From an uncultured Clostridia bacterium (GTDB lineage Bacteria; Bacillota; Clostridia; Christensenellales; UBA1242), in NCBI GenBank assembly GCA_930990975.1, contig CAKNRR010000001.1, forward strand, positions 73,756 to 137,755: 64,000 bases of DNA, written 5' to 3'. A model generated the notes under the pieces. That model saw only the letters and a program-made list of their open reading frames with translations, was not told the origin of the DNA and did no database searches. This document shows, piece by piece, positions 1 to 64,000 of the stretch. Numbering within the stretch: the first letter of the stretch is position 1; the number at the start of each line of letters is the position of its first letter. The position numbers and the translations under genes are program-made.

Positions 1-530
1 CAATTTCTCCAGCATCAAACACAGTTGAATCAGAACAATTATTCATGTCAAAATCAACGCTTGTAGAGCAAGGTTTTGGTTGAACTATTACATCGCAATT
101 AATATCTATTTGAGGAGAAAGCGGGGCAATCTTGTTTCCTTCATTATCGGAATAGTTTAATGATTCGTTTACTTCAATTTCTCCAGAACATGGACCCAAG
201 TGCTGAACTGTAAACTCCATTGTTGCACCTTCACTTTCAGTTACACCTAGTTCATCTATTTTCCATTCAACAGTGTTGTTGTTAATAATATTTGCATTTC
301 CTTTGTCAGGAGAGCTTACTGCTATAATTTCAAAACAATCTTTGACTTTATCAGTTATCACTATATTTGTTGCACCGGTTTTAACAATATTTTGAGCAAG
401 TGTTTTAAATAAATTCTCAAGATCAGCATCATTTGGAGTAATTGCCACATACACTGAAGATGGACTTGATGCCCATTCTTCAAGAGCAGAAACATCTATT
501 CCACCATGTAATGCGTTTGATTGCAAAGGA
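1..530 (-). pseudogene. Fragment of a vWA/DUF11-type surface protein, continues past left edge
   Basis: Read on the minus strand, this stretch is open and translates into a segment such as DVSALEEWASSPSSVYVAI followed by LFKTLAQNIVKTGATNIVI, then an acidic, Cys-containing extracellular-type sequence. This looks like the end of a von Willebrand A domain followed by a DUF11/SpaA-like module, as in large clostridial adhesins. No start codon or ribosome binding site precedes it. To the right the frame merges into sequence that reads better as the end of a gene on the opposite strand, so the 5' end is missing. The 3' end lies outside the window. Either a truncated gene or an assembly/recombination junction near 515-540 explains this. 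The family assignment is from pattern recognition only. Confidence 0.5.
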
Positions 531-662
531 TTAAGAAAAATAAGTCCTAAACAGCTTGGATTTTCACATAAAGGAATTAAGGCGACAAGTAAGGAAGAAT
601 TTGTTTCTCTAATTGAAAAGTATGCTAAAACTTATCTTGATTTAATGAAAGACTGGGATTAA
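516..662 (+). pseudogene. 3' remnant of an unidentified gene
   Basis: On the plus strand an open frame ends at a TAA at 660-662 and encodes a lysine-rich helical tail, including KATSKEEFVSLIEKYAKTYL. Amino-acid composition and codon use look like genuine coding sequence, and it faces the vWA fragment on the other strand. No start codon or upstream domain is present, because the sequence to the left belongs to the antisense vWA fragment. I do not recognise the family. It is probably the last ~45 codons of a gene truncated at the junction. Confidence 0.35.
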
Positions 663-924
663 GACAGTAAGATAATAAGAATATTTTTTATTTATTAATG
701 AGCAGACTGAATTTAACCATGTTGAATTTTTTTATTGTAATAGTTATTGTTGTTTAAACTTTAAAAAATATTTTATTGTTTTTTTAATATTATTCTAATT
801 TATTGTTTTTAATTATACACCAAAAAGATTGTCAATCAAATTTTACTTTAATTAGCAAAGATACATATTTATAAAGTTCATGGTCTGTTAGGTTAAGAAA
901 AAGGGCAGGGTGGGGAAATTTTTT

Positions 925-1329
925 CTATGTATTGGTTTGATTATGACTGCTTTGTTGCTTTGAAGCATTATAATTATTTAAGTCCATTCTCAATCTCTCT
1001 GCCATAACGCACAACACTTCTCGTGGTGTTGGTTTAGGGCTGGAAAATTCAAAATGAGAATACTTTTCGAAATCCTCTATTCCATCTCGCTTCACACTTA
1101 CTTCAATTGCATGACGCATAGCTCTGTCTATCAATTCTTTTTCAACATTATATTCTTGAGATAATTCGCAATAAAGCCTGTTGTTGACATTTCTTTTTTT
1201 AGTTAAATCGTCTATAATTTTCAAAGTTCCGCTTTTAAGATATGAATAACCTTTTAAGTTTGGACTGATTTTTAGAACCATTAAATAGATTGTTATTTGC
1301 TTGTTTAAAAAATATTCAGTCTCTGTCAT
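925..1329 (-). CDS. Stand-alone Spo0A C-terminal DNA-binding domain protein
   Basis: The 134-residue protein matches the layout of the sporulation response regulator Spo0A effector domain. It has a KGYSYLKSG segment corresponding to KGYxYLRE of Spo0A, then RAMRHAIEVSV corresponding to the recognition helix RAIRHAIEVAW, and KPTPREVLCVMAERLRMD corresponding to the KPTNSEFIAMVADKLR C-terminus. No phosphoacceptor receiver domain precedes it; the protein is little longer than the DNA-binding domain. The ATG at 1329 is chosen because GGAGG lies six bases upstream; an upstream TTG in frame has no such site. It is transcribed alone, divergently from the alkD-like gene. In Spo0A the domain binds 0A boxes; here a phosphorylation-independent regulator is inferred. 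Confidence 0.75.
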   Translation of the reverse strand: MTETEYFLNKQITIYLMVLKISPNLKGYSYLKSGTLKIIDDLTKKRNVNNRLYCELSQEYNVEKELIDRAMRHAIEVSVKRDGIEDFEKYSHFEFSSPKPTPREVLCVMAERLRMDLNNYNASKQQSSHNQTNT

Positions 1330-1606
1330 GTATATCCTCCATGTCAATTATAAGCATAAAGATTTAAAAATCAAAAGAATTTTTTAATTTTTTACAATTT
1401 TTTACAAAAATATTTATTTACTATAGAAATAAAGGGAAATACCAATTGAAAATAATGCTAAATAATAGTTTTGTAGAAAACATCAAAAAAGTCAGTTTTG
1501 ATTTATTATAAAGGGGAATATGGACTGAAACTTTAAATCAATTATAAAATTTGACAAAGAAGCAACTTTATATTAAACTAAAAAAAATAAATAAAGTAGG
1601 TGAGAG

Positions 1607-2272
1607 ATGAATGTAAAAGACATGGTAAGAGACTACATTGACAAAGTCAGTGATAAAAATAAGGCAGAGTTTGACAAAGGATTGATTTCTTCGCAATATG
1701 AAATAAAGGGGACTAAGACAAGGTTGCTTGAAGATTTTGCAAAAAGCTTGATAAGAGTAAATACAAATTTTTATGATTTGCCTTTAGATAATCATGAAGA
1801 GATTGTGCTTGCGGGATTTTTTATTGGATGGCTTAAAGAAAGTCCAAAAGAAAAGATTGAGAAATTCAAATATTTGCTTCCATACATAGATAATTGGGGA
1901 AGTTGTGATATGATTGTGGCAAGACTTAAGTCACTTGAAAGTGAAAAACAATTTTTTATAGATTTACTTAAATCTGACAAACCTTTTGAAATTCGCGTGG
2001 GCATTGTGTGGCTTATGAAATTTCAATTGAAGACATCTTTAAAAGAAGTTGTGGGGCTTGTAAAGGCTGTAAAGAATGACAACTTTTATGTAAAGATGGC
2101 ATCAGCTTGGTGCTATGCAGAAGCATTTGTATATGATTATGAATTTATGTATAATTTTGTAAAAGATTTGGACGATAAATTTATTAGAAACAAAACCATC
2201 CAGAAGGCTTGTGAAAGTTTTAGGGTACAGGATGATAAAAAAGCTGAATTGCGCAAACTTAGGATAAATTAA
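1607..2272 (+). CDS. AlkD-like DNA alkylation repair protein (HEAT-repeat glycosylase family)
   Basis: The 221-residue all-helical protein has the hallmarks of the AlkC/AlkD DNA alkylation repair family: the central NWGSCDMIVARL motif, the segment YVKMASAWCYAEA, and the C-terminal NKTIQKACESFRV signature. AlkD proteins excise bulky or cationic alkylated bases using a HEAT-repeat scaffold, and the Asp of the NWG-x-C-D motif is catalytic. The length is typical for the short AlkD family. It is a single gene with a good purine-rich ribosome binding site (GTGAGAG) and a strong terminator directly after the stop codon. The exact substrate cannot be read from sequence. Confidence 0.85.
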   Translation: MNVKDMVRDYIDKVSDKNKAEFDKGLISSQYEIKGTKTRLLEDFAKSLIRVNTNFYDLPLDNHEEIVLAGFFIGWLKESPKEKIEKFKYLLPYIDNWGSCDMIVARLKSLESEKQFFIDLLKSDKPFEIRVGIVWLMKFQLKTSLKEVVGLVKAVKNDNFYVKMASAWCYAEAFVYDYEFMYNFVKDLDDKFIRNKTIQKACESFRVQDDKKAELRKLRIN

Positions 2273-2280
2273 AAATAAAA

Positions 2281-2320
2281 AAATGAATAAGCTCATCTTT
2301 AAAACTTATTCATTTTTTTA
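2281..2320 (+). terminator. Rho-independent terminator after alkD-like gene
   Basis: AATGAATAAG pairs with CTTATTCATT across a 13-base loop and is followed by a T-run. Confidence 0.85.
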
Positions 2321-2392
2321 TTGTTAATATTTTTCTATTAAATATTTAGAAATCAAAAGTTGCATATTTTTTTATTTTATATTGATTTATGT

Positions 2393-2420
2393 TTGGAAAA
2401 TTTTTTAATTTTTATATAAT
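2393..2420 (+). promoter_or_regulatory. Sigma-A type promoter for comM
   Basis: A TTGGAA -35 element at 2393-2398 and a perfect TATAAT at 2415-2420 are 16 bases apart. They lie about 20 bases before the comM start codon, giving a very short leader. Confidence 0.55.
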
Positions 2421-2440
2421 TTAATGATAGGAGATTAAAA

Positions 2441-3973
2441 ATGTTGTCAAAAGTTACAAGCTTTGGTCTTAAGGGAATAGATGGTTTTGTTGTTGATGTG
2501 GAAACTGATGTAAGCAATGGATTGCCACATTTTGAAATAGTTGGACTTGCTGATACAGCAATAAAGGAATCAAAAGAGAGGGTTCGCTCTGCAATTAGAA
2601 ATAGTGCTTTTGAATATCCTGTAAAACGAATAACAATAAACCTTGCTCCAGCCGATGTGAAAAAAGAAGGGTCAATTTATGATTTAGCTATTGCTGTTGC
2701 TATCCTTTCTTGCAATGAAGAAAATAAAATAAAGAACGAAAAGAAGTACGCATATATTGGTGAGCTTTCATTTGATGGAAGTGTAAAACCAGTGAAAGGA
2801 GTGCTGCCACTTCTTATATCTGCAAGAAAATTGGGCTTTAAAAATTTTATAATACCAATTGGCAATAAACTTGAAGCAAGTTACATAACTGGGATAAATG
2901 TTTATTGCACATCTTCGTTAAAAGAAACAATAGAATTTTTAAGAGGTGAAAAGGAACTTGAGGAGATAAAGCCTTGCGAGTTTAATGAAATTAAAACAGA
3001 TTCAAATTTTGATATGGATTTTTGCAATGTAAAAGGGCAAGCAATGGCGAAAAGAGCTTTGGAAATTGCTGCAGCTGGAGGACACAATTTGCTTATGATA
3101 GGGCCTCCTGGCAGCGGAAAAAGTATGCTTGCAAAATGTTTTCCTTCAGTTTTGCCTGATATGACATTTGAAGAAGCATTGGAAGTGACAAAAATTCATT
3201 CGATTTCAGGCGAACTTGATTTAGAAAAAGGAATTGTTTGTTCTCGTCCATTCAGAAGTCCTCATCACACTGCAAGTACAGTGAGTTTGACAGGTGGCGG
3301 AACAAACAGCAAACCTGGCGAAATATCACTTGCTGATCATGGTGTTTTGTTTTTGGATGAATTTCCAGAGTATTCAAGGCAAACTATTGAAACATTAAGA
3401 CAACCACTTGAGGATGGTGTGATAACAGTTGCTCGCTCAAACGCAACAATAACTTATCCAGCAAATTTTACCTTGATTGCAAGCATGAATCCATGCCCAT
3501 GTGGAAATTATGGTTCAAAAGATAAGGAGTGTCATTGCACGCCAGGTCAAATATCAAAATATCTATCAAAACTTTCAGGCCCTATAATGGATAGAATAGA
3601 CATACATATTGAGGTTGACAATGTTACATACGATCAACTTAAAAGTGAAGATAAGGAAGAACCATCAAAAGCAATAAAAGCAAGAGTGGATAAGGCAAGA
3701 CAAATTCAACTTGAAAGATTTGAAGGCCAAAAGAATTTTTGCAATGCAAAGATGAACTCAGCTCAAATGAAAAAATATTGCAAACTTGACACAATGGGGG
3801 ATAATTTGCTCCGCAATGCTTTTGAAAGACTTAAACTAAGTGCTCGGGCGCATGATAGAATTTTGAAAGTGGCTCGAACAATAGCTGATTTGGATGGATG
3901 TAAAGATATTGAAGCACGCCATATTGCTGAGGCAATTTCTTATAGAACGCTTGATAGAAAATATTGGAAATAA
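2441..3973 (+). CDS. comM: ComM/YifB family AAA+ ATPase (Mg-chelatase-like)
   Basis: The 510-residue protein has the full architecture of the ComM/YifB family: an N-terminal Lon-S5-fold-like ChlI domain (about 20-140), then an AAA+ core with Walker A GPPGSGKS at 221-228, the Walker B LFLDEFPE, and a C-terminal Mg-chelatase lid. ComM is a hexameric helicase that drives branch migration during natural transformation in Gram-negatives. It is often called magnesium chelatase, but no chelatase substrate pathway is present here. It lies upstream of dprA and topA, so the region is a DNA-processing cluster. The start ATG follows AGGAG. Confidence 0.92.
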   Translation: MLSKVTSFGLKGIDGFVVDVETDVSNGLPHFEIVGLADTAIKESKERVRSAIRNSAFEYPVKRITINLAPADVKKEGSIYDLAIAVAILSCNEENKIKNEKKYAYIGELSFDGSVKPVKGVLPLLISARKLGFKNFIIPIGNKLEASYITGINVYCTSSLKETIEFLRGEKELEEIKPCEFNEIKTDSNFDMDFCNVKGQAMAKRALEIAAAGGHNLLMIGPPGSGKSMLAKCFPSVLPDMTFEEALEVTKIHSISGELDLEKGIVCSRPFRSPHHTASTVSLTGGGTNSKPGEISLADHGVLFLDEFPEYSRQTIETLRQPLEDGVITVARSNATITYPANFTLIASMNPCPCGNYGSKDKECHCTPGQISKYLSKLSGPIMDRIDIHIEVDNVTYDQLKSEDKEEPSKAIKARVDKARQIQLERFEGQKNFCNAKMNSAQMKKYCKLDTMGDNLLRNAFERLKLSARAHDRILKVARTIADLDGCKDIEARHIAEAISYRTLDRKYWK

Positions 3974-4179
3974 AATTTGTTATTCATATAAATAATTTAT
4001 CATAATATAATGAAATTTCAAAACTTATTTAATAAATCTTGAATTTAATTTTGTAAATTTGCTTTATAAAGATGTTATAATTTAATGATTTAATATGAAA
4101 ATTTTAAAAAAATATTTTGAATTTAAATATTTTTTAAGTAAAATCATTATAGTTTGTGTATAAAAGGATAGTTTTTTAA

Positions 4180-5259
4180 ATGACTGATTTGCAAAAATTT
4201 TTAGTGTTTTTATCTCAATTTGATTTCAATTATTCAAAGTTTCAACAAATTATTGATATGATGGATGATGATTTTTCACTAAGCCACTTTTGCAAAATGA
4301 AATTTGATAAAAGTGTATTAACAAATGAAAGTCATGAAAAGATGAAGGAAAAAGCAGATTATCAGCGTATATCTAATTATTATAAGAATATGCTTGACCA
4401 AGATATAAAACTTATTACAAAATTTGATGATGACTATCCACGCAAATTGGCAGACTTGCCTGATGCTCCATTGTTTCTGTTTTGCAAAGGCGATTTGAAA
4501 TTTATGAATGAAAAGGCTTTGGCAGTTGTGGGGACAAGGAAACCAACGGGTTATGGCAGAATGGTGACAAACAAGATTGTTGGTGATGTCGCACAAAATG
4601 GAGTTGTGATAGTAAGCGGACTTGCTTACGGGGTTGACAGCATCGCACATAGAAAATGCTTGGAAGTTGGCGGAAAAACAATTGCAGTGCTTGGCTCTGG
4701 ATTGAATATGATTTATCCAGCTGAACATCAAGATTTGGCGGACGAGATAGCAAGAAAAGGACTTTTGATAAGTGAGTATTCGCCAAACAAGACAGCAACA
4801 AAATATTCTTTCCCGCAGAGGAATAGGATTATTGCAGGGCTTAGCGAAGGGGTGCTTATAACAGAGGCCAGCATCAAAAGTGGAACAATACACACAAAAG
4901 ATTTTGCACTAGACTATGGCAAAAACATATATGCAGTGCCGGGGAATATAGACAGCAGTGCAAGCGAACTTACAAATGAGATTATAAAGACAGGACAAGC
5001 ACAATGTGTCACAAATTCTCTTGACATTTTGAATGATTATAATATATATAATAAGAAAGAAGATAAAAAATCAAGGATTTGCCAGCTTTCACTTGAAGAG
5101 CAAGCTATAACAGCACTTCTTGAAGATGGAATGAAAGACATTGATTATCTTACAAAAAATTGCAATCTTAGCATAAGCGAGTTTAACAGTTATTTGACAT
5201 CGCTTGAAATAAATGGAATAATAAGTAGATTGCCGGGTGGATTTATATCATTAAATTAA
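4180..5259 (+). CDS. dprA: DNA processing protein DprA (Smf)
   Basis: The 359-residue protein contains the Rossmann-like DprA domain, seen in the segments GTRKPTGYG, SGLAYGVDSIAH, GSGLNMIYP and FPQRNRIIAGLS, and a C-terminal winged-helix domain ending in GIISRLPGGFISLN. DprA loads RecA onto incoming single-stranded DNA during transformation and also occurs in organisms not known to be competent. The stop codon overlaps an ATG of the topA frame by one base, so the two genes are translationally close. No strong Shine-Dalgarno sequence is seen before the start (AAAGGATAG lies about 10 bases upstream). Confidence 0.93.
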   Translation: MTDLQKFLVFLSQFDFNYSKFQQIIDMMDDDFSLSHFCKMKFDKSVLTNESHEKMKEKADYQRISNYYKNMLDQDIKLITKFDDDYPRKLADLPDAPLFLFCKGDLKFMNEKALAVVGTRKPTGYGRMVTNKIVGDVAQNGVVIVSGLAYGVDSIAHRKCLEVGGKTIAVLGSGLNMIYPAEHQDLADEIARKGLLISEYSPNKTATKYSFPQRNRIIAGLSEGVLITEASIKSGTIHTKDFALDYGKNIYAVPGNIDSSASELTNEIIKTGQAQCVTNSLDILNDYNIYNKKEDKKSRICQLSLEEQAITALLEDGMKDIDYLTKNCNLSISEFNSYLTSLEINGIISRLPGGFISLN

Positions 5260-5270
5260 TGGAGGAAAAA

Positions 5271-7340
5271 TTGAAATTAGTCATAATAGAATCACCTTTT
5301 AAAAGAGAAGCATTAAAGAAATATTTGGGGCCAGGGTATGAGGTTTTTGCAACAAAAGGTCATATCAGAGATTTGCCACAAAAGGCTTTTGGCATTGATT
5401 TAAAAAATAATTTTGAACCTAAATATGAAATAGTGCCTGATAAAAAGGAACTAATAAATGAACTAAAGAAGAAAGCCTCACAAGCAGAGCAAGTTTTGAT
5501 TGCAACCGACCCTGACCGTGAAGGAGAAGCAATTTCATGGCATGTTGCCAATATTTTAGGGTTTAAGCCAGAGCAGACTTGCAGAATTGAGTTTAACGAA
5601 ATTTCAAAGAAGGCTGTAACAAAAGCTCTTGAAAATCCAAGAAAAATTGACTTAAAACTTGTCAATGCACAACAAGCAAGAAGAGTGCTTGACAGACTTG
5701 TAGGTTACAAACTTTCACCAATTTTATGTAAAAAAATAGCTCCAAAGCTTAGTGCAGGTCGTGTTCAATCTGTTGCATTAAAACTTGTAGTGGACAGAGA
5801 AAAAGAAATAGAAAATTTTGTACCTGAAGAGTTTTGGACTGTTTCAGCGATGCTTAAAAAAGAAGAAAATGAGATAAAAGCAACGCTTGCAAGCTATAAA
5901 AAGAAAAAGTTTGTGCCAAAAAATAAAGAAGAGGTTGACAAACTTTTAGAAGAAGTCAAAGGCAAGGATTTTAAGGTGGCGGAGATTAAGAAAAGCAAAA
6001 CAAAATCTCATGCACCAGCACCTTTTACAACATCAACTATGCAACAAGATGCTCTCAATAAGCTTGGAATGACACTTTCAAGAACAACATCTTCAGCTCA
6101 ACAACTTTATGAAGGTGTTGAAATAAAGGGAGAAGGTAAAATTGCGCTGATCACCTATATTCGTACCGACTCAGTCAGAGTTTCAACAGATGCTCAAAAT
6201 GCTTGTAGGGAATTTATCAAAGAAAAATATGGTGACGAATTTGTGCCAGAAAAACCGAACAATTATCATACAAAAGAAAGTGCACAAGATGCGCATGAAG
6301 CCATAAGACCTATTACAATGGACATCACACCAGAAATGGCAAAAGAAACATTGACAAATGATAATTACAGACTTTATAAACTTATATATGAAAGATTTTT
6401 GGCAAGTCAAATGAGTGAAGCCGAATATTCAAATGTTTCTGTGACATTTGATTGTGCTGACTACGGATTTAAAGTCAATGGGAAAACAATGGAATTCCCT
6501 GGATATACAAAAGTGTATAAGGAATTTGTTGAAGAGGAAAATAAAGAAGGCATGGCTGGAAAACTTCCTAAACTAGAAGAAGGGGAATATTTGCCTTGCA
6601 CTAAAATAACTCCAGAACAAAAATTTACAAAGCCACCTGTACGCTATACAGAAGCAAGCCTTGTAAAAGCTATGGAGGAAAAAGGTATTGGAAGACCTGC
6701 AACCTATGCTGCGACTATTACAATTCTTCAAACAAGACATTATACAGAGAAGGAGGGCAGGTATCTTCATCCAACTGAGCTTGGACGAAAGATAAACACA
6801 TATTTAGAGCAATTCTTCAGCGGAGTTATTAATGTTAAGTTTACAGCGCATATGGAACAGCGACTTGATGACATAGCAAACAAAGATGAAGATTGGCATA
6901 ATGTTGTTTCAAATTTCTGGAACGGGTTTGAAAACTTGCTTGTCAAAGCTGATGCAAGCAGTGTGACAATGAAAGAGCCACCAAAAGAAACAGATATTGT
7001 CTGTGAAAAATGTGGTGGGAAAATGCTTATCAGAAATGGTAGATATGGTCAATTTTTGGCATGTTCAAACTTTCCAAAATGCAAAAATACAAAACCAATT
7101 GAAGGGCAAGTGAAAAAAGTTGGAAAGTGCCCAGAATGCGGAAGCTCAATGGAAGAGAGAAAAAGCAAAAAAGGAAAGATATTCTATTCTTGTGAAAGGT
7201 ATCCAGAGTGTAAATATATGAGTTGGGATATTCCTACAGGTGAGAAGTGTCCAAAATGCTCAAGTCCTTTGGTTATAAAAGGTAAAAAAATAAAATGTAG
7301 CAATAACACATGTGATTATGAAAAAGAACAAGGAGAATAA
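5271..7340 (+). CDS. topA: DNA topoisomerase I (type IA)
   Basis: This is a 689-residue type IA topoisomerase. It has an N-terminal Toprim domain (KLVIIESP, ATDPDREGEAISWH), a catalytic tyrosine near residue 296 within YIRTDS, and three C-terminal four-cysteine zinc ribbons (CEKCGGKM, CPECGSSM, CPKCSSPL). The enzyme relaxes negatively supercoiled DNA. I place the start at the TTG at 5271: GGAGG lies five bases upstream, and the protein then begins KLVIIESP, the usual TopA start. The ATG at 5259 overlaps the dprA stop and has no ribosome binding site. The first motif reads ESPFKREALKKYLG where ESPAKAKTI is usual; the catalytic Glu and Lys are kept. Confidence 0.95.
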   Translation: MKLVIIESPFKREALKKYLGPGYEVFATKGHIRDLPQKAFGIDLKNNFEPKYEIVPDKKELINELKKKASQAEQVLIATDPDREGEAISWHVANILGFKPEQTCRIEFNEISKKAVTKALENPRKIDLKLVNAQQARRVLDRLVGYKLSPILCKKIAPKLSAGRVQSVALKLVVDREKEIENFVPEEFWTVSAMLKKEENEIKATLASYKKKKFVPKNKEEVDKLLEEVKGKDFKVAEIKKSKTKSHAPAPFTTSTMQQDALNKLGMTLSRTTSSAQQLYEGVEIKGEGKIALITYIRTDSVRVSTDAQNACREFIKEKYGDEFVPEKPNNYHTKESAQDAHEAIRPITMDITPEMAKETLTNDNYRLYKLIYERFLASQMSEAEYSNVSVTFDCADYGFKVNGKTMEFPGYTKVYKEFVEEENKEGMAGKLPKLEEGEYLPCTKITPEQKFTKPPVRYTEASLVKAMEEKGIGRPATYAATITILQTRHYTEKEGRYLHPTELGRKINTYLEQFFSGVINVKFTAHMEQRLDDIANKDEDWHNVVSNFWNGFENLLVKADASSVTMKEPPKETDIVCEKCGGKMLIRNGRYGQFLACSNFPKCKNTKPIEGQVKKVGKCPECGSSMEERKSKKGKIFYSCERYPECKYMSWDIPTGEKCPKCSSPLVIKGKKIKCSNNTCDYEKEQGE

Positions 7341-7347
7341 ACAATAG

Positions 7348-7854
7348 ATGACATTTTATGACGAAATTGCAAAATTGAAAAATATTTTAAGAAAAGGCTG
7401 GATTATACGAAACATTGGTGACCATGCAAGAGTTGAAAGCGATGCTGAGCATACTTTTTCAATGATAATGTTGGCACTTGAAGTTATGCAGAAAAAAGAT
7501 TTGAAGCTTGACCAGTTGAAAGTTATAAAGATGATTGCTTATCATGAACTTTGTGAAATAGATGCTGGAGATACAACACCTTTTGATCATGTCAGCAAAG
7601 AAGAAAAATATAAGAAAGAGCTTGCTTGTGTTGAAAGATTGGCAAAAGAATACAAAATGCCAGAAATCAAGACTTTATGGCTTGAATTTGAAGAAAATAA
7701 GACTTTAGAAGCTCAGTTTGTTAAAAAAATTGATAAATATGATGCAGTAATGCAATCTAAGGTTTATTCACAAATGCTTAAAGATGATGAACTTTTTAAT
7801 GAATTTCATGGGAATTGCAAATTTTCTCAAGAATTTGATGAATTAGAATTATAA
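7348..7854 (+). CDS. HD-domain hydrolase, YfbR/HDDC2-like
   Basis: The 168-residue protein fits the HD-domain superfamily subgroup of YfbR/HDDC2 5'-deoxynucleotidases. It shows ESDAEHTF with the first metal-binding His at residue 35, YHELCEIDAGD with His66, and a downstream KIDKYDAV aspartate. The usual His-Asp doublet reads His-Glu here, as in some members of the family. YfbR-type enzymes dephosphorylate deoxynucleoside monophosphates; the substrate here is not established. The gene starts eight bases after topA and ends in a strong terminator, so it probably shares the dprA-topA transcript. Confidence 0.75.
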   Translation: MTFYDEIAKLKNILRKGWIIRNIGDHARVESDAEHTFSMIMLALEVMQKKDLKLDQLKVIKMIAYHELCEIDAGDTTPFDHVSKEEKYKKELACVERLAKEYKMPEIKTLWLEFEENKTLEAQFVKKIDKYDAVMQSKVYSQMLKDDELFNEFHGNCKFSQEFDELEL

Positions 7855-7865
7855 AAAACTTTTTA

Positions 7866-7922
7866 AAATGGGATATTTAAAGAAAGACAAATAATTGTCG
7901 CTTTAAAAATTCCATTTTTTTA
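7866..7922 (+). terminator. Composite terminator closing the dprA-topA-HD operon
   Basis: A long interrupted hairpin (AATGG / CCATT outside, TTTAAAG / CTTTAAA and GACAA / TTGTC inside) is followed by a T-run. Confidence 0.75.
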
Positions 7923-8076
7923 TTATATTATTATTGTCTTATATAAATAAAACTTAAGACAAAAAATATTTGACTTAAAATTTTTGTTTATTATTAATAA
8001 TTTTTTATTAAATATAGTGTAAATTTTTTATTTTATTAATAAATTTGTAAAAAAATGACGAAAATATAAAAAACAT

Positions 8077-8106
8077 TTGTTTGCTACTCCCTATTTATAT
8101 TATAAT
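8077..8106 (+). promoter_or_regulatory. Probable promoter for the LRR surface protein and glycosyltransferases
   Basis: TTGTTT at 8077-8082 and a perfect TATAAT at 8101-8106 are 18 bases apart, followed by AAAGGAGATA before the start codon at 8139. Confidence 0.45.
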
Positions 8107-8138
8107 AAAGTTAATAAAAGGAGATATAAGGGATATAT

Positions 8139-10292
8139 ATGAGTGAAGATAAGAAAGAAAAAATAGAAGAAGTTAAAGATGAAGAAATAAAAGAATCGGT
8201 TACTTCAGAAACACAAGAAAACACAAACGAAGAGGAAACTGAAACAAAAACAGAACAGCCGGTTGTAGACAAGCCACAAGCAAAGAATGAAAGTAAAGCT
8301 TTATCTAAGACAGCTAAGATTGCGATAGGTGCAGCGGTAGGGGCGGTTGCCGCAGTTGCTGCAATAGTTATTCCAACAGGAGTAGTATTAAGCCAAAATA
8401 GTTTGGAAGATAGAGATAAGATTTTCATTGATTATAATGTTGATGGCACAAATTCAGAGCAAATGGAAATTGAAAAAGATACGAGAATATCTGACTTAAA
8501 ATTAAAGCCAATTGAAGGATATGTTTTTGTTGGTTGGTTTAAAGATGAGGCATGCACACAACCTTATGCTCAAGATGATATAATCACGCCAGAGTCTACC
8601 ATCTATGCAAAATATAATCCTGCAATTTATTTGGTTGCTTTTCCAACAAGTGAATACTTTACAATAGATGAAGAGCCTAGATTTGTAAATTATGGGGATG
8701 AAATATCCTTTGCAATAACTTATGATGAAGCTTACTCTGAAAGTGCAACAAAAGTTGTAGTAAAAGCAAACGGAAAAGTTTTACCTCAAAATGAAGAAGG
8801 TAGATATGTTGTAAGTGAAATAAAGGAAAACACAATCATAACAGTAGATGGTGTAGAGATAAACAAATATACTGCCACATTAAATATAGATGGACAATTA
8901 AAAACAAAAGAAGTTGAATATGGGCAAACAATAGCAGATTGGATTGAAGAGTTGGGACTAAACGAAGAAAACACGGTAGGCTTCTTTACAAGCGAAGAGT
9001 TTACAAAAGACAATTTATATTCACTTGATGAACCAGCACCAATCACTGAGGACTTGACCTTATATACCAAAATGGCCACACTGGATGCGTTCAATTGGGT
9101 AGTGTTGTCAGAGGAATATGAATTACAATTGAGAGCTATTCTCTCGATGCTCGGGACTCAAGTATCGTCAATAAATATTGCCTCAGTTAAAACTGGAGTT
9201 ACTGATTTTGTTATGCCTCTTAAACATAATGGAGAGTATGTTATCTTTATAGTAAGAGAAGGACTAGATCCTCTTGGTTCAAATCCTGATGTTGATATTG
9301 ATTCACTTACACCAATAGAATCAGCATATATGTCTTTGGGAGTTGCATTTATTGCACCATATACTTTTGCTGGTTCCGCAAACCTAAATACGAATTTAAA
9401 TAATCTTGAAAACCTCATATTTGTTGGCGACTCTGCTTTTGAAGGATGTCAAAATATGAGTGCCGATTTCTCTAATATGCCAAACTTACAATCTATAGGG
9501 AATAGTGCTTTTGAAGGATGCCAAAATGTAAATGCTGATTTTTCTAATATGTTAAACTTGAAAAGTATTGGTGAAGCAGCCTTTGCTATGTCGGGCGTAA
9601 CTGAAGTCAAATTTACTGAAAATAGCACAGTTGAAGTTGGTGTAAATGCTTTTAATGCTTGTGAAAAACTTGAAAGTGTGTATATTTATAAAAATGTTAG
9701 AGTTGGTCAGGGATGTTTTGAGAATTGTCCTAAACTTTCATATATTTATTTAGATTCTGACAATATTGCACAAACAATTAAGTCAGAGGATCGTATAAAT
9801 GTTAAGAGTAAAATTATGTTTAGTGGCTCATGTGATGAAGTAGATGGAGGAGCGACCCTTGTTATTGGACCTAATGTTACAATGCTAGATTTAGATAATA
9901 GTTTTAATGATGGTTTTGGTCATAGTAGTACGGCGGGCTATTGGCAAGGAACTGCTGCTTATATCACTAAATTAATTTTTGAGGCTGATTCAGTTGCTGA
10001 AACAATAGATATATCTTGTTTTTCCAGAGGAGGTGGGGGACCTGAACAACTTAATTATTTAGAAGAAATAGTTTGTGATAGTCAAAGAGCATTAAACGCA
10101 CTTTTAAGTAATTATAATATATTTAGTGAAGATTATGGCTTTAAATTATATGTTAATGAAAATTTAGATGGTGCGGAAAATATTACTTGTAATTATAATG
10201 GTTCTAGTCAATTAGCTGTTATAACACTACAAGAAGAAAGCGATAAAGAGGGGTATCTTTTATATGAAATAACTCCTTATGGTGCAGTTTAA
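8139..10292 (+). CDS. Membrane-anchored surface protein with InlB-type repeat and BspA-like LRRs
   Basis: This 717-residue protein has four visible parts. A highly acidic N-terminal tail (residues 1-55) is followed by one hydrophobic Ala/Val-rich membrane segment (about 60-83). Next comes a Listeria-Bacteroides (InlB B-type) repeat ending GYVFVGWFKDEACTQP. The last part is a region of BspA-like leucine-rich repeats, seen in the doubled motif IGNSAFEGCQN and in SIGEAAFAMSGVTEVKF. The anchor predicts a cytoplasmic N-terminus and an exposed C-terminus. Such proteins in gut clostridia are thought to contact host or matrix proteins. Two glycosyltransferase genes follow immediately and may act on the same surface. 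No sortase signal is seen. Confidence 0.75.
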   Translation: MSEDKKEKIEEVKDEEIKESVTSETQENTNEEETETKTEQPVVDKPQAKNESKALSKTAKIAIGAAVGAVAAVAAIVIPTGVVLSQNSLEDRDKIFIDYNVDGTNSEQMEIEKDTRISDLKLKPIEGYVFVGWFKDEACTQPYAQDDIITPESTIYAKYNPAIYLVAFPTSEYFTIDEEPRFVNYGDEISFAITYDEAYSESATKVVVKANGKVLPQNEEGRYVVSEIKENTIITVDGVEINKYTATLNIDGQLKTKEVEYGQTIADWIEELGLNEENTVGFFTSEEFTKDNLYSLDEPAPITEDLTLYTKMATLDAFNWVVLSEEYELQLRAILSMLGTQVSSINIASVKTGVTDFVMPLKHNGEYVIFIVREGLDPLGSNPDVDIDSLTPIESAYMSLGVAFIAPYTFAGSANLNTNLNNLENLIFVGDSAFEGCQNMSADFSNMPNLQSIGNSAFEGCQNVNADFSNMLNLKSIGEAAFAMSGVTEVKFTENSTVEVGVNAFNACEKLESVYIYKNVRVGQGCFENCPKLSYIYLDSDNIAQTIKSEDRINVKSKIMFSGSCDEVDGGATLVIGPNVTMLDLDNSFNDGFGHSSTAGYWQGTAAYITKLIFEADSVAETIDISCFSRGGGGPEQLNYLEEIVCDSQRALNALLSNYNIFSEDYGFKLYVNENLDGAENITCNYNGSSQLAVITLQEESDKEGYLLYEITPYGAV

Positions 10293-10304
10293 GAGTGAAG
10301 AAAT

Positions 10305-11234
10305 ATGAACAATGCTTTAGTATCCGTTGTTGTCCCTGTTTATAATGAAATAGAATTTTTGAAAGAGTGTGTAGAGTCATTAAAAAACCAAACCTATAAA
10401 AATTTAGAGCTTATTTTTGTAGATGATTGCTCTACTGACGGAAGCGGTGATTTTTTAGACGATTTTGCAAAAACTTATAAAAAATGCAAGGTTATTCATC
10501 ACCAAGAAAACAAATGTACATTTATATCAAGAGTTGATGCTTTTAAAGCTTGTGAAGGCGAGTATATCACTTTTCTTGATGGTGATGACACATTGCAAAA
10601 TGATTATATAGAAAAACTTGTTTTAAGCATGCAATTAAGCAATGCTGATATTTGCATAGCTGATTGTATTGAAAGATATCCAGAAAATGATCGCAGGGCT
10701 ATAGTTGCAAAATCAAGGTTGCGAAAGGTTAGGGCAACAGACTTAAAAGTAGAAAGTGATTGTTTTGCAAACTTATTTGTAAAAATGTTAAATGACAAAT
10801 ACTATGTTTTATGGAGTAAGATGTTATCTAAAAATTTAATTACAAAATGTTTGACAGAACTTGAAGATTTTGCAAATGAAGGTGAAGGAATATCTTTTGG
10901 CGAAGATTTTGTTTTTTCGACTATTCTTTATTTCTACTCGAAAAAAGTGATAAACACACATGACACTTTTTATAATTATAGGTTTCATGACAATCAATCA
11001 ATAGTGTTTTCTGGTGAAGAAAAATATAGAAGACAAATAATAAGTTTTTTAAAAAGTGCTAAATTTATTAAAAAATTCCTTAAAAATCATGAAATTTTTG
11101 AAAAATATGAGCAAAATTTTCAGAAATGGTTTATTTCTTATAAAAATTCCTTTGAAAGTTCTGGTTTTAAATATAAACATATCAATGTGTTTAGAAAAGT
11201 TATAAAAGAATATAAGGAGAAATATGAATTATAA
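10305..11234 (+). CDS. Family 2 glycosyltransferase
   Basis: The 309-residue protein begins VSVVVPVYNEIEFLKECVESL, the standard nucleotide-sugar-binding start of GT-A family 2 enzymes. It continues with VDDCSTDGSGD and the DXD-like metal-binding FLDGDDTLQ. An acidic GEDFVFS segment near residue 200 probably includes the catalytic base. No transmembrane helix is evident. It lies 13 bases after the surface protein gene and overlaps the next glycosyltransferase, so the three form one operon. Enzymes of this type add sugars to surface polysaccharides, teichoic acids or glycoproteins; the acceptor is unknown. Confidence 0.85.
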   Translation: MNNALVSVVVPVYNEIEFLKECVESLKNQTYKNLELIFVDDCSTDGSGDFLDDFAKTYKKCKVIHHQENKCTFISRVDAFKACEGEYITFLDGDDTLQNDYIEKLVLSMQLSNADICIADCIERYPENDRRAIVAKSRLRKVRATDLKVESDCFANLFVKMLNDKYYVLWSKMLSKNLITKCLTELEDFANEGEGISFGEDFVFSTILYFYSKKVINTHDTFYNYRFHDNQSIVFSGEEKYRRQIISFLKSAKFIKKFLKNHEIFEKYEQNFQKWFISYKNSFESSGFKYKHINVFRKVIKEYKEKYEL

Positions 11235-12141
11235 AGTGTCAGTATTAGTGCCTGTTTACAACAGTTTTGATTATATAAAAAATTTGATAAAATGTTTAAA
11301 AAATCAAACATACAAAAATTTGGAAGTGATTTTTGTTAATGATGGTTCAATAGATAAAAGCTACAAATTATTGAAAAAGGCAGTTAAAAAACTTGATAAT
11401 GCAAAAGTTATAGAACATGACAAAAATAAGGGACTGTTTTGGGCAAGATTGACAGGCTTAAAAGCATGCTCGGGAGATTATATTTGTTTTCTTGATAGTG
11501 ATGATTTTGTTGAGCCTGATTTTTATCAAAAAATGCTTGAAAAAATAGTTGAATCAAATGCTGATATATGTATCTCTGATTATGTAGAAACTATTGTTGA
11601 AACTGGCAAAGATAAAGCCCCTCGCACATTTTTATTGAATGATAATAATGAATACAATGATTATAATTGTTTTTTTAGTATTGCAAATAAAAATTTTGTT
11701 GATCAAGGTTATTTGTATATGTGGAACAAAATGATTTCAAAAAAGCTTTTTCAAAAGTGTGAAAATTACATTGATGAATTATCTTTACAAACAGAAGGCT
11801 TATTAATGGGAGAAGATAATTTGTATTCTATAATTTTTCTTTCAAATGCAGAAAAAGTTGTGATATCTCATCAAAGCAAATATCATTATTGTCAACATGA
11901 AAATCAATCTGTAAGCTTTCAAGAAAAAGATAAGTTTCTTAGACAACTTAAAAGTTCTATAAAAAGTTTTGTTTTGTCATTAGATTATTTAAAAAAAGTT
12001 GGCTTATATGACAGATATAAACCACAAAAAGAAGCATGGCTTAGAATTTACAAAAATGATTTTATGTCACAATCTTATAAATATCGTTGTCCAAGTGAAT
12101 ATAGAAAAATTTTAAAAGAGTATTTAAGGGAAGAATTATAA
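11224..12141 (+). CDS. Family 2 glycosyltransferase, paralogue of the preceding gene
   Basis: The 305-residue protein shares its start (VSVLVPVYNSFDYIKNLIKCL), FVNDGSIDKS, FLDSDDFVEPDF and a MGEDNLYS segment with the upstream glycosyltransferase over its whole length. The pair looks like an old tandem duplication. It overlaps the upstream gene by 11 bases and has AAGGAGA just before the ATG. A 20-base perfect palindrome spanning its stop codon terminates the operon. The two enzymes may transfer successive sugars to one glycan. Confidence 0.85.
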   Translation: MNYKVSVLVPVYNSFDYIKNLIKCLKNQTYKNLEVIFVNDGSIDKSYKLLKKAVKKLDNAKVIEHDKNKGLFWARLTGLKACSGDYICFLDSDDFVEPDFYQKMLEKIVESNADICISDYVETIVETGKDKAPRTFLLNDNNEYNDYNCFFSIANKNFVDQGYLYMWNKMISKKLFQKCENYIDELSLQTEGLLMGEDNLYSIIFLSNAEKVVISHQSKYHYCQHENQSVSFQEKDKFLRQLKSSIKSFVLSLDYLKKVGLYDRYKPQKEAWLRIYKNDFMSQSYKYRCPSEYRKILKEYLREEL

Positions 12142-12153
12142 TTCTTCCTTTTT
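12128..12153 (+). terminator. Terminator overlapping the stop codon of the second glycosyltransferase
   Basis: The perfect palindrome GGAAGAATTATAATTCTTCC at 12129-12148 is followed by T5. It contains the last codons and the stop codon. Confidence 0.75.
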
Positions 12154-12337
12154 ATGAAAACTTTGCAAATTAATTATGCAAAAGTCAATTTTTTTGTTAA
12201 AATATAACTATATTGATAAAAAATAACAAATTACGAGTTTTTTGTCCATATTTAGCCAAAATTCCAAATACCTTTTATCTTTAAAATGCAATATACTTTA
12301 AGAGTGTTTTTTAGCAGTAAAAAACCTAAGGAGAAGT

Positions 12338-13594
12338 ATGAAATATTATCAGCAAGTTGTCAATGTTATAGGATGCGGTTTTGCAGGTATAGAATGTGCA
12401 TTATTTTTGGCGGGACATGGAATAAAAGTTCATGTTTTTAATGTGAAAAGAAAGTATAATTGCAATTGTCCTTATTGCAGTGGGGCAAAAATCAGCTCAA
12501 AAGAAGAGCTTTTTGAAGGGCTTTTGAAAAGGGAACTCGTTTTGCTAGGTTCTCCTCTCATGAAAGAAGAGGAAAGATTGCGAAGAGAGGGCTTTAAGGG
12601 TTGCATAAGCGAAAAATTATTGCAATATGGAGAAAATCTTGTAAAAAATAACAAAAATATTGAATATTTTGAGGCATGTATTCATCAGCTTAACCCTAAA
12701 GAGATAAACATTATTGCGACAGGTGGGTATACAGATGAAGGAATGTATGAATTTTTGCTTAATAAATATGGCTCAATGCGATGTTTTAAAAATTTCCAAA
12801 TAAACCCAGTTTTTATGAATGTAGACCTTAACAAATTATATCAAAGAGAAGGTGACGATGACCACTACTTTTTACCTCTTGATTATATGGAATATTTGCA
12901 ATTTATAAACTCTGTTGTAAAGGTTATGAATAGGCTTGGAAAAGCTTTTTCAAAAGATTTAGTTGAAAATACAATGGAAGAACTTGTTTGCAAAGGTAAG
13001 GATTGCTTAAAAAATTATGCAATGATGCCAATTTATTTAAGTCAACTTTCACATAAGCCTTATGCTGTTTTGACTTTTAAAAAAGTTGAGAATGGACTAA
13101 TGCTCGATGGAATATCATCAAAACTTGATGGAGAAAGTCAACTTGAGATATTTCAAAATTTAAAGGGTTTTGAAAATGTGATATTGGTTCAAAAAGCTGA
13201 TGTGAAATCTTCGGTTTATATAAATGCCAAATATGTGGTCAATGAATACAACCAAAGTATGCAAGATGAAAAAATATTCTTTGCTGGCTCTATTTTGGGC
13301 ATAGATAACTATGTTGATTGCATAGCAAGCGGTATTTATACTGCAATGAATGTCAATAAATATTACAGTGGCTATAGAATGGTTGCGCTTCCAAATAATT
13401 GTTGTATTGGAAGTTTGGCTCAAAAAATAATTTCAACAAATTTGTTAAAACGGAATGGGAATTTTGAAAATTATGATATAATAGATAAGCAAGCTGATTA
13501 TTCAAGCCAAAAAGTTATAGAATTTTTGTTTAATAGGTCAATAGAATCACTTGCAAAATTTAAGGAGGAATACATATATGGAAAGCATGTTTAG
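12338..13594 (+). CDS. trmFO: Divergent TrmFO-like tRNA methyltransferase (FAD/folate)
   Basis: The 418-residue protein resembles TrmFO, which makes m5U54 in tRNA using methylenetetrahydrofolate and FAD. It has the N-terminal FAD motif [13 protein letters not shown], a YCSGAKISS segment where TrmFO has the catalytic-loop CSNSLR, and [13 protein letters not shown]. It ends with [18 protein letters not shown], matching the family FAGQxTGVEGYVESAASG, and CIGSLAQKI. Its position before hslVU and downstream of topA is the classic Bacillus order. Odd points: the usual FEGC motif carrying the second catalytic Cys is not conserved ([15 protein letters not shown]), and a CNCPYC cluster near residues 42-47 is unusual. 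Start follows AAGGAGA. Confidence 0.75.
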
Positions 13595-14117
13595 AGGGAC
13601 AACTATATGTGGAGTTAAAAAAGATGGTAAAATAGCAATAGCTGGTGACGGACAAGTCACCATGAGCGAAAGTGTAATATTCAAATCAAATGCTCATAAA
13701 GTAAGAAGAATTTATAATGATAAGGTTGTGATTGGGTTTGCTGGCTCAGTTGCAGATGCTTTTTCTTTGAGTGAAAGATTTGAAAATATGTTGAATAAGT
13801 TTTCAGGAAACTTGATGAGAAGTGCGGTTGAACTTGCAAGCACTTGGAGAGAAGACAAAGCTGCAAGACAACTCAACGCAATGATGATTGTTGCAGATAA
13901 AGAGAAACTTTTGATTGTAAGCGGAACAGGAGAGGTCATTGAACCTGATGATGATATTTGCGCAATTGGTTCTGGTGGAAATTATGCTCTTGCTGCAGCC
14001 AAAGCATTGAAACAAAACACAAATTTATCAGCAAAAGAAATTGCTCAAAAAGCACTTGAAATTGCAGGACAAATTTGCGTATTCACAAATGACCATATAA
14101 CCATAGAGGAGGTTTAA
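13578..14117 (+). CDS. hslV: ATP-dependent protease subunit HslV (ClpQ)
   Basis: This is the proteasome-like peptidase of the HslUV complex. It contains FRGTTICGV with the N-terminal Thr-Thr expected for the mature nucleophile, [28 protein letters not shown] and [14 protein letters not shown]. The start at 13578 is chosen because TAAGGAGG lies nine bases upstream; it gives a 179-residue protein with seven residues before the first Thr. It overlaps the end of trmFO by 17 bases, and hslU starts two bases after its stop codon, so the genes are translationally coupled. HslU delivers unfolded substrates to this dodecameric chamber. Confidence 0.95.
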
Positions 14118-14118
14118 G

Positions 14119-15414
14119 ATGGATTTAACACCAAGACAAATAGTAGAAGAACTTGATAAATATATTATAGGACAATCTAAGGCAAAGAGAGCCGTGGCTA
14201 TTGCACTGCGCAACAGATATAGAAGAAGTCGTTTGCCAAAAGAAGTAAGAGAAGAAATAACTCCAAAAAATATTATTATGAGAGGTCCAACAGGTGTTGG
14301 GAAAACTGAAATTGCAAGAAGACTTGCAAAACTTGTGGGAGCACCATTTATTAAAATTGAAGCCACAAAATATACAGAAGTGGGATATGTCGGCAGAGAT
14401 GTTGAAAGCATGATAAGAGATTTGGTTGAAGTTGCTGTAAGAATGGTGAAAGATGAAAAATCTCATGAAATGGAAGCAAAAGTAAAACCAATTGTAGACA
14501 GCAAACTTATTGATGCAATATGCGACACAAGAAGGGCAAGCGATATTCAAGTTGACAAAACATTGGTTGCAGAAGATTTGAAAAATGGAAAACTTGAAAA
14601 TGAAGCCATTGATGTTATGGTTGTGGACAATCCAAAACCAATGCTTGCCGTTGGTGGACCAGAGATAAACTTGGGCTCAATGTTTGATGGGCTTTTGCCA
14701 CAAAAACATAAAAAGAGAAGAATGAGCGTTCAAAGAGCGAGAGAAATGCTTACAAATGAAGAATGCGACAGAATAATTGATAAAGACAATGTTTATGCAG
14801 AGGCAATAAGAAGAACTGAAGAAGAAGGTATAATCTTTATTGATGAAATTGATAAAATAATAGGAAAAGCTGGCGGCTCAAACAATCAAGATGTTTCAAG
14901 AGAAGGCGTTCAAAGGGATATTTTGCCAATAGTTGAAGGAAGCACTGTTGCAACAAAGTATGGTAATGTAAAGACAGACTTTATATTGTTTATAGCTTCA
15001 GGGGCTTTCCATGTTTCAAATATTGAAGACATGATTCCTGAGCTTCAAGGAAGATTCCCAATCAGAGTTGACCTTGACAATCTTACAAAAGAGGATTTCA
15101 AAAGAATATTGTCAGAACCTAAAAACTCAGTTACAATGCAATATGAAAGCATACTTAAAGTCGACAATATTGATCTTCAGTTTACTGATGATGCTCTTGA
15201 TGAAATCGCAGAAATGGCAGCAACAGAAAACGAAACAAGCGAAAATATTGGCGCAAGAAGATTGCATACAATCATGGAAAGCTTGCTTGAAGATATATCT
15301 TTCAATGCGTCAAATGATCTTCCAATGACAACTGTGAAGATTGATAGGGCTTATGTTCAAAACGCGTTCAAAGAAACAAAAAGAAAATTTGACCTTAAAA
15401 AATATATTCTATAA
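14119..15414 (+). CDS. hslU: ATP-dependent protease ATPase subunit HslU (ClpY)
   Basis: The 431-residue AAA+ unfoldase has the N-terminal LTPRQIVEELDKYIIGQ, Walker A GPTGVGKT at about 56-63, KYTEVGYVGRDVESM pore-loop region, Walker B IIFIDEIDKI near 239-248, and the conserved C-terminus ending KKYIL that inserts into HslV. The intermediate domain is somewhat shorter than in E. coli HslU. The GGAGG of its ribosome binding site lies within the last codons of hslV. No codY follows, unlike in Bacillus; a 190-base, almost pure A+T spacer follows instead. Confidence 0.96.
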   Translation: MDLTPRQIVEELDKYIIGQSKAKRAVAIALRNRYRRSRLPKEVREEITPKNIIMRGPTGVGKTEIARRLAKLVGAPFIKIEATKYTEVGYVGRDVESMIRDLVEVAVRMVKDEKSHEMEAKVKPIVDSKLIDAICDTRRASDIQVDKTLVAEDLKNGKLENEAIDVMVVDNPKPMLAVGGPEINLGSMFDGLLPQKHKKRRMSVQRAREMLTNEECDRIIDKDNVYAEAIRRTEEEGIIFIDEIDKIIGKAGGSNNQDVSREGVQRDILPIVEGSTVATKYGNVKTDFILFIASGAFHVSNIEDMIPELQGRFPIRVDLDNLTKEDFKRILSEPKNSVTMQYESILKVDNIDLQFTDDALDEIAEMAATENETSENIGARRLHTIMESLLEDISFNASNDLPMTTVKIDRAYVQNAFKETKRKFDLKKYIL

Positions 15415-15603
15415 TTTGATTAATATTTAATAAAAAATTATAAAAAATAAATTAAAAAAATAATTAAAAAATAATTAAATAAATAAAAAATATTTAAAAA
15501 TTAATTAAAAAATAGAAAATATAGCAAAAAAATCAAAATTTTATTAAAAAACATTGATTTTAATTACAATTTATTAATAAAAATCAAAAAATGGAAAAAT
15601 ATA
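15415..15603. other. Extremely AT-rich spacer
   Basis: Nearly all bases are A or T, with repeated AAATTAATTAAAAAATA-like tracts and no hairpin with a clear T-run. No gene is seen. Similar blocks occur at 41710-41890 and 55950-56130. Confidence 0.6.
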
Positions 15604-16296
15604 ATGAATGAAACAAAAATGGATAAATCACGCACAGAAGCTCTTATTGGAAAAGAAAATTTAGATAAACTTGCAAAAAAGATGATTACTGTTGTAGGTG
15701 TTGGTGGTGTTGGCGGAGCATGTGCAACAATGCTTGCTCGTGCAGGAGTTGAAAAGATTAGGATAGTTGATTTTGATTTAGTTACATCATCAAATGTCAA
15801 CAGACAAGTCATAGCTTTTGCGGATACAATAGGCCAAAAGAAAGTTGAAGTTCTTTCATCAATGCTTAAAAGAATAAATCCAAACATTTTTGTAGATGCT
15901 ATATGTGAAAGACAGACAAAAGAAAATGTTGAAAGGATTGTAAAAGATAGTGATGTTGTTGTAGATGCAATTGACAGTGTAAAAGATAAACTCGAGCTTA
16001 TTTTATATTGCAAAAGAAATAATATTTACATAGTGTCAGCTATGGGGGCTGGAAATCGTTTTGATGTGCCAAACTTTTACTTGACAGATATTTATAAAAC
16101 TCACGATGATGGCCTGGCAAAAGTTTTACGCAAAAAACTTAGAGAAGAAAACATCAAAGAACTGGATGTTGTTACATCTTCATCAAAACCTCAAAAGGTG
16201 GAAGGTGTGATAGGAAGCATAAGTTATTATCCAGTTGCAAGTGCGACAGTACTGTGTGCTGCAATAATAAACAAAATCATAAAGGAGGAAATATGA
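15604..16296 (+). CDS. tcdA: TcdA/CsdL-like E1-fold dehydratase (ct6A tRNA)
   Basis: The 230-residue ThiF/MoeB-fold protein has the nucleotide-binding VVGVGGVGGACATMLARAG, NRQ (residues 63-65), AIDSVKDK, and the TcdA-type stretches SAMGAGNRFDVPNFYLTDI and IGSISYYPVASATVL. TcdA adenylates and cyclises t6A37 in ANN-reading tRNAs. The length and C-terminal motif fit TcdA better than ThiF or MoeB, as do the absence of a rhodanese domain and of a zinc CxxC pair. The stop codon overlaps the thioredoxin start by an ATGA. Confidence 0.85.
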   Translation: MNETKMDKSRTEALIGKENLDKLAKKMITVVGVGGVGGACATMLARAGVEKIRIVDFDLVTSSNVNRQVIAFADTIGQKKVEVLSSMLKRINPNIFVDAICERQTKENVERIVKDSDVVVDAIDSVKDKLELILYCKRNNIYIVSAMGAGNRFDVPNFYLTDIYKTHDDGLAKVLRKKLREENIKELDVVTSSSKPQKVEGVIGSISYYPVASATVLCAAIINKIIKEEI

Positions 16297-16601
16297 GAAT
16301 AGTTGAAGAAAAGGATTTTGCAAATGAGATCAAAGAAGGCGTAGTCCTTGTTGACTTTTTTGCGACATGGTGTGGACCTTGCCGAATAATGGGACAAATT
16401 TTAGAAGATATTGCTGGTGAAGTTGAAGGCAAAGTTAAGGTGTTCAAAGTCGATGTTGACCAAAGCGGAGAGGTTGCAAGAAGCTTTGGCATCATGTCAA
16501 TCCCTACACTTATAATTTTCAAAGACGGCAAAGAACAGGAAAAACATGTTGGTATATGGCAATATGAAGATTGCGTAAATGCTCTTAAAAAGTATTTGTA
16601 A
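16293..16601 (+). CDS. trxA: Thioredoxin
   Basis: The 102-residue protein has the thioredoxin fold with the active site FFATWCGPCRIMGQIL, the cis-Pro SIPTLIIF and a typical length. I place the start at 16293, where AAAGGAGG lies four bases upstream and the ATG overlaps the tcdA stop codon; an upstream in-frame ATG inside tcdA would add 13 unusual residues. It reduces disulfides in cytosolic proteins. No reductase gene is present in the window. A terminator follows. Confidence 0.95.
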   Translation: MRIVEEKDFANEIKEGVVLVDFFATWCGPCRIMGQILEDIAGEVEGKVKVFKVDVDQSGEVARSFGIMSIPTLIIFKDGKEQEKHVGIWQYEDCVNALKKYL

Positions 16602-16635
16602 TAATTTAACATAAATCCGAAAAATTTTAACATTT

Positions 16636-16676
16636 AAAAACACCAAAATTAGCAAAATATTTTTTGGTGTTTTTTG
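16636..16676 (+). terminator. Terminator after thioredoxin
   Basis: AACACCAAAA pairs with TTTTGGTGTT across an AT-rich loop, followed by T5. Confidence 0.85.
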
Positions 16677-16696
16677 CTGGTTATTCGCACATGCTA

Positions 16697-16725
16697 TTGT
16701 TATTTAGCATTTTTTATGATATAAT
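16697..16725 (+). promoter_or_regulatory. Sigma-A type promoter for the LRR/unknown-domain gene
   Basis: TTGTTA at 16697-16702 and TATAAT at 16720-16725 are 17 bases apart, with the start codon 34 bases downstream. Confidence 0.6.
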
Positions 16726-16759
16726 AAACTAGAAATCAAATTATCAAAAGAGGGCTTAA

Positions 16760-18775
16760 ATGATTATAAAAAATGGTGTACTTGAAAAAATACATGAAGA
16801 TGACATTAAGAATGGGAAGGTAGTTGTACCACAAGGTGTTGAAAGTATAGCAAAAAATTGTTTTAAGGGTTACAAGTCTTTAGAATGGGTGGATTTACCA
16901 AACTCGTTAAAAATTATTGGTGAAAGTGCTTTTAATGATTCAGGATTAAAAGAAATAAGCATTCCAGATTCAGTAATAGAAATACAAGATGCTGGATTTG
17001 TAAAATGCGAAAATCTTAAAGAAGTGAAGTTTTCTAATAATCTAAAATCAATAGGAATGATGGCTTTTTCTCGATGCAATAATTTGAGAGACATAGAGCT
17101 GCCAGAAAGTTTACAATTTATAGGCAGCAGTGCTTTCTCTTTGGACCATGGATTAACTAAGATTAATATACCCAAAAATGTCAAAAAATTATATGATAAT
17201 ATTTTTTTAAACTGCAATAATATTGAAGAAATAGAATTATGTGACAGTTTATTGGATGTTGGAAATGGATATTTTGCAAAAGATAAATATCTTAATAGAC
17301 GGGGAGATAAATACATATTGTCATCAAAGCAAATGGATGGCGGAGAAAATTTACTTTTTGACAGTTTCAACAAAACCAAGTTGTTGCCTCTCGTTTTGAA
17401 ATATCCAAAAAAGGCAAAACTGTTTTTCAAAGATGCAGCATTTAGTGAAAATTATCTTTATTTAATGCAAAATTTTGGCGATATAAAAGAAATTCTTGAA
17501 AAAGATAAAAAAGAGATGGCTTATTTAAGACAAGTTCTTAAAATAGCAGAATCTAGGGATATTTATACAACAGATGAATCAAAAAAAGATTTTATAAAAT
17601 TTTATTACAACATAGGAGGTTTCTTGCCTCCTGTGACAGAAACAAGAGTGAGCAAAAGCGGTAATAGCATAACAACAACAGTAGACTATGCACAAAAGGT
17701 TGGAGAGTTTTTGAAACAAGAATTTGCAAGCGATGAACTGAAGATGAGCAATTTGCATAGCATTTTTGATTCTATGAAGCCAAATGGAGTAAAATTGGAA
17801 TTTACCAAATTTATTCTTGACAAAAATAATTTTGAATTGCTTTTGAAAGAAGAACGCAGGCAAACAGGATTTATTTCAAGATGTTATAATGAATTTGAAA
17901 AAGTGCAAGCAACAAATACGGCAAATAGGGGAAGCCAAAGACAACTTGTTCCAACTGTGGAAAAGTTTGTAGAATATTTCAAAGTTAATAAATTTAGCGG
18001 TGTAGATGAAAAAACAGAAAATATTGCAAAAACGATAAGTCCATATTTTTCTGATCAGGCAGCTTTTGACAGAGCCGTACAAATCAATAATGAAAGGGAA
18101 GCAAATCACATATCAAATAACATCACATCAAACCCAATCAGAGAAAATGATGTTTTTGAAACAATTGATAAAATGCAAGAAGATATAAAAATAAGCGAAC
18201 TAGATTCTTTAGATATGTTGAAAGAACTTGCAGATAAAAATTATACATATGAATTTGTTGAAAGAAATGATCCAATAAATTTTGTACTTGGGAAATTATG
18301 TTCATGTTGTGCTCATCTTGAAGGAGCAGGCTATGGAATAATGCATGCAAGTATTGTCAGCCCTGATGTACAAAATCTTGTAATAAAGGACAAAAAAGGG
18401 GAAATAATAGCAAAGTCCACACTTTATATAAATAGAGAACATGGGTATGGTGTGTTTAATAATGTCGAAGTAAACACAAATATTACTGAAGATGAAAAAA
18501 ATTCAATCTATAAAAAATATAAACAGGCTGTCAAACGCTTTGTCGATGAATACAATGCGGACAATCCAGACAAAAAAATAAGAAAAATCAATGTTGGAAT
18601 GAATTTGAATGATCTTTATAATCAAATAACTCAAAACGATAAAGAAGCAAATAAATTGTTGGAAGCAATAGATTATGCAACATCTTATGGAAATGGTGCA
18701 GGACATAATGGAGATAGCAGTGATTTGCAATATACATTGTATGATGCGGAGGATGAAAATGGCAAATCAGTTTAA
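16760..18775 (+). CDS. BspA-like LRR protein with a large uncharacterised C-terminal region
   Basis: The first ~175 of 671 residues are BspA/LRR_5 repeats (LKIIGESAFNDSGLKEISIPD, LKSIGMMAFSRCNNLRDIELP, LQFIGSSAF). No signal peptide or transmembrane helix precedes them, so the protein is probably cytoplasmic. Residues 180-470 are helical and unrecognised. Around residues 510-590 there is a compact domain with KLCSCCAHLEGAGYGIMHAS followed by LVIKDKKGEIIAKSTLYI and FNNVEVN, resembling an unnamed domain of phage and gut-bacterial proteins. That resemblance is from memory and uncertain. The end overlaps the next small gene by 17 bases, so the two are coupled. Confidence 0.6.
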   Translation: MIIKNGVLEKIHEDDIKNGKVVVPQGVESIAKNCFKGYKSLEWVDLPNSLKIIGESAFNDSGLKEISIPDSVIEIQDAGFVKCENLKEVKFSNNLKSIGMMAFSRCNNLRDIELPESLQFIGSSAFSLDHGLTKINIPKNVKKLYDNIFLNCNNIEEIELCDSLLDVGNGYFAKDKYLNRRGDKYILSSKQMDGGENLLFDSFNKTKLLPLVLKYPKKAKLFFKDAAFSENYLYLMQNFGDIKEILEKDKKEMAYLRQVLKIAESRDIYTTDESKKDFIKFYYNIGGFLPPVTETRVSKSGNSITTTVDYAQKVGEFLKQEFASDELKMSNLHSIFDSMKPNGVKLEFTKFILDKNNFELLLKEERRQTGFISRCYNEFEKVQATNTANRGSQRQLVPTVEKFVEYFKVNKFSGVDEKTENIAKTISPYFSDQAAFDRAVQINNEREANHISNNITSNPIRENDVFETIDKMQEDIKISELDSLDMLKELADKNYTYEFVERNDPINFVLGKLCSCCAHLEGAGYGIMHASIVSPDVQNLVIKDKKGEIIAKSTLYINREHGYGVFNNVEVNTNITEDEKNSIYKKYKQAVKRFVDEYNADNPDKKIRKINVGMNLNDLYNQITQNDKEANKLLEAIDYATSYGNGAGHNGDSSDLQYTLYDAEDENGKSV

Positions 18776-19001
18776 AAATAAAGAATATTTTGAATGCTTG
18801 CTTGAGCTTGAAAAATTACAAAAAGAGGAAGATAGTCTAAAAGTTAAAACAAAAAAATTAAAAGAGAACTATAAAAAGTCGCCTGAAGACGATAAAATTT
18901 TGAAAGATATAAAAGACCTAGAAGAAGAATATATGACATTGTATAAAAGACATGCGAAGCTAAACAATAAAATTAAAAAGATGTATAATGCTAGTAATTA
19001 A
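18759..19001 (+). CDS. Small lysine-rich coiled-coil protein
   Basis: This 80-residue, highly charged protein is predicted almost wholly coiled-coil by eye (heptad-like LLELEKLQKEEDSLKVKTKKL, LKDIKDLEEEYMTLYKRHAKL). I place the start at 18759, six bases after a GGAGG at 18748-18752 inside the end of the LRR gene. Coupled translation with that gene suggests a partner protein. I do not recognise a family. Confidence 0.6.
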   Translation: MANQFKNKEYFECLLELEKLQKEEDSLKVKTKKLKENYKKSPEDDKILKDIKDLEEEYMTLYKRHAKLNNKIKKMYNASN

Positions 19002-19095
19002 TAAAAATTCTTTAAAAAAATTAAATAAAAAGTCTTTTTATTCAAAAAAAAATACAAAAAAATGGTCAATTTTAATTAAATATGTTTTTATAATA

Positions 19096-19128
19096 AAAAA
19101 GAGGAATGTTTATTAATCCTCTTTTTTT
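19096..19128 (+). terminator. Terminator (possibly bidirectional) after the coiled-coil gene
   Basis: AAAGAGGA pairs with TCCTCTTT over an 11-base loop with a T-run on the plus strand. The A-run before it gives a T-run on the minus strand too. Confidence 0.8.
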
Positions 19129-19254
19129 GTTTATTTTTTTTAATTTATTATGCCAATTTTTTATTTTAAATTATATTCATAAATTAATTGCTGTTAATTT
19201 CGTGATAGTCAATCAACTTATGATGCTATGATTCGACTAAGCTTGTTTTTAAAG

Positions 19255-20157
19255 CTATAAAAACAAATCTTTATGTTTATAAAAGAAATTGAAATATTCT
19301 TTTGTGTTCTCCAGTTGCCACCATTTTTTAATGTCTACAGGAGTGCTGTCAAGATCATATATTTTCGCACCATCTATTGCAAGCACAAAAGGTGAGTGAG
19401 TTGCAATTACAAATTGACAGCCAAAATATTTCGCTTTATCTTTCAATAATTCAACCAAAATGTTTTGAAATTTGGGTGATAAACTGTTCTCTGGTTCATC
19501 TAAACAATACAGGCAGTTGTCTTCAAGCATTTTTTCAAAAAATTCAATAGCTGTTTCTCCATTGCTGTTTAATTTTACTTCTTTTCCTATTTCATTAAAG
19601 ATAAATTTTCTTCTTGTTAAAGATTTTTTTCTAGTCAATGTTTGCCTTTTGAATTCTTCATAATTCTCACTACCTTTCAAAAAAATAGTCTGGCCATATC
19701 TTAACTGGTTCCATTCATCCTTTTTTAGTTCAGTGTTTTCTAAGATGTTTTGATTGTTCTCTCTTGCTGAAATCATATAGTCGAATATGTCATCACTTGC
19801 AATAAGTCTGCTGTTGCAAGGAACTGATTTATAAAAATATTCTTCTTCGTCTTCTGCCATTAAAATTTTGCATTGGTCAACAAAGTCATCAAAAAGTTCA
19901 CTTGTGTTATAGTTTGAAATTCGTTTTAAATTGAGCTTTTTGGCAATTAAATTGAGCAGTGTACTTTTTCCAGAGCCATTTCCACCATATAAAATCGTGA
20001 TTGTTTCAAAATCAATTTCCGTTAAAAACTTGTAAGTGAAAATATTGCAAGGGTATGCGTTATCTAAAAATCCACCATTTTGCATAATTCTGTTAGTTAC
20101 TAAATTCTCTTCAACTTCAATGGAGGGGAGTTTGAATTTTTCAATATACTTTGCCAA
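19255..20157 (-). CDS. AAA family ATPase (AAA_21/ABC-like)
   Basis: The 300-residue protein has Walker A GGNGSGKSTLLNLIAKKL about 60 residues in, Walker B CLYCLDEPENSLSP, and the switch QFVIATHSPFVLAIDG, which is the pattern of SMC/RecF-like AAA ATPases. The start codon is a TTG with AGGAG seven bases upstream. It lies next to and divergent from the type I restriction genes. Small proteins of this type are common in clostridial genomes and several related ATPases take part in phage defence, but nothing in this sequence proves that. No nuclease partner gene is adjacent; the C-terminus (LENTKEYFNFFYKHKDLF) is typical of the clostridial group. Confidence 0.75.
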   Translation of the reverse strand: MAKYIEKFKLPSIEVEENLVTNRIMQNGGFLDNAYPCNIFTYKFLTEIDFETITILYGGNGSGKSTLLNLIAKKLNLKRISNYNTSELFDDFVDQCKILMAEDEEEYFYKSVPCNSRLIASDDIFDYMISARENNQNILENTELKKDEWNQLRYGQTIFLKGSENYEEFKRQTLTRKKSLTRRKFIFNEIGKEVKLNSNGETAIEFFEKMLEDNCLYCLDEPENSLSPKFQNILVELLKDKAKYFGCQFVIATHSPFVLAIDGAKIYDLDSTPVDIKKWWQLENTKEYFNFFYKHKDLFL

Positions 20158-20234
20158 AGTTTATCTCCTTTATACAAAGTATATCATAAATCCAAATTAT
20201 ATTACAATAAAAAGAGGTTTTATCAAACTTTTAT

Positions 20235-20278
20235 TTGTTCAAACAATACAACAATGATAAGAGAATTGTTCAAACAAT
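20235..20278. repeat. Pair of operator-like repeats
   Basis: TTGTTCAAACAAT occurs at 20235-20247 and again at 20266-20278, offset by 31 bases (about three helical turns). Each copy has dyad arms TTGTT/AACAA around CA, so each could bind a dimer. Confidence 0.55.
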
Positions 20279-20281
20279 CAC

Positions 20282-20308
20282 TTTACAAAATGACGCCATT
20301 TTTGTAAA
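20282..20308. promoter_or_regulatory. Operator-like dyad
   Basis: TTTACAAAATG at 20282-20292 faces CATTTTTGTAAA at 20297-20308; the arms match except for one extra base. No T-run follows, so an operator is likelier than a terminator. Confidence 0.45.
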
Positions 20309-20695
20309 AATTTTACAAAAGAAGTTATAGATATAAAATTTATACTCCATTTGTCAATTGACTTTTGAAATTTCAACAATAAAGCAAAAAATACTTTAAA
20401 AAATTGATAAACAAGCAAAAAAATAAATTTTTTATATGTTATAATTAATTTATCGTGATTATGTGTGATATTAACACTATTAAAAGTATTAAAGATGAAA
20501 AAATGGAAAATAAAAACAGCAATTGAGAGGAAACAAGCAAGCTAATGGTAAAAAATAACAAAGACAGTAAATAAAAATTTTTTCTTTTTTCTTTTGTAAA
20601 ATTATACAAAAAATAAAAAATATGTTATAATGTCATTAATAAGGTTCCGATAATAAAAAATTATAAGAATATAAAGGTGCGAGTGGAGGGCTAAA

Positions 20696-23071
20696 ATGAC
20701 CATTTTAAATAAAAAACAAATGACAGAAGAAGATATCAAACTAAATTATATTACTCCAGCAATTATAAACAAGGGTTGGAATGACAATATAACAATGGAA
20801 ACAAAAATTACCGACGGGAGAATTAATTTAAAAGGTAATATTGCAACAAGAGAAAGTCCTAAGAAGGCTGATTATGTTTTATATTTAAATAAAAACAATC
20901 CGATTGCTATTGTTGAAGCAAAGGATAATAATCATAGTATATCATTTGGCCTGCAGCAGGCTAAGTTATATGCAGAGATGTTAGATATTAAATTTGCTTA
21001 TAGTTCTAATGGTGATGGTTTTCAAGAGTTTGATTTTTTAACTGGCGACGAAAGAGAAATTTCACTTGAAGATTTTCCAACTTACGATGAGTTGGTTGCA
21101 AGATATCAAAGAGAAATGAATAAAGGTAATGGTTTAAATGAAATAGAGATAAAATTTATTAATCAGCCTTATTATTCAAGTCAAACAACATATTCTCCAA
21201 GGTATTACCAAAGAAATGCAATTAATAGAACATTAGATGCAATTGCTAAAGGACAGGATAGAATCTTGTTAGTTATGGCTACAGGCACTGGTAAAACTTA
21301 TACAGCTTTTCAAATAGTTTATAGGCTTTTGCAATCTGGAGCAAAACGAAAAATTTTATATCTTGCTGATAGAAATAATCTTATTGACCAAACAATTATA
21401 GGTGATTTTAAACCACTTGACAAAGTGATACATAAAATTAATTTTGCAAAAGATGACAAAACAACCATAAAATCTTATCAAGTTTATTTTTCTCTTTATC
21501 AACAACTTGTGGGGAGTAAGTCAGAAGAATCTGAAATAGAAGATGATGAGACAGAAGAGGAGATGATTGCTAGATATAGCAAATTGTTTGATAAGGATTT
21601 CTTTGATTTAATAATAGTGGATGAATGCCATCGAGGTAGTGCAAAAGCGGATAGTCGTTGGAGGAAAATACTTGAGTATTTTTCTTCTGCAACACAGATA
21701 GGAATGACTGCAACTCCAAAAGAAACAACTTATGTATCAAATATTGATTATTTTGGAGAACCTGTTTATAAGTATAGCTTAAAAGAAGGAATAGATGATG
21801 GATTTCTAGCACCATTTAAAGTTATAAATATCAAATCTGATATAAGTGATGGTTGGAGACCATTTAAGGGACAATGTGATATTTATGGGAATGAAATAGA
21901 GGATAGGATTTATAACAATAGCGATTATGACTATAAGATTATAATTCAAGATCGAATAGAAATGGTTGCTAGAGAAGTTACAGATTATTTAAAATCAACT
22001 GATAGAATGGCAAAAACTATAATTTTCTGTGCCACAGAAGATGCTGCAGAAAGAATGAGAATTGCAATCGCAAACCAAAACAAAGATATGATGAAACAAA
22101 ATCATGATTATGTTGTAAGAATTACTGGTAGTGATACCTATGGAAAAAGTAAATTATCGTATTTTACATCGGTTTCTGAAAATTATCCAGTTATTGCAAC
22201 TACATCAAAATTACTTTCAACAGGCGTTGATTGCAAAATGGTTAAGCTTATTGTTATTGATGAGATGATAAATTCAATGACCGAATTCAAGCAAATAATT
22301 GGCCGTGGAACTAGAATTAGGGAACAAGACGGAAAAACACATTTTATGATTATGGATTTTAGGGGAGTGACAAGATTATTTGCAGATCCTGATTGGGATG
22401 GGCCTATAGAACAAAAGGAAGGTTATAAAAAGGATGAACAAAGTGGGAAACCTAATAAACCTAAAACAATACCACCTTTGCCGCCCGGTAATCCGAATAA
22501 ATATGTAGTTGATAGCAACGGCTGCAAAGTAGAGGTATTGCAAAAAATAGTTTCGATATATGATGTTGATGGCAAATTGTTAAAACAAGAAAGTATTATT
22601 GATTACACAAAGGCAAATATTTTTGGTCAATTTGCAACACTTAATGATTTTATAAATACTTGGACATTTGAGAAAAAGAAAGAAAAAATTCATGATTTAT
22701 TTTTTGAAAAAGGAATTGATTTAGAACAAGTCAAGGCAGAAGAAAATATGTCAGATGTTGATGATTTTGATTTTATTTGCCATATTGCATACAATCAAAA
22801 ACCATTAACAAGGAAAGAACGTGCAGAAAATGTAAAGAAACGCAATGTATTTGCAAAATATGGCGAAGCTGCAAGAGCAGTGATAGATGCTTTGTTAGAT
22901 AAATATACTGACACGAGTGTCTATGAAATAGAAGATACAGATGTGTTAAAACTTGAACCATTCACCAGATTTGGTAAGCCTTCAAAAATTGCACAACTTT
23001 TTGGTGGCAAAGAAGGGTATTTAGAGGTAATACAATTATTAAAAGAAGAATTATATAAGGCGGTAGCGTAA
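20696..23071 (+). CDS. hsdR: Type I restriction endonuclease subunit R
   Basis: The 791-residue HsdR motor-nuclease has an N-terminal PD-(D/E)XK nuclease core (KKADYVLYL, then IAIVEAKDN), a superfamily 2 helicase with Walker A MATGTGKTYTAF, a DEAD-type box IIVDECHRGS and the motif TATPKET, and the C-terminal helicase half with GRGTRIRE. It translocates DNA and cuts far from the recognition site when complexed with HsdM and HsdS. The short length and EcoEI-like C-terminus fit the type I subfamily seen with EcoEI/EcoAI. The start follows GGAGGGCTAAA. hsdM begins two bases after its stop codon. Confidence 0.95.
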   Translation: MTILNKKQMTEEDIKLNYITPAIINKGWNDNITMETKITDGRINLKGNIATRESPKKADYVLYLNKNNPIAIVEAKDNNHSISFGLQQAKLYAEMLDIKFAYSSNGDGFQEFDFLTGDEREISLEDFPTYDELVARYQREMNKGNGLNEIEIKFINQPYYSSQTTYSPRYYQRNAINRTLDAIAKGQDRILLVMATGTGKTYTAFQIVYRLLQSGAKRKILYLADRNNLIDQTIIGDFKPLDKVIHKINFAKDDKTTIKSYQVYFSLYQQLVGSKSEESEIEDDETEEEMIARYSKLFDKDFFDLIIVDECHRGSAKADSRWRKILEYFSSATQIGMTATPKETTYVSNIDYFGEPVYKYSLKEGIDDGFLAPFKVINIKSDISDGWRPFKGQCDIYGNEIEDRIYNNSDYDYKIIIQDRIEMVAREVTDYLKSTDRMAKTIIFCATEDAAERMRIAIANQNKDMMKQNHDYVVRITGSDTYGKSKLSYFTSVSENYPVIATTSKLLSTGVDCKMVKLIVIDEMINSMTEFKQIIGRGTRIREQDGKTHFMIMDFRGVTRLFADPDWDGPIEQKEGYKKDEQSGKPNKPKTIPPLPPGNPNKYVVDSNGCKVEVLQKIVSIYDVDGKLLKQESIIDYTKANIFGQFATLNDFINTWTFEKKKEKIHDLFFEKGIDLEQVKAEENMSDVDDFDFICHIAYNQKPLTRKERAENVKKRNVFAKYGEAARAVIDALLDKYTDTSVYEIEDTDVLKLEPFTRFGKPSKIAQLFGGKEGYLEVIQLLKEELYKAVA

Positions 23072-23072
23072 G

Positions 23073-24584
23073 ATGAGTAATGTATCAGGATTTGTAAAAA
23101 GAGTAAGAGATATAATGCGTAATGACGCAGGTATAAACGGAGATGCACAAAGAATTGAGCAAATTGCTTGGATGCTTTTCTTAAAAGTTTATGACAGCAA
23201 GGAGTATGACTGGGATATGGAAGAAGATAATTATGAATCTATTATCCCAGAGCAGTGTCGTTGGAGAAATTGGGCTCATGATGAAACTGGCAGGGGATTG
23301 ACGGGTGATGCTTTATTGAATTTTGTGAATAACACACTTTTCCCTGTATTAAAAGGAAATGATGTAAAGGATAGTAATGGCAACATTTTAATTAAAGGCA
23401 TAGAAGTTTCAAAAGATACACCAATTAAGAAAGCTATAGTAAAGACTACTTTTGAAGATGCAAACAACTATATGAAAGATGGTGTTTTACTGCGTCAAGT
23501 TATTGATGTTATAGATGAGTTAGATTTAAGTGATTATAATGAAAGTCATGCTTTTGGTGAAATTTATGAGACTATTCTTCGTGAATTGCAAAGCGCAGGT
23601 GCTGCAGGTGAATTCTATACACCAAGAGCTGTAACTGATTTTATGGCAAAAATGATAAAGCCACAAATTGGGGAACATATGGCTGATTTTGCTTGTGGGA
23701 CTGGCGGTTTTTTAGTTAGTTGGCTTAATGAACTAAATAAAAATAAGATTTCAACCGATGATGTGGAAGAATATGAAAATTCTGTTTATGGTATAGAGAA
23801 AAAGCAATTTCCATATATGCTTTGTGTAACAAATCTTTTGTTGCATGATATTGATGTACCTAGGGTATATCATGACAATTCCCTTATTCGTGATGTATTA
23901 GATTATACTGCTAAAGATAAATTCGAAGTTATTTTAATGAATCCGCCTTATGGTGGAAATGAAAAAGCTGAAATAAAAAATCATTTTCCAGCAGACTTGG
24001 CAAGCAGTGAAACAGCTGATTTATTTATGGCAGTAATAATGTATAGGTTAAAAGAAAATGGCAGGGCAGCAGTAATCTTGCCAGATGGCTTTTTATTCGG
24101 AACAGATAATGCAAAAGTCAACATAAAGAAAAAATTATTCTCAGAATTTAATGTTCACACAATTATAAGAATGCCGCATAGCGTTTTTGCACCTTATACA
24201 TCTATAACAACAAATATTCTTTTCTTTGATAAAACTGGCGGGACGAAGGAAACTTGGTTTTATAGATTAGATATGCCAGAAGGCTATAAAAACTTTTCTA
24301 AAACAAAACCAATGAAATTAGAGCATTTTGAACCAGTGATGAAATGGTGGGAATATCGTGAAGAAATAGTTGTTGATGATTTTCCTAAATCTAAAAAGTA
24401 TGCAATAAAAGAAATTATTGATAATAATTATGATATAGATTTTTGTAAGTATCCGCACGAGGAAGAAGAAATTTTAGCTCCACAAGACTTGATAAGCCAA
24501 TACAGAGAAAAAAGGGCAAGCCTTGATGCAAATATTGAAAAAGTATTATCTGAAATAATGAATTTGCTAGGAGAACAAAAATGA
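23073..24584 (+). CDS. hsdM: Type I restriction-modification methyltransferase subunit M
   Basis: The 503-residue N6-adenine methyltransferase has an N-terminal helical HsdM domain (IEQIAWMLFLKVYDSKEYDW), the GEFYTPRAVTDFM motif, S-adenosylmethionine motif I ADFACGTGGF and catalytic motif IV NPPYGG. With HsdS it methylates the recognition sequence to protect it from HsdR. The ATG lies directly after hsdR, and the end overlaps hsdS by four bases (ATGA), so R, M and S form one transcript. Confidence 0.96.
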   Translation: MSNVSGFVKRVRDIMRNDAGINGDAQRIEQIAWMLFLKVYDSKEYDWDMEEDNYESIIPEQCRWRNWAHDETGRGLTGDALLNFVNNTLFPVLKGNDVKDSNGNILIKGIEVSKDTPIKKAIVKTTFEDANNYMKDGVLLRQVIDVIDELDLSDYNESHAFGEIYETILRELQSAGAAGEFYTPRAVTDFMAKMIKPQIGEHMADFACGTGGFLVSWLNELNKNKISTDDVEEYENSVYGIEKKQFPYMLCVTNLLLHDIDVPRVYHDNSLIRDVLDYTAKDKFEVILMNPPYGGNEKAEIKNHFPADLASSETADLFMAVIMYRLKENGRAAVILPDGFLFGTDNAKVNIKKKLFSEFNVHTIIRMPHSVFAPYTSITTNILFFDKTGGTKETWFYRLDMPEGYKNFSKTKPMKLEHFEPVMKWWEYREEIVVDDFPKSKKYAIKEIIDNNYDIDFCKYPHEEEEILAPQDLISQYREKRASLDANIEKVLSEIMNLLGEQK

Positions 24585-26068
24585 AAGCTGAGCAATTAAG
24601 AAAATCAATTCTCCAGCTTGCAATACAGGGGAAATTAGTTCCACAAGATCCAAATGACGAGCCAGCAAGCGTATTGTTAGAGCGTATTCGTGCAGAGAAA
24701 CAAAAACTTATCAAAGAAGGAAAAATTAAAAAAGATAAAACAGATTCTATAATTTATAAAGGTGATGATAATTGCTATTATGAGAAGGACGGGAGCGAAG
24801 TAAGAAATATCACCGACGAAATACCTTTTGAGATACCCGATAGTTGGGTATTTACTAAATTAGAATTTTTTACAAAATCTATAGGAAATAAAAAAAATCA
24901 AATACAAACAAAAAACATTTTGAAAGAAGGCTTGTTTCCTGTAATAAGCCAAGGGAAAAATTTTATAGATGGATATTCAAATAATTACTCTAAAGTAATT
25001 CATTTAAATAATACCCCCGCAATAATGTTTGGTGATCATACCAAAAATGTAAAATATATAAATTTTGATTTTATTATAGGAGCGGATGGAACAAAATTTT
25101 TTACACCATATCTTGCAAACCCAAAATATATTTATTATGCAATTTTGTATTTTTCTTATATAATAGATTCTAGAGGTTATGCAAGACATTACAGTTTATT
25201 AAAAAAACAATTTTTCCCCTTACCACCTCTAGCGGAGCAAGAACGTATTGTAAAAGAGATAGAAAGATATGAGCCACTAATTGCTGAGTATGATAAACTT
25301 GAGAAAGAATCCACAGAATTAGATAGTGAAATAAAGAACAAACTAAAGAAGTCAATTTTACAATATGCTCTACAAGGAAAGCTTGTAGAGCAAGATCCAA
25401 ACGATGAGCCAGCTAGTGTTTTACTTGAAAAAATTAGAGCTGAAAAGAAAGCAAAACTTGGCAAGAAATATGTTGACAGTTACATCTATAAAGGTGACGA
25501 TAACTGTTATTATGAGAAGATTGGAGATTCAATTACTAATATCACAGATTTAATACCATTTGAAATACCTAAAAATTGGGCTTTAGCAAGATTGGGAAAT
25601 ATCGGAGATTGGGGTGCTGGAGCTACACCCAACAGGACAATCGCTGAATATTATAATGGAAATATACCTTGGTTAAAAACTGGTGAATTAAACAATGGAA
25701 TCGTATATGATAGTGTCGAAAAAGTAACAGAAAAAGCACTCAAAGAATGTTCTCTAAGATACAATAAAAAGGGAGATGTTTTAATTGCTATGTATGGAGC
25801 AACTATTGGTAAATTAGCAATCGCTGGAATTGATTTAACAACAAATCAAGCCTGCTGTGCATGCACTCCAAATAATAACATACATAATATATTTTTGTTT
25901 TATTATTTAATGTCTCAAAAAGATAATTTTATAAAAATGGGAGAAGGTGGCGCGCAACCAAATATTTCAAGAGAAAAATTAATAAATTTTATAATACCAA
26001 TTCCACCATACAAAGAACAATTAAAAATAATTAACAAAATAGATATATTTTTAAAATTAATAGAATAA
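24581..26068 (+). CDS. hsdS: Type I specificity subunit S, expressed copy of a phase-variable locus
   Basis: The 495-residue protein has a first conserved repeat (LRKSILQLAIQGKLVPQDP), first TRD (about 75-210), central conserved helices (LKKSILQYALQGKLVEQDP), and second TRD (about 320-495, beginning EIPKNWALARLGN and ending IPPYKEQLKIINKIDIF). Each TRD reads one half of a split DNA target. Starts of both TRDs and the central helix region are duplicated in inverse orientation downstream, so both TRDs can be exchanged. It overlaps hsdM by ATGA and is followed by a strong terminator. It is the only hsdS copy here with a start codon and ribosome binding site. Confidence 0.95.
   Translation: MKAEQLRKSILQLAIQGKLVPQDPNDEPASVLLERIRAEKQKLIKEGKIKKDKTDSIIYKGDDNCYYEKDGSEVRNITDEIPFEIPDSWVFTKLEFFTKSIGNKKNQIQTKNILKEGLFPVISQGKNFIDGYSNNYSKVIHLNNTPAIMFGDHTKNVKYINFDFIIGADGTKFFTPYLANPKYIYYAILYFSYIIDSRGYARHYSLLKKQFFPLPPLAEQERIVKEIERYEPLIAEYDKLEKESTELDSEIKNKLKKSILQYALQGKLVEQDPNDEPASVLLEKIRAEKKAKLGKKYVDSYIYKGDDNCYYEKIGDSITNITDLIPFEIPKNWALARLGNIGDWGAGATPNRTIAEYYNGNIPWLKTGELNNGIVYDSVEKVTEKALKECSLRYNKKGDVLIAMYGATIGKLAIAGIDLTTNQACCACTPNNNIHNIFLFYYLMSQKDNFIKMGEGGAQPNISREKLINFIIPIPPYKEQLKIINKIDIFLKLIE
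24768..24822 (+). repeat. Inverted repeat A, active arm (start of TRD1)
   Basis: This 55-base segment recurs in inverted orientation at 28831-28885 with only two mismatches. It encodes the conserved lead-in to the first TRD, so recombination would exchange TRD1 in frame. Confidence 0.85.
25276..25515 (+). repeat. Inverted repeat B, active arm (central conserved region)
   Basis: About 240 bases of central hsdS sequence recur inverted at 28141-28380 with few differences. Crossover here would swap the second TRD with that of the distal cassette. Confidence 0.85.
25504..25580 (+). repeat. Inverted repeat C, active arm (start of TRD2)
   Basis: These 77 bases recur inverted at 26589-26665 with a single mismatch. 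They encode CYYEKIGDSITNITDLIPFE and lie directly before the second TRD. Inversion would replace the active TRD2 with the one in the adjacent silent cassette. Confidence 0.92.
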
Positions 26069-26097
26069 AAGACAAGAATTTAATTCTTGTCTTTTAA
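26067..26097. terminator. Bidirectional terminator between hsdS and the silent cassette
   Basis: AAAAGACAAGAA pairs with TTCTTGTCTTTT over a five-base loop, with A- and T-runs on both sides. It can end transcripts from either direction. Confidence 0.85.
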
Positions 26098-26667
26098 CTT
26101 TACAAATATATTTTCTAATTTTTCCACAATTTTATTTTGTTCATTAGTTGACAGTAAAGGAAATAATGAATTAGAGACTTTATTTATATTTAAATTTTTC
26201 ACAACTGCACCAGATACAGAGTTACAAAATTGTTCATAAGCAAATCTGGAAGATAATAAGTAATATAAAAAATCAACGGTATATACATTATACAAATTAG
26301 AAAATACTAACCATCCATCATGAATGCAGCCATCAATATTTGATATATAGGGTTGACCAAAACTCATTGAATTAGTCAAGAGAAAATCTCCTTTGTGTAT
26401 CATCTTGCTGTATTTTATTCCTGACAACTTAATTTTTTGTTTTGTATTATTAATAAATTTTTCACCTTTTATTGTATCCCCTATTTTTATCCAGTTTATG
26501 CCACTTTTTTCATTAGTTATATATTCTTGAATAGGTCTTGGCGAACCTCCTCTAGCGATTTCTAATACTTGGTTTAATCTAATCCATTCCCAATTATTAG
26601 GTATTTCAAATGGTATTAAATCTGTGATATTAGTAATTGAATCTCCAATCTTCTCATAATAACAGAA
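26080..26667 (-). pseudogene. Silent hsdS cassette 1: one TRD2-type specificity half
   Basis: The minus-strand frame is open for 195 codons and begins just after a TAA with CYYEKIGDSITNITDLIPFE, identical to the lead-in of the expressed second TRD. It continues NNWEWIRLNQVLEIARGGSP, a different TRD, and ends with the usual LFPLLSTNEQNKIVEKLENIF tail. There is no start codon, ribosome binding site or promoter at the true beginning; an internal ATG near 26427 lies in the middle of the TRD. This is a storage copy that becomes expressed only after inversion through repeat C. Confidence 0.85.
26589..26665 (-). repeat. Inverted repeat C, silent arm
   Basis: Inverse copy of 25504-25580 with one mismatch in 77 bases; identity stops abruptly at both ends. 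Confidence 0.92.
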
Positions 26668-26743
26668 TTAGACTATTATATTTAATATTTTAATTGTGTT
26701 GTAAAATGTATTTATCACTTTAAATTTAAGGAGGTAAATACAA

Positions 26744-27547
26744 ATGATAAGTGAATTTAAAATAAAATTGCAAAAGGAAAATTTATCAGAAAACACGATA
26801 TCTTCTTACATCTTGACGATTAAAATGTATCAACAACTTTTTGATGATTTTTCAAAACAAAATCTACTGGCTTTTAAGGGTTATTTAATGGAAACTTACA
26901 AGCCCAAAACTGTTAATTTGCGCATTCAAGCAATTAACAAATATTTAGAATTTATAAAAAAAGAAAAGTTGAGATTATCTTCAGTAAAAATTCAGCAAAA
27001 AAATTTTTTAGAAAATGTTATTAGTGATGCTGACTATAAATTCTTAAAAAATTGTCTCAAAAAAGATAAAAATTGGGAGTGGTATTTTGTTGTAAGATAC
27101 CTGGCTGCAACTGGTGCACGAGTAAGTGAATTGATACAAATAAAGGTTGAACATGTCTTTATCGGATATTTTGATTTATACTCAAAAGGCGGCAAGCTAA
27201 GACGTCTTTACATACCCAAAAAATTAAAAAACGAAACGGAAGTTTGGCTTAATGAAAATAATATAAAAAGTGGTTATTTATTTCTTAATAGGTTTGGTCA
27301 AAGGATAACTGTTCGCGGAATTTCTCAGCAGTTAAAAAATTATGCTTATAAATACGGCTTAAATCCAAAAGTTGTATACCCACACTCTTTTAGACATCGC
27401 TTTGCTAAAAATTTTTTAGAAAAATACAATGATATTTCATTACTTGCAGATCTTATGGGGCATGAAAGTATTGAAACTACACGTATCTATTTAAGAAAAA
27501 CGGCAAGCGAACAACAAGAAATCGTTGATAAAGTAGTCACTTGGTAA
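26744..27547 (+). CDS. Tyrosine recombinase, probable hsdS invertase
   Basis: The 267-residue protein has an N-terminal SAM-like core-binding domain and a C-terminal catalytic domain with the full tyrosine recombinase set: Arg in ATGARVSEL, HSFRHRFA (His-x-x-Arg), GHESIETT and the nucleophile in TRIYLRK. It belongs to the XerC/D-like group that includes the recombinases of invertible hsdS loci. It sits between the two silent cassettes, has a strong AAGGAGG ribosome binding site, and ends in a terminator. It lies inside the large segments bounded by repeats A and B, so those inversions would flip the gene itself. Confidence 0.9.
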   Translation: MISEFKIKLQKENLSENTISSYILTIKMYQQLFDDFSKQNLLAFKGYLMETYKPKTVNLRIQAINKYLEFIKKEKLRLSSVKIQQKNFLENVISDADYKFLKNCLKKDKNWEWYFVVRYLAATGARVSELIQIKVEHVFIGYFDLYSKGGKLRRLYIPKKLKNETEVWLNENNIKSGYLFLNRFGQRITVRGISQQLKNYAYKYGLNPKVVYPHSFRHRFAKNFLEKYNDISLLADLMGHESIETTRIYLRKTASEQQEIVDKVVTW

Positions 27548-27549
27548 AC

Positions 27550-27580
27550 AAAAAATCTCTCATAATTTGAGAGATTTTTT
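27550..27580. terminator. Bidirectional terminator between recombinase and silent cassette 2
   Basis: AAAAATCTCTC pairs with GAGAGATTTTT over a six-base loop, flanked by A- and T-runs. Confidence 0.85.
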
Positions 27581-28140
27581 ATAATTTTGAAAACATTTCG
27601 TCAATTTTATTTACAATTCTTTTTTGCTCTGCAAGTGGCGGTAAGGGTACAAATATTTTATTTAGTTTCTTTGAATTTAATGTTGAACCTTTTATAGCAT
27701 CAGTTTGATCTACATAGTTAACTAGTAATCCTAAAGTGTTAAATAAATAATTTCGTGTAATATTTTCTTTTGATACATAAGGATATATTGAAATTATTGC
27801 TTCGTTATGGACTGCATCAAAATTTATTATTGACGTTTTTCCAACTGTCAATTTAAAACTCATTAAAAGCGTGCCCTTAGGCGATAATTTATTATTAAAT
27901 TTTTCTTTTAAAGCTATGGCACTTATTTTTTCTTTCGTATTATCAATATAACTTCTTTCTTTTAAATCTGAAATAGAGCACCAATGAAACTCACCATTAG
28001 ACCAAAATTTATCATTATGTCTATCTGGTGTTTTCCCTAATTCAAAATAAACAATATCAGAAAATCTAGACCAGCACCAATTATCGGGTATATCAAAAGG
28101 GATTTCATCGGTGATATTTATGTCTTTTCCGTTGGTGTGT

Positions 28141-28380
28141 TCATAATAACAGTTATCATCACCTTTATAGATGTAACTATCAACATATTTTTTGCCAAGT
28201 TTTGCTTTCTTTTCAGCTCTAATTTTTTCAAGCAAAACACTAGCTGGCTTATCGTTTGGATCTTGCTCTACAAGCTTTCCTTGTATAGCATATTGTAAAA
28301 TAGATTTCTTTAGTTTATCCTTTATTTCACTATCCAATTTTGTAGATTCTTGCTCAAGTTTATCATACTCAGCAATTAGT
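28141..28380 (-). repeat. Inverted repeat B, silent arm
   Basis: Inverse, near-identical copy of 25276-25515, within silent cassette 2. Confidence 0.85.
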
Positions 28381-28830
28381 AGCTCGTATTTTTTTATCTC
28401 TTTTACAATTTTTTCTTGTTCTTCTTTAGGAGGTATCCCTATAAGGATAGATTTAAAAAGCATTTTATTTAAATGGGGAATAGCTGCACCTTTTTTGTTG
28501 TCTCTAAAAATTTGTTTATGATATAATAATAAAAAATTTAAATATTCATCATTTATTTCTTTACTATATGCCAATATTTTAAATGTGCTCCCCATGTAAC
28601 CTTTATATGGAACATTAAATACTTCTCCAGAGTTTTCTCCATCAACTAAGATTACTTTTGTTCCAGTATTAACAATTTTACCTTCATTAACAAACTGTAT
28701 TTCTGCTTTACCTCTTAAAGTTTTTGCATCTAAATATGGTAAAGATTCACCAGCTGTTTTTGAAGATTCATTCAACCAACAAACAAAAGATAGTCTAGAT
28801 ATTTCCCAACTACCAGGTATTTCAAATGGA

Positions 28831-28885
28831 ATTTCGTCGGTGATATTTCTTATCTCGCTCCCGTCCTTCTCATAATAGCAATTAT
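28831..28885 (-). repeat. Inverted repeat A, silent arm
   Basis: Inverse copy of 24768-24822 with two mismatches, at the start of silent cassette 2; it bounds the largest (about 4.1 kb) invertible segment. Confidence 0.85.
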
Positions 28886-28904
28886 TAGCATAATTAAAGA
28901 GCAA

Positions 28905-29216
28905 TTAATTCTGCTATTAACAATGATTTTAAAATTATTATAAAAAGCGTTGATGAAATAAAGAATTTAGGGGAAATAGAAAACTTGTCTAATTAGAAAA
29001 AACACTTTTGTTACAAATTTTTATAGCTAAAACCAATTTTTAATATAGTTAAGTTTGTTTAGTAATGTGAAAGTAGTAATTTGATTAAAAAGTCTTTTTT
29101 TATAAATTATGGGGAATATAGCAAAAAAATATATATTTTTTTAATTTTCATACCAAAATTTAGAAATTAATAAAAAATAGGCAGTTACGCAAATAATATT
29201 TTATATAAAAAGAATA
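28905..29216. other. Spacer with a short coding remnant
   Basis: No complete gene is seen. On the plus strand, about 30 sense codons ending in TAG near 28998 read as a plausible protein tail (INNDFKIIIKSVDEIKNLGE). It begins just outside repeat A and has no start signal, so it looks like the end of a gene cut by the arrival of the invertible locus. The rest is AT-rich. Confidence 0.35.
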
Positions 29217-29245
29217 TTGACTTTCATTGCTTAAAGTGATAAAAT
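29217..29245 (+). promoter_or_regulatory. Sigma-A type promoter for the nifS-iscU pair
   Basis: TTGACT at 29217-29222 and TAAAAT at 29240-29245 are 17 bases apart, 25 bases before the start codon. Confidence 0.65.
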
Positions 29246-29270
29246 TGATATTGACAAAAGGGGTATTGAA

Positions 29271-30446
29271 ATGGGAAGAAAAGTATATTTAGATAATGCG
29301 TCTACAACTTATGTTTCAAGCGAAGTTCTCGCTGAAATGTTGCCTTGTTTTAATGCAATCTATGGAAACAGCAATTCTTTACATAGCTATGGAAGAGAAG
29401 CAAGTGCAATAGTTGATAGGGCAAGAGATCGTATAGCTCATGCAATAAACGCATCAAAATCAAATGAAATTTATTTTACATCTGGTGGTACAGAGGCTGA
29501 CAACTGGGCAATCAAAGGACTTGCCCATGCTTATTCAAACAAAGGGAAGCACATTATAACAAGCGCAATTGAGCATCATGCGGTTTTAGATGCTTGCAAA
29601 CAACTTGAAGATGAAGGATTTGAAGTTACTTATCTTCCTGTTGATAAGACTGGACTTGTAAATATGGTAGAACTTTTGCACTCAATAAGAAAAGATACAA
29701 CTCTTATCTCAATAATGGCAGTTAATAATGAAATAGGGACAATTCAAAATATCAAAGCGATTGCAAAGATTGCTCATGATTATGGCATAATTTTCCATAC
29801 AGATGCAGTTCAAGCACTTGGCGCTATCAAACTTGATGTTCAAGATATGGAGATAGATGCAATGACATTGTCAGCGCATAAGATTTATGGACCAAAAGGA
29901 GTAGGATGTCTTTATCTTAAAAATGGTATAAGAATTGAATCTCTTATTTCTGGAGGAAACCAAGAAAGAGGAAAGCGTGGGGGAACTATAAATGTTCCAG
30001 CAGTTGCAGGATTTGGCAAAGCTGTTGAAATTGCTGTAAGAGATATGGCAATAAATCAACAAAAATTGAGAAGTGAAAGGGATTATTTCTTAAGAAGTAT
30101 AGAAGATAAAATTGAATATGTTTCAATAAATGGTCATCCACAACAAAAGATTAATGGAATTCTTAACATATCTTTTGAGATGGTAGATAATGAATCACTT
30201 CTTATGCTTTTAGATATGGATGGAGTGGCTGTATCCATTGGGTCTGCTTGCACATCAAATTCAGCTGAACCTTCACATGTGTTAAAGGCTATGGGACTTG
30301 ATGAAAACATAATAAAATCATCTATAAGAATATCATTTGGCAAAAATTTAACCAAGAGTGATATAGATTATGTTGTTGAAGTGCTTGAAAAAGCAGTTGC
30401 ACAATTAAGGTCTATCTCAGCAATAACAAAAGCAGGGAGGAAATAA
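29271..30446 (+). CDS. nifS: Cysteine desulfurase (NifS/IscS family)
   Basis: This 391-residue pyridoxal-phosphate enzyme begins KVYLDNASTTYVS, has the cofactor lysine in SAHKIYGPKG near residue 204, TGGTEADNWAIKG-type cofactor contacts, and the catalytic cysteine in GSACTSNSAEPSH near residue 327. It removes sulfur from cysteine and passes it as persulfide to a scaffold. The Cys loop has the length of class I (NifS/IscS) enzymes. The scaffold-like gene follows two bases later. GGGG four bases upstream of the run before ATG serves as the ribosome binding site. Confidence 0.95.
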   Translation: MGRKVYLDNASTTYVSSEVLAEMLPCFNAIYGNSNSLHSYGREASAIVDRARDRIAHAINASKSNEIYFTSGGTEADNWAIKGLAHAYSNKGKHIITSAIEHHAVLDACKQLEDEGFEVTYLPVDKTGLVNMVELLHSIRKDTTLISIMAVNNEIGTIQNIKAIAKIAHDYGIIFHTDAVQALGAIKLDVQDMEIDAMTLSAHKIYGPKGVGCLYLKNGIRIESLISGGNQERGKRGGTINVPAVAGFGKAVEIAVRDMAINQQKLRSERDYFLRSIEDKIEYVSINGHPQQKINGILNISFEMVDNESLLMLLDMDGVAVSIGSACTSNSAEPSHVLKAMGLDENIIKSSIRISFGKNLTKSDIDYVVEVLEKAVAQLRSISAITKAGRK

Positions 30447-30448
30447 TT

Positions 30449-30853
30449 ATGTATAGTAATGAAATTTTGAATAGATTTAAAAAACCTGAGTATGCTGGCG
30501 GACTTAGAGGTGCAAACGGCACTGGGAAAGCTGGCAATGAAGATTGTGGAGATATCGTAAAGATATATATATTGGTTGATGAGGAAGGAATAATAACCAA
30601 TGCTAAATTCAAAGCTTATGGTGGAGTAAGTACTATTGTTGCTTGTGATGTGGCTTGTGAAATGTTGATTGATATGACTCTTGAAGAAGCTTTAAGCATC
30701 ACAAGTCATGATATTTTAGAACATCTTGAAGGAGGAATTCCTGAAAACAAGTCATATTCTGCAGTAGTTGTTGAAGAAGCAATAAACAATGCAGTTGAGG
30801 ATTATTATAAAAGAAAAGAAAGAGAAGAAAAGAAGGCAAACGAAGAAGCTTAA
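30449..30853 (+). CDS. IscU/NifU-like scaffold with two altered cluster ligands
   Basis: The 134-residue protein follows the IscU fold from end to end. It keeps the first ligand motif NEDCGD (Cys33, Asp35). Where IscU has FKxxGCxxAIASS, this reads FKAYGGVSTIVACD, with Gly59 in place of the second Cys; and where IscU has KxHCSxLAxEAI this reads KSYSAVVVEEAI, with Tyr103 and Ser104 in place of His and Cys. Nearby Cys66 and Cys70 might substitute structurally. The tail is a charged helix. Its pairing with nifS argues for a working sulfur or Fe-S role, but not necessarily the standard cluster chemistry. Confidence 0.8.
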   Translation: MYSNEILNRFKKPEYAGGLRGANGTGKAGNEDCGDIVKIYILVDEEGIITNAKFKAYGGVSTIVACDVACEMLIDMTLEEALSITSHDILEHLEGGIPENKSYSAVVVEEAINNAVEDYYKRKEREEKKANEEA

Positions 30854-30910
30854 TAATGAGTTTTGCTTTTCTAATTTTTCAAACTTAAGCATAGAATATT
30901 TACGAGGAAA

Positions 30911-31393
30911 ATGATGAAAGGCAAAGATTCGGCGAAGGGCAAGATAAAGTCTAAAAGATATGTTAAACTTGCGAGTTACTGTAAAATTAGTGCAACGATT
31001 GGACTAACTATGACTCTATTTTTTGGAGGTGTAGTTTTTGATAATTTAGGGAGATTTCAAAAAGAAGAAGCTATAAACAGGTTTAAGGAGAGTGTTTATT
31101 TTCAACAAAAGATATTGGAAGATGCTAAGCAGCAAAAAGACATGCTTGATAAAAATGAAATAAGTATGGATGAATATGTAAACAACTTGAATCATATAGT
31201 TTCATTAAAATATATTGAAAATTCATTGAATGAAAGTGATTTTCAAGACTTAAAAAATGATTATAAAAACGGGAAAATCAAAAGGATTGCGGGTATAACT
31301 AGTGCATTAACTATTTTCCCGCTCTCAGTTGTGGTTTATTTTGCTAAAAATAAATTGAAGAAGATTGAAGAATATAACGAAAAAGAACTTTAA
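30911..31393 (+). CDS. Two-helix membrane protein, paralogue of the next gene
   Basis: This 160-residue protein has one hydrophobic segment near 24-45 (ISATIGLTMTLFFGGVVF), a charged helical middle (about 50-125) and a second hydrophobic segment near 132-152. Both termini are basic, suggesting that they lie in the cytoplasm with the middle outside. It aligns with the next gene in order and spacing of these parts (KEEAINRFKES versus REEVLNEFSQS). No family is recognised. It lies 57 bases after the IscU-like gene and may be in the same transcript. Confidence 0.55.
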   Translation: MMKGKDSAKGKIKSKRYVKLASYCKISATIGLTMTLFFGGVVFDNLGRFQKEEAINRFKESVYFQQKILEDAKQQKDMLDKNEISMDEYVNNLNHIVSLKYIENSLNESDFQDLKNDYKNGKIKRIAGITSALTIFPLSVVVYFAKNKLKKIEEYNEKEL

Positions 31394-31413
31394 GAAGAAA
31401 TTAGGAGGTCCAT

Positions 31414-31929
31414 ATGACATCTGAAGCATTAATAAAGAAAGCAAAAAGATTTAAGATAGCAAAATCGTTTTTAGTTATAGGCTCTTTTGTTCTTGCTCTT
31501 GGAACTTTGGGAGCAGGATTAATTTTGCGCGATGTAGGCAATAATAAAAGAGAAGAAGTATTGAATGAATTTAGTCAATCAAGGGAATATCAAGAACAAA
31601 TTTTGGAAGATTTTAATGAACTTAAAGAAAAATTTGATGGCAACGATGTTTTGGCGAATGAATATATAAATTCATTAAAAAAGGATACAAAAGATAATTA
31701 TATTGAAGCTTGCATCAAAAAGTCAAACAATGCAATTTTGAAAGGTAAGTATGCAGAAGCTGAGGAAGCGAAAGGGACATCAAAAATTTTAATGATTTGT
31801 TCAATTCCTGCAATGGTAGGGTATGCAGCTTCATTATTCTATGTACAAACAAAAGAAGAAAAGTATGAAGGAATCTTGGATACATATTTGGATGCTTATA
31901 CAAATTATGATGATGAATTAGATTATTAA
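31414..31929 (+). CDS. Two-helix membrane protein, paralogue of the preceding gene
   Basis: The 171-residue protein has the same plan as its neighbour: a hydrophobic segment near 18-38 (FLVIGSFVLALGTLGAGLIL), a charged helical middle and a second hydrophobic segment near 125-142, followed by an acidic, Tyr-rich tail. It has a strong ribosome binding site (TTAGGAGG) and a terminator right after the stop codon. The pair looks like a tandem duplication. Function is unknown. Confidence 0.6.
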   Translation: MTSEALIKKAKRFKIAKSFLVIGSFVLALGTLGAGLILRDVGNNKREEVLNEFSQSREYQEQILEDFNELKEKFDGNDVLANEYINSLKKDTKDNYIEACIKKSNNAILKGKYAEAEEAKGTSKILMICSIPAMVGYAASLFYVQTKEEKYEGILDTYLDAYTNYDDELDY

Positions 31930-31960
31930 AATATTGCATAATTTTATGCAATATTTTTTA
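31929..31960 (+). terminator. Terminator after the paired membrane proteins
   Basis: AATATTGCATA pairs with TATGCAATATT over a short loop, then a T-run. Confidence 0.85.
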
Positions 31961-32058
31961 TTTTTATATGAAAAGTTGAAAAACTAAAATCTATTTCTAA
32001 ATAATATTATGTATAAAATAACAAATTTCATCCATACTAAAGCAAAAGGAGGAAAAAA

Positions 32059-32283
32059 ATGAAAGAAATCATGATGCTTGTTGGCTTTGGTATGGGAGTC
32101 GTGACAGGTGCAATGCTTTATAAATATTCTCAAGGGATGAAAAAGGTTGTTGACCAAACTGAGAAAAAGGTTGTGAAGGAAGCAAAGAAGGCTGAAAAGC
32201 AAGCAGAAAAAGGCATTGAAAATCTTGAGAAAAAGGTTAAAGAAGGCATGAACAAAACTGAATCAAAGTCTCAAAATTCTTAA
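32059..32283 (+). CDS. YtxH-like small membrane-anchored protein
   Basis: The 74-residue protein starts with one glycine-rich hydrophobic segment (MLVGFGMGVVTGAMLY) followed by a lysine/glutamate-rich helix (KKAEKQAEKGIENLEKKVKE). This is the pattern of YtxH-type proteins, which are often stress-induced in Bacillota. A strong AAAGGAGG precedes the ATG. Function is unknown in general. Confidence 0.6.
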   Translation: MKEIMMLVGFGMGVVTGAMLYKYSQGMKKVVDQTEKKVVKEAKKAEKQAEKGIENLEKKVKEGMNKTESKSQNS

Positions 32284-32303
32284 TTTTCAAAAGACTATAA
32301 AAT

Positions 32304-32341
32304 AAAAAGGATATTAATATTTTTAATATCCTTTTTTTTAT
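32304..32341 (+). terminator. Terminator after the YtxH-like gene
   Basis: AAAGGATATTAA pairs with TTAATATCCTTT over a five-base loop, then T-run. Confidence 0.85.
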
Positions 32342-32421
32342 TTATTTTTTCCATTAAGTTGAATAAAATTTACAAAATTTAAGATAAATTGTTGAAAAAT
32401 ATGTCAAATTTCATTTATTTT

Positions 32422-33297
32422 TTATTTGATTTTGAATTTTTCAAAGAATTCTTCTGTTGAAATAAGCCCAGTTCGATTTATTCGTTTAAGCAAAGTTAAA
32501 GTTTTTGTTTCGCCCTTTTTTACCTCGTTTATACCTTCATTGCAAGTTAAAAATGCTTTAAAGCCAAGGTTTTTAAGTATTGTTTCACTTTTTTTGCTGT
32601 ATTTACCAAAAGGGTAGGCAAAAACATTTGTGCGAATATTACAATTATCTTTCAATTTGTTTTCAAGTTTCATCACATCTTTTGTCAATGCTTGATTATA
32701 TTCATAATCACTTTCTCCATCTTTTTGAGCTATGCCAAAACGAGGCTTGAAAGAGTGCATTTTGTAAGTATGATTTCCAATTTCAAAAAATCCAGAATCA
32801 TGAAGCGTTTTGATTTCATCCCATGTTATATAAGAATAGTTTGGATTGTCAATATCTCCACTTGTTGTGCTAAAATCGGTGAAACAGCCAATAACATTTA
32901 AGTTTGCTTTAAAATTATATTTTTTGATTAAAGGATAAGCATAATAGAAGTTGTTATAGTAACCATCATCAAATGTAAGTACAACAGGCTTTTTAGGTAA
33001 GTCCTTTTTGTTCTCACAAAAATCTATAATATCTTGTATAAAAACGGCAGTATAGCCATGTTTCTTTAGGTATTTTATATCTTCTTCAAGCATTGAAGGA
33101 CTTACAGAATATTGACCTTTTCTAGACTTTAAAACCGAATGATACATCAAAATAGGGATAGCTCTGATGTCTTCAACATTTGTGTTGTCGGCAAAAGAAT
33201 ATGAAGGAGAAAAGAAATACAAGTTATATATAATAATACAAATCAAGATAATGCTATTAAAAATAATAATTGATTTTTTCATAATTGATTTTTTCAT
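32422..33297 (-). CDS. Polysaccharide deacetylase (NodB homology), membrane-anchored
   Basis: The 291-residue protein has an N-terminal signal anchor (about 8-30) and a NodB-type deacetylase domain: IPILMYHSV, the catalytic/metal aspartates in LTFDDGYYNN (110-111), metal-binding histidines in GNHTYKMHS (176, 181), and the FAYPFGKYS motif. Family members remove acetyl groups from peptidoglycan or other cell-wall glycans outside the membrane. The first two pentads are an exact repeat (MKKSI MKKSI) caused by a 15-base tandem duplication over the start codon, so either ATG could serve; neither has a clear ribosome binding site. Confidence 0.85.
   Translation of the reverse strand: MKKSIMKKSIIIFNSIILICIIIYNLYFFSPSYSFADNTNVEDIRAIPILMYHSVLKSRKGQYSVSPSMLEEDIKYLKKHGYTAVFIQDIIDFCENKKDLPKKPVVLTFDDGYYNNFYYAYPLIKKYNFKANLNVIGCFTDFSTTSGDIDNPNYSYITWDEIKTLHDSGFFEIGNHTYKMHSFKPRFGIAQKDGESDYEYNQALTKDVMKLENKLKDNCNIRTNVFAYPFGKYSKKSETILKNLGFKAFLTCNEGINEVKKGETKTLTLLKRINRTGLISTEEFFEKFKIK
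33268..33297 (-). repeat. 15-base tandem repeat across the deacetylase start
   Basis: AATTGATTTTTTCAT occurs twice head to tail (33268-33282, 33283-33297). Copy number changes would stay in frame and alter the number of start codons. Confidence 0.8.
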
Positions 33298-33536
33298 GCT
33301 ATTATTATTTTTAATTCAACATATTTTTATTACAAAATATATAAATAAAAAATCCTTAAATTATGAAGAAATACGCGTTTTAATTAAAAAACAGTATAAT
33401 TTTAAATGATTTTACTTTATTTTTTAATATTTATTAAATCCTTAAAAATGTTTGATAAAATACAAAGGAGAGAAAATAAAAATACAAAAAGTGGAAAGCA
33501 AAAATAAAAATGAAAGAGGAGGAAAAAACCAAAAAA

Positions 33537-33558
33537 AGGTAGACATTAAAGCCTACCT
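33537..33558 (-). terminator. Terminator of the SRP RNA
   Basis: On the minus strand AGGTAG pairs with CTACCT over a ten-base loop, followed by a T7 run; this lies 14 bases after the closing helix of the SRP RNA. Confidence 0.85.
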
Positions 33559-33571
33559 TATAATATTCGAG

Positions 33572-33839
33572 GTCGAGAACTTGCTTTGATATGATTTCAC
33601 CAACTGCCTTGCAAATTTTAAACTCCACCAAAGCTACCTTATGGCACACCAAAGTGTCCTCTTAATGATGCTGCCGTCAAGCTCTGACATGGTTCAAGGA
33701 TTTTGATTGCATAAGACCTTGATTTCATCGCCTAAAATTCACACACATATTTGACAAAACCAAACCGCAGTCAAGTGTTCAATCCCACTGTAGCGGATTG
33801 TGGGTTACAGAGCACCGCTAACTCTCCATCTATCTCGAC
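33572..33839 (-). ncRNA. ffs: Signal recognition particle RNA, large Bacillus-type (scRNA)
   Basis: The minus strand carries about 268 bases, close to the 271 of Bacillus scRNA. The ends pair (GTCGAGA with TCTCGAC). The Alu-domain segment AGCGGTGCTCTGTAACCC and AATCCGCTACAG match Bacillus SRP RNA, as do GAACCATGTCAG, GGCAGCATCATTAAG and the later GTGTGCC. The RNA binds Ffh and targets nascent membrane proteins. The apical tip in the Ffh-binding domain is unusual: AGCTTGACG replaces the usual GTCCGGAAGGAA between GTCAG and GCAGC, so no GGAA tetraloop is present. A sigma-A promoter and a terminator flank it. Confidence 0.9.
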
Positions 33840-33845
33840 TATATA

Positions 33846-33874
33846 AGTTTACCATAAAATTAGAAAAAAATCAA
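33846..33874 (-). promoter_or_regulatory. Promoter of the SRP RNA
   Basis: On the minus strand TTGATT (33869-33874) and TAAACT (33846-33851) are 17 bases apart, six bases before the first base of the terminal helix at 33839. Confidence 0.75.
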
Positions 33875-34069
33875 TAAAAATGAAATTAATTATAAAAAAA
33901 AGAAACCATACTTTGCCATGGACGCTGAAATTGAGGGCTTGATTGTTGTAAAATTGAGAATTAACCCAAAATTTATCATAAATTGTTTAAAAATATAAAA
34001 TATAATTATGATAATTTTTGTAAATATGATATTATTATTTTATAAATTGTAAAAATCGTGGGAGAACTT

Positions 34070-34801
34070 ATGGATAATAATTTGAATAAAAGTAATGCAA
34101 AGCGTTTTTTAGATGCTTACAACAATATAGACTATGCACTTAAAACAAGATATAATCTCAATAGGGCAATGGGGTTTTCAGATTTGATAAGAAAATCAGT
34201 AGTAAATAATTATATTGTAAGGAAATACGAAGATGAACTTATTGATTATGGTCGGTTAAGGAATGCAATAATTCATAATAATAATGAAGATTTTATAATT
34301 GCTGAACCTCATGATGCAGTTGTTGAAGAAATTGAACATATTGAAAAACTATTGACAACTCCACCAAAAGCTCTTGATACAGTTGGAAATAAAAATGTAT
34401 TGGTTACTTATGCAGGGAAAAGCATGAGAGAAGTTATAATGCTTATGGCTTCGTCAAATTTTAGCAATATTCCTGTATACAAAGACAATCAACTTATTGG
34501 TGTTGCAAATGGACAAAAGATATTGAATTCAATGGGACAATATATGCTTTCAGGAGGCAAATGCTATTCATTTTTAGATAATGTGCAGATTGAGGATATG
34601 TTGTCATCTCTTCAAAATAGCAACTATTATGTTGTGAAAAAAGCTGATTGTACAGTTGAAGAAGCTTTAAATGAATTTTATAATAATCATAAATTGCTTG
34701 CTATATTATTTACAAAACATGGACTCAATACAGAAATGCCATTAGGAATTATGACAGGTGCAAATGTTGCTGAAGCTCAAAAAATATTGGAAGATTATTG
34801 A
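34070..34801 (+). CDS. CBS-domain protein with a helical N-terminal domain
   Basis: The 243-residue protein has an N-terminal helical domain with DYGRLRNAIIHNN and IAEPHDAVVEEIEHIE, resembling HEPN/Swt1-like domains, followed by a pair of CBS motifs (MREVIMLMASSNFSNIPVYKD and TVEEALNEFYNNHKLLAILF). CBS pairs bind adenosine nucleotides and act as sensors. The ATG at 34070 is chosen over the GTG at 34058 because GGGAG lies six bases before it. It stands alone, with possible promoter TTGTAA/TATAAA at 34018-34046. The ligand and partner are unknown. Confidence 0.7.
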   Translation: MDNNLNKSNAKRFLDAYNNIDYALKTRYNLNRAMGFSDLIRKSVVNNYIVRKYEDELIDYGRLRNAIIHNNNEDFIIAEPHDAVVEEIEHIEKLLTTPPKALDTVGNKNVLVTYAGKSMREVIMLMASSNFSNIPVYKDNQLIGVANGQKILNSMGQYMLSGGKCYSFLDNVQIEDMLSSLQNSNYYVVKKADCTVEEALNEFYNNHKLLAILFTKHGLNTEMPLGIMTGANVAEAQKILEDY

Positions 34802-34831
34802 TAAACATAAAATAATATTGTAATATACCTA

Positions 34832-34860
34832 TTGACAAAATGCGGTCAATCATTTAAAAT
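34832..34860 (+). promoter_or_regulatory. Sigma-A type promoter for the small membrane protein
   Basis: Perfect TTGACA at 34832-34837 and TAAAAT at 34855-34860 are 17 bases apart. Confidence 0.7.
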
Positions 34861-34901
34861 TTATTTAATAAAATTGTTAAGTAATTTGGAGGGAAAGTAT
34901 T

Positions 34902-35354
34902 ATGAAAAAAAATACCAGAGAAGTGGTTGATGGTATATTAAAAGTTGGAGCCGGGATTACATTTGTTTATGGCTTAGCTGCTACAATAGTAGGGGCTGCT
35001 CTTGTATCAAATACAGATGCATATCAAGAGAAAGTAGAAGTAGCAAAGGTACAGCCAACTGCTGAGTATGTTCAAACTCTTAATGAATCAGACGATATTG
35101 TAAAAAATCTTGAAACAGAGGCGATGATTATTGACCAATTTGAACAAAGCCAAGCTCAAATAGCAAATGCTGAACAAGCTAAAGAGAAATATATGAACTC
35201 TACTGCACAATTAAAAGCTGAATATAGCCAAGAAAATAAAGCTTTAGATGTTTATAGGGGTGTTTTAATTTCAGGGCTTGCTTCATTAGCCTTGAGTTTT
35301 GCAGGTACTATGGCTGCCTTATTTACTGAAGATGATACAGAAGTTGAGATTTAA
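34902..35354 (+). CDS. Two-helix membrane protein with a coiled middle
   Basis: This 150-residue protein has hydrophobic segments near 14-36 (VGAGITFVYGLAATIVGAALV) and 119-140, a Gln/Glu-rich helical middle and an acidic end. The plan is like that of the paired proteins at 30911-31929, though sequence similarity is slight. A strong GGAGGG ribosome binding site and a consensus promoter precede it, so it is probably well expressed. No family is recognised. Confidence 0.6.
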   Translation: MKKNTREVVDGILKVGAGITFVYGLAATIVGAALVSNTDAYQEKVEVAKVQPTAEYVQTLNESDDIVKNLETEAMIIDQFEQSQAQIANAEQAKEKYMNSTAQLKAEYSQENKALDVYRGVLISGLASLALSFAGTMAALFTEDDTEVEI

Positions 35355-35434
35355 TAAATTAAAATTAACCTAATATGAAAGAGAATAAAAATTAAAAGTT
35401 TACAAAATAAATATTGAAAGATTGTAAAAATTAT

Positions 35435-35463
35435 TTGACAAAAAGACAAAGATAAGTTAATAT
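35435..35463 (+). promoter_or_regulatory. Promoter of the ileS T-box leader
   Basis: Perfect TTGACA at 35435-35440 and TAATAT at 35458-35463 are 17 bases apart, giving a leader that starts about 50 bases before the T-box stem I. Confidence 0.7.
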
Positions 35464-35520
35464 TAGACATGTAAAATAAAAATGCGTTGATAAAAGACAA
35501 GGTTTTTATGTATTTTTTCA

Positions 35521-35718
35521 AAGAGAGTTGTCGGGTGGTGTAAGACAATAAAAAAGCATAAAGATTATCACTTTTGGAGTTGCGACTATGAAAGCTTAGG
35601 CAAGTAATGGTTGACGGGACTTCCCGTAATAGAAGAGGCGAGTGCTAGCTTGCTATAAAAAGATTACAAGTGGTTTATAAGCCCCATTAGGTTCTTGTAA
35701 CTTAATGGGCTTTTTGTT
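35521..35718 (+). promoter_or_regulatory. T-box leader (isoleucine) controlling ileS
   Basis: The leader has the T-box landmarks. AGAGAG at 35522-35527 begins stem I, followed by a TTGTC/GACAA hairpin with GGGTGGTGTAA in its loop. The specifier region GATTATCAC has an ATC isoleucine codon at 35567-35569. The T-box bulge TGGT near 35672 could pair with the ACCA end of uncharged tRNA-Ile. The terminator AGCCCCATTA / TTAATGGGCT lies at about 35680-35712 with a T-run. Low charged tRNA-Ile should prevent termination and raise IleRS. The T-box core (AAGTGGTTTATAAGC) departs from the usual AAGGGTGGTACCGCG. Confidence 0.85.
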
Positions 35719-35751
35719 GTAATAATGCATTTTTAAATAGAGGAGGAAAGT

Positions 35752-38700
35752 ATGTATAAAAAAGTTGATTCAAAATTAGATTTTGTCGCAAATGAAAACA
35801 AAATATTAAAATTTTGGGAAGATAACAAAATAATATACAAAGGGCTCGATTTAAACAAAAATAGTGATAAAAGTTTTGTCTTGCATGATGGCCCTCCAAC
35901 AGCAAATGGAAAACCACATATTGGTCATGTGCTTACAAGAGCGATGAAGGATGTTATCCCAAGATATAAATCAATGAAGGGATATTATATCTATCGTAAA
36001 GCAGGCTGGGATACTCATGGACTTCCAGTAGAAGTAGAGGTGGAAAAGAAGTTAGGATTCAATGGCAAAAAAGATATAGAAAATTATGGCATTGATAAGT
36101 TTATCGAACTTTGCAAAAGTTCTGTTTGGGAATACAAGTCAATGTGGGAAGACCTTACAAAGAAAATAGGATATTGGGTAGATATGGACAACCCCTATAT
36201 CACTTATGACAACAAATATATTGAAAGTGTATTTTGGGCTTTGAAAGAAATGGATAAGAAAGGGCTTATCTATCAAGGACATAAAGTTGTTCCATACTGT
36301 CCAAGATGTGGGACATCTCTTTCAAAGGCAGAACTTGAAAATGGTGACAACTACAAAATATTGAAAGAAAATTCCGTATATGTGAAACTTAAAAGCCTTG
36401 AAGAAGAAAACACATATTTCTTAGTATGGACAACAACTCCATGGACTTTGCCTTCAAATGTAGCTCTTTGTATGAATCCAAATGAAGATTACAGCAAAAT
36501 TGAATGTGATGGTAAGAATTATATAATGCTTGACAAACTCATTCCAACATTGTTTGAAGAAGGAAGTTACACAAAGGTTTATACAAAGAAAGGAAAGGAA
36601 TTTGAATATCAAAAATATCAACCTCTTTTTGATTATGCAAAAAATGATGTAAAAACTGGTTATTTTGTTTTGGTTGATGACTATGTAACAACTGAAGATG
36701 GAACAGGTATAGTTCATATTGCACCAGCATTTGGTGAAGATGACTATAAAGTAGGCAAGAAGTATGGACTGACATTTATCCAACTTGTTGATGAAGCAGG
36801 CAATATGACAGACAACACCGATTTTGGTGGTATGTTTGTAAAAGATGCAGACAAACTTATAATCGAAAAACTTGAGAATGAAGATAAACTCTTCAAGGTG
36901 CAAAAAATAGAACACTCATATCCACATTGTTGGAGATGTAAGAGCCCACTTTTATATTATGCTCAAGATGCGTGGTTTGTAAAAACTACAGCTATAAGAC
37001 AACAACTTGTTGAAAATAATCAACAAATAAATTGGATACCTGACCATATTAAAAATGGAAGAATGGGGAATTTCCTTGCAAACAATATTGATTGGAATAT
37101 ATCAAGAAACAGATATTGGGGGACACCTCTTCCATTCTGGAAATGCGAAAATGGACATATCCATGTTATAGGAAGTGTTGAAGAACTTAAAAAATTGTCA
37201 GGAGTTGAAGGAGATTTTGACCTTCATAAACCAACACTTGATAAAATCACTTTCCCTTGCCCAGAGTGTGGCAAAATGATGAGAAGGACTCCAGAGGTTA
37301 TGGACTGTTGGTTTGATAGCGGTTCTATGCCATTCGCTCAATATCATTATCCTTTTGAAAATAAAGAAACATTTGAAAAGGCATTTTGTGCTGATTATAT
37401 CAGTGAAGCTATTGACCAAACAAGAGGGTGGTTTAATACACTTTTGTCAGTAAATACAGCTGTATTTGGAAAAGCTCCATTCAAAGCTTGCAATGTTCTT
37501 GGACTTGTTCTTGATAAACATGGACTAAAAATGAGCAAGAGCTTGAAAAATGGAGTAGACCCATGGGAAGTTCTTTCAAAATATGGCGCTGATGGTGTAA
37601 GATGGTATTTCTTCTCAAGTTGCAATCCTGCACAAGGCTTGCCATTTATTGAAGAAAATCTTGTTGACCTTCAAAGAAAATTCATGGGAACTTTATGGAA
37701 TGTTTATTATTTCTATGTTCTTTATGCTGAAATTGATAAAATTGACCCAACAAAATATGATTTAAAAGATTGCAAACTTTCATTCTTGGATAAATGGCTT
37801 CTTAGTGACTTTAACGCACTTATAAAAATTGTTGATGAAAACTTGGATAAATATGAACTTCAAACTCCAGCAAGAGCAATCAGCGAATTTGTAGATAGAT
37901 TGTCAAATTGGTATATAAGGCGTTCTCGTGAGCGTTTCTGGGGAAGTGAAGAGAGTGAAGACAAAAAGGCTGCTTATAAGACACTTTATGAAGTGCTTGT
38001 AAATTTAAGCAAACTTATTGCTCCATTCGTTCCTTTTATTGCTGAAGAAATTTATCAAAATCTTGTAAGAAGTCTTGATAAAAATGCTCCTGAAAGTGTG
38101 CATTTCTGCGAATTTCCAAAAGTAGATGAAAGCATGATTGACCAAAGCTTAAATGAAGGCATGGATAAAGTGCTTGAAATAGTAAATTTAGGTAGAGCAT
38201 GCAGAAGCGCAAGCAATGTAAAAAATCGTCAACCACTTTCAAAAGTAATTGTATGCACAAATAAAGAATTGAAATTGGATAAAGAGCTTGTTGCTTTGAT
38301 TGAAGATGAGCTTAATGTTGAAAATATTGAAATTTTGCATAATGCAGATGAATATGTTTCTTATGAACTCAAGCCACAACTTCGCACAGTTGGACCAAAA
38401 TATGGAAAACTTTTAGGCGGTATAAAACAATACTTGTCAAACGCAGGCAGTGTTGAAAATGTGAATTTAGTAAGAAATGGCGGCTCTATTGTCTTCGAAG
38501 TCGATGGAAACAAAGTTGAATTGACACAAGATGATTTGCTTATTGCACTCAAGAATAAGGAGGGTTACGCAAGCGAAACAAACGGAGAAATGACAGTTGT
38601 CCTTGATACAAAGCTCTCACAAGAACTTATTGAGAAGGGTATGGTTAATGAATTTATCAGCAAAGTTCAAAATCAAAGAAAAGAAAGTGATTTTGAAGTT

Positions 38701-38883
38701 GTCAACCATATAAAGATTGAACTTGAAAATGACAACAATCTTTCAACAATGCTTTTAAAATATCAAGAAGAGATTAAAAAAGGCACTCTCTGCGATTGCG
38801 TGAAACTTGGAAACGCAGGCTCAAATTCTTTTGAATTTGAATTTAATGGAGAGAAAACGAAAGTTTATATAGAAAAAATATAA
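35752..38883 (+). CDS. ileS: Isoleucyl-tRNA synthetase, eukaryote-like (type 2)
   Basis: This 1043-residue class I synthetase has the HIGH motif in KPHIGHVLTR (56-59), GWDTHGLPVEVEVEKKLG, the CP1 editing domain (TTPWTLPSNVALC, DGTGIVHIAPAFGEDDY), KMSKS at 593-597, and an anticodon-binding domain. Length and motifs match the type 2 (IleS2, eukaryote-like) lineage rather than the common bacterial type 1; type 2 enzymes are known for low mupirocin sensitivity. It edits and charges tRNA-Ile. Regulation is by the T-box directly upstream. GGAGG precedes the ATG, and a terminator follows. Confidence 0.96.
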   Translation: MYKKVDSKLDFVANENKILKFWEDNKIIYKGLDLNKNSDKSFVLHDGPPTANGKPHIGHVLTRAMKDVIPRYKSMKGYYIYRKAGWDTHGLPVEVEVEKKLGFNGKKDIENYGIDKFIELCKSSVWEYKSMWEDLTKKIGYWVDMDNPYITYDNKYIESVFWALKEMDKKGLIYQGHKVVPYCPRCGTSLSKAELENGDNYKILKENSVYVKLKSLEEENTYFLVWTTTPWTLPSNVALCMNPNEDYSKIECDGKNYIMLDKLIPTLFEEGSYTKVYTKKGKEFEYQKYQPLFDYAKNDVKTGYFVLVDDYVTTEDGTGIVHIAPAFGEDDYKVGKKYGLTFIQLVDEAGNMTDNTDFGGMFVKDADKLIIEKLENEDKLFKVQKIEHSYPHCWRCKSPLLYYAQDAWFVKTTAIRQQLVENNQQINWIPDHIKNGRMGNFLANNIDWNISRNRYWGTPLPFWKCENGHIHVIGSVEELKKLSGVEGDFDLHKPTLDKITFPCPECGKMMRRTPEVMDCWFDSGSMPFAQYHYPFENKETFEKAFCADYISEAIDQTRGWFNTLLSVNTAVFGKAPFKACNVLGLVLDKHGLKMSKSLKNGVDPWEVLSKYGADGVRWYFFSSCNPAQGLPFIEENLVDLQRKFMGTLWNVYYFYVLYAEIDKIDPTKYDLKDCKLSFLDKWLLSDFNALIKIVDENLDKYELQTPARAISEFVDRLSNWYIRRSRERFWGSEESEDKKAAYKTLYEVLVNLSKLIAPFVPFIAEEIYQNLVRSLDKNAPESVHFCEFPKVDESMIDQSLNEGMDKVLEIVNLGRACRSASNVKNRQPLSKVIVCTNKELKLDKELVALIEDELNVENIEILHNADEYVSYELKPQLRTVGPKYGKLLGGIKQYLSNAGSVENVNLVRNGGSIVFEVDGNKVELTQDDLLIALKNKEGYASETNGEMTVVLDTKLSQELIEKGMVNEFISKVQNQRKESDFEVVNHIKIELENDNNLSTMLLKYQEEIKKGTLCDCVKLGNAGSNSFEFEFNGEKTKVYIEKI

Positions 38884-38954
38884 ATAAGTTTTGAGTTTTT
38901 AAAAAACATTTGTTTTAAAGTATATTATTTATTGCAAATTGATAAAAAATAAAG

Positions 38955-38984
38955 AAAAATCAGCTTTTTAGCTGATTTTTTTGT
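38955..38984 (+). terminator. Terminator after ileS
   Basis: AAATCAGCT pairs with AGCTGATTT over a short T-rich loop, then T-run. Confidence 0.85.
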
Positions 38985-39065
38985 CATATTAATGAAATGT
39001 TCTAAAAATTAAATTGTAATTGATATTCTATTTCTGTCCGTTGTTATTAAATATATAAATTAAAG

Positions 39066-39094
39066 TTGTAAAAATAATAAAATTTTGTTATAAT
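39066..39094 (+). promoter_or_regulatory. Sigma-A type promoter for the 39112 gene
   Basis: TTGTAA at 39066-39071 and TATAAT at 39089-39094 are 17 bases apart, 18 bases before the start codon. Confidence 0.6.
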
Positions 39095-39111
39095 AATTTT
39101 AAGAGGTATAT

Positions 39112-39924
39112 ATGGATAGAGAATTAATTATTAAAATGAATGGGAACAACCCTAAATTGAAAAAGACATTATTGCAATGTTATGATGAATTTGAAAAATC
39201 AAAGGACATAAAGATTGATAAACCTAATTATAAAGAAGGAGATAGTGTAGTACTTAAGAAAAATATGTTGCTACATGGGTTAAGAGATATAAAAAAAGTT
39301 GATTTTATTTCAAAAAATGGTTTTATTTCTCCTGATTTAAATGTTGAAATGGAAAAACTTCAGTTTGCAAAATATATAAAGACTGTAAGCTTTTGGAAAG
39401 TTTTGAAAGATGAAGATTTGTCAACTTACATCAAAGATTATAATGATGTTGTTGTCAAATATTATGACGAGAAAAAAGATAAACTGGTTGAAAAATCTTT
39501 TCCATTTTTTGATGTAAACAAAGAAGATTTATACAACAAGAAAGCATGGTCTATAATGACAAAGAAGGAAAACAATTTCTTGCCAAGCGATCAAAACAAT
39601 TTCAGCAAACTTGCCTTTATTTTAAACATGAAAAAAGGACAAAATTTGATAGATATGGATTTATATAGTCCCAAAATGGATGATTTTACAGCAAAATTGT
39701 TTGTAAATTCCAACTATCATAGACATTTTATTGAGAAAAAACATTCAAGAAATTTCAATGAAAGAAGAGAAGGGCACATTGTCTATGGAGTGCCAAAAAA
39801 CTTTATTGAAGGTATTTTGGTGAATAGAGAACTTGAAAAAGAAGCCAAAGAGCTTGACAATTTGAAAAATTTATTTCCTGATGCTTATATTTGCAACATG
39901 GATGGCAAGGTTATAAAAGCTTAA
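39112..39924 (+). CDS. Hypothetical protein, no recognised domain
   Basis: This 270-residue soluble protein lacks a signal peptide and membrane segments. It has LLHGLRDIKKVDFISKNGFI near residue 53, faintly like the start of ADP-ribosyltransferase-type folds (Leu-His-Gly then a Gly-Phe/Leu-Ile-Ser turn), and a conserved-looking end GVPKNFIEGILVNRELEKEA and DAYICNMDGKVI. The resemblance is too weak to assign function. The gene stands alone behind its own promoter; the ribosome binding site AAGAGGT is modest. Confidence 0.5.
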   Translation: MDRELIIKMNGNNPKLKKTLLQCYDEFEKSKDIKIDKPNYKEGDSVVLKKNMLLHGLRDIKKVDFISKNGFISPDLNVEMEKLQFAKYIKTVSFWKVLKDEDLSTYIKDYNDVVVKYYDEKKDKLVEKSFPFFDVNKEDLYNKKAWSIMTKKENNFLPSDQNNFSKLAFILNMKKGQNLIDMDLYSPKMDDFTAKLFVNSNYHRHFIEKKHSRNFNERREGHIVYGVPKNFIEGILVNRELEKEAKELDNLKNLFPDAYICNMDGKVIKA

Positions 39925-40030
39925 TGCACACTATAAAAAACACTTTAAAAACAGAAAAGTAAAAATGATTTTAAAAAAATAGATAAAAAATAAGAGAAAC
40001 TTAATCAGAATTTAATAAAAAAGGAAAGAA

Positions 40031-40879
40031 ATGAAAGTAGCTAAAGATTGGAAAGATTACCGCGTGATTGCAACAGGTGATGGTGAAAAACTAGAAAAAT
40101 GGGGGAAATATTTGCTTTTGCGCCCAGATCCACAAGTTATTTGGCATTCAAAATTTGAATTGTCAAAATATAATGGTCTTGATGGACATTATTTGCGCTC
40201 AAATTCTGGTGGTGGCAACTGGAGATTTTTTACAAATGTTCCTCAAGAATGGACAATAGGCTGGAATAATTTGAAATTTTCTATCAAGCCAATGGGTTTT
40301 AAACACACAGGGCTTTTCCCAGAACAAGCGGTAAATTGGAATGATATGATTACTGCAATAAAAAATGCTAAAAGACCAATAAAAGTTTTAAACCTTTTTG
40401 CTTATACAGGTGGTGCAAGCATAGCATGTGCAAGCGCAGGTGCAAGTGTGACGCATGTTGATGCAAGCAAAGGAATGGTAGAGCGTGCAAAAGAAAACGC
40501 AAGACTTAATGGCATAACAACAATAAGATATATTGTCGATGATTGTCAAAAATTTATAGAAAGAGAAATTCGCCGTGGGAATTTTTACGATGCTATAATA
40601 ATGGACCCACCAAGCTATGGAAGAGGCACAAATGGCGAGATGTGGAAACTTGAAAACAATCTATATGATTTTGTGCAGCTAAGCAAAAAAGTTTTATCAG
40701 ACAATCCTTTATTTGTCCTTATTTCGTCTTATACAACAGGGTTGCAACCAAGTGTGCTTTCAAATATTTTGACTTTGGTTTTTGGAGAAGGCAAAATAGA
40801 TGCAGACGAGATAGGTTTGCCAACTGATGAAGGAATTGTTTTGCCATGTGGCGCAAGAGGAATAAAGTTTTGGAATTAA
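40031..40879 (+). CDS. Class I SAM-dependent rRNA methyltransferase (RlmI/RlmK-like)
   Basis: The 282-residue protein has the Rossmann methyltransferase core with VLNLFAYTGGASIACASAGA (SAM motif I), VTHVDASKGMVERAKENARL, and catalytic motif IV IIMDPPSYGRG. The DPPSYGRG form and FAYTG motif are those of the RlmI/RlmK family that methylates 23S rRNA, but no PUA domain precedes it, and the short N-terminus is a beta-rich region of ~110 residues. It is followed 36 bases later by a pseudouridine synthase, consistent with rRNA modification. The exact base cannot be read from sequence. Confidence 0.8.
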   Translation: MKVAKDWKDYRVIATGDGEKLEKWGKYLLLRPDPQVIWHSKFELSKYNGLDGHYLRSNSGGGNWRFFTNVPQEWTIGWNNLKFSIKPMGFKHTGLFPEQAVNWNDMITAIKNAKRPIKVLNLFAYTGGASIACASAGASVTHVDASKGMVERAKENARLNGITTIRYIVDDCQKFIEREIRRGNFYDAIIMDPPSYGRGTNGEMWKLENNLYDFVQLSKKVLSDNPLFVLISSYTTGLQPSVLSNILTLVFGEGKIDADEIGLPTDEGIVLPCGARGIKFWN

Positions 40880-40914
40880 AACAATAAAACTATAAAAATA
40901 AAAGAGAGTTTAAT

Positions 40915-41709
40915 ATGCAAGAAAAAGAAAACAATGTTGAAAAAATCGTGACAGAAAATTCGACTTCACAAGTTGATAAAATTGATGATAAAGAAGAAAA
41001 AAAAGACTTAAAAAGCGACCTTGATGTATTATATGAGGATAATCATATAATAGTTGTGGTCAAACCTCAAAATATTCCATCTCAAGCTGACATAACAGGG
41101 GATGAGGATATGCTCAGCAAAGTAAAGAATTATATAAAAGAAAAATATAATAAACAAGGCGAAGCTTTCATTGGACTTGTTCATAGACTTGATCGCCCAA
41201 CAGGAGGCTTGATGGTTTTCGCTAGAAACTCAAAATCGGCAAATAGATTAAGTGAACAAATACGCAATAATCAAATGGCAAAAACATATTATGCGGTAAC
41301 TACTCAAATTCCTAAGCAAAGAAGCGGAAATATAATCAATTATCTAAAAAAAGATTCAAAAAGCAATATTGTAAAAATTGTCCCACAAGCAGAAAAAGAT
41401 GCAAAGAAAGCAGAACTTAATTACAAGGTTTTGCAGACAGAGGACGATCTTGCCTTAGTTGAAGTCAAATTGGTTACAGGAAGAAGCCATCAAATCAGAG
41501 TGCAGTTTGCAGGTATTAATTGTCCGCTGTATGGAGATAATAAGTATGGCAAGGATAAAAATAGAAAGTCAGAGAATTTAGGATTGTGGGCAGGAAGACT
41601 TGAGTTTTTGCATCCAACCACAAAACAAAAAATGACATTTGCTTGTCCTCCAAGGGTACAAGAAAAACCATGGTCAAATTTTTATATGGATAAATACTTT
41701 TTAAGATAA
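40915..41709 (+). CDS. RluA-family pseudouridine synthase
   Basis: The 264-residue protein has an acidic low-complexity N-terminus (1-38) followed by the RluA catalytic core: DVLYEDNHIIVVVKPQNIPS, the catalytic Asp near residue 93 in VHRLDRPTGG, and VKLVTGRSHQIRVQFA. No S4 RNA-binding domain is present. Members isomerise uridines in 23S rRNA or tRNA. It lies just downstream of the rRNA methyltransferase and probably shares its transcript. GAGAG precedes the ATG. Confidence 0.88.
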   Translation: MQEKENNVEKIVTENSTSQVDKIDDKEEKKDLKSDLDVLYEDNHIIVVVKPQNIPSQADITGDEDMLSKVKNYIKEKYNKQGEAFIGLVHRLDRPTGGLMVFARNSKSANRLSEQIRNNQMAKTYYAVTTQIPKQRSGNIINYLKKDSKSNIVKIVPQAEKDAKKAELNYKVLQTEDDLALVEVKLVTGRSHQIRVQFAGINCPLYGDNKYGKDKNRKSENLGLWAGRLEFLHPTTKQKMTFACPPRVQEKPWSNFYMDKYFLR

Positions 41710-41890
41710 ATAAATGTTTTTGGGGAAAATAATTTAATTATTTATTAATAAACGAAATTTCAATTAATTAATAAAAATAAAGATAAAAAAATAAAATAAA
41801 TTAAAAAAATCAAATTTTTTTAATTTTTTTTTAATATTTAATTTGTTTTTTTTGATATTTTAAATTAATTTTTTGTTTTTTAATTGTTTT
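41710..41890. other. Extremely AT-rich spacer
   Basis: Homopolymeric A and T tracts predominate, with almost no G or C between 41760 and 41880. No gene, hairpin terminator or DnaA-box cluster is seen. Confidence 0.6.
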
Positions 41891-41906
41891 TATAAGGGGA
41901 GTTATC

Positions 41907-43679
41907 ATGAAAACCAGAAAAGAAATTGAAGAAAAATATAAGTGGGATTTAACTAAACTTTGTGCTGATGAGCAAGATTTTTATGCCAGACTTGAAAAAA
42001 TAAAAGATTATTTGCCAAAATTTAAAGAGTTTGAAGGGAAGCTTAACAATAAGGATAGTATTTGGGAGTATTTGTGCTTGGATAGAAAATTTACAATGGA
42101 AGTCGAGCCCCTTGTGTTGTATTCTCAGCTAAAAGGTTGCGAAGTGCTATCTGACAGCAAAACCGCAGAAATGGGAGAACAAATATCTTATATTTTAAAT
42201 GAATTTTCAGTTGAAACATCATTTGCAAGTTCCGAACTTCATAAGCTACCTGACAGCATGCTTGATGAAATTATTGCAGATAAAAAGTTTAAAGATTATG
42301 ATAGAACATTTTATCAAATAAAGAGGGGTAAAAAACATATCCTGTCAAAAGCAGAGGAAAAATTGTTGTCAGGAATGGACTTTTTGTCTGGTTTTTCTAA
42401 TAATATGGATATGCTTTCTGATGTTGACTTGCAGTTTGGAAGTATTAAGGACAGCAATGGCAAGTCTTATGAATTAAATCAATCAAGTTACAGCACTTTG
42501 GTTAGAAGTGATGATAGAAAATTAAGAAAACTTGCTTTAACAAAACTTAATAAAACATTTGGCAAATTTATTAACACATTTGCAAGCAATTATATAAGTG
42601 AGGTCAAAGCCAATTGTTATTTTGCAAAGATAAGAAAATATAAATCTTCTCTTGAAAGCGCTCTTTTTGAGGAAGAAATTGATAAAAAAGTTTATGATAT
42701 GCTGATGCAAGAAGTAAACAAAAATTTGGATGTTTTATTTGATTATTTTGAGATAAAACGAAAAATTTTGGGTATAAACAAGATGTTTGTTTATGATTGT
42801 ATGGCAGATATAGGCAAAATGACAACAAAAACCTATACTTATGAAGAAGCGATGGAGATAATAAAGAAAGCTTTGGCACCTTTAGGGGAAGAATATGTTG
42901 ACCTTTTGACAAGAGCACAAAAAGAAAGATGGATTGATGTTATGCCAAACAAAGATAAGGCGTCAGGAGCTTTTCAAACAGGAATATATGGCTTTGCACC
43001 TTATGTTTTAACAAATTTTGAAGGTAACTTAGATTCAATTTTTACATTGGCTCATGAACTTGGGCATGCAATGCACACATATTTTTCAAATAAAAACCAA
43101 CCAATGGAAAAAGCAAGTTATCCTATATTTTCGGCAGAGATTGCCAGTATAACAAATGAAATGCTTTTAATAAATTATTTGCTTTCAAATGCTGAAAGTA
43201 AGGATGAAAAAATTGCACTTTACAACAAACTTTTTGACGAAGTCAAAGGAAGCATATTCAGACAGACGATGTTTAGTGAATTTGAAGAAAAAGTGCACGC
43301 AATGCAAGAAAAAGGAGAGCCTCTTACTAAAGATAAATTATGTCAGCTCTATTATTTCTTAAATAAAAAATATTTTGGCACTGTTGCGTTGGTTGAGGAA
43401 TTAAAATATGAATGGGCAAGAATACCACATTTCTTCTCAGGTTTTTATGTATATAAATATGCCACTGGAATGATTTGTGCAATATCCTTTGCAAACAGAA
43501 TATTGTCAAAAGAAGAGGGTGCTCTCAAAGATTATTTCAAATTCCTTTCATCAGGCGACAGCAAACCTCCAATTGAAACATTAAGTCTTTCTGGATGCAA
43601 TCTCAATGACAAAAAAACATTTGAACAGTGTTTTGATTATTTGAAAAACATGCTTAAAAATTGGCAAGAGATTGTTTAA
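41907..43679 (+). CDS. pepF: Oligoendopeptidase F (M3B zinc metallopeptidase)
   Basis: The 590-residue protein has the zinc-binding FTLAHELGHAMHTYFS (HExxH, residues 383-387) and the third ligand region in SAEIASITNEMLL, plus a GAFQTGIYGFAPYVLTNF motif typical of PepF. It cleaves short peptides in the cytosol. The start follows AAGGGGAG. It has its own terminator. Confidence 0.94.
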   Translation: MKTRKEIEEKYKWDLTKLCADEQDFYARLEKIKDYLPKFKEFEGKLNNKDSIWEYLCLDRKFTMEVEPLVLYSQLKGCEVLSDSKTAEMGEQISYILNEFSVETSFASSELHKLPDSMLDEIIADKKFKDYDRTFYQIKRGKKHILSKAEEKLLSGMDFLSGFSNNMDMLSDVDLQFGSIKDSNGKSYELNQSSYSTLVRSDDRKLRKLALTKLNKTFGKFINTFASNYISEVKANCYFAKIRKYKSSLESALFEEEIDKKVYDMLMQEVNKNLDVLFDYFEIKRKILGINKMFVYDCMADIGKMTTKTYTYEEAMEIIKKALAPLGEEYVDLLTRAQKERWIDVMPNKDKASGAFQTGIYGFAPYVLTNFEGNLDSIFTLAHELGHAMHTYFSNKNQPMEKASYPIFSAEIASITNEMLLINYLLSNAESKDEKIALYNKLFDEVKGSIFRQTMFSEFEEKVHAMQEKGEPLTKDKLCQLYYFLNKKYFGTVALVEELKYEWARIPHFFSGFYVYKYATGMICAISFANRILSKEEGALKDYFKFLSSGDSKPPIETLSLSGCNLNDKKTFEQCFDYLKNMLKNWQEIV

Positions 43680-43766
43680 TTTAAAGCCAATTTAATAGAT
43701 ATAACATAAAAAGTTTTGTAAAAAGCCACATTAAAAAATATTGATATAGAGAATAAAATAAAGAAA

Positions 43767-43805
43767 CAAAAAGTTTTGAATTTGTTTTCAAAACTTTTTT
43801 ATTTT
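43767..43805 (+). terminator. Terminator after pepF
   Basis: AAAAGTTTTGAA pairs with TTCAAAACTTTT over a short loop; T-run follows. Confidence 0.85.
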
Positions 43806-43838
43806 TCAGCATGGACTTATAATTGTGTTAAAGAAATA

Positions 43839-43867
43839 TTGACAAAAAAGTATTTTTAATATAAAAT
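43839..43867 (+). promoter_or_regulatory. Consensus promoter for the ABC/envelope operon
   Basis: Perfect TTGACA at 43839-43844 and TAAAAT at 43862-43867 are 17 bases apart. The transcript would carry an ~70-base leader including the short hairpin CATTCGTTTTTTAAACGGATG. Confidence 0.7.
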
Positions 43868-43940
43868 TAAGTTAATATGTATAATATGGTCAAATGCACA
43901 TTCGTTTTTTAAACGGATGTTTTTAGAGAGGTTATAAATA

Positions 43941-45335
43941 ATGCTCAAAGTAGACAACTTATTCAAAACTTATGGAAACAGTCAAAATCCTACAATCAAG
44001 AATATAAATTTTGAGGTAAAAGAGGGGGAGATATTTGGCTTTCTTGGCTCAAACGGAGCTGGAAAGACAACAACTATAAAATGTATATGCGGAATTCTCC
44101 CATTTGAAATTGGAGATGTTTATATTGATGGCATAAGTTTAAAAGAGCATCCAAAAGAAGCAAAATTAAAACTTGCATACATATCTGACAATCATGCAGT
44201 TTTTGAAAGACTGACAGGAAGGGAATATGTCAATCATATTGCCAACCTTTATAACACACCTAAAGAGCAAAGAGATAGAATAGTAAATCAACTTTTGGAA
44301 GCATTTAATTTAAAATTTGCTTATGACAGACCAATCAAAAGTTATAGCCATGGAATGAAACAAAAAATAAATGTTATTGCAGGACTTGTACATGAACCTA
44401 AACTATGGGTGCTTGATGAGCCACTTCTTGGTCTTGACCCACAAAGTAGTATTGAACTTAAGAGAATCATGAAGCAACATGCCCAAAAAGGGAATACGGT
44501 ATTTTTCAGCAGTCACATTTTGGAAGTAGTTGAAAGCCTTTGCGATAGAGTTGGTATTTTAAATAAAGGCACATTGGTTGCCGTTATTGATTTGCATGAA
44601 CTTAGAGAGCAAGGCAAATCTCTTGAAGAAATATTTGTACGCCTCACTTCACAAAATGATGATGGCACTGGGACTACTGCAATGCCAGCGCAAACAACAG
44701 ATATGGAAGAGGCTGGCGAAAAAGCGATAGAAACAACAAATCCATCACAAAAAAACAACAATTCATATAAGATTGTCAATATTGATAATATTGATTATGC
44801 GATTGAAGAAGATGACGATGAAAAGGACAGTGATGATATAGATGAAGACAATAAAATTGAAGATGAAGAAACTGCCAGACCAGAAGGAACAAGCATCAAC
44901 AGCGCTAAAAACGATATGATAGAGATTAGCAGTTCGACAAATCAAGAAACTGTTGATGAGTCTGAGGATTATAGCGACCAAATTGTTAATAATGACAGTG
45001 GTGATAACACTATTAATGAAAACCCTCAATCGCAACAATTTGCTAAAGAAGATGAAGCTCAATCAAATACTAACAAACAAATACAAGATGATAAAGAACC
45101 ACAAACACGAATTATAAATGAAGCCGCAAAACCAGAAGAAACAAGCAAACAGCAAATCAAATCTGAAAAAAGCGAAACGCAAGAAAAAATAAATCAAAAT
45201 GACAAAATAGGACAAGGAAAAGAGCAAAAAACTGCTCCTCAAAGAAAAAAGAGGGAGAAAAAACAGCTGTCGCCAAAAGAACTTGAAGAGCGTAAAAAAA
45301 CATTAAAAAGCATTAAAAAGAAAATGAATAGATAA
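43941..45335 (+). CDS. ABC transporter ATPase with a long acidic/basic C-terminal tail
   Basis: Residues 1-235 are a standard ABC-2 type ATPase: Walker A LGSNGAGKTTTIKC, signature SYSHGMKQKINVI, Walker B LWVLDEPLLGLDP and the H-loop FFSSHILEVVE. Residues 236-464 are a low-complexity tail: first rich in Asp/Glu/Ser/Asn (EEDDDEKDSDDIDEDNK), then Lys/Gln/Glu, ending in a strongly basic KKREKKQLSPKELEERKKT stretch. Such a tail is unusual for these ATPases and may tether or regulate the transporter. The permease follows with 38 bases between. Confidence 0.88.
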   Translation: MLKVDNLFKTYGNSQNPTIKNINFEVKEGEIFGFLGSNGAGKTTTIKCICGILPFEIGDVYIDGISLKEHPKEAKLKLAYISDNHAVFERLTGREYVNHIANLYNTPKEQRDRIVNQLLEAFNLKFAYDRPIKSYSHGMKQKINVIAGLVHEPKLWVLDEPLLGLDPQSSIELKRIMKQHAQKGNTVFFSSHILEVVESLCDRVGILNKGTLVAVIDLHELREQGKSLEEIFVRLTSQNDDGTGTTAMPAQTTDMEEAGEKAIETTNPSQKNNNSYKIVNIDNIDYAIEEDDDEKDSDDIDEDNKIEDEETARPEGTSINSAKNDMIEISSSTNQETVDESEDYSDQIVNNDSGDNTINENPQSQQFAKEDEAQSNTNKQIQDDKEPQTRIINEAAKPEETSKQQIKSEKSETQEKINQNDKIGQGKEQKTAPQRKKREKKQLSPKELEERKKTLKSIKKKMNR

Positions 45336-45373
45336 ATTTATAGATAAAATTTTTATTGACTAACGGAGGAATA

Positions 45374-46984
45374 ATGTCTACTATTTGGAAACTATTTAAA
45401 CTTCAAATAGATGAAAAGATGAATTTTTTTAAAACTGGCAAGTTATGGAAGATAGCCTTAACTATTCTTTTATATTTGGGAATTATTGCTGGTGCAAGTG
45501 CACTATTAATCTTTGCATTTATGAAGTTTGTAACAATTGGATTATTCCCAGATAAGAATTTGTTTGCTTTTATATTATTTTTCACTCAAATATTATCTTT
45601 TGCCATTGCTCTAGGGTCAATTATAAAAAATTTGTATCATAGCAAAGACAACGATTTCTTGATGAGCTTGCCATGTGACCATAAACAAGTTTTTATTTCA
45701 AAATTGATGGTTATTTATTTCTATGAAATTGTGGCAAACACATTATATACCACTCCATTTTTTATAATGTTTGGCTATATTTCAAGTGTATCAATGGGCT
45801 ATTGGCTACTGTGCTTATTCTATTTATTCTTATTTCCTTTGATTTCACTTGTTGTTGCAGGCTTTGTATCTTTGCCAATAATATGGATAACAAACAAACT
45901 AAAAAGATATCCTGTGTGGTCAAGCATCATCTTAGTTTTGGTGGTTGCACTTCTTTTGGCAGCATATATGTATATTATAATTTCATTTACCAGCAACATT
46001 GATTTTACCGGCAATCAAGACAACATTTTATCAAAAATAAATATTGTTATTGCAGAAATAGTGACATATACATTTATTTTTGGAGTTTTTGCAGATGGAA
46101 TTATGATAGGTGAAGGCTGGTGGTGGAAAAATTTAGCAGTCCTTGGTGTAACAATTTTATTTTTGATTTTTACTGTTTTGTTGGTAAGAAAGGTATATTT
46201 CAAACTTGCTATGAAAAACAGTGAAACAACAACAAAAGTAAAGACGAAAGTAAAACCTGACAAGATTGAATCTCCATTCAAAAGCATGTTAAGAAAAGAA
46301 GTTTACACAATTTTCAGAGAACCAGGTAATGTATTTCAATATTTTATTTTTACAATATTGATGCCATTTATTGTGCTTATGTATGATAAAATGCTTTTAA
46401 GCATAACAGTAAATCAAACAGGACAAGCAATGATTGCGGCAAGTCATGTTTTGGTTGTTGCTATACTTGCCATGCTTTCAAATATTGTCAGCGCATCAGC
46501 AATCTCGAGAGAAGGAGGAAATTTTTATATAACAAAAATCACTCCAACATCTCCTCGAGTTCAAACAAATGCAAAGATTGTTTTCAACTTAATTTTTACA
46601 TATTCAGCATTATTTATCACAGCTATTGTGACAGCATTGTTCACAGATTTGTCAATTTGGCATAATATTCTTTGCACAGTTGCGGTGGCTATCATGTCAC
46701 TAGGGCATATTGTAACAAGCATTCTTATTGATTTAAGAAGACCAGCACTTGATTGGTTTGATTCAAATGATATTGAAAAAATCTCAAAAAGTTCAAAAAT
46801 ATCAATGTTTTTGGGACTTTTGTTTGCATTCATAATGTTTTTGATTGTGGTAGTGTTTGCACCAACAGAACATACAATTTGGCCTTGGTCAATACTTCTT
46901 AGTGTTGTAAGTGTATACACAATCTCAATTCTTCTATATTATCATTTTAAAATAAACAAATTATATCAAAAGGTGGAGTGTTAG
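45374..46984 (+). CDS. ABC-2 type permease
   Basis: The 536-residue protein has about twelve hydrophobic segments, arranged as two six-helix halves separated by a cytoplasmic region near 295-330 (TTTKVKTKVKPDKIESP). It partners the preceding ATPase. The ATG at 45374 is chosen because GGAGG lies five bases upstream; an in-frame TTG 18 bases earlier lacks one. The arrangement resembles exporters of peptides, antibiotics or envelope components, but the substrate is not deducible. Confidence 0.85.
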   Translation: MSTIWKLFKLQIDEKMNFFKTGKLWKIALTILLYLGIIAGASALLIFAFMKFVTIGLFPDKNLFAFILFFTQILSFAIALGSIIKNLYHSKDNDFLMSLPCDHKQVFISKLMVIYFYEIVANTLYTTPFFIMFGYISSVSMGYWLLCLFYLFLFPLISLVVAGFVSLPIIWITNKLKRYPVWSSIILVLVVALLLAAYMYIIISFTSNIDFTGNQDNILSKINIVIAEIVTYTFIFGVFADGIMIGEGWWWKNLAVLGVTILFLIFTVLLVRKVYFKLAMKNSETTTKVKTKVKPDKIESPFKSMLRKEVYTIFREPGNVFQYFIFTILMPFIVLMYDKMLLSITVNQTGQAMIAASHVLVVAILAMLSNIVSASAISREGGNFYITKITPTSPRVQTNAKIVFNLIFTYSALFITAIVTALFTDLSIWHNILCTVAVAIMSLGHIVTSILIDLRRPALDWFDSNDIEKISKSSKISMFLGLLFAFIMFLIVVVFAPTEHTIWPWSILLSVVSVYTISILLYYHFKINKLYQKVEC

Positions 46985-46985
46985 T

Positions 46986-47846
46986 ATGAAGAAGGCGGTT
47001 ATTTCATTATTAGTCATTTTGCCACTACTTTTGGTAGCAGTAATAGCAGTTGCAGGAAGAATTTATGGTTCTCATGAATATATAGAAGTCACAGAGATAT
47101 ATTTTGTTGATGAAGATAATAACAGAATAAATTCAATATCGGTTGACATTGGAGAACAAAAAAGGTTAAACTATATAATAAATCCAATTTTGGCTACAAA
47201 TAAAAATGTAACATTCAAAAGTGATGATGAAAGAATATGTGTTGTGGACAATAATGGTTTTATTACAGGAATGGCTGTTGGTAAAACTGATGTTACAGTT
47301 GAAACATTAAACAGCAAACAGGCAAAGATTACAGTAAATGTCGCTTCGACAGGTGCTACGGATATGGAGTTATCTTACACCAACATGGTTGGGCATCTTG
47401 GATGCAATGCAGTTTTGTCTGTTTCTACAACTCCTTCCATTGAAGCACAATATGTTACATGGATTTCAAGTAATGAAGAGATAGTTTCAGTAAGTGGCAC
47501 AGGACGAGAGGTTATGCTGTCATTCAATAAGACAGGAAGTGCAACGATAACAGCGATGTCGAGAGATGGCTTGAAAAAAACATGTGAAATTGTTGTTCAA
47601 GACGGCAATGTTGCATTTACATCAAATAATATAAGAGTTGATACAAATTCAATAGATCTTTTAGATTACATAACAAATTATACAAGTCAGGATATACATT
47701 TTGAAGTTTTGCAAGGCAGCGGCTATACACTTTCAGGGACAATCCTTACAAAACAGAATGGCGGAATAGTTAGGGTAAAGATGTATTGTATTGGAGAAAA
47801 TACAAACAATATACTAAACTATGATGAAGCAGTGTTTATATTTTAA
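46986..47846 (+). CDS. Membrane-anchored protein with BIG2-type Ig-like domains
   Basis: The 286-residue protein has an N-terminal signal anchor (about 5-24) and two bacterial Ig-like (BIG2) repeats: the first ends NNGFITGMAVGKTDVTVET, and the second contains VTWISSNEEIVSVSG and KTGSATITAMSRDG. The third part (to the end) is beta-rich and unrecognised. It starts one base after the permease stop, so the three genes are coupled; it may be an extracellular partner of the transporter. Confidence 0.8.
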   Translation: MKKAVISLLVILPLLLVAVIAVAGRIYGSHEYIEVTEIYFVDEDNNRINSISVDIGEQKRLNYIINPILATNKNVTFKSDDERICVVDNNGFITGMAVGKTDVTVETLNSKQAKITVNVASTGATDMELSYTNMVGHLGCNAVLSVSTTPSIEAQYVTWISSNEEIVSVSGTGREVMLSFNKTGSATITAMSRDGLKKTCEIVVQDGNVAFTSNNIRVDTNSIDLLDYITNYTSQDIHFEVLQGSGYTLSGTILTKQNGGIVRVKMYCIGENTNNILNYDEAVFIF

Positions 47847-48042
47847 GCATCAAAATGTTGACTTACTTAAATTTTAAGCAACTTACTATATAATGGACAA
47901 ATTGGATATTTAAAATTTAAATATTTGCACTATAAAATTAAACAAAAATAGCAAATTTCATCATTGAATATAAAAATTTTATGTAAACCTTGAATATTAC
48001 ATTTTCAAATATTAAACATTTTCTATCAAATAGGAGTGAAAA

Positions 48043-50520
48043 ATGGCAAAATCTAGGAAAATTACAAGTTTTATATTGGGCTTTTTGATGATTGCATTTA
48101 TAGGAGTTGCAGTCATTTTGACCGGTTGTGGAGATAAGAAAGCATCAAGTCTTACAATAGAACTAGCTGATTCAAATAAGACAGCATATTCTCCAGGCGA
48201 GGTTGTAAACTTCAGTATCACTACAGATGGAGAATTTGATTCAAGCAAAGTTGAGCTTTCAGTTACAAGTGGAGAAAATGAAGTCACAATAATGGGACTT
48301 TCTGTAAAGATTGATGAAGATGCTTTACCTGGACAAACAGTCACAGTATTTGCAAAATACGAGGATTTGACAAGCAATTCTCTATCTTTTTCAGTTGCCC
48401 ATATTGAAGCCACAGAAATAGATGTTATAATAGAAAAAGATGTAATTTACTCTAGCGAAATAATAGATTTAAAAGCCTTTTATTTGCCAGCAAATGCTAC
48501 ACGCCAATTAGAGTTTAAAATCGTTGAAGGGCAAGATAAAGCAGAGATAATCGAAGGAAATAAGTTATCTATAAACGCAAATATAAATTCAGGAGATAAG
48601 ATAAAGGTTGTTGCTTGCATGGGAGAAGTGTATTCAGCACCTTATGAAATTGAAGTAACAAGACTTGAAGAATCAATGCTTGCAGGAATTTTGTTTGAAG
48701 ATCAAGCAATTGAGATTGACTCAACAACAGACAACTTAAAACAAAATATTTTTGTAAAAGCTTATCTTTTAAATGGCGATGATATAAATGAAATCTATAC
48801 AAACCTTGCAACTTTAAGTGTGGTTGAAGGGGAAGAAACTATAAAAATAACAAATAATTATACAGTAGAAGCATTAAATAAAGGGACAGCAGTAGTTCAA
48901 GCAACTTACAAAAACTTTAAAGAAAATCTTTCAGTTACTGTATATATGACACCAGATCAAGTGAAACTTCCAGAAAATTTCAATGATAATGCAGATTATA
49001 GATATGAAAAAGAAAAAGGCATTCCATTTGCTCCTCAAATTATAAATTCTCATAATAGTGAAGATTTAAAAATGGTTGTCAGTGGAACAAAAAATATTGT
49101 TTATACAAGCAAAGATGGAGTATGGACCACTGAAGATACTACAAATGATGTAATTTATGATGGCAAAAATTTAACCATCAAAAATGTTGGGGAATATAAC
49201 ATTTATTTTGAATCTATATCAGGATGTGAAGTTGAAGTTAAAAGCCCAGAAGTTAAGCTTACAATAAATCAAGGGCTCAATGTTTCAACAAAAGAAGGAT
49301 TTTTGAAAATTGCTGACAACAGTGTAAAAGAGATAAATCTTACAAGCGATATAATTTTTGCAAATGGCAGTGAAATTATAAAATGTTATGGGGATAAAAT
49401 CTTAAACGGAAATGGCTTTACAATTGACCTCTCTGGACAACTTAAAGAAAAAGATTTTGATTATGGAGATAATTGCTTTATTGAATTTATCAATGCTGAT
49501 CAAACTTCTCCTTATAAAGTTGAAATTCGTGATGTAGAACTTGTGGGTAACATGGGACTTTTTGGCACAAAAGAATTTGCTGAATATAAAGGTGTTTCTG
49601 AGTCAGAAGTTCAAGAAGCTCTTAAAAAGATTGAAAATGGAGATTATTTTAGAGACACTTTTTACAGATATGCAATTGGTATAAAAGCAAAGAATGTTAA
49701 TCAAGAAATTCCAGGACCTTATGCATATGCTATTCCAGTAGTTGAAAATATTTCAATAAGAAATTTCAATTCAGGGATAAGATTTGAATATGCAATAGAT
49801 GAAATTGAGACTGGTGATCCAAACGGAAGACCTGCTGTAAATGGTCTGAAAGTTTCAAACCTTTTTGGAGATGGGGTAGGCTTTATGGCTAGTCGCATAA
49901 ATTTGACAAATTATAATATTGGAGCAGTTGGTGGAACTCCAATATCAAGCAGTCAAACAGGAAACACTGAAGCAGGAATAAATCGAGATGAAAAAACATC
50001 TTTAAATATTTATGGAGATGTTGTTTGCGATAATATTTCTGATGGAACATCATTGTATATAACTTCACAAATGATGTCAACAGCAGGAATTGCAAATGTT
50101 TTCAATGGAGGACTTTCAAGTATAATTCAAACAGTTATAACATTGAAAGGACAAGAGCTTTTAGCTCCATATATTGGAACCGCAGAACAAGATAAGTACT
50201 TTAATACAATTGAGGATGCAAAATCAAATATAATTAGAAAATTAAATGGTATAAATCAATTCAATTTATTTTGCTTCTCAAGGAATGGAACTGAAGATAT
50301 TTATTTTGATGAAAAATTAGAGGGTTTAATAGTTGACTTAGATGATAAATTATTCTATAATGGTATTGACACTACTCATAAATTCATAAGAGTAAGTGTT
50401 TACGATGTACTTATGGGGATAAAATCTCTTGGTGGATTGAAAGATTTGATTATGCAAAATGAGAATGCAATAAAACCAATTCAAGTTTTTGTAACAAACT
50501 TCAATTATCAAGGAAACTAA
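48043..50520 (+). CDS. Large secreted lipoprotein
   Basis: The 825-residue protein has a lipoprotein signal peptide with lipobox ILTGC (Cys29). The next ~370 residues are beta-rich and resemble Ig-like modules (SSLTIELADSNKTAYSPGEVVNF; INEIYTNLATLSVVEGEE). From about 410 on, LNVSTKEGFLKIADN and LNGNGFTIDLSG suggest a right-handed beta-helix of the pectate-lyase-like type, as in many secreted surface proteins. A GGAGTGAAAA ribosome binding site precedes the start. The next secreted protein follows 46 bases later. No enzymatic residues can be assigned. Confidence 0.7.
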   Translation: MAKSRKITSFILGFLMIAFIGVAVILTGCGDKKASSLTIELADSNKTAYSPGEVVNFSITTDGEFDSSKVELSVTSGENEVTIMGLSVKIDEDALPGQTVTVFAKYEDLTSNSLSFSVAHIEATEIDVIIEKDVIYSSEIIDLKAFYLPANATRQLEFKIVEGQDKAEIIEGNKLSINANINSGDKIKVVACMGEVYSAPYEIEVTRLEESMLAGILFEDQAIEIDSTTDNLKQNIFVKAYLLNGDDINEIYTNLATLSVVEGEETIKITNNYTVEALNKGTAVVQATYKNFKENLSVTVYMTPDQVKLPENFNDNADYRYEKEKGIPFAPQIINSHNSEDLKMVVSGTKNIVYTSKDGVWTTEDTTNDVIYDGKNLTIKNVGEYNIYFESISGCEVEVKSPEVKLTINQGLNVSTKEGFLKIADNSVKEINLTSDIIFANGSEIIKCYGDKILNGNGFTIDLSGQLKEKDFDYGDNCFIEFINADQTSPYKVEIRDVELVGNMGLFGTKEFAEYKGVSESEVQEALKKIENGDYFRDTFYRYAIGIKAKNVNQEIPGPYAYAIPVVENISIRNFNSGIRFEYAIDEIETGDPNGRPAVNGLKVSNLFGDGVGFMASRINLTNYNIGAVGGTPISSSQTGNTEAGINRDEKTSLNIYGDVVCDNISDGTSLYITSQMMSTAGIANVFNGGLSSIIQTVITLKGQELLAPYIGTAEQDKYFNTIEDAKSNIIRKLNGINQFNLFCFSRNGTEDIYFDEKLEGLIVDLDDKLFYNGIDTTHKFIRVSVYDVLMGIKSLGGLKDLIMQNENAIKPIQVFVTNFNYQGN

Positions 50521-50566
50521 AGATAGAAAGCTAAAATCAATGCAATATTTTAAAAGGGAGGTTAAA

Positions 50567-53137
50567 ATGAGCAAAAAAGCAAAACTTATTACAGGTATAT
50601 GTGTGCCAATTGCATGTGTTATCATTTTGGTAACATTGCTTTGTGTGTTCTTGATTAAAGAAGACAAACCATATACAGTAAACGGCGAAGGTAATGTTTC
50701 AGTCGTTAAGAACGCAGATGGGACAAAAACCATGACTGCATCACCAAACAAATGGAATCATTTTGTAGGGTGGTATTTGACAGAAGATGGACAAGCTACT
50801 GGAGATGTTATTTCTAGTGAAGACTCTATAATAATCAATGAGGATTCTCCAAATTATACAGCGGTGTTCAAATCTTCAGCACTTGACTCAGTTGACAGAT
50901 TGCTCAGCGGAGTTTATCAAAAATATGCTGATGGAATAAAAGACACAAAAGATTACTTTAATTTTGGTGGAGATATTGATTTAACACTTAAATATGGGGA
51001 TGAATTGGATGGAAACTACAACATTTCAGCTGGTGGTTATTTCAATTTCCAAGGGAAAGGCAATCAATTTTACATAGCATTAAAGGATAAAATGTCAAAT
51101 ATGAACATGGTTGCTTTATACTATGTTGATAATGGTCTTGAAGCTGAATTTAACATAAGCATTTTAGGAAGTGTTTATAGCTATACTTTCAATATGCCAA
51201 GCCTTTCTTCTGTATTCACACAAATTCCAGAACTTTCACCAAATGTTTGGTCTATTGAAAATATAATAAATGGTGCTATATCAAATACTGATACAGCAGC
51301 TCAAATTTATGCAACTATTGAGCAATTCCTTGGTGTAACAAATGCTCAGGGCTTCTATGGAGAGGCAACAAACTCAGGGAATAAGACAGTTGTTGAATTA
51401 AGACTTGGAGTAATCTTAAAAAATCTAAGTTCAATTTTGGCAAACTTAAACTTGAGCGGAGAAGCTATGGATATCATCAACAATATCCTTGACATTTTGA
51501 CAGGGGAATATGAAGATTCAATGCTTCCAAGCATCACTTTAAAACTTGAAATTGACTATCAAACAAATGGCGATAAAGAATATGTAGACACTGTTGGGGC
51601 ATCTTTTGCTATTGATGGAAACTATAATATTTCATTTGGCGAAGAAGTTACAACAATAGAAAATACAAATGTTACAGCTATAGTAAACAACATCGTTTTG
51701 AATTTTGCGGACACTGCAAATGCTATTGATGAAACAGTTATTGCAATGTTCCCAGATGCAATCAATTTACTCAATATGTATGTTGGCGGAGAGCTTACAT
51801 TCTTGACAGAAGAAGTTGTAGAAGAAACTTCAATTTTGACTGCAACAGATGTTTATAATGTAGAGCTTTATGCAGACCTTAATCCATTTGCATTGATTTC
51901 AGCAATCACAGACACAGGATTTGATGCTACTAAAATAGATTGGGAAAATCTTGGGTTCCTTTCATTAAGAGTATATCTTGACCATGAAAGATCAAACCTT
52001 GAAAATCACTATATTGACCATAGTGTTACAGATATTGTAGAAACAGATGTAGTAGATGATTATATTAATATATTTATTGATACCGAAAAATATGGAGCAA
52101 ATGCATTTGCATTTGTTGGTGGATATAAACCTTATTTATCAGTAGATATAGGCACCTCGACTAAATTATCTTTAATTGAAGATTATATTTTTAATAATGT
52201 TATCAATTTGTCAGAAACAGTTGAAGCATTTACAAAGCCAGAAGAAACACAAACTTTGACAATGGCAGAAACTGAGCTACTTGCAGGAGCTGATTCTTCT
52301 CAAAATGTTATTTTAGATATAATAATGAATGTTTTACAAGGAATTACATCTAAAGAAGATGCAGATAAGATTATATACACTTTAATTTCTCAAATTTTAG
52401 ATTCAAAAGCATCTGATGGAACTGCATCACAAATTAAAGAAAACTTCTCGTACAGTGAAAACTATGGAACAACATTAAAATTACAATTCATAAGAGATTT
52501 GTTGACAGGAGTTCTTGGAGAAGATGCAGCAAAATACGGCATTAAGCTTGATAGTGTTCTTTTTGGAGAAACAGCTACTCATATGGCAATAATGTTTGAT
52601 GAATTTTCATATGGAAAAGTTGCTAGAGGTGACACAGAAGGTGATGCTGTAGCAGACTATATTGACATAAATAATGAATCAATATATGAAACATATAATA
52701 AAGAGCATACAACTATAGTTGATGTAAACGGAATAACATTAAAAGATGAATTGCTGGAAGAAATTTTATTTAATAAAGAAACATATGTGGAAGATTTGTT
52801 AGCGGCTAGTGAATTGAGAGCAACAAGTGTTATTCTTAGTGATAATACAGAAGTTGAGGAGGTGACGAACATAGCTCATATGCAACCCAATACTGCTGCA
52901 TTTAAAGTGCTAGATGTTGAAGTTATAAGTGAGAATGAAACAAGTGCAAAAATTACTTTAACTATAAGAAGATCTCTTGGAGATACTATGGCAGTAGTTT
53001 CATTATTTGGGCCAGCATTAGGACTTGTGTTGCCTGAGTTCATGGAAGGATGTATGAGTTTTGATGATGTATTTTACAATCTTGGCATTGTTGCAGGAGT
53101 ATGCACATATACAACAACAATCAATTTTGCTGCATAA
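50567..53137 (+). CDS. Membrane-anchored surface protein with InlB-like repeat
   Basis: The 856-residue protein has an N-terminal anchor (about 5-30, LITGICVPIACVIILVTLLCVF), then a partial InlB-type repeat (NKWNHFVGWYLTEDGQATGD), and long beta-rich repeats of an unrecognised kind, with sections such as NYNISAGGYFNFQGKGNQFY and DSVGASF-type strands. The ATG at 50567 is chosen because GGGAGG lies before it; an earlier in-frame ATG at 50540 has no such site. It ends the operon, with a strong terminator behind it. A mainly extracellular structural or adhesive role is inferred. Confidence 0.7.
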   Translation: MSKKAKLITGICVPIACVIILVTLLCVFLIKEDKPYTVNGEGNVSVVKNADGTKTMTASPNKWNHFVGWYLTEDGQATGDVISSEDSIIINEDSPNYTAVFKSSALDSVDRLLSGVYQKYADGIKDTKDYFNFGGDIDLTLKYGDELDGNYNISAGGYFNFQGKGNQFYIALKDKMSNMNMVALYYVDNGLEAEFNISILGSVYSYTFNMPSLSSVFTQIPELSPNVWSIENIINGAISNTDTAAQIYATIEQFLGVTNAQGFYGEATNSGNKTVVELRLGVILKNLSSILANLNLSGEAMDIINNILDILTGEYEDSMLPSITLKLEIDYQTNGDKEYVDTVGASFAIDGNYNISFGEEVTTIENTNVTAIVNNIVLNFADTANAIDETVIAMFPDAINLLNMYVGGELTFLTEEVVEETSILTATDVYNVELYADLNPFALISAITDTGFDATKIDWENLGFLSLRVYLDHERSNLENHYIDHSVTDIVETDVVDDYINIFIDTEKYGANAFAFVGGYKPYLSVDIGTSTKLSLIEDYIFNNVINLSETVEAFTKPEETQTLTMAETELLAGADSSQNVILDIIMNVLQGITSKEDADKIIYTLISQILDSKASDGTASQIKENFSYSENYGTTLKLQFIRDLLTGVLGEDAAKYGIKLDSVLFGETATHMAIMFDEFSYGKVARGDTEGDAVADYIDINNESIYETYNKEHTTIVDVNGITLKDELLEEILFNKETYVEDLLAASELRATSVILSDNTEVEEVTNIAHMQPNTAAFKVLDVEVISENETSAKITLTIRRSLGDTMAVVSLFGPALGLVLPEFMEGCMSFDDVFYNLGIVAGVCTYTTTINFAA

Positions 53138-53146
53138 AAATATTAA

Positions 53147-53178
53147 AAAAATACAGGTTTTACGCCTGTATTTTTTTA
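53147..53178 (+). terminator. Terminator at the end of the ABC/envelope operon
   Basis: AAATACAGG pairs with CCTGTATTT over a seven-base loop, then T-run. Confidence 0.85.
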
Positions 53179-53235
53179 TATTTATTTGTGTTTTAAAATG
53201 AAAGAATGATCTATGCATAGGAATTTTATTTATGA

Positions 53236-53967
53236 TTAATTTGCTTCAATGACTTGACCTTGGTGTGTGATGAAAATATTTTTGTTGCTTTCATTTATTT
53301 TTTCTTTTAAATTGTTTAGTGCATTGTATGAAAAATGGACAGGATAGAAGTTGACTTGATCATACTCTTTGCTCAGCTCTATGACTTCGTCTACTGAAAG
53401 ATGCTTGTTATTTGCAGTTGTAGAAGCGCAATCAATAAAAATTGAATTGCAGTGCCTTAAAATTTTGTGTAGGCTATTGCACATGCAACTATCTCCAGAA
53501 AAACCTATTTTTTCATGGCACTCATTTTCGATAATAAAACCATAAGCATCCAAGTCTTTATGTATCATCTTATAAGTTTTGATTTTATATTCTCCAAGCT
53601 TTATAGTTTTGCCATTTTCACAGTCAATAAAAGTTACATGTTCGTTCATATAAGCTTCAATATATTTTACTTCTACAATCTTCAGCATTTCAATTATTCG
53701 TTCTCTGCAACCTTTTGGCGCGATGATTGTGATGTCTTTTTTGTCGCAATAATGACAAAGAATATCAAGCACTAAATGGATGTCCATAAAATGATCACTG
53801 TGGAAGTGAGAAATAATTATGAAATCTATTTTTGTAATGTTATATTTGTTGTAAATGGTTTTGAAAGAACCTTGAGGTATATCAAACATTATTTTGTCAT
53901 CAATAATGTAACTTGTGGATAATTCCTGTGTCCATGTACACATGTTTCCAACTATATCAACTTTCAT
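53236..53967 (-). CDS. MBL-fold metallohydrolase (RNase Z-like)
   Basis: The 243-residue protein has the metallo-beta-lactamase core with IISHFHSDHFMD (HxHxDH), a GFSGDSCMC segment and a terminal His region (FYPVHFSYN). It resembles the RNase Z/Lactonase branch but lacks the exosite needed for tRNA processing, so the substrate is uncertain. The start at 53967 follows GGAGGG and overlaps the upstream membrane protein gene by an ATGA; an in-frame TTG upstream is less likely. Confidence 0.75.
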   Translation of the reverse strand: MKVDIVGNMCTWTQELSTSYIIDDKIMFDIPQGSFKTIYNKYNITKIDFIIISHFHSDHFMDIHLVLDILCHYCDKKDITIIAPKGCRERIIEMLKIVEVKYIEAYMNEHVTFIDCENGKTIKLGEYKIKTYKMIHKDLDAYGFIIENECHEKIGFSGDSCMCNSLHKILRHCNSIFIDCASTTANNKHLSVDEVIELSKEYDQVNFYPVHFSYNALNNLKEKINESNKNIFITHQGQVIEAN

Positions 53968-54722
53968 AATTTCCCTCCGCAATTTTTTTCTTTTGCAAGT
54001 TTTAGCGTTTTTAAAATTTTTATTTCTTTTTCTTTATTATTAAAAGCATTGTAATAGGCTTTATCTTTTTGTTTTATAACAGTCATATGTTTTTTATTAA
54101 ACAATCTTAAATAGAAGAAAAGATATATTCCGATAGCGATTGTGATGATTCCAACAACAACGCCCATTATTGTATTGTAAAGAATAACTTGTTCTGTTGA
54201 ATTTGAAAGTCCAAGAAGTGCAACCTGAGTAAGAACCAATGAGGATAGGGCAGAAGAGAGATTGATGAATTTTAGACCTATTAAAAGTAAATCTTTTGAT
54301 TTCCATGATTTTATAAGTCCTCTTAATGAGAAGAAAATTTCGCAGAAGGCTACTGTAGCAATAGAGATTGATACAATAGTTGAATATTGTTGTTGATAAG
54401 TTTTCAAGAAAATTTCTATGATATAGAATAGATAAACAATGCCAGCGCCGATGATTGCGCTTGCCAGTCTTTTAAAATGCTTTTCCTCTTGAAATTGGTT
54501 TTTTGAGAGTTTTTTGCCATCAAAATATGCGACTTTCGCTAGAGCAATGCAAAGAGTATAAAAACCACTTATACTTAAGAAAAATGAATGTATAAAATAA
54601 GCAAGAACAATTTTCATAAATCCCCATGCAAAATTTGCAAACATGGTTATTTTGTTATGAAGACTTGTTCTGCTTCTATAATTGGAATTTTTGTAATTGA
54701 GTATTTTTTCTTTTATTGTCAT
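53964..54722 (-). CDS. Six-helix membrane protein of unknown function
   Basis: The 252-residue protein has about six hydrophobic segments spread across residues 30-215, in three pairs, and cytoplasmic charged ends. The C-terminus is a lysine-rich helix (NAFNNKEKEIKILKTLKLAKE). The layout and length resemble a family of small clostridial integral membrane proteins without known function. It is translationally coupled to the MBL-fold gene. Confidence 0.65.
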   Translation of the reverse strand: MTIKEKILNYKNSNYRSRTSLHNKITMFANFAWGFMKIVLAYFIHSFFLSISGFYTLCIALAKVAYFDGKKLSKNQFQEEKHFKRLASAIIGAGIVYLFYIIEIFLKTYQQQYSTIVSISIATVAFCEIFFSLRGLIKSWKSKDLLLIGLKFINLSSALSSLVLTQVALLGLSNSTEQVILYNTIMGVVVGIITIAIGIYLFFYLRLFNKKHMTVIKQKDKAYYNAFNNKEKEIKILKTLKLAKEKNCGGKL

Positions 54723-54791
54723 ACTTTTCCTATAGTTTATTCAAAGACATAGAATTTCTTTACCTATTATGTCTTTTCTATTCTATAGATA

Positions 54792-55931
54792 TTATAGCCG
54801 ATTTTCTAAAATTGTCAAAAACATATTTTCCATTTTATCCATACAATCTTCTTGATCATATTTTTTTGATAGCTTTAAATACTCTTTTTTTGATTTTTGT
54901 TTTTCATTTGGGTGTTCAATCCAAAAATCAATCTTTTGTGCTAGGTCTGAAGGATTTTTAGAATCAAACAAGTTGTGCTCTGAAATTGCCAAATTTTTGG
55001 TTGCACTTTTATTCGAGTTTGAAACAATCGGCACAAGCCCACAATTGACGGCTTCAAGACAGGCAATTCCTTCAAGTTCAACTTCTGCAGGATGTACATA
55101 GAGATCGGCATAGTTTATAAGGGAAACCATTTCATCACGAGAAAAATATTTAATAATTGGCATGTTTTCAAGACTATGTTTTGCAAATCCTTCAAGTTTC
55201 TTTTGTAAGGGTCCAACTCCAGCAATGATAAGTTGGATTTGCTTGTTATATTTTGATTGTTTGATGGCTTTCAAAAGTGTAATGTGTGATTTTTCCTTAC
55301 ACAGCCTGCCAGTACTTAATATAATAAATTTGTCTTTAAGTTCTTTTGGTTTATGACAATTTTTGTGAGTCATATATTTGTTGACGCCATTGCTTATGAT
55401 GTAGTGGTTTGTACAACCAACCAAGTTTTCAAATGTTTCACAAATAAATTGTGTTGGGTAGTGGATTGCATCGCAAAATTGATATAAATTGTTATAGAAG
55501 CTTTTATATATTAGCTTGTTGACAATGTCAATATTCATAAGACCTATATGACTTGACACAAGCTCAGCTTGACAATGAAAACCTGCTGTGACAGGTTTGC
55601 CTAATTTTTTTGCAATTTTGCAGGCACATATGCCCACTTGGAAAGGGAGCATAATGTGAACAATATCACAATCTTGAATAGTTTTTGTCATTAACTGCTT
55701 ATTTTTTAATGGAAGAGAAACACCATTTCGGCGAATTATGCTATTTAAAGGTCCTAGGTTTAACTTATCAAGCAAAACAAATCCATCTTGGTCTTCACTA
55801 TCATCATTATCACAACATAAAACTTTGACATTATGTCCCTTGCTTTTTAAATGATTAATAAGATTGTAAGAAGCCATGCTCGTGCCATTATTTTTTTTGC
55901 CCAATATATCACAGACGATAACTATATTCAT
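54792..55931 (-). CDS. Family 4 glycosyltransferase (GT-B fold)
   Basis: The 379-residue protein has the two-domain GT-B layout, beginning MNIVIVCDILGKKNNGTSMASYNL with the N-terminal domain Gly-rich loop and ending in the donor-binding domain with ILSTGRLCKEKSHITLLKAI, IIAGVGPLQKKL, and VHPAEVELEGIACLEAVNCG (the retaining GT4 E-x7-E motif). It resembles glucosyltransferases of lipid or polysaccharide synthesis (diacylglycerol glucosyltransferase-like), but the acceptor is not established. It is transcribed alone on the minus strand. Confidence 0.85.
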   Translation of the reverse strand: MNIVIVCDILGKKNNGTSMASYNLINHLKSKGHNVKVLCCDNDDSEDQDGFVLLDKLNLGPLNSIIRRNGVSLPLKNKQLMTKTIQDCDIVHIMLPFQVGICACKIAKKLGKPVTAGFHCQAELVSSHIGLMNIDIVNKLIYKSFYNNLYQFCDAIHYPTQFICETFENLVGCTNHYIISNGVNKYMTHKNCHKPKELKDKFIILSTGRLCKEKSHITLLKAIKQSKYNKQIQLIIAGVGPLQKKLEGFAKHSLENMPIIKYFSRDEMVSLINYADLYVHPAEVELEGIACLEAVNCGLVPIVSNSNKSATKNLAISEHNLFDSKNPSDLAQKIDFWIEHPNEKQKSKKEYLKLSKKYDQEDCMDKMENMFLTILENRL

Positions 55932-55949
55932 TGAAACTCCTAGGAATAT

Positions 55950-56130
55950 ATTGAGTAAAAAAACTAAAAATATAATAAAAATAATTAAAATATTAATAAT
56001 TATTAAAAAAAATATTTAAATTAATTATTTTTTTATTAAAAATATTAAAATCAATTTTTTTATTATTAAATTATTATTTTTGAAATATTTTAAAAAAATT
56101 AATAAAAAATAAAAATAAAAAATTATTATA
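55950..56130. other. Extremely AT-rich spacer
   Basis: Long alternating A and T tracts with almost no G or C, between divergent genes. No terminator or gene is seen. A promoter for the next gene lies at its end. Confidence 0.6.
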
Positions 56131-56137
56131 AAAGCTA

Positions 56138-56167
56138 TTGCAAAAGAAGTTAAATTTATGGTAAAAT
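56138..56167 (+). promoter_or_regulatory. Promoter of the 56198-58113 gene pair
   Basis: TTGCAA at 56138-56143 and TAAAAT at 56162-56167 are 18 bases apart. Confidence 0.5.
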
Positions 56168-56197
56168 AAAGTATAAGAAACAAAAGAAGGGTGTTTT

Positions 56198-57739
56198 ATG
56201 GGGAAAACAAATCATGTTCATAATAGAAGAGATATGAAGCAAAAAAAGCAATCTACTAAGCAAGGTGTTATTGTAGATAAAAGTGTAGATTCTGAGCTTA
56301 AAAGAGAAGTCGAAGCTTTTTTGACAAATGGGAAACCAGACGCACTTTATAAACTTGCCACAAATTTAGAAAACCTAAATTTGCCTCGACATAATATAAA
56401 ATATATTGTGAAAGAAGCGATAAAGGATAATATAAAGAGATATTCTCCAGAAGCGGATGAACATGGAGTATATGTTAAAAACAGATTGTCAAGCGCTCTT
56501 GCCTCAATAGATGTTGGAAATTTTTCAAATAGACAATGGCAATATGTTCCCTTTATTTTAAAGAATGAGGATTATCAGAAGATTTTGCTTGAAAAGAAAT
56601 ATCCAATTTATATTGAAAAATATGATTATGATGAACCAATATATAAATTCAAAAACAGCATAAAGTTTAAAAATGAAATGAGCACCAAGTTTAAAAAGAT
56701 AAAAAGCTCAAATGACCTTCAATTTTTTATAGGGAAAGATGAGCAAACATTGTTTGCTAAAGTTATATATCAAAGGTTTACTCCAATAAGTTTTAAGTTA
56801 ATAGGTAAAGCGAAGAAAAATTTATCTAGTGAAGAAAATAAAGCAGACCTTATATATAGACCAGATTTATATGAACATAGTTTATCAATTTCATCATATG
56901 TACTGCTTGATGGCGACCCTAAAAAAGCACATATGTACATGAGATATGATGGAGGGGAACATTTACATAAAAACTTATTCCTTGGAAATGATAAACGAGA
57001 GGCAATATTTGGAGCTGAAGCAAAATCACCTCATTTTCATTTTCAAAATGAGGATGACAATTTGATATGTATAAAGAAATTTAGAGATTCAAATAGGCAT
57101 GTTAGATTTAAAACAGGAAGATGTAATGCTATTGATTGTGAACATTTGGTTAACTATTTAGTCAAACTTGAAAATACATCAAACGAAGAAATTGAAAAAC
57201 AATTTTATAGTAATCAACATTACAATATGCCATTTTTAGAAGCAATGTATAAACATAAATCCTTTGCTCCATCTACTATAGAAAATTTACTTGATAATTA
57301 CGGAAAAGATAAGGATGTTAAGGAACAAGAATATTTAAAGTATTTATATGAAAATTTCAAACCAAAGCAATCAATCAATTGCCATAAGTTTAAAAAGCTT
57401 GTAGATTCATTGGAGTTTTTGCAATATATTCATAATCAAAAAGCAAGCACGCAAAATTTAAGCAATCTTAAAGCCTTGACGGAAATTGAAATTCTTTGTG
57501 CAGATGATGTTGTAAATTCTATAAGCAATAGCAAAGAAAAATTTTTAGAAAGCAATTATCAAATGAAGTATTCTATTAATGGATCATATTTGGCAAATGA
57601 TATTGCAATGAATGGAACAACGGAAGTATCCGAGGATAGTGTTGATATAAATTTAGATTCAACTTATTTAGCAGATTTACCATTTCAAGAAGATGGAGAT
57701 GAAATAATGAGTGATATATTTGAACAGGAGAATGAATGA
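56198..57739 (+). CDS. Unrecognised 513-residue protein, coupled to a DUF1828-like gene
   Basis: No signal peptide or membrane segment is seen. The N-terminus is basic (KTNHVHNRRDMKQKKQSTKQ), residues ~40-110 are helical, and residues ~140-330 form a beta-rich region with YMRYDGGEHLHKNLFL and SPHFHFQNEDD, suggesting a His-containing site. The C-terminal part is helical and ends strongly acidic (EDGDEIMSDIFEQENE). The gene overlaps the next by four bases (ATGA), so the two are a unit. I cannot assign a family; a nucleic-acid-related or toxin-like role is only a guess. Confidence 0.5.
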   Translation: MGKTNHVHNRRDMKQKKQSTKQGVIVDKSVDSELKREVEAFLTNGKPDALYKLATNLENLNLPRHNIKYIVKEAIKDNIKRYSPEADEHGVYVKNRLSSALASIDVGNFSNRQWQYVPFILKNEDYQKILLEKKYPIYIEKYDYDEPIYKFKNSIKFKNEMSTKFKKIKSSNDLQFFIGKDEQTLFAKVIYQRFTPISFKLIGKAKKNLSSEENKADLIYRPDLYEHSLSISSYVLLDGDPKKAHMYMRYDGGEHLHKNLFLGNDKREAIFGAEAKSPHFHFQNEDDNLICIKKFRDSNRHVRFKTGRCNAIDCEHLVNYLVKLENTSNEEIEKQFYSNQHYNMPFLEAMYKHKSFAPSTIENLLDNYGKDKDVKEQEYLKYLYENFKPKQSINCHKFKKLVDSLEFLQYIHNQKASTQNLSNLKALTEIEILCADDVVNSISNSKEKFLESNYQMKYSINGSYLANDIAMNGTTEVSEDSVDINLDSTYLADLPFQEDGDEIMSDIFEQENE

Positions 57740-58113
57740 AAAAGTTGGAAGAAATTATAGAAGACCTTGAAAAATATATAGGAAAAGATCATGTTGAGAA
57801 ACGCGGATTAGATAAATATTTTATAAATTCTAATCTAACACTTATAAATGAAATGGAATTGTTGCCAATTTATTTGGTAAGTATAGATGATGAAATTTAT
57901 TTTGCAGACTATGGCAACACATTTGAAAGCCTCAACATTGATTATGAAAAACTTGATAATGCCAAGAAGAAAATAATTCAAAACATTGTAAATAAATATG
58001 ATGTGGAACTTGAGGAAGGGAATTTGCTTTTAAAAGCAGATCAAGAGATGATTTATCTAAGTTACAATATTTTTGTAATGTGTATTTTAGCTATTGAAGC
58101 AATTGTAAATTAA
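57736..58113 (+). CDS. DUF1828-like small protein
   Basis: The 125-residue acidic protein has IYLVSIDDEIYFADYGNTFESL followed by helices with IIQNIVNKYDVELEEGNLLL, resembling DUF1828-type domains (ligand strand then DYGxTxxxL). Such domains occur in phage-derived and island genes, but their function is unknown. It is coupled by ATGA overlap to the preceding gene and may act as its partner or antidote; that is inference. Confidence 0.55.
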   Translation: MKKLEEIIEDLEKYIGKDHVEKRGLDKYFINSNLTLINEMELLPIYLVSIDDEIYFADYGNTFESLNIDYEKLDNAKKKIIQNIVNKYDVELEEGNLLLKADQEMIYLSYNIFVMCILAIEAIVN

Positions 58114-58315
58114 ATTTATGATATTTATTTTGTAATTTTAATTTATAAAGATATAATATAAATAAAGCCATATTGGTAGCTATAAAATGATATTTAAAGT
58201 TTAAAATCATAGTTATGCTAAAAAAAAGATAAAGTTAAGCATATTTATAATAAATGAATTTAAGCAATATTGAAATTGTTAAAAATTGATTAAAAAGCAT
58301 AAAAAAGGAGGATAC

Positions 58316-59269
58316 ATGGAAGACAAGGTAATAGTTGTAGATGATTTGACACAAGACTATGGCCATGGAAGAGGCGTCTTTGATGTATCTTTTTTTGTTA
58401 AAAAGGGCGAAGTTTTTGGTTTTTTAGGACCAAATGGTGCAGGAAAATCAACGACGATAAGACATATTATGGGTTTTTCAAAAGCGCAAAAGGGTGAAAT
58501 AAGAGTTTTTGGAATGGAAACATTTAAAAACTATTATAAGATTTTGGATAATATTGGCTATTTGCCTGGTGAAATAGCTTTGCCTGAAGGGTTGACTGGC
58601 TGGGAATTTATTAAAATGATGTGGAGTTTACGAAAAGTTGAAAATAAAGAAAGACTTGAGTATCTTCTTGACAAATTTCAATTAGTTCCATCAGGCGAAA
58701 TGAAAAAGATGAGTCTTGGTGATAAAAGAAAACTTGCCATTGTTACAGCATTTATGCACGATCCTGATGTTCTTATTTTGGATGAACCGACAAGCGGACT
58801 TGACCCTGTGATGCAACAAAAATTTATTGACTTTATTAAAGAAGAGAAAAAGAGAGGAAAGACAATATTGCTTTCATCTCATATATTCAATGAAGTTGAA
58901 GCAACTTGCGATAGAATTGCAATAATAAAGGATGGAAGAATTGTTTCTCAATTTGAAACAAAGGCGATAACTCACAATGAAAACAAAAATTTTGAAGTTG
59001 TTTTTAAGGATGAAAAAGAATTTGAAGAGGTGCTAGGAAGCTTGCCAAAACTTAGAAAAAACACTCAAAATATCAAGCAAGTTTCTGTAAAAAGTTCTGA
59101 TAGTCAAACGAAAACAATAGTCATAGGTGTTAATGATAAAGATATAAACATTTTGGTTGACCTTTTAAGCAAATATCAGGTTTTATCTTTCAAACAAGTC
59201 AAATTTACTCTTGAAGATTATTTCATGCAATTCTATAAGGAAGATAAGAAATTTGGAGGTGCATTTTAA
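58316..59269 (+). CDS. ABC transporter ATPase (first of two)
   Basis: The 317-residue protein has the full ABC core: Walker A LGPNGAGKSTTIRH, signature MSLGDKRKLAIV, Walker B VLILDEPTSGLDP and H-loop LLSSHIFNEVE. The start at 58316 is chosen because AAAGGAGG lies five bases before it; an upstream in-frame ATG is less likely. The C-terminal ~85 residues are a domain seen in ABC-2 exporters of the drug/peptide type. It overlaps the next ATPase gene by one base. Confidence 0.9.
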   Translation: MEDKVIVVDDLTQDYGHGRGVFDVSFFVKKGEVFGFLGPNGAGKSTTIRHIMGFSKAQKGEIRVFGMETFKNYYKILDNIGYLPGEIALPEGLTGWEFIKMMWSLRKVENKERLEYLLDKFQLVPSGEMKKMSLGDKRKLAIVTAFMHDPDVLILDEPTSGLDPVMQQKFIDFIKEEKKRGKTILLSSHIFNEVEATCDRIAIIKDGRIVSQFETKAITHNENKNFEVVFKDEKEFEEVLGSLPKLRKNTQNIKQVSVKSSDSQTKTIVIGVNDKDINILVDLLSKYQVLSFKQVKFTLEDYFMQFYKEDKKFGGAF

Positions 59270-60426
59270 TGGATGAATTGATTAAAGTTGAACACCTTAC
59301 CAAAGATTATGGAGATGGAAGAGGAATATTTGATTTAAATTTTGTTGTAAAAAAAGGCGAAACATTTGGCTTTGTAGGGACAAATGGTAGCGGAAAGACA
59401 ACAACAATAAGACATATAATGGGCTTTTTAAAACCACAAGAGGGGCAAGTTTCAGTTATGGGACTTGACGCATGGAAAGATTCATGTGAAATTAAAAAAT
59501 ATGTGGAGTATGTTCCAGGCGAAATTGCTTTTCCAGATTTGCGAGATGGAACAACATTTTTAAAAAATCAAGCAGAACTTCTGAAAATAACAGATATGAC
59601 TTATGCAAACTATTTGTGTGAGAAATTGCAGCTTGACACCTCTGCAAATTTAAAGAGAATGAGCAAAGGTATGAAACAAAAGACTGCAATAGTTGCTGCA
59701 TTTATGTCTGACAAAGATATTTTGATTTTGGATGAGCCAAGCACTGGTCTTGACCCACTTATGAGAGAAATTTTCCTAGAACTTTTGGAAGAAGAAAAGA
59801 AAAAAGGAAAGACAATTCTTATGAGCAGTCAAATGTTTGACGAACTTGAACAAGTTTGTGATAGGGTTGCGCTCATATTCAACGGGAAAATCATCGACAT
59901 TGCAGACATGAAAATTTTAAACAATTTGCCATATAGAGAATATAAAGTTGAATTTAAAACAAGAGAAGAATATCTGAAGTTTAAAAAACTTAAATTTGAA
60001 ATTGTAAGAGATCAAGAAAAATACAATCAAGTTACGATAAAAATTGAAAAAACAAAGATAAATCGAATGTTTGAAATTTTAAAAAATTACGATTTAAAAT
60101 TTATGTCAGAGGTAAAATACAATCTTGAAAAACATTTCAAAATGATTTTACAAAAAGAAGATGAACTCTTGCAAGAGAAAAAACGAATAGAGAAACTTGC
60201 AAAAGACCATACTCCAGTTATAAAGAATACATTGGTAAGAAGAATAATAAGCAAAAAGACACAAGAACAGAAGAAAGAACAAAAGAAACTTCATTTGGAA
60301 TTAAAAAATGAAAAATTCTTTAATAAAGATGAATATAAATTCCATAAAAAAGAAGATAAAAAACAAGATCACGAGAATAAAAGGCAGCAAAAAATAAAAG
60401 AGAAAAAAGAAAAGGAGGGGAAATAA
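59269..60426 (+). CDS. ABC transporter ATPase (second of two) with basic tail
   Basis: The 385-residue protein is a close paralogue of the preceding ATPase over ~300 residues: Walker A VGTNGSGKTTTIRH, signature MSKGMKQKTAIV, Walker B ILILDEPSTGLDP, and a divergent H-loop region LMSSQMFDELE in which the H-loop His is Gln. The last ~80 residues are a Lys/Glu-rich helical tail (KKTQEQKKEQKKLHLELKNE) ending at the next gene. The GGAGGGG within its last codons serves as the ribosome binding site for the permease. Confidence 0.9.
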   Translation: MDELIKVEHLTKDYGDGRGIFDLNFVVKKGETFGFVGTNGSGKTTTIRHIMGFLKPQEGQVSVMGLDAWKDSCEIKKYVEYVPGEIAFPDLRDGTTFLKNQAELLKITDMTYANYLCEKLQLDTSANLKRMSKGMKQKTAIVAAFMSDKDILILDEPSTGLDPLMREIFLELLEEEKKKGKTILMSSQMFDELEQVCDRVALIFNGKIIDIADMKILNNLPYREYKVEFKTREEYLKFKKLKFEIVRDQEKYNQVTIKIEKTKINRMFEILKNYDLKFMSEVKYNLEKHFKMILQKEDELLQEKKRIEKLAKDHTPVIKNTLVRRIISKKTQEQKKEQKKLHLELKNEKFFNKDEYKFHKKEDKKQDHENKRQQKIKEKKEKEGK

Positions 60427-62096
60427 TGTTTAGTAAGGCGCTATTTAAACAATCAATGAAAGCTCATTGGGTCAAATGGCTTTCAGTGACCCTTTCAACT
60501 TGCATTATGCTTGCTATTGTTATTATAGTACTTGGGAATCTTGGTATTAATGACATCAGAGATTCGCTTCAAGATGTATTCACTCAAGCAGATCAGGAAT
60601 CAGTGTTAAAAGAAAATGCTGTTGATGGTTATGAGGTATATTTGACCTCAGTTGAACTTGAAGGAACATTGCAAAATGCTGATGAATCAATGCTTAAAAT
60701 GGCTTATCCAGTGTTAATCAATCCATTTAATACAAGGGTTAATGCTTATAAAGAAATGCATGATGGACAAGAGCCAGAAGGCGATGATTTGCAAGCGATA
60801 ATATTGGCTAGTGCAGAAGAAGTTAAGGCGATTATAGGGTCGCTAGGTGGAGAAATTGACATCATAAAAGACATTCCTGAAGATATGCTTTTAGGATTCT
60901 TAGTAGAATTTTATAATGTTTACAATCAAAATCCATTCAGTCAAGATGATGAGCAATTTAAAGATAAATTTGTTTCAGTTATCAAAGATACATACCTGAA
61001 TTTCATCTATACAAATGCGTACAATCAATATATGGAGCAGGAAGGTGCAACAGTAGAAATTGCAGAGTATTCAGCTGCACAGATGAAGACAATCATTACA
61101 AATGCTATGGCATCATATCAAGCCCCTGTTGGTGAATTTGATAGAGAACCATACAAAGCTAAGGCATCTGAAGAAATCAATATGATGATGTATAATGTGG
61201 CTTACCAGACAATCTATGCTCAATCAATTGCAGGTGGCATGACAGAAGAGGAAGCTCAAACTTATTCAGGACAATATGCAGTTGCTTCAAAAGTATTGTC
61301 AAACACAGCAATAAGCACTTATGAGTTGTGGCTTAATGAGCTTAAAGATGTTGAAGATGCAAAGACTCAAGCCAGAGAGTATGCTATTCAAAGCATAACA
61401 GATCAAATTCCAGAAAAGGTTGCAGAAGCTTTAAGCGAACTTGGAAATATGGATATTTATAGCTTTATTATAGGATCTATATTCTATAGAATAGCCGGAC
61501 TGCTTCTTCCAATGGTGTTTGTAATCATGACAGCAAACAGCTTGCTTGCTGGGCAAGTTGATTCAGGTTCAATGGCATATGTACTTTCAACTCCAACAAA
61601 GAGGAGAACGGTTACAGTCACTCAAATGACATATTTGATTTTGGCGTTGTTCTCAATGTTTGCATTGTTGACAGTGACAAGTGTAATTGCAGTTTGGGTA
61701 TCAGGCGGAAATTCGTTTGCAATAAATTATGGGCAAATTTTGCTGTTCAATTTAGGTGCATTCTTGACTATGTTTGCAATTGCTGGATTCTGTTTTATGT
61801 GTTCAGCAGTATTCAACCGCACAAAATATTCGTTGGGAATAGGTGGAGGCCTTACAATATTCTCACTTGTTTGCACAATTCTAGGTTTGTTTGGCTCTTC
61901 AGTAGTTCCATCAGCAATGAGAATTTCTGCAATGAACTTCTTTAACTATTTATCATTCATAACACTCTTTGACACAGTTTCAATAATGAGCGGAGGCCTT
62001 GACTACTTGTGGAAATTTGGAATATTGCTTGGAATAGGAATTGTCACATTTATTATAGGTGTATTCAGATTTGATAAGAAAGATTTGCCATTATAA
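60426..62096 (+). CDS. ABC-2 type permease with large extracellular loop
   Basis: The 556-residue protein has one transmembrane segment near residues 18-40, then a hydrophilic region of ~300 residues (about 45-345) and five or six more segments (from LLLPMVFVIMTANSLLAGQV onward). The SGSMAYVLSTPTKRRTV segment resembles the CHP-type loop of ABC-2 permeases. The large loop, rich in Glu, Gln and Ala, is probably extracellular. It partners the two ATPases, and a terminator follows. The substrate is unknown. Confidence 0.85.
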   Translation: MFSKALFKQSMKAHWVKWLSVTLSTCIMLAIVIIVLGNLGINDIRDSLQDVFTQADQESVLKENAVDGYEVYLTSVELEGTLQNADESMLKMAYPVLINPFNTRVNAYKEMHDGQEPEGDDLQAIILASAEEVKAIIGSLGGEIDIIKDIPEDMLLGFLVEFYNVYNQNPFSQDDEQFKDKFVSVIKDTYLNFIYTNAYNQYMEQEGATVEIAEYSAAQMKTIITNAMASYQAPVGEFDREPYKAKASEEINMMMYNVAYQTIYAQSIAGGMTEEEAQTYSGQYAVASKVLSNTAISTYELWLNELKDVEDAKTQAREYAIQSITDQIPEKVAEALSELGNMDIYSFIIGSIFYRIAGLLLPMVFVIMTANSLLAGQVDSGSMAYVLSTPTKRRTVTVTQMTYLILALFSMFALLTVTSVIAVWVSGGNSFAINYGQILLFNLGAFLTMFAIAGFCFMCSAVFNRTKYSLGIGGGLTIFSLVCTILGLFGSSVVPSAMRISAMNFFNYLSFITLFDTVSIMSGGLDYLWKFGILLGIGIVTFIIGVFRFDKKDLPL

Positions 62097-62108
62097 AAAA
62101 TAACAACA

Positions 62109-62146
62109 AAAAAAGATATAAATAATTTATTTTATATCTTTTTTTA
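62109..62146. terminator. Terminator after the two-ATPase ABC operon
   Basis: AAAAGATATAAA pairs with TTTATATCTTTT over a short AT loop, with a T-run on the plus strand and an A-run that serves the minus strand. Confidence 0.8.
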
Positions 62147-62264
62147 TTTATTTTTAATTAAATGTTAATTTATTAATTTATTTTAATAAATTTTCTACAT
62201 TTTAATTATTTGATTTTTTATCATTTAATTTATTTATTATTTATTATTTTTTTGTGTAATTATT

Positions 62265-63578
62265 TTATGTTTTTTGTTGATTATTCAATTCTTTAATCAG
62301 TTCTTGTAATAATTGCGCGTTTTTCAAAGCTGTCGTTTTGCTGATATGCTCACACATAATCCTGACCTTGCTTTCTGTTCCACTTGCTCTTACAAGAACT
62401 CTGCCTTTGTTGGAAAATTGCTGTTGAATATTTAAAATAGTGCTTGCAAGTTTGTCGCTGTTTAAGATTCTATACTTGTCTATGACCTCAACATTGATAT
62501 TGACTTGAGGGAATTTTTTATACTTAATGAGCTTTGAGATAGGTTGATTTGATTTTTTTATTATATTTGCAAGCAAAAGTCCAGTCAAGACACCATCGCC
62601 AGTTGTGCTGTAAGTTTGGACGATGACATGTCCAGAAGGTTCGCCACCCAATAATATATTTTTATTTTTCATGATTTCAACAACATATTTATCTCCAACA
62701 TCTGCTCGAAGCAGTGTGATTCCTTTTTTAGATAGGGCATTTTCAAGACCTTTGTTTGTCATCGAAGTGCCTACAAGAAATTTGCTTTTGCCTTTGAAAT
62801 GGTTTGCCAGTATATAAAGTATTTCATCTCCGTCAATAAGTTTTCCGTTTTCATCGCAAGCTATGACTCTATCTGCATCGCCATCAAAAGATAATCCTAA
62901 ATTGGCTTTTTCTTCAAGCACCTTTTTTGACATACTTTCAGGATATAAGGCGCCACAGTTCATATTTATGCTAAGTCCATCAGCTTTCGCATTCATCAAA
63001 ATGACTTTGGCATCAAGTTTGCTAAAAACATTTTTTGCGATTTTGTAAGAGGCTCCGTTCCCACAATCCAACACAATTTTAAGCTCATCTAATGAGTCTA
63101 TGTTTTTGATTATGTTTTCTATGTAAAGATTGACTGCTTGTGGTGTAAAGTCATATCTACCAATCTTAGAATATTGGACGCTTACTGGAAGCATAAATTT
63201 TCTTTCAATATCGTTTTCAAGTTCCTGCGAAATCTTATATCCATCACAATCAAAAATTTTTATGCCATTATAGTGGGGCGGGTTATGACTTGCACTTATG
63301 ACAACACCAAAGTCGCAATTCAACAATTTTGTCAAGTACGCAACAGCTGGCGTTGTAGTCACTCCAACATCTATGACGCTTACTCCATTTTGCATAAGGC
63401 CATTTGCAAGTGAAAGGGATAAAATATCTCCAGTGACTCTAGTGTCTTTGCCTATTAAGACCTTTTTATTGTTTGTGCAATGCCTGCTTAAGCTATTTCC
63501 GCATTTGAAAGCAATACTTGGTGTGATTTCTTCGCCGTAGACTCCTCTCAAACCGTCAGTTCCAAAATATGTTCCCAT
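62265..63578 (-). CDS. glmM: Phosphoglucosamine mutase
   Basis: The 437-residue alpha-D-phosphohexomutase has FGTDGLRGVYGEEITP at the start, the catalytic serine in ISASHNPPHYNG (Ser97), the metal-binding loop LSFDGDADRVI, the substrate-specificity GGEPSGHVI and the C-terminal phosphate-binding RASGTESKVRIMCE. It converts glucosamine-6-phosphate to glucosamine-1-phosphate for UDP-GlcNAc synthesis. Its substrate-using partner GlmU lies just upstream on the same strand. GGAG precedes the start. Confidence 0.95.
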   Translation of the reverse strand: MGTYFGTDGLRGVYGEEITPSIAFKCGNSLSRHCTNNKKVLIGKDTRVTGDILSLSLANGLMQNGVSVIDVGVTTTPAVAYLTKLLNCDFGVVISASHNPPHYNGIKIFDCDGYKISQELENDIERKFMLPVSVQYSKIGRYDFTPQAVNLYIENIIKNIDSLDELKIVLDCGNGASYKIAKNVFSKLDAKVILMNAKADGLSINMNCGALYPESMSKKVLEEKANLGLSFDGDADRVIACDENGKLIDGDEILYILANHFKGKSKFLVGTSMTNKGLENALSKKGITLLRADVGDKYVVEIMKNKNILLGGEPSGHVIVQTYSTTGDGVLTGLLLANIIKKSNQPISKLIKYKKFPQVNINVEVIDKYRILNSDKLASTILNIQQQFSNKGRVLVRASGTESKVRIMCEHISKTTALKNAQLLQELIKELNNQQKT

Positions 63579-63607
63579 AAATTACTCCTTTTAATATGAA
63601 AAATTTC

Positions 63608-63635
63608 GAAAACTTAAATTGCAAATTAAGTTTTC
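63608..63635. repeat. 28-base palindrome between glmU and glmM
   Basis: GAAAACTTAA and TTAAGTTTTC flank an eight-base centre that is itself nearly palindromic (ATTGCAAA). No long T-run follows, so an operator or attenuator is as likely as a terminator. Confidence 0.6.
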
Positions 63636-63721
63636 ATAAGGAAAAATGTTGATAAAAAAGTTGGTAGAATTGATAAGAATTATGATAAACAAATTTATCA
63701 TAATAAAACGAGTTTATAAAT

Positions 63722-64000
63722 CTACCAATATTTTTTTGCTCTATTTGGCTTGTTTTCTTGCCTAGCTCGACCTATGACAAAATCGCCATTGTCTGTGCTG
63801 TCTGTAACAGTTGTGCCTGCACATATATAGCAATCGTTTTCAATTTTGATAGGGGCAATTATGTTGCAGTTTGAACCAATAAAAACATGATCTCCGACAA
63901 TGCTTTTGTTTTTTTCTTTGCCATTATAGTTAGCAAAAATAACTCCGCAACCTACATTGCAATCTTTCCCAATAGTAGCATCTCCCACATAAGCAAGATG
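63722..64000 (-). CDS. glmU: GlmU C-terminal acetyltransferase domain, 5' end beyond right edge
   Basis: The visible 92 codons run to the edge of the window and encode the left-handed beta-helix end of GlmU: YVGDATIGKDCNVGCGVIFANY, then VGDHVFIGSNCNIIAPIKIE and YICAGTTVTDSTDNGDFVIG, close to the usual GlmU end (GRARQENKPNRAKKYW). The domain acetylates glucosamine-1-phosphate; the uridyltransferase domain lies outside the window. It is co-oriented with glmM, consistent with joint UDP-GlcNAc synthesis. Incomplete only because of the window edge. Confidence 0.92.
   Translation of the reverse strand, partial: HLAYVGDATIGKDCNVGCGVIFANYNGKEKNKSIVGDHVFIGSNCNIIAPIKIENDCYICAGTTVTDSTDNGDFVIGRARQENKPNRAKKYW

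What the first reader, a model, noticed from the sequence alone, without database searches (positions are those of the whole stretch)
24581..28904. Phase-variable type I restriction locus with a 2 x 3 TRD pool
The active hsdS is followed by an inverted one-TRD cassette and an inverted two-TRD cassette, neither with start signals. Two first-half and three second-half TRDs are available, so up to six S subunits could arise. Changing S specificity changes the methylome and can switch gene expression, as shown for the pneumococcal SpnIII/ivr locus, which has the same 2 x 3 logic. The presence of intact frames in silent cassettes argues for active use.
Basis: partly seen in the sequence, partly recalled or inferred. 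Interest (0 to 1): 0.88.

Follow-up and report, generated by a model that had tools for sequence, protein, structure and literature searches.

The report
Six-way invertible DNA-methylation switch

Summary
hsdR and hsdM (20696-24584) lead into an active hsdS (24581-26068).

Three inverted-repeat pairs link them. By enumeration, inversions reach 8 arrangements and 6 S alleles, as in pneumococcal SpnIII/cod.

Inverting the window in silico at each pair predicts three other active S proteins. All three are in the protein database residue for residue (P0123, P0005, P0004), and so is the silent partner of one (P0001, from its second residue).

The recombinase is 65% identical to a protein annotated PsrA. 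Each TRD start carries a 15-mer 2-4 bases from the published CreX/PsrA site (CTCTT+ATTATGGGAA). The one-base variant CTCTTATTATGAGAA recurs in relatives, with codon choice far from expectation. In all 28 complete loci where they could be compared (of 32), the five bases before the core differ between the first and second TRD of the same gene, like an address.

Verdict: a new member of the SpnIII/cod kind. Untested: catalysis, switching rate, methylation motifs and gene-expression effects.

The parts
20696..23071 (+). hsdR, EcoAI/FtnUII-family type I restriction subunit (791 aa)
   Evidence: NCBIfam NF046051 1058 bits against cut-off 550; Pfam ResIII, EcoEI_R_C, HSDR_N_2
23073..24584 (+). hsdM, N6-adenine methyltransferase subunit (503 aa)
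   Evidence: Pfam N6_Mtase 225.6 bits, HsdM_N 46.5 bits
24581..26068 (+). active hsdS (TRD 1A + TRD 2A), start overlapping the end of hsdM
   Evidence: Methylase_S, 2 stretches; sequence
26080..26665 (-). silent half cassette hsdS'' (TRD 2B)
   Evidence: Methylase_S 39.4 bits; 77-nt inverted repeat with the start of TRD 2A
26744..27547 (+). PsrA/CreX-family tyrosine recombinase (267 aa), with AAGGAGG (predicted ribosome-binding site) upstream
   Evidence: Phage_integrase 93.5 bits; 65% over 100% to a plasmid gene annotated psrA; aligned over nearly its whole length to XerA-type recombinases; sequence
27579..28904 (-). silent two-TRD cassette hsdS' (TRD 1B + TRD 2C); the 109-nt repeat with hsdS ends at 28890, the ORF itself opens at a TTG
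   Evidence: Methylase_S, 2 stretches; inverted repeats
24772..24787 (+). predicted recombination site at TRD 1A, TTGCTATTATGAGAAG
25504..25519 (+). predicted recombination site at TRD 2A, CTGTTATTATGAGAAG
26650..26665 (-). predicted recombination site at TRD 2B, CTGTTATTATGAGAAG
28137..28152 (-). predicted recombination site at TRD 2C, CTGTTATTATGAACAC (right arm diverged)
28866..28881 (-). predicted recombination site at TRD 1B, TTGCTATTATGAGAAG
25221..25515 (+). central inverted repeat, partner 28141-28435 (-), 295 nt, 91%
24763..24871 (+). 5' inverted repeat, partner 28782-28890 (-), 109 nt, 83%, 31-nt exact run
25504..25580 (+). half-cassette inverted repeat, partner 26589-26665 (-), 77 nt, 99%
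26066..26096 (.). symmetrical hairpin between the converging ends of hsdS and the half cassette; terminator-like, inside the invertible block
   Evidence: 2 terminator-like sites found, 1.8 expected by shuffling, so position rather than number is the argument
27550..27580 (.). symmetrical hairpin between the converging ends of the recombinase and the silent cassette; terminator-like

Best explanation
The locus is a type I restriction-modification operon whose active hsdS lies beside an inverted half cassette, a PsrA/CreX-family recombinase gene and an inverted two-TRD cassette, and DNA inversion at three inverted-repeat pairs, likely catalysed by that recombinase, would give up to six S subunits of predicted different DNA specificity. 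Shown by sequence: the gene order, the repeats, the shared 11-mer at all five TRD starts, and the exact active-gene products of all three single inversions in a protein database. Inferred: the recombinase cuts in the ATTAT(G) core shared by the five sites. The 5' pair swaps both TRDs, the central pair swaps TRD2, and the half pair swaps TRD2 with the half cassette. The block from TRD2A to TRD2C is rigid except for the 2A/2B swap, so 2 x 2 x 2 = 8 arrangements arise. Predicted, not tested: each S directs HsdM (and HsdR) to a different bipartite motif, so cells of one clone would differ in methylome and in the phages and DNA they restrict; effects on gene expression would follow as in the pneumococcus.
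For: Exact alleles: in-silico inversion gives P0123 (497/497), P0005 (498/498) and P0004 (502/502) as active proteins, and P0001 as the silent partner of the full flip, equal from its second residue on (sequences). P0123 and P0001 have the same longest contig length, 429,058, so they probably lie on one contig. Residues that tell the copies apart bound each crossover, and in site coordinates the three bounds overlap only on the 13 nt CTGTTATTATGAG or its TRD1 equivalent. The recombinase is 65% identical over 100% to S. dysgalactiae 'PsrA'. The published CreX core is ATTATGGGAA, with CTCTT upstream in two of three repeats (PMC6620402 passage); the relatives' consensus is CTCTT ATTATGAGAA. Near-exact sites: 102 in 70 loci against 2.0 in block-shuffled copies. 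YYEK codons are exactly TATTATGAGAAG in 34 of 37 half cassettes and 29 of 29 left TRD2 starts, with 2.4 and 1.8 expected. Where hsdM is visible (42 of 80 relatives), it lies left of the recombinase and in its direction in 21, right and opposed in 20, right and in its direction in 1, as expected if the inner block flips freely.
Against: Alleles 1B-2A and 1B-2B (two and three steps away) were not among the 120 listed matches to TRD 1B (7,999 candidates, 7,918 at E <= 0.001). No reads were available, so the database alleles could be fixed strain differences. P0004 and P0005 rest on one contig each. The silent partner of P0005 (1B-2A) was not found. In pneumococcus the long-repeat flips still occur without CreX (PMC6620402, passages). 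The window's five sites differ from the published 15-mer by 2 (2A, 2B) to 4 (1A, 1B, 2C) bases. The S. dysgalactiae psrA locus and two Mycoplasmopsis relatives lack the relatives' motif within 2 mismatches, and 18 of 70 loci have no site within 1 mismatch. No usable negative control for the codon test could be built: 1 YYEK site in 27 hsdS loci from relatives other than the recombinase-bearing G058 and G015.
Confidence: 0.88

Rival explanations
1. The alleles are strain polymorphism built by rare exchange over evolutionary time, not phase variation within a clone.
For: The database evidence is between contigs, not within one culture. Related proteins carry further TRDs (P0002, P0012, P0092, P0124), so slow TRD turnover also happens.
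Against: The three exact products differ from the window by single inversions and by no other residue over 497-502 aa. The intact recombinase, the codon-level conservation of the site and the near 50:50 orientation of the inner block across relatives point to continuing inversion.
Confidence: 0.12
2. Inversion at the two longer repeats is driven mainly by recombinase-independent processes, and the recombinase serves only the half-cassette pair.
For: In pneumococcus CreX loss abolishes only the 15-bp-repeat flip; the 333-bp flip is reduced and the 85-bp flip unaffected (PMC6620402, passages). The 2C site has lost the right arm.
Against: Another group reports PsrA as dominant at all three repeats through IR1-like sequences (PMC7096588 introduction). 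All five TRD starts here share the 11-mer, and left and right TRD1 sites share both arms in 26 of 26 complete loci that could be compared, of 32.
Confidence: 0.3
3. The selected role is mainly defence diversification (changing which phage and plasmid DNA is restricted), with little programmed gene regulation.
For: HsdR is full-length and of the EcoAI family. HsdM of at least 50% identity is found in only 1 of 60 other same-genus genomes searched, so a regulon conserved across the genus is unlikely to depend on it. The locus lies in a segment absent next to iscS in 10 of 11 related loci checked.
Against: No functional data either way; SpnIII shows that regulation can follow from the same anatomy.
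Confidence: 0.5
4. The cassettes are decaying duplicates that no longer switch.
For: None beyond the missing start signals, which the mechanism requires.
Against: Open frames, TRDs that retain the Methylase_S domain, and active alleles in the database that use 2B, 2C and 1B.
Confidence: 0.02

Closest known systems
Streptococcus pneumoniae SpnIII / ivr / cod (Spn556II) with PsrA = CreX = IvrR
   Same: Same set and order of parts (active hsdS, half cassette, recombinase, two-TRD cassette); three inverted-repeat pairs; 8 inversion arrangements and 6 alleles; site core differing by one base at four of five sites (ATTATGAGAA here, ATTATGGGAA there); second-half sites sharing an upstream pentamer and first-half sites having another (papers)
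   Different: Host lineage (Clostridia-type organism); recombinase compared here only with a PsrA annotated in another streptococcus (65%); window pentamers CTGTT and TTGCT instead of CTCTT and GAAAC; methylation and phenotype untested
Inverting type I systems of the REBASE survey (Listeria, Enterococcus faecalis, S. suis, Ruminococcus and others; PMC7394358)
   Same: Duplicated inverted hsdS with repeats, often with a recombinase; E. faecalis plasmid relatives here are 66.5% in the recombinase
   Different: That survey asked for exact 20-bp repeats near annotated hsdS genes; it did not describe a shared recombination site in the parts I read (section 6 and passages)
hCom2 inverton group 145 (PMC11892184, section 7 and passages read)
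   Same: Gut-bacterial invertons overlapping hsdS with a tyrosine recombinase enriched nearby
   Different: Groups come from a defined community; no link to PsrA or to this locus in what I read

Membership tests
SpnIII/cod-type inverting type I R-M | hsdR, hsdM and one expressed hsdS in tandem | tested here: met
   Gene content and order, (expression itself not tested)
SpnIII/cod-type inverting type I R-M | inverted extra hsdS cassettes without their own start | tested here: met
SpnIII/cod-type inverting type I R-M | locus-encoded PsrA/CreX-family tyrosine recombinase | tested here: met
   65% over 100% of the query to a gene annotated psrA; R, K, HxxR, H and Y aligned to XerA-type chains (the catalytic roles of these residues are recalled)
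SpnIII/cod-type inverting type I R-M | three inverted-repeat pairs giving 8 arrangements and 6 alleles | tested here: met
   pneumococcal numbers from PMC4948785 section 7
SpnIII/cod-type inverting type I R-M | conserved 10-bp core ATTATGGGAA in all repeats | tested here: inconclusive
   One-base variant ATTATGAGAA at 4 of 5 sites; the fifth (2C) reads ATTATGAACA, three bases off the published core (published core)
SpnIII/cod-type inverting type I R-M | inversion products exist in nature | tested here: met
   3 of 3 single-inversion active proteins found exactly; 4 of 6 alleles counting the window's own
SpnIII/cod-type inverting type I R-M | different 6mA motif per S allele | not testable with these tools
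   needs methylation sequencing
phasevarion | expression of several genes changes with the allele | not testable with these tools
   needs locked variants and RNA-seq

The most novel reading that the evidence does not exclude
PsrA-family loci in many bacterial groups share an addressed recombination site. The core ATTAT(G) is the crossover. The right arm GAGAAG is kept where a pair needs it. The five bases on the left are an address, the same among second-half TRDs of a locus (mostly CTCTT) and different from that of its first-half TRDs (TTTRC, TCGCY, GAAAC or TTGCT), so that a first-half TRD cannot be inverted onto a second-half one to make a truncated S. In the window the two addresses even differ by synonymous codons only (AAT TGC against AAC TGT).
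Probability: 0.35. Interest if true: 0.62.

Novelty: new member of a known kind. Interest (0 to 1): 0.46.

Why it matters
It extends a six-way epigenetic switch studied mainly in the pneumococcus, with its recombinase family and a closely related site, to a 1.4-Mb Clostridia-type genome and to a broad set of Clostridia, Bacteroidales and other bacteria. It supplies natural, residue-exact evidence that the alternative alleles exist. If the conserved site is what the recombinase reads, two open points become testable in a simple plasmid assay: whether PsrA acts at all three repeat pairs (on which two groups disagree), and what keeps first-half and second-half TRDs apart.

Tried and rejected
A second TRD source elsewhere in the genome: the own genome has one more Methylase_S match (contig C12, a one-TRD hsdS in another type I locus); the central repeat has no match there or anywhere outside the window's locus.

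Site equal to the CYYE codons in all relatives: TG[CT]TA[CT]TA[CT]GA is absent from 74 of 88 loci scanned. The conserved word proved to be shifted and shorter, ATTATGAGAAG with CTCTT before it.

Codon control on hsdS loci without a recombinase: 27 loci gave one YYEK site, so it says nothing about codons. L147 and L151 (recombinase-bearing G058 and G015) were left out; the recombinase status of the remaining 27 was judged, where matches of 68% or more were confined to G058, G010, G015 and the own genome.

Cross-class inversions (1A with 2B or 2C; 2A with 1B): predicted products of 258 and 254 aa, and a run-on read only to the script's 700-codon limit, are not among the proteins fetched by then. 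This fits the view that they are rare but is weak.

Literature search for the relatives' site word TTATTATGAG: 57 papers, and the 15 listed are unrelated by title; for ATTATGGGAA: 44 papers, and of the 10 listed only PMC6620402 is on hsdS. I therefore cannot say that the cross-phylum site is unpublished beyond these.

Full report
WHAT IS THERE. The window holds hsdR (20696-23071), hsdM (23073-24584) and an hsdS whose start overlaps hsdM (24581-26068), all on the plus strand. They are followed by a one-TRD piece on the minus strand (26080-26665), a 267-aa tyrosine recombinase gene on the plus strand (26744-27547) and a two-TRD piece on the minus strand (27579-28904). HsdR belongs to the EcoAI/FtnUII family (1058 bits, cut-off 550), HsdM has N6_Mtase and HsdM_N, and all three S pieces have Methylase_S. 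The five TRDs are 28-38% identical to one another.

REPEATS. Three inverted pairs link the active gene to the silent pieces: 109 nt at 83% at the TRD1 start, 295 nt at 91% through the central region, and 77 nt at 99% at the TRD2 start with the half cassette. The word TG[CT]TATTATGA occurs five times in 64 kb, once at each TRD start; 0.25 expected.

EXACT PRODUCTS IN THE DATABASE. I inverted the window in silico at each pair and translated the result. The full flip gives an active protein equal to P0123 (497 of 497 residues) and a silent cassette equal to P0001 from the second residue on. The central flip gives P0005 (498 of 498). The half flip gives P0004 (502 of 502). These proteins came from two searches of 5.8 billion sequences (7,999 candidates and 120 listed in each; sequences). 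P0123 and P0001 share a longest contig length of 429,058 bases, so they probably lie on one contig, as a full flip demands. Of six possible alleles, four are thus seen (window 1A-2A, P0004 1A-2B, P0005 1A-2C, P0123 1B-2C). 1B-2A and 1B-2B, two and three steps from the window's state, were not among the 120 listed matches to TRD 1B, and the silent 1B-2A partner of P0005 was not found. P0238 (158 aa, 10 contigs) is TRD 2A on its own and fits 2A parked in the half position, but truncated contigs could give the same. The evidence is between contigs; it does not measure switching in one culture.

ARRANGEMENTS. Enumerating the three moves gives 8 arrangements and all 6 alleles. The stretch from TRD2A through the half cassette and recombinase to TRD2C always moves as one block, so 2C never faces the half cassette. 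Pneumococcal cod/Spn556II has the same parts (hsdSA, hsdSB, psrA, hsdSC), with 15-bp, 298-bp and 85-bp repeats and eight inversion forms (PMC4948785 section 7; PMC7096588 introduction).

RECOMBINASE. It aligns over nearly its whole length to XerA-type enzymes in the PDB. In plasmid records it is 65% identical to a gene annotated psrA (S. dysgalactiae, 100% coverage) and 66.5% to E. faecalis genes. Among the 60 other same-genus genomes searched, 3 hold a match of 68-79%; every other match in that call, the own genome's recombinase apart, is 38% or lower. In GTDB genomes 118 of 194 candidate stretches encode a relative; the best 80 were kept, 67-89% identical, with record titles from Clostridia, Bacteroidales, Treponema, Synergistales and others.

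RELATIVES. Of these 80 loci, 69 have hsdS near the recombinase, 58 have an antisense hsdS half directly upstream of it, and 31 show the complete four-part anatomy; 11 have no hsdS that my queries detect, and many contigs end within the locus. hsdM was visible in 42: left of the recombinase and in its direction in 21, right and opposed in 20, right and in its direction in 1. This is what free flipping of the inner block predicts.

THE SITE. De Ste Croix et al. report a 10-bp CreX core ATTATGGGAA in all three pneumococcal repeats, with CTCTT before it in the 15-bp and 333-bp repeats and GAAAC in the 85-bp repeat (PMC6620402, passages). I found the relatives' word before reading this. TTATTATGAGAAG within one mismatch occurs 102 times in the 69 relatives with hsdS plus the window, against 2.0 in copies shuffled in 100-base blocks; 18 of the 70 have none. 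YYEK is written TATTATGAGAAG in 34 of 37 half cassettes and 29 of 29 left TRD2 starts, against 2.4 and 1.8 expected from codon usage, and in 16 of 29 other places against 2.0. Shared ancestry inflates these counts, and no usable negative control was possible. The window's own sites differ from the published 15-mer by 2 bases (2A, 2B) or 4 bases (1A, 1B, 2C). Among 32 complete loci (31 relatives plus the window), taking those where both sites keep ATTAT: left TRD2 and half share the left pentamer in 30 of 31 and the right arm in 26 of 31; left TRD2 and right TRD2 share the left pentamer in 26 of 28 and the right arm in 0 of 28; left and right TRD1 share both in 26 of 26; left TRD1 and left TRD2 share the left pentamer in 0 of 28 and the right arm in 22 of 28. 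The same procedure on shuffled loci gives left-pentamer agreement in 0 of 116, 1 of 184 and 1 of 180 for the first three pairs. Partners that exchange are expected to be alike; what is not expected from that alone is the constancy between species and the strict difference between TRD1 and TRD2. Sites were picked as the best match in a position range, and close relatives were not thinned. The 16-mer was not found within two mismatches in the S. dysgalactiae psrA plasmid stretch or in two Mycoplasmopsis plasmids; the S. dysgalactiae repeats include GAAACCTTATGAGAAGTT, which resembles the pneumococcal 85-bp type.

CROSSOVERS. Residues that differ between copies bound the full flip to 24768-24799, the central flip to 25407-25516 and the half flip to 25504-25572 (read). 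In site coordinates these overlap only on CTGTTATTATGAG or its TRD1 equivalent.

HOW IT LIKELY WORKS. The operon expresses one S. The recombinase, behind a predicted ribosome-binding site of its own, likely pairs two inverted sites and exchanges strands in the core. Symmetrical hairpins lie between the converging gene ends (26066-26096, 27550-27580) and could stop transcription in either orientation (one search finds two terminator-like sites, chance level 1.8, so this is suggestive only). New S subunits are predicted to redirect HsdM and HsdR. For the longer repeats two groups disagree on how much depends on the recombinase (PMC6620402; PMC7096588), and the window cannot settle it.

CONTEXT. 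Ten of 11 same-genus iscS loci have homologous sequence of window 15.1-16.6 kb upstream of iscS within the roughly 1.45 kb seen; L163 does not, and L167 has only the last part at the edge of the stretch. So about 12.6 kb, from 16.6 to 29.2 kb, including this locus, is variable DNA. hsdM relatives of at least 50% identity occur in 1 of 60 other same-genus genomes searched (52%).

VERDICT. New member of a known kind, with unusually direct database evidence for the alternative alleles. The most novel reading is the addressed site. Papers: PMC4948785 (section 7, passages), PMC7096588 (outline with abstract, sections 3 and 7, passages), PMC6620402 (outline with abstract, passages), PMC7394358 (outline with abstract, section 6, passages), PMC11892184 (section 7, passages), PMC5903667 (passages); others only as search listings.

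Noticed in passing
L120 2989-8301 (own genome, contig C12): A second type I locus with hsdR and hsdM on one strand and a single one-TRD hsdS inverted between them; no recombinase match on that contig at E <= 0.001.
   Followed up: partly
window 19255-20157 (-): 300-aa AAA ATPase beside hsdR, with partial PtuA/AriA-type defence matches.
   Followed up: no
window 16600-29200: Variable segment of about 12.6 kb between sequences that lie close together in 10 of 11 same-genus iscS loci checked (one of them only at the edge of the stretch).
   Followed up: partly
P0092 (protein database): A related cassette carries a TRD2A-like domain in the first position, so TRDs seem also to move between the two positions on longer time scales.
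   Followed up: no
P0002, P0012, P0124: Proteins with the same N-terminus or silent leader carry further TRDs, so the population pool is larger than 2 x 3.
   Followed up: no
L067, L074, L082, L089, L092, L093, L096, L100, L103, L104, L111: Recombinase relatives with no hsdS detected by my queries nearby; some lie mid-contig and may serve another invertible locus.
   Followed up: no
L131, L132 (Mycoplasmopsis plasmids): Recombinase 63-64% identical beside several short hsdS genes; both loci share a different repeat containing TAGTTAACACTAT, so the site may have changed in that lineage.
   Followed up: partly
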